DNA from: an uncultured Bacilli bacterium
GTDB lineage: Bacteria > Bacillota_I > Bacilli_A > RF39 > UBA660
Length of the DNA: 43,889 bases
Direction of reading: 5' to 3'
Assembly: GCA_947628525.1 (NCBI GenBank)
Contig: CANRAE010000003.1
Location: 1 to 43,889 of the forward strand
Under the pieces are notes generated by a model. The model was not told the origin of the DNA, did no database searches, and saw only the letters and a program-made list of their open reading frames with translations. Below are positions 1 through 43,889 of this stretch, piece after piece (within the stretch, counting starts at the first letter, position 1; every line of letters starts with the position of its first letter). The position numbers and the translations under genes are program-made.

Positions 1-77
1 TTTGTGTTGTAATGTCTTTTTTTTGTATTTTAAAGAGTGGTAAAATTTCTTTCACCACTCCTTAATGTTTAAGAACC

Positions 78-104
78 GAATTCTATTAAAAGAATTCTTT
101 TTTT
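78..104 (+). terminator. Intrinsic terminator of an upstream transcription unit
   Basis: GAATTC-tattaaaa-GAATTC followed by TTTTTTT. Confidence 0.65.
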
Positions 105-216
105 AGGAAAAAATATTAATATATATAATAATATAAATATAGAATAGTATATTGATTATATTATTGACAAAATTATTATTAATTAGTATAAATATAAAAG
201 AAAAGGAAGTGTCGGC

Positions 217-2256
217 ATGACTAAAAACTTAGTAATTGTAGAGTCCCCAAGTAAAAGTAAAACGATCGAAAAATATTTAGGTAAAGACTATAAAGTAGTG
301 TCATCAAAAGGACATATAAGAGATTTAGCTACAACTGGTAAATATGGATTAGGTGTAGATATAGATAATGATTTTAAACCTAATTATATTCCTATTGCCG
401 GTAAGAAGAAAGTAATTAGTGAATTAAAAAAAGATATTAAAGATAGTAATAAGATCTATTTAGCAACTGACCCAGACCGTGAGGGAGAAGCTATTAGTTG
501 GCATTTAAAAGATGCTCTTGGCATAAAAGATCAAGATTATGAACGTGTTTTATTTCATGAAATTACCAAAGATAAAGTTATAGAAGCCTTTAAAAAGCCT
601 AGAAAAATAGATGATAATTTAGTACATAGTCAAGAAACAAGAAGAATTTTAGATCGTATCATAGGATTTAGATTATCACGTTTAATGCAATCTAAGACCG
701 GGGGTAAAAGTGCTGGACGTGTTCAAAGTGTAGCCTTAAAATTAGTTGTCGATCGTGAAAGAGAAATAGAAAGCTTTCAAAAAGAAGAATATTGGACTAT
801 TACAGGTATTTTTGAAGATTTAGATGATTTCAGTGCTGAATTATTCCGCTATCATGATCAAGATATTGAAATACATTCCGAAGTAGAAGCCGACCAAATA
901 TTGCAACAATTAAGTGAAAAATTTCAAATTGAAAGTATTGACTCCAAAGAAAAAAATAAAAAAGCTAAGCCACCATTTATAACCAGTACTTTACAACAAG
1001 AAGCATCTACTAAATTAAATTTTACAGCGAAGAAAACCATGAGTATTGCCCAAAAGTTATATGAAGGAATTGATTTGGAAAACGAAACTGTTGGACTTAT
1101 TACTTATATGAGAACAGATTCTATTCGTTTAAGTGATGAATTTATTAAAAGTGGTTATGCTTATATTGATAAAGAATATGGTCGGGAATATGTTGGTTAT
1201 GTTAAGACGACTAAGAAAAAAGATAATGTTCAAGATGCTCATGAAGCTATAAGACCTACTAGTGTTAATCGTACTCCTTTAAGTGTTAAAAAATACTTAA
1301 CAAATGATGAATATAAATTATATGCTATGATCTATTATCGAGCTTTAGCTAGTATTATGGCTGATGCTAAGGTTAATGCTACTACGGTTATATTAGATAA
1401 TAATCAATATAAATTTAAAGCAACAGGGCAAGTACTTATTTATGAAGGATATTTAAAAGTTTATAAAGATTATGAAAAGAAAGAAGATAAAATTTTACCT
1501 AACTTTCAAATAAATGATATCTTAACAACTAATAAAATAGAAAAAGAACAACATTTTACACAACCACCAAGTCGTTATACCGAAGCTAAATTGATCAAAG
1601 AGATGGAAGATTTAGGTATAGGAAGGCCTTCAACTTATGCTAAAACAATTGATACTATTAAAGAAAGAGAGTATGTAACCTTAGAAGATAAAAAATTTAA
1701 GCCGACTGCTATTGGTATTGAAACAACAGATAGATTGCAAGAATATTTTGCTGATTTAATTAATGTCGAATATACCAAAGATATGGAAGAAGATTTAGAT
1801 AAAATTGCCGAAGGGGATAAAGAATCTTTAAATATATTAAGAACTTTTTATGATAAATTTGAACCAGAAGTAAATGAAGCTTTTAAAAAGATGGAAAAGA
1901 AAAAAGCTGAAACGACTGGGGAATTGTGTCCTAATTGTGGTAATCCATTAGTTATTAGAAAAGGCAAATTTGGTGAGTTTATTGCATGTAGTAATTATCC
2001 AGAATGTAAATATATCAAAAAAGAAGAAAAAGAAGTTAATAATATTTGTAAATGTCCAAAGTGTGGAGGAAATATTATAGAGAAAACAACTAGAAAAGGT
2101 AAAATCTTTTATGGGTGCAGTAATTATCCTAAATGTAAAGTAGCAGTATGGGATTTACCAACAGGAGAAATATGCCCTAATTGTGGAGAATTATTAGTTA
2201 CAAAAAGTAAAAAAATTAAATGTAGTAATTGTGATTATCAAAAAGAAAATGGTTAA
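217..2256 (+). CDS. topA: DNA topoisomerase I with C-terminal zinc-ribbon repeats
   Basis: MTKNLVIVESPSKSKTIEKYLG Toprim start, LITYMRTDSIRLS active-site region, repeated CPNCGNPLVIRKGKFGEFIACSNYPECKY zinc fingers. Confidence 0.97.
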   Translation: MTKNLVIVESPSKSKTIEKYLGKDYKVVSSKGHIRDLATTGKYGLGVDIDNDFKPNYIPIAGKKKVISELKKDIKDSNKIYLATDPDREGEAISWHLKDALGIKDQDYERVLFHEITKDKVIEAFKKPRKIDDNLVHSQETRRILDRIIGFRLSRLMQSKTGGKSAGRVQSVALKLVVDREREIESFQKEEYWTITGIFEDLDDFSAELFRYHDQDIEIHSEVEADQILQQLSEKFQIESIDSKEKNKKAKPPFITSTLQQEASTKLNFTAKKTMSIAQKLYEGIDLENETVGLITYMRTDSIRLSDEFIKSGYAYIDKEYGREYVGYVKTTKKKDNVQDAHEAIRPTSVNRTPLSVKKYLTNDEYKLYAMIYYRALASIMADAKVNATTVILDNNQYKFKATGQVLIYEGYLKVYKDYEKKEDKILPNFQINDILTTNKIEKEQHFTQPPSRYTEAKLIKEMEDLGIGRPSTYAKTIDTIKEREYVTLEDKKFKPTAIGIETTDRLQEYFADLINVEYTKDMEEDLDKIAEGDKESLNILRTFYDKFEPEVNEAFKKMEKKKAETTGELCPNCGNPLVIRKGKFGEFIACSNYPECKYIKKEEKEVNNICKCPKCGGNIIEKTTRKGKIFYGCSNYPKCKVAVWDLPTGEICPNCGELLVTKSKKIKCSNCDYQKENG

Positions 2257-2343
2257 CGATAAGTTAATCTTTTTTGTTGACTTTTAACTTATGACGATGT
2301 TATAGTACTTATAGGTACTAATAGTATAAGAGGAGAAAATTTT

Positions 2344-2550
2344 ATGAAGTTAGGTGAAAGATTAAAAACTTTACGTAAAGAGAAAAATTTAACCCAAGAA
2401 CAATTAGCTAAAATAATTCATGTTGGTAAAGTGAGTGTTTGTTGTTATGAAAAAGAAGTAAGAACCCCATCAATTGATACGTTAATTGATTTAGCTAATA
2501 TATTTAATGTATCATTAGATTATTTAGTAGGTAGAACCGATAAAAGATAA
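2344..2550 (+). CDS. Cro/CI-type HTH transcriptional regulator (68 aa)
   Basis: GERLKTLRKEKNLTQEQLAKIIHVGKVSVCCYEKEVRTPSIDTLIDLANIFNVSLDYLVGR is a typical XRE fold; SD aggaga upstream. Confidence 0.93.
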   Translation: MKLGERLKTLRKEKNLTQEQLAKIIHVGKVSVCCYEKEVRTPSIDTLIDLANIFNVSLDYLVGRTDKR

Positions 2551-2647
2551 CAAATGTTGTCTTTTTTTGTTTTTTATTAAAAAGTTACTTGATTACAATT
2601 ATAAAACCAAATATAATATATTTGTAATAATAGGATAGGTGTTATAA

Positions 2648-3985
2648 ATGAAAAAAAATTTTTTAATATTTTGTTTTATCTGTTTATTTTTATTTTTTAT
2701 AAATCCTAAAATGGTAAAAGCATATGTGTTACCTGATGGTTCATATACATTAGAGTGCATTTATGATGATGGAGGATTATATACATTAGAATTTTATGAT
2801 GGAAGTATAATTACAAATAGGACTCCTTATAATTTACATGGTGTTGCAAATAGTGAAGCTAACGGAGGCGGAGCTTACGAATTTAAAAATCAGTTAGGTA
2901 TTAGAAATGTATCTGATGGAGCATATCGCTGTCAAACAGAGATGTATATGGCCAAGTTTGATGATACAAATTTTTATAAATTCGGTGAAAAATTTAAAGC
3001 ATGTACAGACGACAAATGCGAAGAATTTAATGCAAGAACCAATGGATGGTATGCATTTTGGGGTACTGAAACCGACGAGAATTATGAAAAAGCTAAAAGT
3101 GCAATAAATAAAGCAAATAATAACCCATATCTCTTGGTGTCAGAAAGTATTACCTTTAATGGTGACGCACCAGATCCAAAAGTAACACTTTACTATATAA
3201 AAGATAATGGTACTGCCAAACAAGCGGCTTCCTCTAATAGCTATATAAAGATTTTTTCTTATGATAATAATCATACTTTTCTTGAAAAAGATGGGAGAAC
3301 CACGTATTTAGATGGCTCTACTTATGCTTTTCCAGGAGCCATTGTTAGTAAAGTTAATGGAAGATACGTAGTTAAGCCTAATGAAGGATATAAAGATGAA
3401 AAAATTGATGATATTTATATAAATGTGGCGGAGCCGATTCCCTCAAAAAACAGTAGTTCGTCTTTATCATATTCTTTTGATGCAATAAGATACAAAGTAG
3501 CTACTGCTAATAAATTAGGGCAAGAAGATTATCCTAGAAGTCAATTAACAGAGCATTATGTATTAACTGATCCAATAGATGATTCTTCATCAACAATTGA
3601 TAATAGTTTATGTGAAAAAAGATTAGGAAAAACTTCTAAGTATTTGCGTTTAATTATTCAAGCATTACAAATTGGTGTACCGGCAATTACTATTATTTTA
3701 ACTGGTATTGATATTGGTAAAATTGTTGTTTCTGGTAATTTAGAAGAAGAATTGCCTAAGAAAAAGAAAACTATTATTTATCGTTTAATTATTATGCTAG
3801 TATTTTTCTTCTTGCCAATATTTGTTAGACTGTTTATCACTCTTCTTAAAACAAGTGGTGCTAAAAATTCGGATGCAATATTGTATATAGATTGTTTATT
3901 TGAAACAGATGCATCTATTGAGGAAGAACCACCTGTTGCTGATCCTAAACCATGTTATGGTGATCATTGCATGGAAGCAAAATAA
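2648..3985 (+). CDS. Secreted/surface protein with a C-terminal pair of TM helices resembling T4SS pilin (VirB2/TrbC-like); paralog of 7878..9149
   Basis: Signal peptide MKKNFLIFCFICLFLFFINPKMVKA; ectodomain; C-terminal LQIGVPAITIILTGIDIGKIVVSGNLEEELPKKKKTIIYRLIIMLVFFFLPIFV. Confidence 0.55.
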   Translation: MKKNFLIFCFICLFLFFINPKMVKAYVLPDGSYTLECIYDDGGLYTLEFYDGSIITNRTPYNLHGVANSEANGGGAYEFKNQLGIRNVSDGAYRCQTEMYMAKFDDTNFYKFGEKFKACTDDKCEEFNARTNGWYAFWGTETDENYEKAKSAINKANNNPYLLVSESITFNGDAPDPKVTLYYIKDNGTAKQAASSNSYIKIFSYDNNHTFLEKDGRTTYLDGSTYAFPGAIVSKVNGRYVVKPNEGYKDEKIDDIYINVAEPIPSKNSSSSLSYSFDAIRYKVATANKLGQEDYPRSQLTEHYVLTDPIDDSSSTIDNSLCEKRLGKTSKYLRLIIQALQIGVPAITIILTGIDIGKIVVSGNLEEELPKKKKTIIYRLIIMLVFFFLPIFVRLFITLLKTSGAKNSDAILYIDCLFETDASIEEEPPVADPKPCYGDHCMEAK

Positions 3986-4046
3986 ATCGCAAAGTAATTG
4001 GTAACAACAGCGTTTCTAAAAAACAATATTAAAATGAGGTGATTAT

Positions 4047-5939
4047 ATGGTTGACTTTTTTGCAGCTGCACAAAGAGTATTATCTATGATAATGTCTGCT
4101 TCTGAAATGGGATTGGTTGTTTGGCTCGTTCAGGGCGGAATTGTATATTTAATACGTGGGATTTGTTTTTGGATTGATACTACCTTTGTTTCTTTTATAG
4201 GATATATATATAAATATTTTATGACATTAATTGAGGGCAATTTGTTTAACGAAGCTGTCGTTAATGCAGTACTAAAGAATATATATTTATTTATAGGTAT
4301 AATTGTATTTTTTAGAATAGCTATGTTAGTTGTAAGATACTTAATTAATCCTGAACTTTTAAGTGATCAAAAAGTGGGTGCTGATAAACTAATTTATCGC
4401 GTTATTATAGGGGCACTTGGGATTATTTTGATTCCTACTATTTTCGATTGGGCCATAAAATTGCAGTCATCGATAATAGAAGATCAAGTGATTCAACAAA
4501 TAGTGTTCCCAGCTGATATGCTGGCTCAAGTAAAATATAATATTGAAGATGGTGGTGCCAAGATCGGTACAACTGTTTTAGCTGGCTTTCTTAACCCTAA
4601 TCAAAATGCATCACAAAAAACACAAGAACAATATGAACATGCTCTTATCAAAGGGGATTTATCATCAATTGATCTTAATACAGGAGGATTTTTAAATGGT
4701 TATTCCGGATATGAATATGGCTACTTTTTTATCATTTCAACTTTGACTTTAGGTTATGTTCTGTTTTTAATGCTACAATATTGTTTGGATGTAGTGGTTA
4801 GATTTTTTAAATTATTTTTATATCAAATGTTAGCTCCTGTGGCTATGGTTGAATATATTGTTAATGGCTCAGAAGATGGTGTTTTTAAAAATTGGAAACA
4901 AGCCTGTTTAAGTACTTATTTTATGCTTTTTGTTAGATTGCTTGCCGTTTGGTTTGTAGTGTTTGTTATGACATTAATGAATAATACTTTTCCTAAATAT
5001 TCAAATGGATCTTTATTAGTTACAAAAGATTATTTGTTGAAAGCTTTGATCGTTATAGGATTACTTGGATTTATGAAAGATCTTCCAAAGTTAATTGGCC
5101 AAATATTTGGGCTCGATTTAGAACAAGAATCATCAGCTACTGGCTTCTTAAAATCCGTTGGTGGAATTGCAAAAGGACTTGGTATGAGCGCTCTTTCAGC
5201 TGGCGGTGCAGCATTAGGTGGAGCTTTTGGTGCGGCTAAGGCAATACAAAAAGCAGGACTTCAAAATACGATGCAACGTAGGTCTGCACTTAACAAATTT
5301 AGAGACGAAAATGGTGGTCTAAGTAAAAAAGAGGCAAAACAGCAAATGGGAATGGGATTTGCTGGCTGGCATAATGTAAGAAAACAAGCTACTGAAAAGA
5401 TGCAGGCAGATCCAAGTCTAAAAAGAAAAGATGCTAAAGCACAGGTTATTTCGGAAAATTCAAAGTTGAAAGAAGGAAGATCATCGCTAAAGAATATGTC
5501 TAAAGGAGCTGTTGCTAGTTCTGGTATTGAGACCGCTAATTCTATGGTAGGTGCTGTAAAAGGAATGGGTAGTGCAGCTGCTCAGTCAACTAGTGTCGGT
5601 GGTAACATATATAAAGGATTTTCAGGTGCTACTAGAAATGCAAGTGAACGTAAGCAAAAGGCTGAAGCAAAAGAAAGTAAGCAGCAGCAAGCAAGAAATA
5701 GTCAACTTCAAGAACAAATGGCTAATGATATATCAACAATGGTTGATAATAGTATGGCTTGGTTAGGTAAATCTGGAAGTTCTGCCCCAAGTAGTGGATC
5801 AAGTGCGCCAACAGGAAGTCCTGCCCCAGGTACTGGATCAAGTACGCCAACAGGAAGTTCTGCCCCAAGTAGTGGATCAAGTGCGCCAACAGGAAGTCCT
5901 GCCCCAGGTACTGGACCAAGGACAACACCTAAGAGTTAA
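4047..5939 (+). CDS. Polytopic membrane protein, VirB6/TrbL-like, with low-complexity hydrophilic tail; paralog of 9180..11231
   Basis: Multiple TM segments, conserved NPELL..KVGADKLIYRVIIGALGIILIPTIFDWAIKLQSSII block, Gly/Ser/Pro repeat tail. Confidence 0.5.
   Translation: MVDFFAAAQRVLSMIMSASEMGLVVWLVQGGIVYLIRGICFWIDTTFVSFIGYIYKYFMTLIEGNLFNEAVVNAVLKNIYLFIGIIVFFRIAMLVVRYLINPELLSDQKVGADKLIYRVIIGALGIILIPTIFDWAIKLQSSIIEDQVIQQIVFPADMLAQVKYNIEDGGAKIGTTVLAGFLNPNQNASQKTQEQYEHALIKGDLSSIDLNTGGFLNGYSGYEYGYFFIISTLTLGYVLFLMLQYCLDVVVRFFKLFLYQMLAPVAMVEYIVNGSEDGVFKNWKQACLSTYFMLFVRLLAVWFVVFVMTLMNNTFPKYSNGSLLVTKDYLLKALIVIGLLGFMKDLPKLIGQIFGLDLEQESSATGFLKSVGGIAKGLGMSALSAGGAALGGAFGAAKAIQKAGLQNTMQRRSALNKFRDENGGLSKKEAKQQMGMGFAGWHNVRKQATEKMQADPSLKRKDAKAQVISENSKLKEGRSSLKNMSKGAVASSGIETANSMVGAVKGMGSAAAQSTSVGGNIYKGFSGATRNASERKQKAEAKESKQQQARNSQLQEQMANDISTMVDNSMAWLGKSGSSAPSSGSSAPTGSPAPGTGSSTPTGSSAPSSGSSAPTGSPAPGTGPRTTPKS
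5775..5930 (+). repeat. Four 39-nt in-frame tandem repeats (two 78-nt higher-order units) encoding GSSAPSSGSSAPT / GSPAPGTGSSTPT
   Basis: ggaagttctgccccaagtagtggatcaagtgcgccaaca and variant repeated four times; last unit diverges at its end. Confidence 0.9.
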
Positions 5940-5951
5940 TACTGAAACTAT

Positions 5952-5990
5952 AAGAATGATAAAGTAGTGATCTTTATTATTCTTTTTTTG
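5952..5990 (+). terminator. Intrinsic terminator after the first VirB6-like gene
   Basis: agaatgataaag..ctttattattct stem then ttttttt. Confidence 0.6.
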
Positions 5991-6052
5991 CTAAAAATCT
6001 TGAATTTATAATAATAGTGTGATAAGTTATAAAATAATAGGTGGTGTATAAT

Positions 6053-7744
6053 ATGAATTTGATAACAGAAGTTGATGAAATTTTAAATAAAATAAACATA
6101 ATCCAAGACCTTTTGGAAAATACGACTGATCCTGTTAAAATTGATGATTTACAATATAATATGGATTTATTAAAACTTGATTTGCGTGAATGTAATTTAA
6201 AATGTAAACTGGAAAAAGGATTAACAAAGGAATTGATTGAGGAGCAAGGTGTTATTGACGCCGAAAGAGATTTGATTTTAAGAAAACAGGCTTCTGTTAA
6301 GCAAATAAATAATGAAGAAAAATTACCAGAATATAATTTATCGTCTGAATTTATTGTTGCAAAAGATACTGGTGAAACTATTGATATTAGGGATTTATCA
6401 ATTAATGAAAAAATTGAGACTATTTATCGTTATACTGGTGTTGCTATTACTTTTGAGGATCCGGTTTTACAAAATAAAAAACAAGAACGTTTAGAACGAT
6501 ATTTATCTAATTTACAAAAAAGATATTCCGAAGAACAGCTTGTTGCATTTTTGGACACAAATTGGCAACAAACAATTTCCGAATATTATTCAAGAGGTTA
6601 TGATATAATTACAAATGCTAAAATAACTTCTATCATTAGTAAAGTCGATGCTGAAAAAGGACTTGATGATAAAAAAGAAGACAAAGAAGCAGTAGATGAT
6701 CAACCACATAAAGATTCAAATGATAAAGATAATAAAAAGCCGATATTTACTACTGATATTTTTAATGATCCAGCATTAAAACCATTTGTTAAGAACGGAT
6801 ATATTGATTTAACTGAGTATGAAGACCAAAGTAAATCTCCAAAAGGAACAGTTGATGATCCAACAATGGATCAAAAAGAAACAAGTATGAGTTTCTTTTC
6901 CAATAATCAAATAATGCGCGAATTATCCTTTGTTTTGAAAAAGAAATTAGACGAATCTATTCATGTTGATTTAGCAGATGTTATTAATTGTCTTTATGAT
7001 AAAATTAATGATCCTGATATGGTAGCTAGCCGTAAAAATTGTACTGTTGAAGAAATTACTAATGCTATGAACAGTGTTTATGACAGTTTAATTAAGACTA
7101 ATGGTAAATATGTTAGAAAGCATATTGTAGATACTTATAAACCTCTTATCGGTGATGATGCTTTAAATAAAGGTGAAACTTATTTGCAAGGAGTGTTAGA
7201 TGGTGTTTCTTTAAAAAATCAAGGATTAAAAAAGGACTTTTTAAAAACAGCTAATGCTGCTGCTGAACTTTTAAATGGTGATGAAAAATTAAACGAAAAA
7301 ACACGTCAAGAAATATTAGATCGATTGGATGTTAAATTTGCAAAAGATAATGATGATTCTGAAATGTTAACAATAACCAATAAAAATAACGACACTATCT
7401 ATGATGTAGCATTTAAATTGATGGTTTGTAAAAAGACAGGTATTTCAGCTAAAATATCATATAATGGCAAATCATATGATACCAATAATTTTGAAAACGA
7501 ATTAAAGTTATTAGATACGAAAGAAGAACAAGAGAAAGAAAAGGCTAATAGCAATAAATTGGTAGAATATCAAAAGAAAATTAATGATTTGGATGCTGAA
7601 AATATTAGGTTAAAAAAATCAATTGAAATGCGAGATGAATCTATTAAATCTTTAAGGGATGATATCAAAAATATTATGGATCACGCAAAAGAAAATAATG
7701 GTACTCCTGAATATACAAGTGAAGAAAAACCAAAGAGTTTGTAA
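6053..7744 (+). CDS. Hypothetical soluble protein, charged, C-terminal coiled coil
   Basis: ORF called from GTG 6041, but ggtgg just upstream favours ATG 6053 (MNLITEVDEILNK). No recognised family; no TM. Confidence 0.75.
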   Translation: MNLITEVDEILNKINIIQDLLENTTDPVKIDDLQYNMDLLKLDLRECNLKCKLEKGLTKELIEEQGVIDAERDLILRKQASVKQINNEEKLPEYNLSSEFIVAKDTGETIDIRDLSINEKIETIYRYTGVAITFEDPVLQNKKQERLERYLSNLQKRYSEEQLVAFLDTNWQQTISEYYSRGYDIITNAKITSIISKVDAEKGLDDKKEDKEAVDDQPHKDSNDKDNKKPIFTTDIFNDPALKPFVKNGYIDLTEYEDQSKSPKGTVDDPTMDQKETSMSFFSNNQIMRELSFVLKKKLDESIHVDLADVINCLYDKINDPDMVASRKNCTVEEITNAMNSVYDSLIKTNGKYVRKHIVDTYKPLIGDDALNKGETYLQGVLDGVSLKNQGLKKDFLKTANAAAELLNGDEKLNEKTRQEILDRLDVKFAKDNDDSEMLTITNKNNDTIYDVAFKLMVCKKTGISAKISYNGKSYDTNNFENELKLLDTKEEQEKEKANSNKLVEYQKKINDLDAENIRLKKSIEMRDESIKSLRDDIKNIMDHAKENNGTPEYTSEEKPKSL

Positions 7745-7771
7745 AATTCTTTGATTTTTTTTGCTTCCATT

Positions 7772-7788
7772 ATTTACAAATTGTAAAT
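7772..7788. promoter_or_regulatory. Perfect palindrome, possible operator upstream of the poly-G promoter
   Basis: ATTTACAA-A-TTGTAAAT, 24 bp upstream of the proposed -35. Confidence 0.4.
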
Positions 7789-7812
7789 TTTTCGAAGAAG
7801 TGCAATTTGTGC

Positions 7813-7843
7813 TTGCAAAACACGTAGGGGGGGGGGGTATAAT
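7813..7843 (+). promoter_or_regulatory. Candidate phase-variable sigmaA promoter with poly-G spacer
   Basis: TTGCAA (7813-7818), 19-bp spacer ending in 11 G (7827-7837), then TATAAT (7838-7843). Confidence 0.7.
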
Positions 7844-7877
7844 AGGATATATAGAATAGTATAATAGGAGTGGTAAG

Positions 7878-9149
7878 ATGAATAAAAAAATATTATATGC
7901 TTTTTTATATATTATATTCATTTTTTCTATTAATGTCATACCTGTTAAAGCAGCAAATTTAACGCTTGAGGATAAAGATTTTGTTTTAGAGTGCACTTAT
8001 GCTGACGGTTCGTTATTTACCGTTGATTACGATAAAATGTTTTTTAGAAAGGGGTATAATGATATATCAGATGTTAATTCTAATTATCTTTTTATTGTAC
8101 CCGATAATGTTTCTAATATATTTGATGAAAATGGTAATATCATAGAATATCGTTATTCTAAGTGGCTTGGTGGTGAACATTGTCCTTTAAATTTAACTAA
8201 ACTTGAAGGAACTGTTATTACTGGTGAAATTTATGAAGACAATGACCCAACTGACGATCTTCTAGATTATACAGAAGAAGATTATTATCTATACACATTT
8301 ACTAATATTAATGGTGGAATTTTGAACTGGCCTTTTGAATCCGATGAAAAAAATGCATTACTCTCTGCTTTTAAAGAGGCAGTTGACGGCAGTGATCATT
8401 CAATTGATACTTTTTCCAAAGCCAAAAAATATCCTCTTACCTTTGAAAGATATTATCTTAATACTAGCAAAAAAGCTGATTTAATTTATAATTATGCTGT
8501 TCATGTAGAGGATGATCATACTACTAGTCAACCGGCTAAACTTTATTTTTATGATAATGTAGCACTGTTTGAAATGGGTGGGGTCGTTTCCCGAGTTAAT
8601 AATATCAATGGCGAAGGATCTATTTGTAATCGTCAAACGTCATATGCTAATTGTTTAAAAGAGTCAATTTATGTAAATAGCTTGGCTCCTAATAGTGTTG
8701 GTGGTTCTTCTAGCGTTAGCTATAATAGTACTAATTATTATATAAATTTACTGTCTTATGGTCAAAGCTGTCGTGAGCATAATAATAATAAAGCTTGTGT
8801 TAAACTAGATTTTATCGGCGATGGTAATGTTGAAGATGAAAGTACATCATCGGATAATAGAGTGTGTGAACTATTAGGTAATAATACTGTTAACATAATA
8901 AAAGAAATTATTGGGTGGTTACAAATAATTGTTCCTGGTTTAATGATTGTTTTAATTGGCTTTGATATAGGTAAAATGGTTGTATCAGGAAATTTAGATG
9001 AAGAATTACCTAAAAAAAAGAAAATTATTTTTATAAGATTAATTATATTAGTGTTCTTCTTTTTTGCACCACTTTTAACCAAAGTTTTCATTGAAATTAT
9101 GAAAGTATCCAAAGTTGATATTGGGCAAATTCAATGTATAGTTGATTGA
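7878..9149 (+). CDS. Secreted/surface protein with C-terminal pilin-like TM pair; paralog of 2648..3985
   Basis: Signal peptide; FVLECTYADGSLFTVDY parallels YTLECIYDDGGLYTLEF; IGKMVVSGNLDEELPKKKKIIFIRLIILVFFFFAPLL parallels paralog; SD aggag. Confidence 0.55.
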   Translation: MNKKILYAFLYIIFIFSINVIPVKAANLTLEDKDFVLECTYADGSLFTVDYDKMFFRKGYNDISDVNSNYLFIVPDNVSNIFDENGNIIEYRYSKWLGGEHCPLNLTKLEGTVITGEIYEDNDPTDDLLDYTEEDYYLYTFTNINGGILNWPFESDEKNALLSAFKEAVDGSDHSIDTFSKAKKYPLTFERYYLNTSKKADLIYNYAVHVEDDHTTSQPAKLYFYDNVALFEMGGVVSRVNNINGEGSICNRQTSYANCLKESIYVNSLAPNSVGGSSSVSYNSTNYYINLLSYGQSCREHNNNKACVKLDFIGDGNVEDESTSSDNRVCELLGNNTVNIIKEIIGWLQIIVPGLMIVLIGFDIGKMVVSGNLDEELPKKKKIIFIRLIILVFFFFAPLLTKVFIEIMKVSKVDIGQIQCIVD

Positions 9150-9179
9150 TAGTATGTAATGTAGCGAGGTGATTTATAT

Positions 9180-11231
9180 ATGGCGGCAGCATTAGCAATC
9201 GTAGGTGTTATTGCCCAAATAGGGACAATGATAGGGCAACTGAATGATCAAGCAGAGCTCTTAGAGAAAATGGAACAACGTCTAGAAGATCTAACTAATG
9301 TAAAATGGCTTATAAAACAAGCAAGAGAAATTTGTATTGGAATTGATAAGCAATTAATTGCTTATTCCAATCAAGTTTATAATTATTTTATTCAAATAAT
9401 TAATGGGACTTTGTTTACTCCTTCACTAGTTAAAGAACTATTAAATAAAGTTTATATTGTTATAGGTATAGTTATCTTTTTTAAAGTGGTTGTTATATCT
9501 ATAAAATATATGGTCAATCCTGAAATGTTTTTAGATGATAAGTTAGGAGCCCAAACATTAGTAAAAAGGTTTATCATCGGATCTATTATAATTATTATGA
9601 TACCTACTATATTTGGTGTAGCTAGAAGATTGCAAAGTGCAATTATATCAGATCATGTTATTGAAAAAATGGTTCTTAATGATCAGCAATATAGGGAGAT
9701 AATAAATAATAGAGATCCTGGTAAAAGGGTCAGCGTTATGATTTTTAGAGGTTTTTTCAATTGGAATTCGGGAATAGAACCAGAATCTTTTCCTAACTTA
9801 TATAGCAATTTTGAGCAAATTGATAAGTATTTATCAGTGGATTCTTTATCGGAAGATAAGATTAACACGAAAGAAGGTGATACATTTGTCTTTAATTATG
9901 TTCCTGTCATATCGACTATGGCTATTGCAGCTTTTCTTATAATGTTAATTAAATTCTCCTTAGAAGTACTTTTACGTGCCTTTAAATTAGTTCTTATGCA
10001 GTTGATGGCTCCTTTTGTTATTACTAGTTATATGCTAGATCCATCAAAAGAAGAGCAAATGAAAAAGTGGACTAATACAACTTTATCAATTTATTTATTG
10101 ATGTTTGTTCGGGTTTTAACTATTTGGGTTGGTGTTTTAGTATGTTATTTTTTGCAAAATGGTGTTCCAACCGCCAGTGGCGAGGTTTCTCTTATAAATG
10201 TTGCAATTAATGGTCAATCAGGAACAGATAATTTGTTAAAAACTTTAATAATATTAGCTTTGTATGCTTTCTTAAAAGATTTACCCAAAATTTTATCCAA
10301 TATAACTGGTTTTGATTTTCAAGAAAATGAAACAATTACAGGTATTGTTAATCAAGGAGTAAATGTTGCCAAAGGATTTGCTATGGCTAAGGTTGGAACT
10401 AAATATGCTAAACAGCAAATAGGGGAACAAAAAGAATTATTAGGTAAACAAAAATGGTATGCTGGTGCATCTTCTGTTGGTAGTGGTTTAACTAGTGTTG
10501 GTAGCTATGCTGCAAGTAATGGCGGCTTTAAAGCAAGTGGTTCATTCAAAGGCTTTGCCAAAGGATTTGCTAATGATAGTAAGGCGATGACCACACTTAG
10601 TTCAGGTATAGGAATGAATATATCTTCTATGCAAGGAGGTTATGCTTCTGTTACTCAAAGTGTTTCACAAGCAACGTCTACAGCTTTTGGTCAAAGTATT
10701 TTATCGCCAATTTCTAATGCTTCTTCGATTCAAGGATCAGCTCCACGTTATACTGCTACTACATCTAGTTTGACGGGAACTCCTAGTTATACATCCGATA
10801 GTGGTTCTTCTGGTGGCGATAATGTTAATGAGCCTAAGCACGACAATGATCAAAGCGAGCCTACTGTAAACAACAATAATACATTTACAGCTGGTGATGT
10901 AGAAAATATTTTACATAATTTTGAAAGTAATAACATCGACGGAACAACTACTTTTGATTTATCCGCTAACGTTAATTCTAACCAAGATTTGAGTACGTTT
11001 AATAATAATAATGCAAAACCAACTGTCATTGATCAGCTTGCCCAAAAAGTTCATGAGCAATTACCAAATAAAAATACGATTGAAGTTAATGAAGTAAAAA
11101 ATAGTATTGTAAGTGAAATACAAAAATTAAGTGATTCAGGTGAAATTTTAGATCGTTCTAAAATATCAACTGATAAAATAAGTCAAATATTAAGTAATGT
11201 TCAAACATCATTATCCCAAAATAAAAAATAA
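9180..11231 (+). CDS. Polytopic membrane protein, VirB6/TrbL-like; paralog of 4047..5939
   Basis: VYIVIGIVIFFKVVVISIKYMVNPEMFLDDKLGAQTLVKRFIIGSIIIIMIPTIF aligns by eye to the first copy; long polar tail. Confidence 0.5.
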   Translation: MAAALAIVGVIAQIGTMIGQLNDQAELLEKMEQRLEDLTNVKWLIKQAREICIGIDKQLIAYSNQVYNYFIQIINGTLFTPSLVKELLNKVYIVIGIVIFFKVVVISIKYMVNPEMFLDDKLGAQTLVKRFIIGSIIIIMIPTIFGVARRLQSAIISDHVIEKMVLNDQQYREIINNRDPGKRVSVMIFRGFFNWNSGIEPESFPNLYSNFEQIDKYLSVDSLSEDKINTKEGDTFVFNYVPVISTMAIAAFLIMLIKFSLEVLLRAFKLVLMQLMAPFVITSYMLDPSKEEQMKKWTNTTLSIYLLMFVRVLTIWVGVLVCYFLQNGVPTASGEVSLINVAINGQSGTDNLLKTLIILALYAFLKDLPKILSNITGFDFQENETITGIVNQGVNVAKGFAMAKVGTKYAKQQIGEQKELLGKQKWYAGASSVGSGLTSVGSYAASNGGFKASGSFKGFAKGFANDSKAMTTLSSGIGMNISSMQGGYASVTQSVSQATSTAFGQSILSPISNASSIQGSAPRYTATTSSLTGTPSYTSDSGSSGGDNVNEPKHDNDQSEPTVNNNNTFTAGDVENILHNFESNNIDGTTTFDLSANVNSNQDLSTFNNNNAKPTVIDQLAQKVHEQLPNKNTIEVNEVKNSIVSEIQKLSDSGEILDRSKISTDKISQILSNVQTSLSQNKK

Positions 11232-11265
11232 TAAATATTAATTAATGTAAATTAAAGGAATTATT

Positions 11266-12297
11266 ATGAGAAAGAAAGATATAGATGATATAAGAAAAAT
11301 TATAAGGCAGGAATTAATAGCCAATGAAAAAGGAAAAATAGATAATAAAATAGAGAAGAAAAAAACACCAATACCCAAACAAGACAACTATGAAAGGACG
11401 GTTCAACGTTCTAAACAAGAAAATATGGATATTCAGAAGAGTTTTTATCAAATAATGTTATTCTCAATCATTGCTATTTTCGCTTTCCTGATTGTTTTAT
11501 TTGTTAAACCAAGACTTGTGCAGGAAGATAACACTAATAAACCTAGTGATATTAATATTGATAATGATGTACATGAAGTAGATAAAAAAAATGATCCTAT
11601 AATGTTACAAGAAAATGGTGAGCTTTTAAACTCTAATATTGAAGTTGTTCAATTATTTAATAGAATTTCTTTTTTAGAACAAGAAAAGTTATTTTATGAT
11701 AGTACTTATTTATTTTCCAAGGAAGCAATAAATATTAATGATATAGATGATAATTATTTATTAGTTTTACTTACTAAGACCAATACTTTTAAAGAATATA
11801 TTGCCAAGATGGGATTAAGTAGTAAGGAAGAAGTTTGTGGAGCAAATAGTATCATTCAAATTCCTATTATTGATTTTGATCAATTAACAAAAAGTGTGTT
11901 TAATCGTCAATTAGTTGAGCATAAAGATTTTACTTATATTTATTATTATGATGATCAATTTATAACTTTTTTGCAGTTTAAATTTGATGGTAGTGTGTAT
12001 AATGCTACTTGTATAGATAATTTACCGAAAAAAGATTATAATATTACAGTTACTCCTGTTATGAGTCAAGCTTATAAAGAAGATAATATTGTTAAAATTG
12101 TGGTAAGATCTGTATTTATTGATAAAGATGGTAATGCTTATGGTGACTTTGAAAAAAGACGTTTCCTTTTTACTAACAAGAATATATATGAGCAATTACA
12201 TTATATATCTTATGCTGATCGTTATGAGTTTACTTATGTTTACAATGATGATAATTATTATTTAGAACAAATTACGAAGCTTAATAACGAGGAATAA
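11266..12297 (+). CDS. Single-pass membrane protein with a large probable extracellular domain (VirB8-like topology only)
   Basis: Charged N-terminus, one TM (IMLFSIIAIFAFLIVLFV), about 250 aa C-terminal domain. Confidence 0.6.
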   Translation: MRKKDIDDIRKIIRQELIANEKGKIDNKIEKKKTPIPKQDNYERTVQRSKQENMDIQKSFYQIMLFSIIAIFAFLIVLFVKPRLVQEDNTNKPSDINIDNDVHEVDKKNDPIMLQENGELLNSNIEVVQLFNRISFLEQEKLFYDSTYLFSKEAININDIDDNYLLVLLTKTNTFKEYIAKMGLSSKEEVCGANSIIQIPIIDFDQLTKSVFNRQLVEHKDFTYIYYYDDQFITFLQFKFDGSVYNATCIDNLPKKDYNITVTPVMSQAYKEDNIVKIVVRSVFIDKDGNAYGDFEKRRFLFTNKNIYEQLHYISYADRYEFTYVYNDDNYYLEQITKLNNEE

Positions 12298-12318
12298 ATT
12301 TTGTTAATTGGAATAGTG

Positions 12319-12348
12319 AAGAACCACTTTTATGGTTCTTTTTTTTTT
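12319..12348 (+). terminator. Intrinsic terminator of the second module
   Basis: AAGAACCA-cttttа-like loop-TGGTTCTT followed by a long T run. Confidence 0.85.
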
Positions 12349-12356
12349 GGTATAAT
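12349..12356 (+). promoter_or_regulatory. Extended -10 promoter element of polA
   Basis: TGGTATAAT directly after the terminator T-run, just upstream of polA. Confidence 0.45.
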
Positions 12357-12372
12357 ACAACTAGGTGATAAA

Positions 12373-14985
12373 ATGAAAAAAGTAATATTGATCGATGGTA
12401 ATAATATTTTATTTAGAAGTTTTTATGCAACGGCTTATACGGGAACAATTATGAAAAATTCCAAAGGATTTCCTACTAATGCTTTATATGGTTTTATTAA
12501 TATGATTAATAAGATCATTACCGAAGAAAATCCAACTTATGTTATGATTGCTTTTGATAAAGGTAAAACTTTTCGTCATGATAAATATGCTGTTTATAAA
12601 GATGGTAGACGGGAGACTCCTAATGAGTTAAAAGAACAATTTCCCGTAGCTAAGAAATTAGTAATAGCCATGGGTATTGCTTGTTATGAAATTGATAATT
12701 ATGAAGCTGATGATATCATTGGTACTTTTGCTAAGAAAATTGATGAAGATCCTGATTATGAAGCTACTATTATAAGTAGTGATAAAGATTTATTGCAATT
12801 AATTAGTGATAAAGTTGATGTTAAATTGCTAAAACAAACAGGTTTTATTCGTATGAATCGTCAAGAGTTTTTAAATACTTATGGTATTGAACCTAGTAAG
12901 ATGGTTGATTTAAAAGCTCTTATGGGAGATGCATCCGATAATATACCAGGAGTAAAAGGTATTGGTGAAAAAACAGCTATTAATCTTCTTAAAGAGTATG
13001 GGTCTTTAAAAAATTTATATGATAATATTGATAAAGTCAAAGGTAAAGTTCAAGAAAAATTAATGGTAGATCGTGATAATGCTTTTATGAGTTATGATCT
13101 AGCAACTATTTATAAAGATGTACCAATTGATACTTCTTTTGATAAAATACAATATCAAGGGTATGATACATTAAGTTATATTGAAATATTAGAAGAGTTG
13201 GAGTTTTATTCATTAATCAAAAAAATAAATATCAAAAAAGATGATCTTCGTCATAATGTACCAATAAATCTTGATTATGAAATGGTAGATGATCTAAGTA
13301 AAATTAATATTACTAATAATTATGCTATATATTTAGAAACTTTTGGTTATAATTATCATAATGATACGCCAATTGGCTTAGGAATCTATGATGGCATGAA
13401 GGCTTATTATATTCCTTTTGAGGTGTTAAAAAAGGATCCACTATTTTTACAATCTGATTTAGAAAAGTATACTTATGATGTTAAAAAATTAACTGTGGTG
13501 TTACAACGCTTTAATATCCAAATTAAAAATCTTGTTTATGATGCCATGATTTTAGGTTATTTATTAAATCAAAATGTTAAAGATGATATTGGTTATTTAA
13601 TGAATAATCGTGGTTTTAAAGTCGACTTTTATTTAGATTCGTTTGGTAATCCTAATAAATTAAAAATGCCAGATAAGGATCAAATGATCAATAATATTAT
13701 CAAAAAAGTAAAATTTATTTATGATACTAAGGATGAACTTATTGATTTATTAAAGAAAGAAGGAGCTTTTGCTTTATATCAAGATATTGAATTACCACTA
13801 GCTTTTGTTCTTGCTGATATGGAAATAACGGGGATAAGAATTGATTGTGATTTCTTAAAGACTATGGGTAAAGAACTTTCAACTAAGATCGAAATCTTAG
13901 AAGATGAAATTCATGAATATGCTGGTATGGATTTTAATATTTCTTCACCACGACAATTAGCTGATGTTTTGTTTTTTAAATTAGGCATTCCTTATCCTAA
14001 GAAAGCTAAACCTGAAAATTATTCAACTAGTAAAGAAATTCTGGATAAAATAGTTGACATTCACCCCATAGTACCTGCTATAATAGAACATCGTCTTTTA
14101 TCTAAATTAAACAACAACTATATTACGGGTCTATTAGCTATGGTTCATGAAGATGGTAAGATTCATACTATTTTTAATCAAACTTTAACTAGAACTGGAA
14201 GACTTTCTTCCCAAGAACCTAATTTGCAAAATATTCCTATTAGGCAAGAATATGGTAAATGGATAAGAAAAGCCTTTATTCCTGAGAAAGATTCTTTACT
14301 TCTTTCTTCTGATTATTCACAGATCGAATTAAGAATTTTTGCTCATATGGCTAAAGCTACTAATTTAATTGAAGCTTTTAGAAATGGTAAAGATATTCAT
14401 ACTAAAACAGCAAGTGATATTTTTGGCGTTAGTGAAGATATGGTTACTAAGGATATGCGTTATCAAGCTAAAGCTGTTAATTTTGGTATTTTGTATGGTA
14501 TTAGTAGTTTTGGTTTAGGGGAAGATCTAAATATTGATTATGTTACAGCTAAGAATTTTATTGATAATTATTTAAATAGTTATCCTGAAATTAAACAATA
14601 TATGGCGAGTGTTATTAAAGATGCTTATGACAAAGGTTATGTTAAAACCATTATGAATCGTAAAAGAACGATTGATGAATTGAGTAGTCATAACTATATG
14701 ACGAGAAGTAGTGGAGAACGAATTGCTTTAAATACTCCAATTCAAGGTAGTAGTGCAGATATTTTGAAAAAAGCAATGGTGGAAATATATAATGAATTTA
14801 ATAAGCGTGGTTTGAAAAGCAAAATGTTGATTCAAGTTCATGATGAATTAGTTTTTAATATTTTGACTTCGGAACAAGATCAAGTAGTAGATATTGTTAA
14901 AAATATTATGGAAAATACTTATAAATTAGATGTGCCTTTAAAAGTAGAGATTAGTTTAGGTAAGAATTTATATGATGCAAAGTAG
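12373..14985 (+). CDS. polA: DNA polymerase I
   Basis: True start probably ATG 12373 (MKKVILIDGNNILFRSFYA) rather than ORF start 12301; polymerase motifs LLSSDYSQIELRIFAHM, QAKAVNFGILYGIS, QVHDELVF. Confidence 0.97.
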   Translation: MKKVILIDGNNILFRSFYATAYTGTIMKNSKGFPTNALYGFINMINKIITEENPTYVMIAFDKGKTFRHDKYAVYKDGRRETPNELKEQFPVAKKLVIAMGIACYEIDNYEADDIIGTFAKKIDEDPDYEATIISSDKDLLQLISDKVDVKLLKQTGFIRMNRQEFLNTYGIEPSKMVDLKALMGDASDNIPGVKGIGEKTAINLLKEYGSLKNLYDNIDKVKGKVQEKLMVDRDNAFMSYDLATIYKDVPIDTSFDKIQYQGYDTLSYIEILEELEFYSLIKKINIKKDDLRHNVPINLDYEMVDDLSKINITNNYAIYLETFGYNYHNDTPIGLGIYDGMKAYYIPFEVLKKDPLFLQSDLEKYTYDVKKLTVVLQRFNIQIKNLVYDAMILGYLLNQNVKDDIGYLMNNRGFKVDFYLDSFGNPNKLKMPDKDQMINNIIKKVKFIYDTKDELIDLLKKEGAFALYQDIELPLAFVLADMEITGIRIDCDFLKTMGKELSTKIEILEDEIHEYAGMDFNISSPRQLADVLFFKLGIPYPKKAKPENYSTSKEILDKIVDIHPIVPAIIEHRLLSKLNNNYITGLLAMVHEDGKIHTIFNQTLTRTGRLSSQEPNLQNIPIRQEYGKWIRKAFIPEKDSLLLSSDYSQIELRIFAHMAKATNLIEAFRNGKDIHTKTASDIFGVSEDMVTKDMRYQAKAVNFGILYGISSFGLGEDLNIDYVTAKNFIDNYLNSYPEIKQYMASVIKDAYDKGYVKTIMNRKRTIDELSSHNYMTRSSGERIALNTPIQGSSADILKKAMVEIYNEFNKRGLKSKMLIQVHDELVFNILTSEQDQVVDIVKNIMENTYKLDVPLKVEISLGKNLYDAK

Positions 14986-14993
14986 GTGAAGTT

Positions 14994-15830
14994 ATGCCAG
15001 AATTACCAGAAGTGGAAACAGTTAAAGAAACGTTAAAAAGAAAAGTTTTAAATAAGGTTATTGCCAAATGTTACGTTTATTATGACAAAATCATTGAAGA
15101 ACCTAGTGTTAGTGATTTTAAAAAGAAAGTTATAAACCAAAGAATTAATGATATTACTAGACATGGTAAATGGTTAGTTTTTCATTTAGATGATTATGTA
15201 TTATTATCACATTTACGAATGGAAGGAAAGTATTTTTTAAAGTCGGATAACTGTCCTCGTAATAAGCATGAACATATTATTTTTAGTTTTACAGATGGAA
15301 CTGATCTGCGTTACCAAGACACAAGAAAATTTGGTAGAATGTTATTAATAGATAAAGACCAAATAGCTTCTTGTCGCGTTTTTAAGGACTTAGGATTAGA
15401 TCCTTGGGATCCTAAATTAACCAACAATTATTTAAAAGATAAATATGCTAAAAAACGTCTACCTATTAAGACTGTTATTCTCGATCAAAGTATTATTACG
15501 GGTATAGGTAATATATATGCTGATGAAATATTATTTTTAAGTAAAATTAATCCTTTAACCAAAGTTAATTTATTACAAGATGATGATTTAGATAATATTA
15601 TTATTAATACGAAGAAAGTATTAGGAAAAGCTATTGAACAAGGAGGAACTACTATTAGAAGTTATACATCTGATCTAGGGGTAACGGGACGTTTTCAAAA
15701 TGAATTAAATGTCCATTGTCGTGAACATGAAAAATGTCATATTTGTCAACATGAAATAGTAAAAATAAAAGTTGGTGGTAGGGGAACTTATTATTGTCCT
15801 TATTGTCAAGTAGCACGAGGTGAAAAATAA
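14994..15830 (+). CDS. mutM: Formamidopyrimidine-DNA glycosylase
   Basis: MPELPEVETVKETL N-terminus; C-terminal zinc finger CREHEKCHICQHEI..RGTYYCPYCQ. Confidence 0.97.
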   Translation: MPELPEVETVKETLKRKVLNKVIAKCYVYYDKIIEEPSVSDFKKKVINQRINDITRHGKWLVFHLDDYVLLSHLRMEGKYFLKSDNCPRNKHEHIIFSFTDGTDLRYQDTRKFGRMLLIDKDQIASCRVFKDLGLDPWDPKLTNNYLKDKYAKKRLPIKTVILDQSIITGIGNIYADEILFLSKINPLTKVNLLQDDDLDNIIINTKKVLGKAIEQGGTTIRSYTSDLGVTGRFQNELNVHCREHEKCHICQHEIVKIKVGGRGTYYCPYCQVARGEK

Positions 15831-17459
15831 ATGGAAAAAGTGTATGTTTTTGGTCATAAAAAACCTGATACTGATTCAGTTGTAGCTGCTATTACAGCGT
15901 CTTATTATTTTAATGAAATTAATAAAAAAATAAATGCCCAACCAAGAGTATTAGGGCATTTAAATAATGAAACTAAATTTGTTTTAGATTATTTTAAAGT
16001 TAAACATCCTAAATATTTAAATGATGTTCGCTTACAAATAAGAGATGTTAATTATAATAAAGATTTTTATATTGAAGAACATAAGTCAGTAATGGATTGT
16101 TATAATTATATGATCGATAATGGTACTAGTGGAGTACCAATTGTTGATGAAAATAAGAAATTAAAAGGTATTGTTACTTTAAAAGAAATTGCTAAGGAGT
16201 TAATTAAAGGTGATTTTCATCGTCTTTATACTTCTTATGATAATATTTTGCAAGTTTTACAAGGCAGGGAAGTCTTGCGTTTTGATGATGAGATAAGTGC
16301 TAAAATAATGGCAGCAGCTTATCGCAGTACTACTTTTTTAAATAATATAACTTTAAATGAAGAGACAGCTTTAATTGTAGGAGATCGTCATAGTATTATT
16401 GAATATGCTGTTAATTCCAAAGTTAAATTGCTAATTGTTGTTGGTTCAGGAGAAATAAAATTAGAACACTTAAAAATAGCCAAAGAAAATAAAGTTAATA
16501 TTATTAAAACACCATTAAGTACGTTTGAAGTTACTAAATTAATAAATTTATGTAATTATATTAATAGTCTTTCTTTAAATACTAATCCCGTAACTTTTAC
16601 TTTATTTGATTATTTAAGTGATTTTAATGATATTTCTAGTAAATTAAAACATACCAATTATCCTATTGTTGATAAAAATAATTATTGTTTAGGTATGCTT
16701 AGAATGAGTGATGTTGTTGATCATAAACGTAAAAAAGTTATTTTAGTTGATCATAATGAAGAAAGTCAAAGTGTTGATGGACTAGAAGATGCTGAAATAA
16801 TGGAAATTATCGATCATCATCGCTTAGGAACTATATCGACATCTAATCCTATTAATTTCCGTAATATGGCTGTTGGTAGTACTAATACGATCCTTTATTT
16901 AATGTTTAAAGAACGAATGATTCCTATTCCTTCTGATATAGCTGGTATTATGCTTTCCGCTATTATTTCGGATACTTTATTATTAAAAAGTCCTACTACG
17001 ACGATGAATGATCGCCTAGCAGTTTTAGATTTAGCTAAAATGTTAAATCTTGATTATCAAAAATATGGTATCCAAATGTTTGAAGCTGGAAGTGAATTAA
17101 AAGATAAAACGAAGGAAGAAATTATTTTCCACGATTTTAAATTATTTCATGTTGATGATAAACAGATGGGAGTAGGGCAAATATTTACTACTAGCTTTAA
17201 CTATCAAGAAGACGATATTTTAGAATATCAACGATTATTAGATAATATATCAATTAATAATAACTATGTTTTAGTAGCATTATTTATAACCGATATTATT
17301 ACTAATGGATCTTATGTTATTTATAACACTAAATCTAAACATATTTTAAATGATGCTTTTAATATGCCTGATATAAAACAAGGGACCTTTTTAAAAGATA
17401 TTGTATCGCGAAAAAAACAAATTATTCCACCAATTATTGAGGTATTAGATAATAAATAA
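15831..17459 (+). CDS. Manganese-type inorganic pyrophosphatase (DHH family) with CBS/DRTGG-like insert
   Basis: VFGHKKPDTDSVVAAITASYYF, IIDHHRLGT, internal CBS-like SGVPIVDENKKLKGIVTLKEI. Confidence 0.9.
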   Translation: MEKVYVFGHKKPDTDSVVAAITASYYFNEINKKINAQPRVLGHLNNETKFVLDYFKVKHPKYLNDVRLQIRDVNYNKDFYIEEHKSVMDCYNYMIDNGTSGVPIVDENKKLKGIVTLKEIAKELIKGDFHRLYTSYDNILQVLQGREVLRFDDEISAKIMAAAYRSTTFLNNITLNEETALIVGDRHSIIEYAVNSKVKLLIVVGSGEIKLEHLKIAKENKVNIIKTPLSTFEVTKLINLCNYINSLSLNTNPVTFTLFDYLSDFNDISSKLKHTNYPIVDKNNYCLGMLRMSDVVDHKRKKVILVDHNEESQSVDGLEDAEIMEIIDHHRLGTISTSNPINFRNMAVGSTNTILYLMFKERMIPIPSDIAGIMLSAIISDTLLLKSPTTTMNDRLAVLDLAKMLNLDYQKYGIQMFEAGSELKDKTKEEIIFHDFKLFHVDDKQMGVGQIFTTSFNYQEDDILEYQRLLDNISINNNYVLVALFITDIITNGSYVIYNTKSKHILNDAFNMPDIKQGTFLKDIVSRKKQIIPPIIEVLDNK

Positions 17460-17472
17460 TCTAAGCCTTTTT

Positions 17473-17787
17473 TTATAGAAAAAATTGGGGACTATTGTAT
17501 GAATCCTGGTTAATATTTTGAGAAGTAGTATTACTCTTAGTTTGTTTAGTTGGCTTTTGATCATCTTCTTTAATAGCACCCATGATTTTAAACATTGTTT
17601 TAGTATTGTTCCAAATAGGTTTAATTTGATATATTACTGGTATTGCTTGATTAATAATATTGAGCGTTTTTTGGGTATTATTTAAAATACTACTCCAATT
17701 AAATTTAGTTCGAAAACTACTAAAAAAGCCCTTTCTTATATTATATGGTTGATAAGGATAGAAATTATTATAATTATTATTGAACAT
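17473..17787 (-). CDS. Hypothetical protein (104 aa)
   Basis: Convergent ORF with SD-like ggaaggat before ATG. Confidence 0.6.
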   Translation of the reverse strand: MFNNNYNNFYPYQPYNIRKGFFSSFRTKFNWSSILNNTQKTLNIINQAIPVIYQIKPIWNNTKTMFKIMGAIKEDDQKPTKQTKSNTTSQNINQDSYNSPQFFL

Positions 17788-17890
17788 ATCCTTCCTCCTT
17801 TACAATTATTATATGAAAGAGCATAAAAAATGTTTAAAAATATCTAGATGTATGCTATAATCTTAATAAGATAGGTAGAGGGGATGGCCA

Positions 17891-19312
17891 ATGAAGAAGG
17901 TATTATTGTTTCCAATTACAATTTTGAAATATGCCAAAAAAGGTCTTGGTTATCTTTTTGGTAAAAATAATAAAACTAATTCTGTTGGTGTTAAAAAGTT
18001 AGAAGGAGAAGCTCTTGATAAAGAATTAGAGCGTGTCAAAAAGGAAAGTACTGAATTTAAAAGAGAAGAAGAGACAGTTATAAATAATAAAGCCAAAAGA
18101 TCTAAGTTAAAGTCATATCGTTATATGGTTAGGGGGTCTAATGGATCAGTATTAAAGGGAATATTTGATGCGGAAAATATAGATGCAGTTAAAATCTTTT
18201 TATCTAATGAGGGTTATGAAATTTTAAGTGTTAAAGAACGTGCTAAATGGGATGTTGATGTCAGCATTGGTAGTGGTAAAATTGGTAAAGGTGATTTATC
18301 TTTTGCTCTTACACAATTGGCAACTTATATTAAAGCTGGAATTCCTTTGGTTGATTCTATGCGTATTTTAGCTCGTCAGACATCAAAACCACAATTACGT
18401 CGTATTTTTGATCGCGTTGTTTATGAATTAGTTGTAGGATGTAATTTTTCTACGGCTTTAAAACGTCAAGGACAAGCTTTTCCTAATTTATTAATAAACA
18501 TGGTTAAAACTTCTGAAATGACAGGAGATTTAGCGGGAACATTAGATGAAATGGCCGAATATTACACGGAAACAGAAAAATCACGTAAACAAATGCTTTC
18601 GGCTTTGATATATCCATCAGTTATTTTAACGGTTGCTATTGGAGCGGTTATTTTCATTGTAGTCTTTGTAGTACCACAGTTTGTCGATATGTTTGCCAGT
18701 AATAACGCTGAATTACCAGCCATTACTGTTTTTATCATTAAAATGAGTTCGTTTTTTTCTAATTATTGGTGGGTAATAGCGCTTGTTATTTTAACAGTTT
18801 TATTAGTATATAGTTGGTGTTTTAAAAATTTACGTTTTTTTCGTAAGGCAATGCAAACTTTCTATATGAAGTTACCAGTAATTGGGAATATTATTATTTA
18901 TAATGAGGTTGCTAATTTAACAAGAACTTTTTCTTCGTTATTAAATCATAGTGTTTTTATTACTGATAGTATGGAAATACTTAGTCAAATATCAGACAAT
19001 GAAATATATAAAGAAATTATTAATCGAACTTTAATTGGATTAAGTAAAGGTGCTAAAATAAGTGAAGCTTTTAGAGGAGAATGGGCTTTTCCGGTCGTAG
19101 CTTATGAAATGTTAGTAACTGGTGAATCTACGGGGCAGTTAGCTTTGATGATGGAAAAAGTAGCGGATCATTATCAAGGTTTACATGCCAATGCAGTAAC
19201 TACTATCAAAAGTTTAATTGAACCGGTTATTATATGCTTTTTAGCAGTTGCTGTTGGTTTCATTATTATGTCAATTATTTTACCAATGTTTGATTTATAT
19301 GGACAATTATAG
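17891..19312 (+). CDS. Type II secretion/type IV pilus inner membrane protein, PilC/GspF family
   Basis: DLSFALTQLATYIKAGIPLVDSMRIL and C-terminal repeat LTRTFSSLLNHSVFITDSMEIL; GESTGQLALMMEKVADHY. Confidence 0.95.
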   Translation: MKKVLLFPITILKYAKKGLGYLFGKNNKTNSVGVKKLEGEALDKELERVKKESTEFKREEETVINNKAKRSKLKSYRYMVRGSNGSVLKGIFDAENIDAVKIFLSNEGYEILSVKERAKWDVDVSIGSGKIGKGDLSFALTQLATYIKAGIPLVDSMRILARQTSKPQLRRIFDRVVYELVVGCNFSTALKRQGQAFPNLLINMVKTSEMTGDLAGTLDEMAEYYTETEKSRKQMLSALIYPSVILTVAIGAVIFIVVFVVPQFVDMFASNNAELPAITVFIIKMSSFFSNYWWVIALVILTVLLVYSWCFKNLRFFRKAMQTFYMKLPVIGNIIIYNEVANLTRTFSSLLNHSVFITDSMEILSQISDNEIYKEIINRTLIGLSKGAKISEAFRGEWAFPVVAYEMLVTGESTGQLALMMEKVADHYQGLHANAVTTIKSLIEPVIICFLAVAVGFIIMSIILPMFDLYGQL

Positions 19313-19323
19313 GAGTAGATAAC

Positions 19324-20085
19324 ATGAATATATTAGTAATTATTTTAATATTTGTATTGGGTGTTATTTTTGGATCGTTTTTTAATGTGGTAGGGTACCG
19401 CATTCCTAAGGGACTTTCCATTGTTAGACCAGGTTCTTTTTGCCCTAAATGTCATCATGATTTAAAGTGGTATGAACTAATTCCTATATTTTCCTATCTA
19501 TTTCTTAGAGGTAAATGTTCTTATTGCCATCAAAAAATATCGCCCATATATCCCATAGTGGAATTAGTTACTGGTCTTTTATTTTTAATAGCCTACTTAC
19601 TTTTTGGCTTTTCTACTAATTTTTTAATCGCCATAATTACCGAATCTTTATTAATGATTGTGATCGTTAGTGATATTAATTATTTAGTTATACCTGATGA
19701 AGTTACTATTTTCTTTTGCATATTAATCTTTATTGTTAAATTAGTTACAAGTGGTATTAGAACAGCAGGTTTAGCTTTATTATCAGGTTTAGCCTTATTC
19801 CTTTTAATGTATTTGATTATGCAATTAGGTAATTTTCTTTTTAAAAAAGAGTCTCTTGGTGGAGGAGATGTCAAATTAATGTTTTTTGTGGGCATAACTA
19901 TTGGCCCTTTATTAGGCATTTTCTGTATTTTCTTATCATCAATTATTGCTCTTCCTTTATCATTATTAGTATACTTGAAAGATGAAGGTAATGTTATCCC
20001 TTTCGGTCCTTTTATTTTACTAGCAGCCTTAATTATTATTTTATTTAAAATAGATGTCTCAATGCTTTTAAATATATTTGCTTAA
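19324..20085 (+). CDS. Prepilin peptidase (type IV leader peptidase family)
   Basis: GSFFNVVGYRIP, CPKCHHDLKWYELIPIFSYLFLRGKCSYCHQKIS, LGGGDVKLM. Confidence 0.96.
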   Translation: MNILVIILIFVLGVIFGSFFNVVGYRIPKGLSIVRPGSFCPKCHHDLKWYELIPIFSYLFLRGKCSYCHQKISPIYPIVELVTGLLFLIAYLLFGFSTNFLIAIITESLLMIVIVSDINYLVIPDEVTIFFCILIFIVKLVTSGIRTAGLALLSGLALFLLMYLIMQLGNFLFKKESLGGGDVKLMFFVGITIGPLLGIFCIFLSSIIALPLSLLVYLKDEGNVIPFGPFILLAALIIILFKIDVSMLLNIFA

Positions 20086-20142
20086 AAAGGTTTCCTCTTG
20101 GCGATCTTTTTTTTACGTGATATAATTTTCGTAGTAGGTGAT

Positions 20143-21039
20143 ATGATGATCGAGGTAAAAGAATTAGCTAAAAAAACACGTGATAGCGATATTAAATTAA
20201 AACATGAATATATTAAAGCTTTAGAAGATAAACAATTTAAAGAATTAGTTAATGTTTTACAAATAGAAGAAGATTTATTAATGAAATATACTTCCCGTCT
20301 TAAAGAGGTAGCCTTTGAATTTAGTAATTGCAAAAATTGTTCTAGTTTAGAAAATTGTCCTAATAAAATAAAAGGTTTTACACTTGTAGCTAACAAAGAC
20401 AATAACAGTATTAACTTTTCTTATAAAAAATGTTCTTATGCTTTAAAAGAAGCTTATAAGAATAATATTACATTATATAATGAACCCCAAGCTATAAAAA
20501 ATGCTAGTCTTAAAAATTTATATAAAGATCCTAATAGAATTAAAATTATTAAAAAAATAAAAAGTTATATTGATAATTATTTTACAGATAAAGAAAAAGC
20601 TATTTATTTACATGGTAGTTTTGGTTCTGGTAAAACTTATTTAATTGGGGCTTTATTTAATGAATTAGCTAAAAAAAATATATCGGGTATCGTTATTCAT
20701 TTACCAGAATTTTTAAGAGGTTTAAAAGAGTCTTTTGCTAGTGATTATCGTGAACGTTTTGATATTATTAAACATATTCCTCTATTGTTAATTGATGATA
20801 TTGGGGCAGAATATTTAACTAGTTGGGCTCGTGATGAGGTATTAGAACCTTTATTACAATTTAGAATGGATAATGAATTAGCTACTTTTTTTACCTCTAA
20901 TTTTACTCTTGATGAATTAGAAAAACATTTAGCTGTAACATCTAGTAGTATTGATCGAGTTAAAGCCAAAAGAATTATTGAAAGAATAAAACAATTAAGT
21001 GATCCTTATGAGTTAGTTAGTAAAAATTATAGAGAATAG
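20143..21039 (+). CDS. dnaI: Primosomal protein DnaI (helicase loader)
   Basis: Walker A YLHGSFGSGKTYLIGAL, Walker B LLLIDDIGAEY; Cys-rich N-terminal region; start likely ATG 20143/20146 behind aggtg. Confidence 0.88.
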   Translation: MMIEVKELAKKTRDSDIKLKHEYIKALEDKQFKELVNVLQIEEDLLMKYTSRLKEVAFEFSNCKNCSSLENCPNKIKGFTLVANKDNNSINFSYKKCSYALKEAYKNNITLYNEPQAIKNASLKNLYKDPNRIKIIKKIKSYIDNYFTDKEKAIYLHGSFGSGKTYLIGALFNELAKKNISGIVIHLPEFLRGLKESFASDYRERFDIIKHIPLLLIDDIGAEYLTSWARDEVLEPLLQFRMDNELATFFTSNFTLDELEKHLAVTSSSIDRVKAKRIIERIKQLSDPYELVSKNYRE

Positions 21040-21202
21040 TATCTTAAGAGATTTTATATTATTTAAATAATTAAACAAAAATATGAATAACTATTGTAAA
21101 ATAGTGCAAAGAAGCCATAAATATTCCTTTTTTTATTGTCAAAATTACGTTATTGTTACATAATGAATATATAAAATAGAAGTGTAGTAAGGAAAAAGAA
21201 AA

Positions 21203-23050
21203 ATGAAAAAAGTAAAATATTTTAGTTCTGTATTATTAATGCTGATATTAATGGCAATAATAAGTCCTGTTAATGTAAGTGCTGGCACTACTGTGCCATT
21301 ATCAAATGATGAATTTGGTTTAAATAATTTCAAAATTGATGTGCAAGTAATAGATAAAGTTACTTATGCATATATGGAGATGTTGCTTTCTAGTGGAACT
21401 TTAAAAGAAGGCACTTCTTATTATGTTAAATTCGTTAATGGAAAAGATGATAAATTAACTGATTTGCCAAAAAATGTTACTAACGTTGGCGCTAATTCAT
21501 CTGATAATGATATAACTAAATGGAATTCCATTATTACTTTTGAAGATAAAAAAATGATTATTGTTAATGACGATTGGTATATGTTAAAGGGATATGATTA
21601 TGCATATTTTATGGCATGCAATAGTGAAAAATGTGTGGCATCAAATGAACCAATAAAAGTAGAACGCCCTAGTTTACCAGAGTTATCAAAAAGATATAAA
21701 GTATTTAACCATGAATTTGGTAGTCAGATTGGATCCGATGTATTAATAGTAAAGCCAATGTTTCCTTATGCTGGTAAAGATGGTTCCCATAAAATAAATG
21801 TAAAGATAGGAAAAATAAATGATGAAAACCTATTACATTCTATTCATAGTGGTGAAAAAAATGCTTTAGTTAATTTGATGGAATATGCCAAAAAAAATGA
21901 AGGTATAACTGTTTCAGCTAGTGATATTGATTTTTCGATGAGTGATGAGCTACTACTTGAAGGGAAAGGGGTTAAGTTTGATAGTTCAAAAATAGAAAAT
22001 GGTGCATATTACTATATTTATACAGAATATGAAAATAGTGATAATGTATATAGAGATTTAAGTGATATAACTATTGCACAAGGGAAAAATCGTAGTTTAT
22101 CTAATGAGATTAATTGGGATAAAGATCCAAGTACAGGAGAAACTAGTACTGGCTCAGATAAAAATGATGAATTTGGTTTAAATGATTTCAAAATAAAATT
22201 AAATTATAAAACGGGTGATAGTACCCTTAGCATGGTTGCTTATGGTGGTAATTTTAAAAAAGAGACAAGTTATTATGTTAAATTTGTTAACAGTAAAGAT
22301 GAAAAAATAACTGATATACCACAAAAAGCTGTCAAAGTTAATTATGATTCTGATGATATAACGCAGTGGAAAAGTATTATAGAGTTTAACAATGAAATGG
22401 TAATCGAAATTGCTCATGATTGGTATATGCTAAATGGATATGAATATGCTTATTTTATGGCTTGTAATACTGAAAAGTGTGTGATATCTAGTGAACCGAT
22501 AAAAGTAGAACATCCTAGTTTACCAGAATTATCAAAAAGGTATGAAATACATTATAAAAACACTGGTAGCGATACTAAAAATTGGGGATTATCTATTTTC
22601 CCACTATTTCCAAATAAGGGTACTAAAAATGGTTCGCATATGATAAATATAAAGATAGGAAAAATAAATGATGAAAAATTACTATATTCTATTTATAAAG
22701 GAGAAAAAAATGCATTAGCTAACTTGATGGAATATGCCCTAAAAAATGAAGGTATGAGTGTTTCTATTAATGATGATAATTATTATGATATTAAAATTGA
22801 TAAATTAAAAGTGGAAGATGGATCATATTATTACCTTTATACAGAATATGAAAATAGTGATAATTTGTACAGAGATTTAAGTGATGTAACTATTGCTTAT
22901 GGAAGATCTGGATTTTTATCAAATGATATAAAGTGGGACTATGAAAAAAATCCAAGTACTGGTGATGTTAATATATATGTTTTAATTGGAGGGTTGTTAT
23001 TAATAACTGGTTTAGGATTAGTATCTTATAAGAAACTAAAATTTAATTAA
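21203..23050 (+). CDS. Cell-wall-anchored surface protein with duplicated ectodomain and NPSTG sorting-type signal
   Basis: Signal peptide, two ~270-aa repeats each starting NDEFGLN(N/D)FKI, C-terminal KNPSTGDVNIYVLIGGLLLITGLGLVSYKKLKFN. Confidence 0.85.
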   Translation: MKKVKYFSSVLLMLILMAIISPVNVSAGTTVPLSNDEFGLNNFKIDVQVIDKVTYAYMEMLLSSGTLKEGTSYYVKFVNGKDDKLTDLPKNVTNVGANSSDNDITKWNSIITFEDKKMIIVNDDWYMLKGYDYAYFMACNSEKCVASNEPIKVERPSLPELSKRYKVFNHEFGSQIGSDVLIVKPMFPYAGKDGSHKINVKIGKINDENLLHSIHSGEKNALVNLMEYAKKNEGITVSASDIDFSMSDELLLEGKGVKFDSSKIENGAYYYIYTEYENSDNVYRDLSDITIAQGKNRSLSNEINWDKDPSTGETSTGSDKNDEFGLNDFKIKLNYKTGDSTLSMVAYGGNFKKETSYYVKFVNSKDEKITDIPQKAVKVNYDSDDITQWKSIIEFNNEMVIEIAHDWYMLNGYEYAYFMACNTEKCVISSEPIKVEHPSLPELSKRYEIHYKNTGSDTKNWGLSIFPLFPNKGTKNGSHMINIKIGKINDEKLLYSIYKGEKNALANLMEYALKNEGMSVSINDDNYYDIKIDKLKVEDGSYYYLYTEYENSDNLYRDLSDVTIAYGRSGFLSNDIKWDYEKNPSTGDVNIYVLIGGLLLITGLGLVSYKKLKFN

Positions 23051-23062
23051 TATTTATAGATT

Positions 23063-23101
23063 TAGACTGTTGACAAGAAAAAATTTGACAACAGTCTTTT
23101 A
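23063..23101 (+). terminator. Intrinsic terminator
   Basis: AGACTGTTG...CAACAGTCT followed by TTT. Confidence 0.7.
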
Positions 23102-23172
23102 ATATATTGGTCCTAAAATAAAAAAGGCAAATAAGTAAAGATTTTACCTGCTTGTCTTTATCTAAAAATCTA

Positions 23173-23781
23173 TTAATCGGCTTTTCTTGTCAAAATAGTA
23201 TTAGTTAATTGTTGTATTTGATGATTACGATTTAATTTTTTAATTTTGGCATAAGAATATTCATCAATATTATTTAAATTAATTTCTTGATCTTCATTTT
23301 TAACACCGCAAAATAATGTTTGATCTGAATTTTTTTCTATTTTTTCTTTCATCTTTAAATAGATAGCATATTTTTTAATTTCTTTAATTTCATCGTTAGC
23401 AATTTTAAATCTATGGCCATTAATAACGGCATCTATTGCTAAAATACTACCTGCAATTCCCGAAATTAATTGTATTTTATCTGATTTATTCGTTAATATA
23501 GCAATAGGTGTTAATAAAACCATAATAATTTCGCCAACTAGGAATGATGATGCCCATCTTCTTTTTTCTTTGGCTGTTATTAAAGCGTTACTATTATTTC
23601 TTTCTGTTGCTTGTTTAAGTAATTGTTGATATAGTTCTTCTTTTTTTTCTTCACTAAAAGGTATAGTGCTAGTATGACCATCAAGATAAGTAACAGTAAT
23701 ATTATCATGATTATTTTCCGTAAATTTTTTAATTAATGAGCTTGGTGTTGCTCCTTCATATCCATAATTCATATGTATCAC
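23173..23781 (-). CDS. Hypothetical protein with two probable TM segments
   Basis: ORF with SD (aaggagtg) on minus strand; hydrophobic WASSFLVGEIIMVLLTPIAIL and LISGIAGSILAIDAVI. Confidence 0.7.
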   Translation of the reverse strand: MIHMNYGYEGATPSSLIKKFTENNHDNITVTYLDGHTSTIPFSEEKKEELYQQLLKQATERNNSNALITAKEKRRWASSFLVGEIIMVLLTPIAILTNKSDKIQLISGIAGSILAIDAVINGHRFKIANDEIKEIKKYAIYLKMKEKIEKNSDQTLFCGVKNEDQEINLNNIDEYSYAKIKKLNRNHQIQQLTNTILTRKAD

Positions 23782-23845
23782 TCCTTGTAAGTAGCAAATA
23801 TAATAACAAAAATGCTATGAATAGTCAATATTTTTTAAATAATCA

Positions 23846-23874
23846 TTGACAAACTAAAATAATTCGCATATAAT
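23846..23874 (+). promoter_or_regulatory. Consensus sigmaA promoter of infC operon
   Basis: TTGACA (23846-23851), 17-bp spacer, TATAAT (23869-23874). Confidence 0.9.
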
Positions 23875-23879
23875 CTATA

Positions 23880-24012
23880 ACGTAAAAAAGGAAAAGGAAA
23901 GCGATGTACCTACATCCACCTGATTAGCGAATAGCAATAGGTAAAGAGCCGAATAAAAAATAATAATATTTTTTGTGATGGTTAGTAGGTATATTTACCT
24001 ACTTTTTTATAT
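23880..24012 (+). ncRNA. infC-rpmI-rplT leader, probable L20-type attenuator with intrinsic terminator
   Basis: AGTAGGTA-tatt-TACCTACT-TTTTTT terminator just before infC; upstream gtacctac can pair with gtaggta as an antiterminator. Confidence 0.7.
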
Positions 24013-24030
24013 TTAATGGAGGTGTTTTAT

Positions 24031-24555
24031 ATAGCAAACACAAAAAATAAGCAACTTATCAATGATGAAATTAAAGTTAGTCAAGTTTTAGTGATCGGTC
24101 CTAACGGGGAACAAGTAGGGGTTAAACCTATTGGGGATGCCTTAACCTTAGCTAATTATGCGGGGTTAGATTTAGTCCTTATTAATCCTAATGGTAATCC
24201 GCCAGTATGTAAGGTTATGGATTATAATAAGTATAAGTATGAAAAAGCTAAGAAAGAAAAAGAAGCTTTAAAACGTCAAAGACAATCTTTATCCGAATTA
24301 AAAGAATTTAGACTTTCACCAACCATTGATGTAGGTGATTTTGAAACAAAATTACGTAATGTTCGCAAGTATATTGAAAAAGGTGATAAAGTTAGAATGG
24401 TAATTCGTTTTAAAGGACGTCAGATGGCTCATACTGAGTTAGGTAGTGAAGTATTATTAAGATTTGCTAGTAAGCTTAGCGATGTTGCTGAAATTAGTGA
24501 ACAGCCAAAATTAGATGGTAGAAGTATGACAATGCTATTAATTCAGAAAAAATAA
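24031..24555 (+). CDS. infC: Translation initiation factor IF-3
   Basis: ANTKNKQLINDEIKVSQVLVIGPNGEQVG..; GGAGG at 24018-24022 is 8 nt before ATA at 24031; ORF start 24016 overlaps the SD. Confidence 0.95.
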   Translation: MANTKNKQLINDEIKVSQVLVIGPNGEQVGVKPIGDALTLANYAGLDLVLINPNGNPPVCKVMDYNKYKYEKAKKEKEALKRQRQSLSELKEFRLSPTIDVGDFETKLRNVRKYIEKGDKVRMVIRFKGRQMAHTELGSEVLLRFASKLSDVAEISEQPKLDGRSMTMLLIQKK

Positions 24556-24569
24556 AGGAGGAAAATAAT

Positions 24570-24758
24570 ATGCCAAAATTAAAAACGCATAAAGGAACTA
24601 AAAAGGTTTTAAATGTAAGAAAAAGTGGAACTATAACAATTGGAAGACCAGGAAGTAGACATAATACTGGTAAGAAAAATAGTGCTGTAAACAGAAAAAA
24701 TAGGAAAGGATCAGCTTTATCAAAAGCTGATTACAATAGATTAAAAGAAATAATCTAG
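24570..24758 (+). CDS. rpmI: Ribosomal protein L35
   Basis: MPKLKTHKGTKKV; position in infC-rpmI-rplT. Confidence 0.97.
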   Translation: MPKLKTHKGTKKVLNVRKSGTITIGRPGSRHNTGKKNSAVNRKNRKGSALSKADYNRLKEII

Positions 24759-24779
24759 TTATAAAAGGAGGATAAAAAA

Positions 24780-25337
24780 ATGACAAGAGTAAAAAATGGT
24801 GTAGTTACTAAAAATCGCCATAAAAAAGTGCTAAAAGAAGCAAAAGGTTATTTTGGTAGCAAACACAGATTATATAAAACAGCCAAAGAACAATTAATGC
24901 ATTCAGGACAATATGCATTCCGTGATCGTAGACAAAAGAAAAGAGATTTTCGTCGCTTATGGATCGTAAGAATTAATGCTGCATGTCGTGAAAATGAAAT
25001 TAGTTATTCTAGATTTATTGAAGGATTAAATAAAGCAGGAGTAGAAGTAAATAGAAAAATGTTATCAGAAATTGCTATTAATGATCCAAAAGCATTCAGT
25101 GAGCTTGTAAAAGTTGCTCGTGATGGAAAAATAGGAAAAATAACTAAAAATGTAACTGTTAAAAAAGAGGCAGTTAAAGAAGTAAAAAAAGAAGAAAAGA
25201 AAGAAGAAAAAGTAACAAAGGCAACTACTGATTTATCAAAATTAACTGTTGCTGAATTAAAAAAGATGGCTCAAGATAAAAAAATAGAAGGAGCTAGTAC
25301 AATGAAAAAAGCTGAATTATTAGAGGCTTTAAAATAA
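24780..25337 (+). CDS. rplT: Ribosomal protein L20 with C-terminal SAP/Rho_N-like extension
   Basis: [38 protein letters not shown]; extension ends [31 protein letters not shown]. Confidence 0.97.
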
Positions 25338-25426
25338 AAAAAATCATATTAATGAATTGATTTACCTAGTGCCTTATGGTGGTAAATTTTAGAAATTAAT
25401 AAGTGTATAACGAAAGGGAAAAAATT

Positions 25427-26377
25427 ATGACAGTTATTTCAATGAATTATTTATTAGAAGCTGGTGTTCATTTTGGACATCAAAAAAGAAGATGGAATCC
25501 TAAGATGGGAGAATATATCTTCACATCTCGTGATGATATCTATATTATCGATTTACAAAAAACAGTAAAGAAAATCGAAGAAGCATATGAAGCAATGAAA
25601 GAAATTGCTGAAAAAGAAGGAAAAGTATTATTTGTTGGTACTAAAAAGCAAGCCCAAGAAGCTGCTGAAGAGTGTGCTAATAGAACTAATATGTATTTTG
25701 TTAATGAAAGATGGTTAGGTGGAACACTAACTAACTTTAAAACCATTAGATCAAGAGTAAAAAGATTAGAAGAAATTGAAAAAATGGAACAAGATGGAAC
25801 ATTTAATTTATTACCTAAAAAAGAAGTAATTAAAATTAAAAAAGAATATGATAAATTAAATAGAAATTTACGTGGAATAAGAGCAATGACTAAATTACCA
25901 GATGCTTTGGTAATAGTTGATCCAAGAAAAGAAGAAAACGCTATTAAAGAAGCACGTATTTTACATATTCCGGTATTTGGTGTTGTAGATACTAACTGTG
26001 ATCCTGATATGGTTGATTATGTTATTCCTGGTAATGATGATGCCGTAAGAAGTGTTAAAGTAATGTTAGGTGCTCTAACTAATGCGATTGCCGAAGTTAA
26101 CGGTAATGAAATTATTGATTATATTACTGAGGATGAAAAAAACAAAGAACCTAAAAAGGACAAGAAAAAAGATTTAGAAGAAACATCTAATGAAGAAGAA
26201 GTAGAAAAAGATAGTGAAAAACCAGTTAAAGTTGACGATGTTATTGAAGAAATTGTTAAACCTACTAAGGATTTAGATGCTATGAATTTAACAGAATTAA
26301 AAGAAATGGCTAAAATCAAAGGAATTAAAGGATATTCCAAAATGAAAAAAGATGAACTTATTGAAGTTCTAAAATAG
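25427..26377 (+). CDS. rpsB: Ribosomal protein S2 with C-terminal SAP/Rho_N-like extension
   Basis: [27 protein letters not shown]; start ATG 25427 behind aaaggga, not GTG 25403; C-terminal [29 protein letters not shown]. Confidence 0.97.
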
Positions 26378-26394
26378 AATAGAAGGAGAATATT

Positions 26395-27273
26395 ATGTTT
26401 AGTGCAAGTGATATAAAATCTTTAAGAGAAAGAACAGGAGCAGGAATGCTTGACTGTAAAAAAGCCTTAGAAGAAGCACAAGGTAATATGGATAAAGCTA
26501 TTGATTGGTTACGTGAAAAAGGAATTTCGAAAGCTGCTAAAAAAGAATCACGTATTGCGGCAGAAGGATTAAGTGAAATTATTATTCAAGGTAATAAAGC
26601 AGTTATTTTGGAAGTAAATAGTGAAACTGATTTTGTTGCTAAAAACGATGAATTTAAAAAGTTTGTTAGTACTATTGGGCAAGCTATTGTTGAAAGTGAT
26701 GCTAAAAGTATGGAAGATGCTTTGAGTTTATCTACTAGTGAAGGTATTATTAGTGATTATTTGGTTAATATGATTGCTAAAATAGGTGAAAAAATAAGTT
26801 TTAGAAGATTTGCTTTAGTTACTAAGAATGATGATGAAGTATTTGGTAGTTATTCACATATGGGTGGTAAAATTAGTGTTCTTACAGTTTTAAAAGGTAC
26901 TACTAGTGATGTAGCTAAAGATGTAAGTATGCATGTTGCGGCAATGCGTCCTTTATATCTAAAAAGAGAAGAAGTTCCAGAAGATGTACTTGAACATGAA
27001 AAAGGAATTATTAAAGAACAGGCTATTAATGAAGGAAAACCAGCTGATATTGCTGAAAAAATGGTTAATGGTAGAATTAATAAATTCTTTAAAGAAATTT
27101 GTTTAGTTGAGCAACCTTTTGTTAAAGATCCAGATATATCTGTTGGTGAATATGTAAAAAATAATGGTGGCGAACTTATTTCCATGACTCGTTATGAAGT
27201 AGGAGAAGGAATCGAAAAAAGAAAAGATGATTTTGCGAGTGAAGTAATGAACCAAGTAAACGGAACTAATTAA
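26395..27273 (+). CDS. tsf: Elongation factor Ts
   Basis: [37 protein letters not shown]. Confidence 0.98.
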
Positions 27274-27298
27274 GAGATGAAAAATCTCTTTTTTTTAT
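27273..27298 (+). terminator. Intrinsic terminator after tsf
   Basis: AGAGATgaaaaATCTCT followed by TTTTTTT. Confidence 0.8.
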
Positions 27299-27370
27299 TA
27301 TCTTTGTTGTAAAAAGTAATTTTTTGTGTTATCCTAATAGTGTATTAAGATAAACTAAGGAGTTGATATT

Positions 27371-28555
27371 ATGAAAAAGAATTGGGTTAAAGTAATTCTA
27401 GTGATTGTAGTTTGTTTCTTATCTATTATAAAGGTTGATGCTGTAAGTGGTGATTTTTCGGTTAAAATGCCACCATCTCCTTATATCGATGGCCAAACAA
27501 AAGTTGTTATTACTGGGGTTGAAAACTATAAGCTTTATAGCCAATTTATAAAAATTGATGATAATAAATATAATGCAATATATAATGCTGTAAATAATTA
27601 TAACCAGTTATATAAAGAATATGAGACATACTATAAGAACGCACCTAACCAAGAGGATTATGAAGCAGGTGAGACTGATAAAAGTTATGAAGAAGCAGTT
27701 AGGGAATATACCGCTAAATTAAATGAATATAAAAAGAATGTTGGCGACGCTCTTCAAAAAGTATATGATGAACTTCCAGATTTTAATGAAGAAAATTGGA
27801 GTGAGATGAAAGACGATATTATTACTTTCCCAAAAGATTTTAAAGAAGATGATCGTGCGGTTCTTTATGTTAAACTTGATAATAAAGATACCGAAAAAGT
27901 TTCATATGGTTTTTCAGTAATTACTAACAAAGGTGGTAGTGGTAGTACTTCTGATACACCAACGGAAGATGAGCTATCTATATGGGATCAATTAGTTTCT
28001 GGAATTATCAATAATAAAACTATTTCTGAAACCTATAAAAAAGGTGAATATACTGTAACTTTTGATAATGATATTCGTACAATTTTAAAAATTAAAATTG
28101 TTAAAGATAGTGATGGTACAACTTATCAATTATCTTTAAATTATGATAATGGTATTGTAACTTATCAAACACCAACTACTGAGCCAGAACGTTATGAATT
28201 AGTTCACAAAAATATTATTAATGTTGTCTTAGAGGAAATTGCTGAAATATATGGATATAATTCTAAGGAATTTATTAATTGGATTATGACCCATAAAGAT
28301 TTGACTATGGCTAATAATGGTATCGAATATAAAGCAGAAACTAAGGACGTTGAAAATACAAAAGTAACATTCATTAATGATTTAAAAGTTGATATTATTA
28401 ATGGTATTAAGGGATTTACCAATGGTACTAGTGAGGATGATGAAAAAAATCCTAGTACTAGCGATTTATCAATGTATGCTGTGTTTGGAGCATTAATAGT
28501 AGTTGTAAGTATGGGAGTAATTTCATATCGCCGATTAAGTAATAATGCTGAATAA
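27371..28555 (+). CDS. Surface protein with C-terminal NPSTS-type sorting-like signal
   Basis: Signal peptide; KNPSTSDLSMYAVFGALIVVVSMGVISYRRLSNNAE. Confidence 0.8.
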   Translation: MKKNWVKVILVIVVCFLSIIKVDAVSGDFSVKMPPSPYIDGQTKVVITGVENYKLYSQFIKIDDNKYNAIYNAVNNYNQLYKEYETYYKNAPNQEDYEAGETDKSYEEAVREYTAKLNEYKKNVGDALQKVYDELPDFNEENWSEMKDDIITFPKDFKEDDRAVLYVKLDNKDTEKVSYGFSVITNKGGSGSTSDTPTEDELSIWDQLVSGIINNKTISETYKKGEYTVTFDNDIRTILKIKIVKDSDGTTYQLSLNYDNGIVTYQTPTTEPERYELVHKNIINVVLEEIAEIYGYNSKEFINWIMTHKDLTMANNGIEYKAETKDVENTKVTFINDLKVDIINGIKGFTNGTSEDDEKNPSTSDLSMYAVFGALIVVVSMGVISYRRLSNNAE

Positions 28556-28557
28556 TA

Positions 28558-28582
28558 AAAGCTTCTTATGAAGCTTTTTTTT
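28558..28582 (+). terminator. Intrinsic terminator
   Basis: AAAGCTTC ttat GAAGCTTT TTTT. Confidence 0.8.
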
Positions 28583-28679
28583 GTCAAATCATGATTAAAA
28601 CTTTGTCAATAGCAAGAGTATATCATTGCTTTATTAATTAAGTTATTTTATACTTGTTATAGGTTTAAATAATAGGTGG

Positions 28680-29336
28680 ATGGATATGAGTAACAAGGAA
28701 GTTATGAAATTAAAATATTTATCTTTTATTTTATTAATTATAGGACTATTTTTAATATCTTATGGTGTTTATCACTTAGATGATAAAGATACGAATCAAA
28801 TAAATCCCAACCTTGAAAGTAATGATTTTAATAACAACGAAGAGTTTAGAGATTATTTATGGATAATTAATAGTCGATATTATTTATATTTGTATAGTGA
28901 TAATACATTTAGTTTATATTTAAATGATAGTAATCATAATGATAATTATTCATTAGGTACTTATGAAGTATATAGTGGTAATGATGCAATTACATATATT
29001 AGTGAAGATTTAAGTACATATGGTGTTACTAGGGAAATGTTATTACAAAATATTGATGACTATCGCAAACAAACAAATGATCCTGATATATTAAAACATT
29101 TTTATGCTTTAAGCCTAAATCATCAATATGTGTTAATTGATGGTGAAAAATCTTTTTGGAAGCCAACTCCTTATTATGGATATTATTTTAATAATTATAA
29201 TTCAACTTTTGTGAATATGAATAATAATGATTTTAATAATTTTGTACGTTTGGAAAAACTTTATGATGAAAAGTTTTTACCAGAGCATTTTGTAGAATCA
29301 TTCCCTTTAAAGCAAGTTCATTATAGTTATGATTGA
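28680..29336 (+). CDS. Hypothetical membrane-anchored protein
   Basis: N-terminal TM LKYLSFILLIIGLFLISYGVY; start may be ATG 28686. Confidence 0.65.
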   Translation: MDMSNKEVMKLKYLSFILLIIGLFLISYGVYHLDDKDTNQINPNLESNDFNNNEEFRDYLWIINSRYYLYLYSDNTFSLYLNDSNHNDNYSLGTYEVYSGNDAITYISEDLSTYGVTREMLLQNIDDYRKQTNDPDILKHFYALSLNHQYVLIDGEKSFWKPTPYYGYYFNNYNSTFVNMNNNDFNNFVRLEKLYDEKFLPEHFVESFPLKQVHYSYD

Positions 29337-29392
29337 TCGTAGTATAAAAGTTATTAAATTTATGTTATAATAAAAAAATAGGAAGTGATCAC

Positions 29393-30523
29393 ATGAAGAT
29401 TTTACGTCATATTGATAAATGGTTACTATTATGGACCGTTGTTCTTTTTGTCATTGGGTTAGTAATGGTTTTTTCAGCATCTAATGTGGCGGCTTTTATG
29501 CGTTATTCATCAAGTCCTTATCGTTTTGTTATAAGACAAGCTGTTTTTTTATTAGTAGGGTTAATACTAGCTTTAATTGCTATTAGATTTTCAACTAGTT
29601 TTTATGGCTTTATTTCTTGGCCAGGTCTTTTAGCAATAACCGTTATTTTAGCAGCAGTTTTGCTTTATGGTAAAATTGCTAATGGAGCTTCTTCTTGGAT
29701 TAGAATAGGTATATTTACTTTTCAACCAAGTGAATTTGTTAAAATTATTATGATTGTCTGGATGGCTAGTTTTTATGATATAAATAGACATCGCTTAAAT
29801 AGTTATAAAGTTAGTCTATTTCCCTTAGTATTATGTGCTGTTATTGTTGGTTTAATATTATTACAACCAGATATGGGAACAGCTATTATCTTTTTAGGTA
29901 TAGTTGGATTTATTTTTTTATTAGTACCAATTGACTTTAAAATTAAAGTAAAAACCGTTTTAATTGTTTTAGCAATAGCTTTAATAGGAGCCATTATTAT
30001 AATAGCTAGTGGTAATACTTTGCTTTTTAAACATCAAATCAATCGTTTTAATTTTACTAATCCATGTAGCGAAGAAAATTTTTATGATCAAGGTAATCAA
30101 GTTTGTAATGGTTATATTGCCATGAATAATGGAGGATTATTTGGTAAAGGCTTAGGTAATAGTACTCAAAAATATCTGTATTTACCAGACTCACATACTG
30201 ATTTTATTTTCCCAATCATTATTGAAGAATTAGGACTAGTTTTTGGTTGCTTTATATTACTGATTTATTTTTTAGTATTAACGAGAATTATTGTTATTGG
30301 TAATAGTAGTCATAATAAGCGAAATGCTATTATGTGTTATGGTATAGCTTTTTATCTTTTCTTGCATATTATTATTAATTTAATGGGAGTAACAGGTTTA
30401 ATTCCTATGACAGGTGTTCCTTTACCATTCCTTAGTTATGGGGGAAGTTTTACTATTTGTTTAGTGGTTGCTCTTACTATTGTGCAACGAGTGGCTATTG
30501 AAAATAAGTTAAAAAAAGGATAA
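29393..30523 (+). CDS. FtsW/RodA/SpoVE family glycosyltransferase
   Basis: LLQPDMGTAIIFLGI, FQPSEFVKI, GVTGLIPMTGVPLPFLSYGGS. Confidence 0.95.
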   Translation: MKILRHIDKWLLLWTVVLFVIGLVMVFSASNVAAFMRYSSSPYRFVIRQAVFLLVGLILALIAIRFSTSFYGFISWPGLLAITVILAAVLLYGKIANGASSWIRIGIFTFQPSEFVKIIMIVWMASFYDINRHRLNSYKVSLFPLVLCAVIVGLILLQPDMGTAIIFLGIVGFIFLLVPIDFKIKVKTVLIVLAIALIGAIIIIASGNTLLFKHQINRFNFTNPCSEENFYDQGNQVCNGYIAMNNGGLFGKGLGNSTQKYLYLPDSHTDFIFPIIIEELGLVFGCFILLIYFLVLTRIIVIGNSSHNKRNAIMCYGIAFYLFLHIIINLMGVTGLIPMTGVPLPFLSYGGSFTICLVVALTIVQRVAIENKLKKG

Positions 30524-30582
30524 TTTTATAAGGAAAAAGGATATAAAAAAAGAATAATCTTCTTAGAGGAGGTTATTTTTTT

Positions 30583-31290
30583 ATGAATTTTTTGGAAAAA
30601 TTGAAAGAAAGCTTTTTTAATAATATTATTATTTATGGGTGTCTTTTATTAATGATGGTTGTTTCATTAAGTGTTAATTTTCTTGGTTATAATCATCTGG
30701 ATAAAAAATATGCGTTTATTAATACTATTCAAAATGATAACGAACAAGAAATAAGTATTAATGATAATAGTGAAAGACCCTATAAGGTAGAAATTAAAGG
30801 AGAGGTTGTAAATCCTGGCGTTTATGAAGTAGCAAGTGATAGTCGCGTTATTGATGTTATTGAATTAGCTGGTGGTTTATTGAGTGATGCTGATACTAGT
30901 GTTAATAATTTAGGTAAATTAGTAGAAGATGAAATGGTAATTATTATTTATAGTCAAGAAGAAGTAAAAAATTTTAATAGTGTAGTGCAGAGTGAAGAAG
31001 AAAAAAATAGTAAATGTAGTAATTTTAGTGCCATTCAAAATGATAGTTGTATAGAAAGTAATAATAATGATCGTGATCAAAAGAATGTAACTGTAAATAA
31101 AATTTCGATAAATAAAGCATCTAAGGAAGAATTAATGAGTTTATCTGGCATAGGGGAAGCTAAAGCGACAAGTATAATTGCATATCGCAATACAAATGGA
31201 TCTTTTAAAACAATTGAAGAGATCATGAAGGTATCAGGTATCGGTGAATCAGTTTTTGCCAAAATTAAAGATTATATTACTGTCGAATAA
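30583..31290 (+). CDS. comEA: Competence protein ComEA (SLBB + helix-hairpin-helix)
   Basis: VEIKGEVVNPGVYEVASDSRVIDVIELAGG; ISINKASKEELMSLSGIGEAKATSIIAYRN. Confidence 0.94.
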   Translation: MNFLEKLKESFFNNIIIYGCLLLMMVVSLSVNFLGYNHLDKKYAFINTIQNDNEQEISINDNSERPYKVEIKGEVVNPGVYEVASDSRVIDVIELAGGLLSDADTSVNNLGKLVEDEMVIIIYSQEEVKNFNSVVQSEEEKNSKCSNFSAIQNDSCIESNNNDRDQKNVTVNKISINKASKEELMSLSGIGEAKATSIIAYRNTNGSFKTIEEIMKVSGIGESVFAKIKDYITVE

Positions 31291-33355
31291 AACTTTTAAA
31301 GTCTTTTTCTTAATTGCTTTAATTTATGCTTTATTAATTACTAAATTTATTAATTTTAAAAGTAAATATAATTCTAATGATAATGTATTTAATGTCCAAA
31401 TAATAGATATTTATGTTGATGGTGATTATTTACGTTTAACTTTGAATGGTAAAGAAAAATTACAAGGAACATATTATTTTGAAAGTTTAGAAGAAAAAGA
31501 TTCATTTTTACAGCAATATCGTTGTGGTGATTATATAAAAATAAAAGGTTCTCTACAAAAGCCAAGCAATAATACTAATTTTAATTTATTTAACTATCGT
31601 CAATACTTAGAATATAACCATATTTACTATCTTTTAAAGATCGATAATTATAAATTAATAAAACATAATATAAATCCTTTTTATTATTTGAAAAATAAAG
31701 TAATTGACTATATTGAAAAAAGTCAATATTCTAATTCCTATTTAAAGACTTTTATTTTAGGTAATAATGATTATCTTGATTCTAATATTCAAAACGTTTA
31801 TCAAAAGATAGGGATTAATCATTTATTTGCTATATCAGGGATGCATATATATTTACTAACTTTTTTACTTATTTCTTTATTAAGAAAAATACATTTAAAA
31901 GAGAAAGTCATATTTGTTGTCATGCTTCCTTTTCTTATTTTTTATATGTTCTTAACTTCTTTTATTCCTTCCGTCGTACGAGCAAGTATCTTTTTTATTC
32001 TCACTTTTTTTAATCGTTTAATAAATAATAAAATGAATCTTATCGATCTAGCTTTATTAACTTTATCTATTATGATACTTATTAATCCTTTTCTTATTTA
32101 TAATATAAGTTTTCTTTATTCAAGTATTACTAGTACTAGTTTAATTATTTTTTATAAAAAAATTAATAACCATAAAAATTATTTTAGTAAATTATTAGTA
32201 GTATCTATCATATCTTTTTTAGTTTCTTTACCTATTTCTATATATTATTTTTCTCAGTTTAATTTATTATCCATAATTTATAATATAGTCTTTGTTCCTT
32301 TAATTAGCTTTATTATTTATCCATTTGCGATCATAACTTTTTTAATTCCTAGATTAGATCCTATTTTCTTTTGGCTTATTAATATTTTAGAAACATTAGC
32401 TAATATATTTAGTCATATACCAACTATTATTATTATGAAAAAACCTATTTTTCTTATATTACTAATCTATTACTCTTTAATTTATGCCTTTTTATTTACA
32501 AATAATAAAAAATTATTGTTCTTTTTAATAGTACTTTGGTTTATTCATTACCATTATAATTTCTTTTTTAAGAGCAATATGGTAATTATGTTAGATGTTG
32601 GGCAAGGGGATAGTATTTTATTATTTTCCAATAATCAAGCAGCTTTAATTGATACCTCATCCCAAAATAATTATTCAAAAGACAAATGGCAGTTAAGAAA
32701 TACTAATAAAACAATTGTCGATAATATCACTATTCCTTTATTAAAATCCTTAGGTATTAGAAAATTAGATTATTTAATTCTTACACATGGTGATTTTGAT
32801 CATATGGGTGAAAGTATTAACTTAGTAAAGAATTTTAAAGTAAATAAAGTTATTTTGAATAATGATAATTATAATGATTTGGAGCAAAATCTAATCCAAG
32901 TACTATTAAAGGAAAAGATTCCATATTCTAATAATATTGATAGATTAAAGGTTGGTAATTATTATTTGTCTTTTTTAAATACACGGATTTATGATAATGA
33001 AAATGATAATTCCAATGTTATTTATTTTAAATATAATCAATATCAATTTCTTTTTATGGGTGATGCAGGTATTATTAAAGAAAATGATATACTAACTAAG
33101 TATAAATTAAAGAACATTACTTTTTTTAAAGTAGGACATCATGGATCAGATACATCATCAAGTTTATTCTTTATAAACACTATTAAACCACAATATAGCT
33201 TAATTTCTGTTGGTAAAAATAATCGTTATGGTCATCCTAAAAAGATAGTCTTAAAAAATTTAGCTAATTCTAAAATATATAGGACTGATTTAGATGGAAG
33301 TGTTATGATTAAATTGAAAGGTAACAAATATAAAATCATAAATTGTCCACCATAA
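31244..33355 (+). CDS. comEC: ComEC/Rec2 DNA uptake channel with metallo-beta-lactamase-like domain
   Basis: GINHLFAISGMHIYLL, FIPSVVRASIFF, LDVGQGDSILL, LTHGDFDHMG; overlaps comEA end. Confidence 0.95.
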   Translation: MNQFLPKLKIILLSNKTFKVFFLIALIYALLITKFINFKSKYNSNDNVFNVQIIDIYVDGDYLRLTLNGKEKLQGTYYFESLEEKDSFLQQYRCGDYIKIKGSLQKPSNNTNFNLFNYRQYLEYNHIYYLLKIDNYKLIKHNINPFYYLKNKVIDYIEKSQYSNSYLKTFILGNNDYLDSNIQNVYQKIGINHLFAISGMHIYLLTFLLISLLRKIHLKEKVIFVVMLPFLIFYMFLTSFIPSVVRASIFFILTFFNRLINNKMNLIDLALLTLSIMILINPFLIYNISFLYSSITSTSLIIFYKKINNHKNYFSKLLVVSIISFLVSLPISIYYFSQFNLLSIIYNIVFVPLISFIIYPFAIITFLIPRLDPIFFWLINILETLANIFSHIPTIIIMKKPIFLILLIYYSLIYAFLFTNNKKLLFFLIVLWFIHYHYNFFFKSNMVIMLDVGQGDSILLFSNNQAALIDTSSQNNYSKDKWQLRNTNKTIVDNITIPLLKSLGIRKLDYLILTHGDFDHMGESINLVKNFKVNKVILNNDNYNDLEQNLIQVLLKEKIPYSNNIDRLKVGNYYLSFLNTRIYDNENDNSNVIYFKYNQYQFLFMGDAGIIKENDILTKYKLKNITFFKVGHHGSDTSSSLFFINTIKPQYSLISVGKNNRYGHPKKIVLKNLANSKIYRTDLDGSVMIKLKGNKYKIINCPP

Positions 33356-33359
33356 AAAT

Positions 33360-33391
33360 TAAAGATTATTATGCTAAAAGAGTAATCTTTT
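33360..33391 (+). terminator. Intrinsic terminator after comEC
   Basis: AAAGATTA ... TAATCTTT TTG. Confidence 0.6.
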
Positions 33392-33519
33392 GTTGATAAT
33401 AGTGATAAATATTATTGATAGTGTAATTATTAAATGCATATTATTTAATGAAGAAGATTTCATCAAGACGATATAATGTGTAAAGTTGACGTCAAAAAAG
33501 TTCAAAATATATTTTTGTG

Positions 33520-33615
33520 TTTAAAAGTGGTAACTTTTTAAAATATTGTCCATAATATATATTAGGACGCTTGCTAGCGTTTATATAGATTGAGGACTTT
33601 GGTCCTCTTTTTTTA
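33520..33615 (+). ncRNA. Candidate small structured RNA with terminator
   Basis: Promoter TTGACG-16bp-TATATT (33486-33513); hairpin AAAAGTggtaACTTTT; GTCC..GGAC; terminator GAGGACtttgGTCCTC TTTTTTT. Confidence 0.4.
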
Positions 33616-33675
33616 GAAGGTTGAATTTTTCTTCTTGATGTGATATAATCGTTCTATACGCAAGAGGTGTAGGTA

Positions 33676-34188
33676 ATGGATATTAATAATAAATATGAAG
33701 ATAAAGAATATATGCATATAGTAAGTGATATTATTGATAATAATGAATTTAATAAAACCAAAAATATAATCCATCATGGCTTAAATCGTTTTGATCATTG
33801 TATGCGTGTATCATATTATTCATATAAAGTAACCAAAGCATTGAAGTTAGACTATAAAGAAGTAGCTCGTGCTGGTTTGTTACACGATTTTTTCTATTCT
33901 GATAATAGTGATATTGAACCAACAAAAAGACTAGATGTTTTAATTAATCATCCTAAATATGCTTTGATAAATGCTAAAAAATACTTTGATTTATCTTTAA
34001 AAGAAGAAAATATTATTGCATCTCATATGTTTCCTGTTTCTTTAACAGTACCAAGATATATAGAAAGCTGGATTGTTGACTTGGTTGATAATGTTGTTGC
34101 TATATGTGAAGCTTTTTATGCTGCTAGAAAATATGTAAGTTTAGCAATTAATTTTCTATTATTGGTAGTTATTAACTATTGGCGTTAA
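33676..34188 (+). CDS. HD-domain phosphohydrolase family protein
   Basis: HHGLNRFDHCMRVSYYS, AGLLHDFFY. Confidence 0.85.
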   Translation: MDINNKYEDKEYMHIVSDIIDNNEFNKTKNIIHHGLNRFDHCMRVSYYSYKVTKALKLDYKEVARAGLLHDFFYSDNSDIEPTKRLDVLINHPKYALINAKKYFDLSLKEENIIASHMFPVSLTVPRYIESWIVDLVDNVVAICEAFYAARKYVSLAINFLLLVVINYWR

Positions 34189-34263
34189 AACAAATTAATA
34201 TTACTTAAAATAAACGGCTTGTCAAAAGTCGCTTTTTTAATGTGCTATCTCTTTGATGAATAT

Positions 34264-34298
34264 TAATAACATAAAAACGCACTTTTATCAAATGCGTT
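34264..34298 (+). repeat. Direct repeat copy 1 flanking toxin-like RNA
   Basis: taataacataaaaacgcacttttatcaaatgcgtt. Confidence 0.6.
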
Positions 34299-34364
34299 TT
34301 CTAAATTGTCGAAATTTAATATAAAAGCATTGTGTCAAAAACAAATGTTTGATATAATTATTTT

Positions 34365-34596
34365 AGGAACATTTAATAGTTGGGTGATTGCCAAACTTCA
34401 AGAAGAAGGGAGGCGATAGTATGAATAAGAAGGATTTTTTAATTCTATCTTTAGTAATTCTTATCTTCCTATTAGTATTATTACTATTTATAGTTTTAAT
34501 ATAAAAAGAAAATCACCTAACTCAACTGCTTTGAATTAGGTGAAACCAAACTTTTGGCAACACTCAACACTAGCATATTGAATGTTCCTTTTTTAT
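34365..34596 (+). ncRNA. Candidate type I toxin mRNA, highly structured
   Basis: TTGTGT-17-TATAAT promoter (34330-34358); 5' GGAACATT complementary to 3' AATGTTCC; TCACCTAA..TTAGGTGA hairpin; terminator T-run. Confidence 0.5.
34421..34504 (+). CDS. 27-aa hydrophobic peptide, candidate type I toxin
   Basis: MNKKDFLILSLVILIFLLVLLLFIVLI behind strong SD gggaggcgatagt; not in the supplied ORF track (too short). Confidence 0.55.
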   Translation: MNKKDFLILSLVILIFLLVLLLFIVLI

Positions 34597-34623
34597 TTTA
34601 TGCAAGTATCATGCACAAATACA

Positions 34624-34658
34624 TAATAACATAAAAATGCACTTTTATCAAGTACGTT
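34624..34658 (+). repeat. Direct repeat copy 2, exactly 360 bp after copy 1
   Basis: taataacataaaaatgcacttttatcaagtacgtt. Confidence 0.6.
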
Positions 34659-34712
34659 ATACATACTCGAATTATCTATTTTTACTCGAATTTTCCGAGT
34701 TTGGTATCAATC

Positions 34713-34788
34713 TGGTGTCCCCAATAGGACTCGAACCCATATCTATCCCTTAGGAGGGGATTGCTCTATCCTGCTGAGCTATGAGGAC
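34713..34788 (-). tRNA. tRNA-Arg(CCT), CCA encoded
   Basis: Reverse complement GTCCTCATAGCTCAGCAGGATAGAGCAATCCCCTCCTAAGGGATAGATATGGGTTCGAGTCCTATTGGGGACACCA; acceptor stem 7 bp, anticodon loop CTCCTAA, T arm GGTTCGAGTCC. Confidence 0.95.
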
Positions 34789-34895
34789 ATATTTAGATTA
34801 TAGCACAAATTAATAAGATAATAAAGTGTAAAGTACAAATGAAAAAAAGTGTGTTATCTAGACTCTTATGATATAATAAAAAAGAGGTTGGTCTT

Positions 34896-35852
34896 ATGAA
34901 ATATAGTATTATTGTTCCTGTTTATAATGTAAGTAAATATATTAGTAAATGTTTAGCAAGCATTAAGCAGCAATCTTATGATAATTTTGAAGTAATTATT
35001 GTTAACGATGGTACTACCGATAATAGTATGGAAATGATTACTCCGTTTGTTAAAAAAGATAAGCGTTTTAAAGTTTATAATAAAGAAAATGGTGGACTTA
35101 GTGATGCCCGAAATTTTGGCGTTCAATACGCTTGTGGGGATATTATACTTTTTGTTGATGGTGATGATTATATTGATCAAGATTTACTATTAAAGTTAGA
35201 TGAAGAATTTCAAAAAAGTAGGGATATAGACGTAGTTAGATTACAATTAAGATTAGTAAATGATGAAGGCACAGTTTTAGAACAACCACAATATTATGTT
35301 TTTTCTAATTTAGATGCCATTAGTGCTTATCCCATATTAATTAAAAACGTTTATGTCGATGTAGCTTGGGGTTATGCATATCGAAAAGACTTTTTTATCA
35401 ATAATAAATTTGCTTATGCCAAAGGTAAAATAAATGAAGATTTCGGTTTAACACATTTAATTTTATTAAAAGCTAACCATCTTTCTTCTATATCATATAT
35501 TGGTTATAATTATGTCCAAAGAGAAGGAAGTATTATGAATTCCAAAAATAGGGGGCAAAATCTTAGAAAAGTATATGATACTTTATATCATATTGATAAC
35601 TATATACAAATTTTAAAAAATGACACTAGTATACCTTTATCAAATAAAAAAATTTTAATTAATTATTTATTAAATACTTTGATACATCGAGCTAACTTAT
35701 TAGAAGATGACGATTTAAAACAATATATTAAAAATTTAAAACAAAGAAAAATATATAAATATTTTCCTAATAATACTAAAAAAGATAAAATAAGACGATC
35801 AGTAGTAAGATTTAACTTATCTTCTTATGTTTTAAAAAATAGAAATAAATAG
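34896..35852 (+). CDS. GT2-family glycosyltransferase
   Basis: YSIIVPVYNVSKYISKCLASIKQQSYDNFEVIIVNDGTTDNS; DGDDYI. Confidence 0.94.
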   Translation: MKYSIIVPVYNVSKYISKCLASIKQQSYDNFEVIIVNDGTTDNSMEMITPFVKKDKRFKVYNKENGGLSDARNFGVQYACGDIILFVDGDDYIDQDLLLKLDEEFQKSRDIDVVRLQLRLVNDEGTVLEQPQYYVFSNLDAISAYPILIKNVYVDVAWGYAYRKDFFINNKFAYAKGKINEDFGLTHLILLKANHLSSISYIGYNYVQREGSIMNSKNRGQNLRKVYDTLYHIDNYIQILKNDTSIPLSNKKILINYLLNTLIHRANLLEDDDLKQYIKNLKQRKIYKYFPNNTKKDKIRRSVVRFNLSSYVLKNRNK

Positions 35853-35861
35853 AGGTGGATT

Positions 35862-36368
35862 ATGAGTAAAACAGTAGTAAGAGATTGTAGTAGAAAAGAA
35901 CATTTAAGTTGGGATGAATATTTTATGTCTATTGCTATATTAACTTCTATGCGTAGCAAAGATCCTAATACGCAAGTAGGGGCATGTATTGTATCAGCTG
36001 ATAATAGGATATTATCGATCGGATATAATGGTACTCCTAATGGTTATAAAGATGAAGAATTTCCGTGGTCTAGGGAAGGGGAACCTTTGGATACTAAATA
36101 TTTGTATGTTTGTCATGCTGAACTTAATGCTATTCTAAATTTTAGAGGCGGAAGAAGGGAATTAGAAGGATCTAGAATATATGTGGATTTGTTCCCTTGT
36201 AACGAATGTAGTAAAGCTATTATTCAGTGTGGTATTAAAGAAGTTGTTTATTTAAGAGACAAATATAGCGATACTGATAGTGTTATTGCTTCAAAAAGAT
36301 TATTAGATAAATGCGGAGTAACATATAGACAAATGGACTTAAAAAAACAAATTAGTGTTAATAATTAA
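35862..36368 (+). CDS. dCMP deaminase (ComEB-like)
   Basis: DEYFMSIAILTSMRSKDPNTQVGACIV, CHAELNAIL, PCNECSKAIIQCGIKEVVY. Confidence 0.94.
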   Translation: MSKTVVRDCSRKEHLSWDEYFMSIAILTSMRSKDPNTQVGACIVSADNRILSIGYNGTPNGYKDEEFPWSREGEPLDTKYLYVCHAELNAILNFRGGRRELEGSRIYVDLFPCNECSKAIIQCGIKEVVYLRDKYSDTDSVIASKRLLDKCGVTYRQMDLKKQISVNN

Positions 36369-36382
36369 GGAGGTACTAATAA

Positions 36383-37055
36383 ATGGCTAAACCAATTATT
36401 GGAATTATAGGAAGAGCTGATTGTAGCGATACATATAGTACTATTAGTGTTTTAGAAGCATATCGTCGCGCTATTATAATGAGTGGTGGTAATCCTATTT
36501 TAATTTTACCTCCCCAAAATATTGATTATTATGATTTTGCCCCTAAAAACGTTGATCATTTAACGATTGGGGAAGAAGAAATGATTATAGATCAAATTAA
36601 ATTATGTGATGGTATTTTAATGCCAGGTGGTAATAAAAGGTATGAATATGATCATTTCATAACTAATTACTGTTTAAATAAAAATATTCCTATTTTAGGA
36701 ATTTGTTTAGGTATGCAGTTACTGGCTATGCATATTAAGCAAAATACATTAGTAGCAATTTTAGATAATTCTCACAAACTAAAAAGTGATGAAGCGCATC
36801 ATGTTACGCTAGATCCTAATTCTAAATTATGTCAAATTATCGGTACTACGCAATTAGATGTTAATAGTAGTCATAGTTTTAAAGTATCTGATGTAGGTGA
36901 TTTTAGTGTTGTCGGTCTAGCAAGCGATGGCACTATTGAAGCAATTGAACGTAAAGATAAAACTTTTGCCATCGGAGTACAATGGCATCCAGAACGCTTA
37001 ATGGATCATATAGAAAATAGGCGTTTATTTAATTATTTTATAGAGGTATGTCAAA

Positions 37056-37072
<17 letters not shown>
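36383..37072 (+). CDS. Class I glutamine amidotransferase, gamma-glutamyl hydrolase (peptidase C26-type)
   Basis: PILGICLGMQLLA nucleophile elbow; VQWHPE. Confidence 0.88.
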
Positions 37073-38413
<1,341 letters not shown>

Positions 38414-38477
38414 TAGGGTTTTGATTGACAAAAGAAATGGTAAATAGTAAAATTTAATTGTACAAGGGGTTGATAAA

Positions 38478-39614
38478 ATGCCAAAAAAAGAAAAAAAGTT
38501 TTTCAGTGAATTTGGTTTTACTTTAATTGAACTTTTAGCGGTCATTATTATTTTAGGGGTTTTATTATTAATTGCTGTTCCTGCTGTTAGTCGATATATA
38601 GATAGTTCAAGAAAGAACTCTTATATATCATCAGTTAAGGCTTTGGTAGATTCAGTTTCAGTTTCAATAAATTCTTTGGAGTTACCTTTTACACCAACAG
38701 CCAAACAAGCAGTAATTGTTCCTTTTTCAGCTATACATGTGGAAAGAGGTAAAGCTAATGTTAAATCACCATATGCTAATTATGATCCTGATAGAAGTTA
38801 TATTATTGTTACTTATGAAAATGGTGGATATAATTATTATGTTTCAGCAGTTGATGAAAGTGGTCATGGCATTCCGTTTGTTAAAGATAGTAATATTACG
38901 ACTAATGCTATAACAATTGATAAAAAAGAACTAGATAATAATGTTATCCCATTATCAACAATTAAAAGTGGTAAAGTAATTGATACTGATTTTTTAACGA
39001 TGAAATACGTTGAATCAAAGGGCGAATATTTAAAAATATCATTATGTTATGTCCCTTATACAAGAGGATCAGTCATCAAATTAAAGGATGAAAGTTTATG
39101 GTATGCCACTCTTGATAGTAATGAAGATGAAGAAATGATCAATTTAGTTAGTTATTATCATATGGAGACAGATTCTTCTTTATATGGTTTACAAAGTAGT
39201 AGTAAAACTTCTCCTGTAATATCTTTTCATGGTAATCAATCTGTTAATAGTTATGATGAATCTTCTATTAAATTAGTGGCAGATGCTATTGTATCAGCTG
39301 CGAAAATTAAATTAGCTGCTAATGGACTAAATATGGCTAATTCAACTGTTAGAATGCCATTAGTTGAAGATTTTGGTTGTTCATTAACCGCTTGGACTTG
39401 TATTGGTAATGTTCAAGAATTACGTTATTTTAAAACAGGTGGTGATGGTTACTTTTGGACGACCCAAAAAGATCCTGAGCGTGAAAATTGGTTTATTGCC
39501 ATAGGACCAGATGGTAAACAATTAGCAACGGCGGAAAATAAACGTGGTATTAGGATAATTTTAAATACCTTAAAATCTAATATTGATAAACAAGGTACTA
39601 AACAATTAAATTAA
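38478..39614 (+). CDS. Type IV prepilin-like protein with large C-terminal domain
   Basis: FGFTLIELLAVIIILGVLLLIAVPAVSRYID class III signal. Confidence 0.92.
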   Translation: MPKKEKKFFSEFGFTLIELLAVIIILGVLLLIAVPAVSRYIDSSRKNSYISSVKALVDSVSVSINSLELPFTPTAKQAVIVPFSAIHVERGKANVKSPYANYDPDRSYIIVTYENGGYNYYVSAVDESGHGIPFVKDSNITTNAITIDKKELDNNVIPLSTIKSGKVIDTDFLTMKYVESKGEYLKISLCYVPYTRGSVIKLKDESLWYATLDSNEDEEMINLVSYYHMETDSSLYGLQSSSKTSPVISFHGNQSVNSYDESSIKLVADAIVSAAKIKLAANGLNMANSTVRMPLVEDFGCSLTAWTCIGNVQELRYFKTGGDGYFWTTQKDPERENWFIAIGPDGKQLATAENKRGIRIILNTLKSNIDKQGTKQLN

Positions 39615-39640
39615 GAGTTCACAATCAGAACTCTTTTTTT
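39613..39640. terminator. Bidirectional-type terminator
   Basis: AGAGTTCacaatcaGAACTCT TTTTTT between convergent genes. Confidence 0.75.
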
Positions 39641-39641
39641 A

Positions 39642-39998
39642 TCATGACTTTAATTTGCTAATAATACTACCTAAAACAGAAGATATTAATATTATTACAT
39701 AAAAAACTAATGAGGATAAGTTAATGCTTTTATCAAAAAAGAAAGATGATAAGATAAAAACCAAAAAAATCATTAAACTTCCAATTTTTAATCCCTCAAT
39801 ATAACCTTTTTTATTACTTTTTCTGCCAATATAAAAGCCACCTACGAACATAGCAATAATGATACTTACTATTTCTAAAATATTTGAAGTACTAATACTA
39901 ATAACATTAAAATAACTAAGAGTACCTACTATCAAAGATAAAATAATAATACTGATAAAAATATACATATAGCTTTTTAAATACTTAATTAAAAACAC
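39642..39998 (-). CDS. Small four-TM membrane protein, TIGR04086-like
   Basis: Hydrophobic profile and IIAMFVGGFYIGRKSNKKGYIEGLKIG pattern. Confidence 0.65.
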   Translation of the reverse strand: MFLIKYLKSYMYIFISIIILSLIVGTLSYFNVISISTSNILEIVSIIIAMFVGGFYIGRKSNKKGYIEGLKIGSLMIFLVFILSSFFFDKSINLSSLVFYVIILISSVLGSIISKLKS

Positions 39999-40074
39999 AA
40001 AATCACTTCCTAATAAAAAATATGATTAGTATAAAAAAATATACCTTTAATCATAATAATATTAGGAGGCACCT

Positions 40075-40722
40075 ATGGACTATTTTATTGTTTTGTTTAG
40101 AACTATGTTATTTTATTTGATCATTACAGCTATATATCGTTTTATGGGTAAACGAGAGATTGGCCAATTAGGTATGGTAGATTTGATCGTATCTATTTTA
40201 ATTGCGGAGTTAGCTGCCATGGCTATTGAAAATAGAAGTGATAGTCTTTGGTTATCGTTACTACCTATTTTATTATTAGTTATCGTGCAAATAGGAATGT
40301 CATATTTATCTTTAAAAAATACTAAGATCAGAAATTTATTTGATGGCAGTCCATCAGTAATAATAAATAGAGGTAAAATAAATTTTAAAGAAATGATTAA
40401 TCAACGTTATAATATTGATGACTTATTAACGCAACTTCGTGAAAAACATATTCGCAGTATTGAAGAAGTTGATTATGCGGTATTAGAAACCAGTGGTAAA
40501 TTATCTGTCTTTAAAAAAGATAATAAATTATTTGGAGAATATCCTTTACCATTGATTCTTGATGGTGAAATTGATAATGATACTTTAAGACAAATAAATA
40601 AAGATGAAAAATGGTTAGAAAAAATGTTGCAAGATGAAAATGTAGAGTTACAGAATATTTTTTATGCTTTTTATCGGAATAAAAAATTGTTTTTAATTAA
40701 AGATAGTGATCTACGTAAGTAA
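40075..40722 (+). CDS. DUF421/YetF-family membrane protein
   Basis: YRFMGKREIGQLGMVDLIVSILIAELAAMAIE; GSPSVIINRGKINFKEM; EVDYAVLETSGKLSVFKK. Confidence 0.92.
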   Translation: MDYFIVLFRTMLFYLIITAIYRFMGKREIGQLGMVDLIVSILIAELAAMAIENRSDSLWLSLLPILLLVIVQIGMSYLSLKNTKIRNLFDGSPSVIINRGKINFKEMINQRYNIDDLLTQLREKHIRSIEEVDYAVLETSGKLSVFKKDNKLFGEYPLPLILDGEIDNDTLRQINKDEKWLEKMLQDENVELQNIFYAFYRNKKLFLIKDSDLRK

Positions 40723-40819
40723 AGAATAAGGATTAAATGGCTTTTAGATAATAAGAAAGTTCTTCACAAAATGGAGAACTTTTTACTATGCAAATAAAAA
40801 ATAGAGTAGTGCAATAAAG

Positions 40820-40851
40820 TTGACTAAAAAAAAGATTTGTGCTAATCTTTT
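40820..40851 (+). promoter_or_regulatory. Candidate promoter/operator of the TIR-STING operon
   Basis: TTGACT-17-TAATCT; perfect inverted repeat AAAAGATT-tgtgct-AATCTTTT overlapping the -10. Confidence 0.4.
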
Positions 40852-40872
40852 CCTAGAAAAGGTGGGTATAAA

Positions 40873-41985
40873 ATGCGTAAAATTAATATTGTTATTTTTT
40901 CATCAGGGGTTAGTGAAAAAAAGGGGACATTAAATAATTTAATTAATGCTTTAGATACTCGTGGGTATAATTGTTTTTGTTGGCGTGATTTATTTATAAA
41001 TGCTAATACGCAAAATAATATTGCCCTTCTTCCCATGTTAATAAAAAAAATTCCTACCTTTGATTTTGCTATATTAATATGCGAAGGACATGATAATACA
41101 ACTATGTTTAGAAATAATGAATATATAACAGTACCATCAATGCGCGATAATGTTTTATTTGAAATAGGATTATGTTCTATGGCCTTAGGTTTATCACGTG
41201 TAATATTACTTACGGATAATAAAGTCCATATGCCCGAAGATTTAGTGGGAATAAACGGATCCTTAGCTTTAAAACATATTATCTTTAATTACAAAGAAAT
41301 AGATAAAGCCGTTGATGACATTGATAAACATATTTTAAACAATAGAGATAATTACAATTATGAAACCATTATAGAAGATATAGATAAGTATATCAAAGAT
41401 AATAAAAAATATATTTCTCCCGTAGTTATAGGTGCAGCCACGTCAATTGCCATAGGATATGCCAATAATTTTATTATTCGCCTTTTAGAACATATATTAG
41501 ATGGTTTTGAAACTGAAAATCAAAAATTAATCTTCAAAAAAGAAAATATATTCTTACATATTATTATCCCAGAACATTATGATGATAATACCGTTAATAA
41601 AGCTTTACTTATCCAAAGTAAATTTAAAAAAGGAAAATTGATGACAGCAAGACATAGGGAATTAGATTTTAATTATGAAATAAAAGATAATAATCTCTAT
41701 ATATATGACTATCCTACATCATTAGTTACATCTTATAGTACGGCTAAAATGATTTTAGATATCGATGCTGATGATGGTCAAGATTATTTGGCGAAAGAAA
41801 GATTTAATGATAAAGAATTAGATCTATTTATTGTAACTTTACAAAATATTTTACAAGAAAAATATATAATTACTACTATTGACTTATATTATCCTAATAT
41901 TTCTAATAAGCGAAAACAAAAAATAGTTAAAAATATATGTTATATATTAGAAAATAACTTTATAATTGAACAAAAAGATTATTAA
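40873..41985 (+). CDS. Candidate TIR-STING CBASS-type effector
   Basis: N-terminal TIR-like (CAP12/PCTIR type): FDFAILICEGHD..MRDNVLFEIGLCSMALGLSRVILLTD..MPEDLVGI; C-terminal STING-like: AIGYANNFIIRLLEHI, IFLHIIIPEHY, RHR, YDYPTSLVTSY. Confidence 0.7.
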   Translation: MRKINIVIFSSGVSEKKGTLNNLINALDTRGYNCFCWRDLFINANTQNNIALLPMLIKKIPTFDFAILICEGHDNTTMFRNNEYITVPSMRDNVLFEIGLCSMALGLSRVILLTDNKVHMPEDLVGINGSLALKHIIFNYKEIDKAVDDIDKHILNNRDNYNYETIIEDIDKYIKDNKKYISPVVIGAATSIAIGYANNFIIRLLEHILDGFETENQKLIFKKENIFLHIIIPEHYDDNTVNKALLIQSKFKKGKLMTARHRELDFNYEIKDNNLYIYDYPTSLVTSYSTAKMILDIDADDGQDYLAKERFNDKELDLFIVTLQNILQEKYIITTIDLYYPNISNKRKQKIVKNICYILENNFIIEQKDY

Positions 41986-42002
41986 AACGAAAGGAATTAA
42001 TT

Positions 42003-43826
42003 ATGAATTACTTATATTTGCTTATTGCTTTAATTACGCTTTTATTGACATTTATATTTATTAAAACAAGTTCTAAGAATTTGAGTCATTTAATTTTTAT
42101 ATGTCTTTTAGGTTTACTAGTTACTTTATTTATTCTAATGTTTCCTTTGGTAAATAGTGTAGGATTATTATCAAAATTTGTAACTACACTTATATATACT
42201 ATTCAAACTATAACATTTAATCAAGATTTAGAATTGGTAAATAATATTACGGTTACATCTTTTTATGAAGGGGTATATATTGGCATTATTTATATCTTAT
42301 TTTTATTAATACCACTAATGACAACAACTTATTTACTTTCTTTAATTGATGGTGTAGTCTCTAAAATTCGCTTATTTTTGTCTAGACACACAAAAATATA
42401 TATCTTTTCCGAAATAAATGAAAAGACCTTAGCTATAGCCTCTAAAATGCATAGTAAAAATGTAACGACTATATTTATAAAAAGTAAAAATCAAGTTATT
42501 GCTGATGAACGAATAGATGAAGTAAAAGCTATTAAAGGAATAATGTTTAATGAATTTGCTAATATAAAACTTAAAAAATATATTAATAGAGAAGTCGCCT
42601 TTTATTTATTTTCATCTAATACTACTCAAAACTTAAACCAAGCAATAGAAATTACCAATAAATATAAAAATAATACTAATTCATTTAAAGTTTATGTTTT
42701 AACTAAAAATAATGTTGATAGTCTGATACTTGATTCTATTGATAAAGGTAATATTCAACTTGAAGTAGTAGATGAAAACGAAAGAATAGTATATCAATTA
42801 TTAAATAATAAACCTTTGTATTTAGAAGCAATAAATAATAAAATAGCAGTATTAATAATATCAGATGATACGATTGGGTTAGATTTTATTAAAGCTATTA
42901 CATGGTGTGGCCAATTAATTTCATATAAGTTATCTATTAATATCTTGGGTGAAAATGCAATGATATTAAAAGATTACATTCAAGTTAATTATCCTGAACT
43001 TTTAGATAATTATGATTATAATTTTATTCCTTATAATCTTAATAGTATTAATGCCCAAAAAGAATTAGATAAAATAAAAGATATTAATTATGTAATAATT
43101 GCTAATAAAGATGATAAGGTAAATATTGAAGATAGTTTGTTTTTAAGAAAATATTTTATAAATCAAGATAAATTAAATTATAGAAGAAGTCCTATCATAA
43201 ATGTAATGGTAAAAAATGCTCTAATTGCTACAAAGGTCAATGAATTAAAGAATGAAAAGAATAATTTATATAATTTAAATACTTTTGGAAATATAAGAAA
43301 TATTTATTATGAGAATAATATTATTGATTCAAAGTTAGAAGATTTAACTAAAAATGTTCATTTATCATATGATACTTCTAATGATCCATTAAGTGTCAAA
43401 TTAAAAAGATTTTACGAGAAAGCCTATTATATTAATTCATCAAGGGCTATGGCTCTTCATTTAAATTATAAATTATATACTATTTTAAAAGAAGAATATT
43501 CTAGCGATGAAAAGAAAAATATAGCTTTATTTAAAGAAAAAATAAAAGATAAAGAAATTTTTGATAAATTAGTTAGAAATGAACATGATCGATGGATGGC
43601 GTTTATGAGAGTTAATGGTTATAAAAGTATTGATGCTAAGAAAGTAGCAATTTATAGGGATTATACTAATAGTCATGTTCACTATTTAGCTAAATTGCAT
43701 CCTTGTATTGTTCCTTTTGATGATTTAGAAAGAGTAGGTAAAACGATAAAGAAAGAAGATGTAATTACTTCTGATGGGGATATTATCAAAAAAATGGTAG
43801 ATATTTTAAGCAATACTAGTAACTAA
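42003..43826 (+). CDS. Multi-TM protein with TrkA-N/RCK-like region and C-terminal RyR-like domain
   Basis: 3-4 N-terminal TM helices; KIYIFSEINEKTLAIASKMHSKNVTTIFI Rossmann-like; C-terminal NEHDRWMAFMRVNGY..HPCIVPFDDLERV. Confidence 0.6.
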   Translation: MNYLYLLIALITLLLTFIFIKTSSKNLSHLIFICLLGLLVTLFILMFPLVNSVGLLSKFVTTLIYTIQTITFNQDLELVNNITVTSFYEGVYIGIIYILFLLIPLMTTTYLLSLIDGVVSKIRLFLSRHTKIYIFSEINEKTLAIASKMHSKNVTTIFIKSKNQVIADERIDEVKAIKGIMFNEFANIKLKKYINREVAFYLFSSNTTQNLNQAIEITNKYKNNTNSFKVYVLTKNNVDSLILDSIDKGNIQLEVVDENERIVYQLLNNKPLYLEAINNKIAVLIISDDTIGLDFIKAITWCGQLISYKLSINILGENAMILKDYIQVNYPELLDNYDYNFIPYNLNSINAQKELDKIKDINYVIIANKDDKVNIEDSLFLRKYFINQDKLNYRRSPIINVMVKNALIATKVNELKNEKNNLYNLNTFGNIRNIYYENNIIDSKLEDLTKNVHLSYDTSNDPLSVKLKRFYEKAYYINSSRAMALHLNYKLYTILKEEYSSDEKKNIALFKEKIKDKEIFDKLVRNEHDRWMAFMRVNGYKSIDAKKVAIYRDYTNSHVHYLAKLHPCIVPFDDLERVGKTIKKEDVITSDGDIIKKMVDILSNTSN

Positions 43827-43829
43827 TTA

Positions 43830-43856
43830 AAATGCATGTAAAAGTGCATTTTTTTA
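43830..43856 (+). terminator. Intrinsic terminator of the TIR-STING operon
   Basis: AATGCA-tgtaaaag-TGCATT TTTTT. Confidence 0.75.
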
Positions 43857-43889
43857 TTGCCAAAACCGTAGGGGGGGGGGGAGAACAAA
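43857..43889 (+). promoter_or_regulatory. Second poly-G module (TTGCCA + 8 bp + 11 G), truncated by window end
   Basis: TTGCCAAAACCGTAG(11) vs TTGCAAAACACGTAG(11) at 7813; G run 43871-43881. Confidence 0.5.

Follow-up and report, generated by a model that had tools for sequence, protein, structure and literature searches.

A poly-G tract in the promoter spacer of a surface-gene module in an uncultured Bacilli bacterium, a candidate phase-variable promoter and member of a recurrent cassette

Why should a run of 11 G residues fill most of the spacer between the -35 and -10 hexamers of a promoter that precedes a putative surface-protein gene? We addressed this question in the window, a stretch of 43,889 nucleotides that makes up the whole of contig C3 in a genome of 1.26 Mb and 86 contigs from an uncultured Bacilli bacterium (labeled G000), and in comparisons with other genomes, most of which were likewise available as draft assemblies.

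Anatomy of the promoter and of the module downstream

The initial annotation had described a TTGCAA hexamer separated from a perfect TATAAT by 19 bp including 11 G, and direct reading of the sequence found this arrangement to be exact [Table 1]. The total spacer of 19 bp lies within slippage distance of 17 bp, and 34 bp separate TATAAT from the start codon of the first downstream gene, A2, in the window sequence. That an 11-G run was unlikely to arise by chance, as also proposed, was borne out by shuffling and by a Markov model alike: a shuffled window was expected to hold 0.04 words of 8 G, and the 8 matches observed were reached in 0 of 100 shuffles, while runs of at least 11 were expected about 0.01 times in the whole genome under a first-order Markov model. 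G or C runs of at least 4 in the AT-rich window were of length 4 (n = 52), 5 (n = 5) or 11 (n = 2), lengths between 5 and 11 being absent. The second G11 tract of the window had been overlooked in the initial annotation; it belongs to another poly-G promoter, which is truncated by the end of the contig and is directly preceded by a terminator-like hairpin (about 43830-43855). This second promoter follows a gene devoid of Pfam match (42003-43826), next to which lies a gene for a TIR-STING protein (40873-41985; PF10137 TIR and PF20300 prok_STING), a CBASS-type effector for which no cyclase gene was recognized in the window.

Table 1 Features of the two poly-G promoters and of the duplicated A/B module of the window
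Feature	Position	Strand	Basis or remark
A1 promoter TTGATT-17 bp-TATAAT, tract-free	2589-2617	+	
A1, paralogue of A2	2648-3985	+	
B1, VirB6-like paralogue of B2	4047-5939	+	NF045848 conjugal transfer family, E 6.6e-13, below cut-off
-35 hexamer TTGCAA	7813-7818	+	Sequence; hexamer position matches the recurrent motif
Fixed spacer part AACACGTA	7819-7826	+	Genome consensus AAACCGTA
G11 tract, completing the 19-bp spacer (7819-7837)	7827-7837	+	Sequence
-10 hexamer TATAAT, perfect	7838-7843	+	Sequence
Ribosome-binding site AGGAG, 7 nt 5' of the ATG at 7878	7866-7870	+	Sequence
A2, 423 aa: signal sequence, ectodomain, C-terminal two-helix VirB2-like region	7878-9149	+	
B2, 683 aa, multi-TM, putative VirB6-like partner of A2	9180-11231	+	Position and size as B1
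Second poly-G promoter TTGCCA AAACCGTA G11	43857-43881 (G11 = 43871-43881)	+	Truncated by the contig end, 8 bases away

Two other kinds of element were considered at the window promoter and rejected. An invertible promoter was ruled out because the site is without flanking inverted repeats: no pair closely flanked it, the only candidate being an imperfect pair of 17 nt that lies within coding sequence and has its arms separated by 717 nt. A leader RNA element was ruled out as well, no Rfam element being present at the promoter and the sole Rfam match in the window being a tRNA. A strict scan for hairpins at the window's own promoter site returned no terminator-like structure.

The C-terminal region of A2 matches small T4SS_pilin-like proteins, themselves below cut-off, that are encoded in a chromosomal T4SS/Tad-like locus of the same genome with TraG P-loop, T4SS-DNA_transf, TrbL_4 and T2SSE matches. 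The structure model of A2 was of low confidence except for its C-terminal helices, and a family profile search yielded no family match for B2 in its own right. The best reading of A2-B2, as judged from sequence, is that of a putative surface-exposed, VirB2/VirB6-like module. Two further surface proteins of the window (21203-23050 and 27371-28555) end in NPSTGD or NPSTSD followed by a TM segment and a basic tail, resembling sortase anchors, and are without poly-G promoter.

The A/B module sits between topA and polA, as a single copy in genomes G114 and G085 and in duplicate in the window's genus, and its duplication offers a natural control in that one copy has a fixed 17-bp promoter and the other a poly-G promoter. 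In another species of the genus (G004), the A2 orthologue retains a poly-G promoter with G10 and an 18-bp spacer, compared to G11 and 19 bp in G000; in G004, about 210 bp and a short ORF separate the tract from the start of A2. The tract-free promoters of A genes, in contrast, all have 17-bp spacers, with -35 hexamers TTGATT (A1 of G000), TTGTTA (G114) and TTGTAA (G085), and reading of the sequence showed A1 of G004 to be tract-free with TTGCAT and 17 bp. Poly-G promoters were similarly kept in pairs of species at a GtrII glucosyltransferase gene (G10/G11) and at the gene of a cohesin-like surface protein, a fold name given by reading only (G12/G11). Two VirB6/TrbL-like genes of yet another genus (G032) are preceded by poly-G promoters whose sequence differs. 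The order of the duplicated A/B blocks (window 2648-11231; loci L180, L181 and L182) is reversed between G000 and G004.

Recurrence of the cassette and variation of the tract

The design made of a -35 hexamer, about 8 fixed nucleotides, a G(n) tract, TATAAT, a leader and a start codon is found repeatedly within single genomes and across several lineages. In five congeneric genomes, that of the window and four more, there are 85 tracts of at least 8 G, of which 65 run straight into a perfect TATAAT and 60 conform to one motif consisting of a TTG -35 element, 7-9 fixed nucleotides, the G run and TATAAT. The sequence of the fixed part is species-specific (AAACCGTA, AAACCGAT or AATTTTCT), and a leader with a GGAG-type site and the start codon follow. 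None is present in one congener (G003). G8TATAAT was found in 36 of 295 genomes of the family and in 30 of 398 genomes of a class sample, compared to 0 of 295 and one genome, respectively, for the reversed control. Copy number is patchy within genera, with 76 copies in G523 (a species of another genus in the same family) and none in two of its congeners, and 34 in G499, whose congener has none. In lineages outside the window's genus the -35 hexamer is mostly TTGACA and the spacer 15-22 bp long, the mode being again 19. Similar boxes are present in the uncultured Bacilli MAG Lapin-008 bin25; scans for viral contigs with the same box found none. A variant poly-G promoter, TTGACA-CA-G10/11-TGANC-TATAAT, precedes two near-identical small anchored proteins of G000 (L076 and L077; C6:21196 and C10:11214).

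Directly upstream of the tracts, terminator-like hairpins were found in 14 of 15 cases in G000 (4.9 expected) and 25 of 29 in G004 (12.3 expected), with no excess in G001 (4 of 15, compared to 3.8 expected). In G001 (L088-L105), the promoters have in common a conserved block around CTGTCAAATAATGTAAG that lies some 25-65 nt before the G run.

Within the window's genus the tracts are 8-14 G long, with one of 18, beside conserved flanks, and the spacers of the 60 congeneric promoters measure 17 bp (4 promoters), 18 (17), 19 (29), 20 (8) or 21 (2). The 17-bp optimum (9 G) named in the initial annotation is, given this distribution, no more than a candidate ON state. The majority tract length accounts for 53-67% of a genome's promoters, compared to 85-100% agreement at most upstream fixed positions. 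Tract length also varies between otherwise identical copies in G004, where the G10 promoter at C24:49 and the G11 promoter at C5:10068 share 26 nt upstream and 20 nt downstream of the tract with 0 differences; since these lengths are assembly consensus, they reflect divergence between copies and not switching within a clone. No such variation was seen in G523, where G9 and a spacer of 19 bp are shared by 74 of 76 tracts; either their length is locked or the optimum has shifted. From the modal spacer of 19 bp it follows that the majority of copies in the sampled population are off or weak, or else that the optimum is longer for a spacer containing a G run. The presence of mutS in all 32 genomes examined counts against hypermutability and rules out loss of mismatch repair as a cause. 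Contigs break near tracts in 12 of 18 cases in G000 and 17 of 36 in G004, which fits mixtures of tract lengths and also repeats or sequencing failure.

The reading of the site as a promoter, put forward at the outset, is strongly supported by the recurrence of the motif, the poly-G tract kept at the orthologue, the 17-bp spacers of tract-free paralogues and the different lengths of flank-identical promoters.

Client genes and the diversity-generating retroelement

The genes downstream of poly-G promoters, hereafter clients, encode mostly membrane-anchored or secreted surface proteins, so that the surface-gene context initially proposed for the window promoter receives strong support from comparison. 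Besides A2 they include anchored surface proteins, the GtrII glucosyltransferase and lectin-like proteins, and several are targets of a diversity-generating retroelement (DGR). Many clients combine an N-terminal anchor, an Ig-like region and a C-terminal lectin-like or concanavalin-like (PF13385) domain. Neither a PDB match nor Pfam support above cut-off was obtained for the fold of the lectin-like domain; examined for a C-type-lectin fold, the VR/lectin-like domain gave low-confidence structure models and, in a single client, a weak match to DUF6273 (E 0.006).

A reverse transcriptase (RT) gene with an adjoining Avd-like ORF is present in G000, G001, G002 and G004, and the RT adjoins template/variable (TR/VR) repeats, as in a DGR. 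The Avd-like assignment is tentative, the matches to PF22296 (E 1.9e-5) and NF033474 (E 4.2e-4) falling short of the curated cut-offs. Mismatches between TR and VR in cis fall at template A in 66 of 69 cases (15/17, 16/17 and 18/18, plus 17/17 in G523). A cis target lies under a poly-G promoter in G001 (G10) and in G523 (G8). Two other poly-G clients, G000:C42 and G004:C50, look like targets in trans, 14 of 20 and 18 of 24 of their mismatches falling at A. In G523, the 76 poly-G promoters (L253 and further contigs) are mostly arranged in tandem arrays of lectin-like genes of about 1 kb around the DGR. The DGR RT of G000 (L212, 8870-10402, on C40) carries a C-terminal fragment of MutS domain I (PF01624, E 5.9e-7), as do those of G001, G002 and G004.

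A family-wide link between poly-G promoters and DGRs was rejected, RT being present in 13 of 36 compared to 87 of 259 genomes (Fisher p 0.85; counted by hand from the table of matches at E<1e-30). Without excess co-occurrence across the family, the combination of the two is lineage-specific. Where both act on the same clients, the proteins whose expression is chosen would also be those whose sequence is altered. Literature searches for DGR with slipped-strand events, for DGR with phase variation and promoter, and for RF39 with phase variation found no reports.

Interpretation and relation to known systems

Taken together, the comparisons point to the G tract being, probably, the variable spacer of a slippage-tuned, and as such phase-variable, sigma-70-type promoter that is a member of a genome-wide poly-G regulon; by analogy with established cases we infer switching of tract length within populations and transcription that depends on that length. 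Slippage during replication would add or remove G residues and move the spacer within 17-21 bp, RNA polymerase would start strongly or weakly depending on spacer length, and cells of one clone would come to express different subsets of clients. In the window, the A2-B2 module would be switched, its duplicate A1-B1 remaining under the fixed promoter of 17 bp. The terminator-like hairpins of G000 and G004 may block read-through from upstream, such that OFF would be truly off, and in the same genus and one other a DGR would also rewrite some of the clients. A broader proposal, plausible and still tentative, is that of a two-layer system in which the DGR alters the binding ends within a large surface repertoire of lectin-like proteins and slippage-prone poly-G promoters, terminator-insulated in some species, randomly pick the copies expressed in each cell. 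The cassette, whose copies number 0 to 76 across the species of a single genus, would have undergone recurrent gain or amplification.

Other accounts of the tract must be weighed against slippage. The G run could be a fixed structural part, either the site of a dedicated regulator or a determinant of spacer conformation at RNA polymerase, in which case the regulon would be co-regulated and not phase variable. The uniform G9 and 19-bp spacers of G523 (74 of 76) and the 19-bp mode shared by unrelated lineages speak for such a role; we nonetheless hold it to be unlikely, given that lengths of 8-14 (and one of 18) stand beside conserved flanks in the window's genus and that the fixed flank differs between lineages which have only the G run in common.

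It is far less probable that the tract is a by-product of promoter and leader having been copied along with an expanding gene family, poly-G being functionless or a point of recombination between paralogues. Promoter and leader are indeed near-identical among paralogues and contigs do break at tracts in G000 and G004, but the tract precedes unrelated genes (A2, GtrII and the cohesin-like protein), is kept at orthologues and is carried by distant lineages with different flanks. Scarcely credible is an artefact of sequencing or assembly arising from two-color poly-G calls. Many tracts do lie near contig ends, some of which have error-rich sequence; for internal tracts, however, an artefact is refuted by specific promoter sequence on both sides that keeps one register across dozens of independent assemblies, and by the absence of the reversed pattern.

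In promoter spacers, homopolymer switches are familiar chiefly from pathogens, where they act on single genes or small loci. Bordetella fim has a promoter with a poly-C spacer. The vlp genes of mycoplasmas form a family in which each gene has its own poly-A tract, and mycoplasma families switched through the spacer are smaller and clustered. In Neisseria meningitidis, porA is transcribed from a promoter with a poly-G spacer, in which indels alter transcription of this surface gene (PMC3899988). The promoters described here resemble those of porA and fim in having a G (or C) homopolymer between -35 and -10, a surface protein downstream and a spacer near 17 bp; porA and fim are single genes, whereas here predicted switches of a shared cassette are found at tens of promoters per 1.3-Mb genome. 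Indels between -35 and -10 also switch the surface lipoprotein genes vlp of Mycoplasma hyorhinis, maa2 of M. arthritidis and vmm of M. mycoides (PMC2268961). These differ from the present case in their homopolymer; here, moreover, sites are dispersed, clients unrelated and DGR targets included. Because a T tract beside the -10 of M. agalactiae does not switch (PMC2268961), a homopolymer beside the -10 alone is no proof of switching. Helicobacter canadensis has many poly-G contingency loci with ranges of length seen at the level of reads, five of them promoter-associated (PMC2823697); its tracts are mostly intragenic, whereas nearly all of those described here lie in promoter spacers.

The retroelements share with those of a DGR survey (PMC8144416) the RT, a tentative Avd-like ORF, TR/VR pairs and adenine-specific changes at the 3' end of surface genes. 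Unlike the surveyed DGRs, those of G001 and G523 have cis targets driven by poly-G promoters; the words 'promoter' and 'phase variation' are both absent from the main text of the survey. Compared to the known switches, a standard cassette here occupies tens of sites per genome in uncultured bacteria with genomes of about 1.3 Mb, which, if the proposed switching is true, would amount to a large predicted phase-variable repertoire per megabase. With DGR targets among the clients in four genomes of two genera, choice of expression and diversification may become amenable to study on the same proteins.
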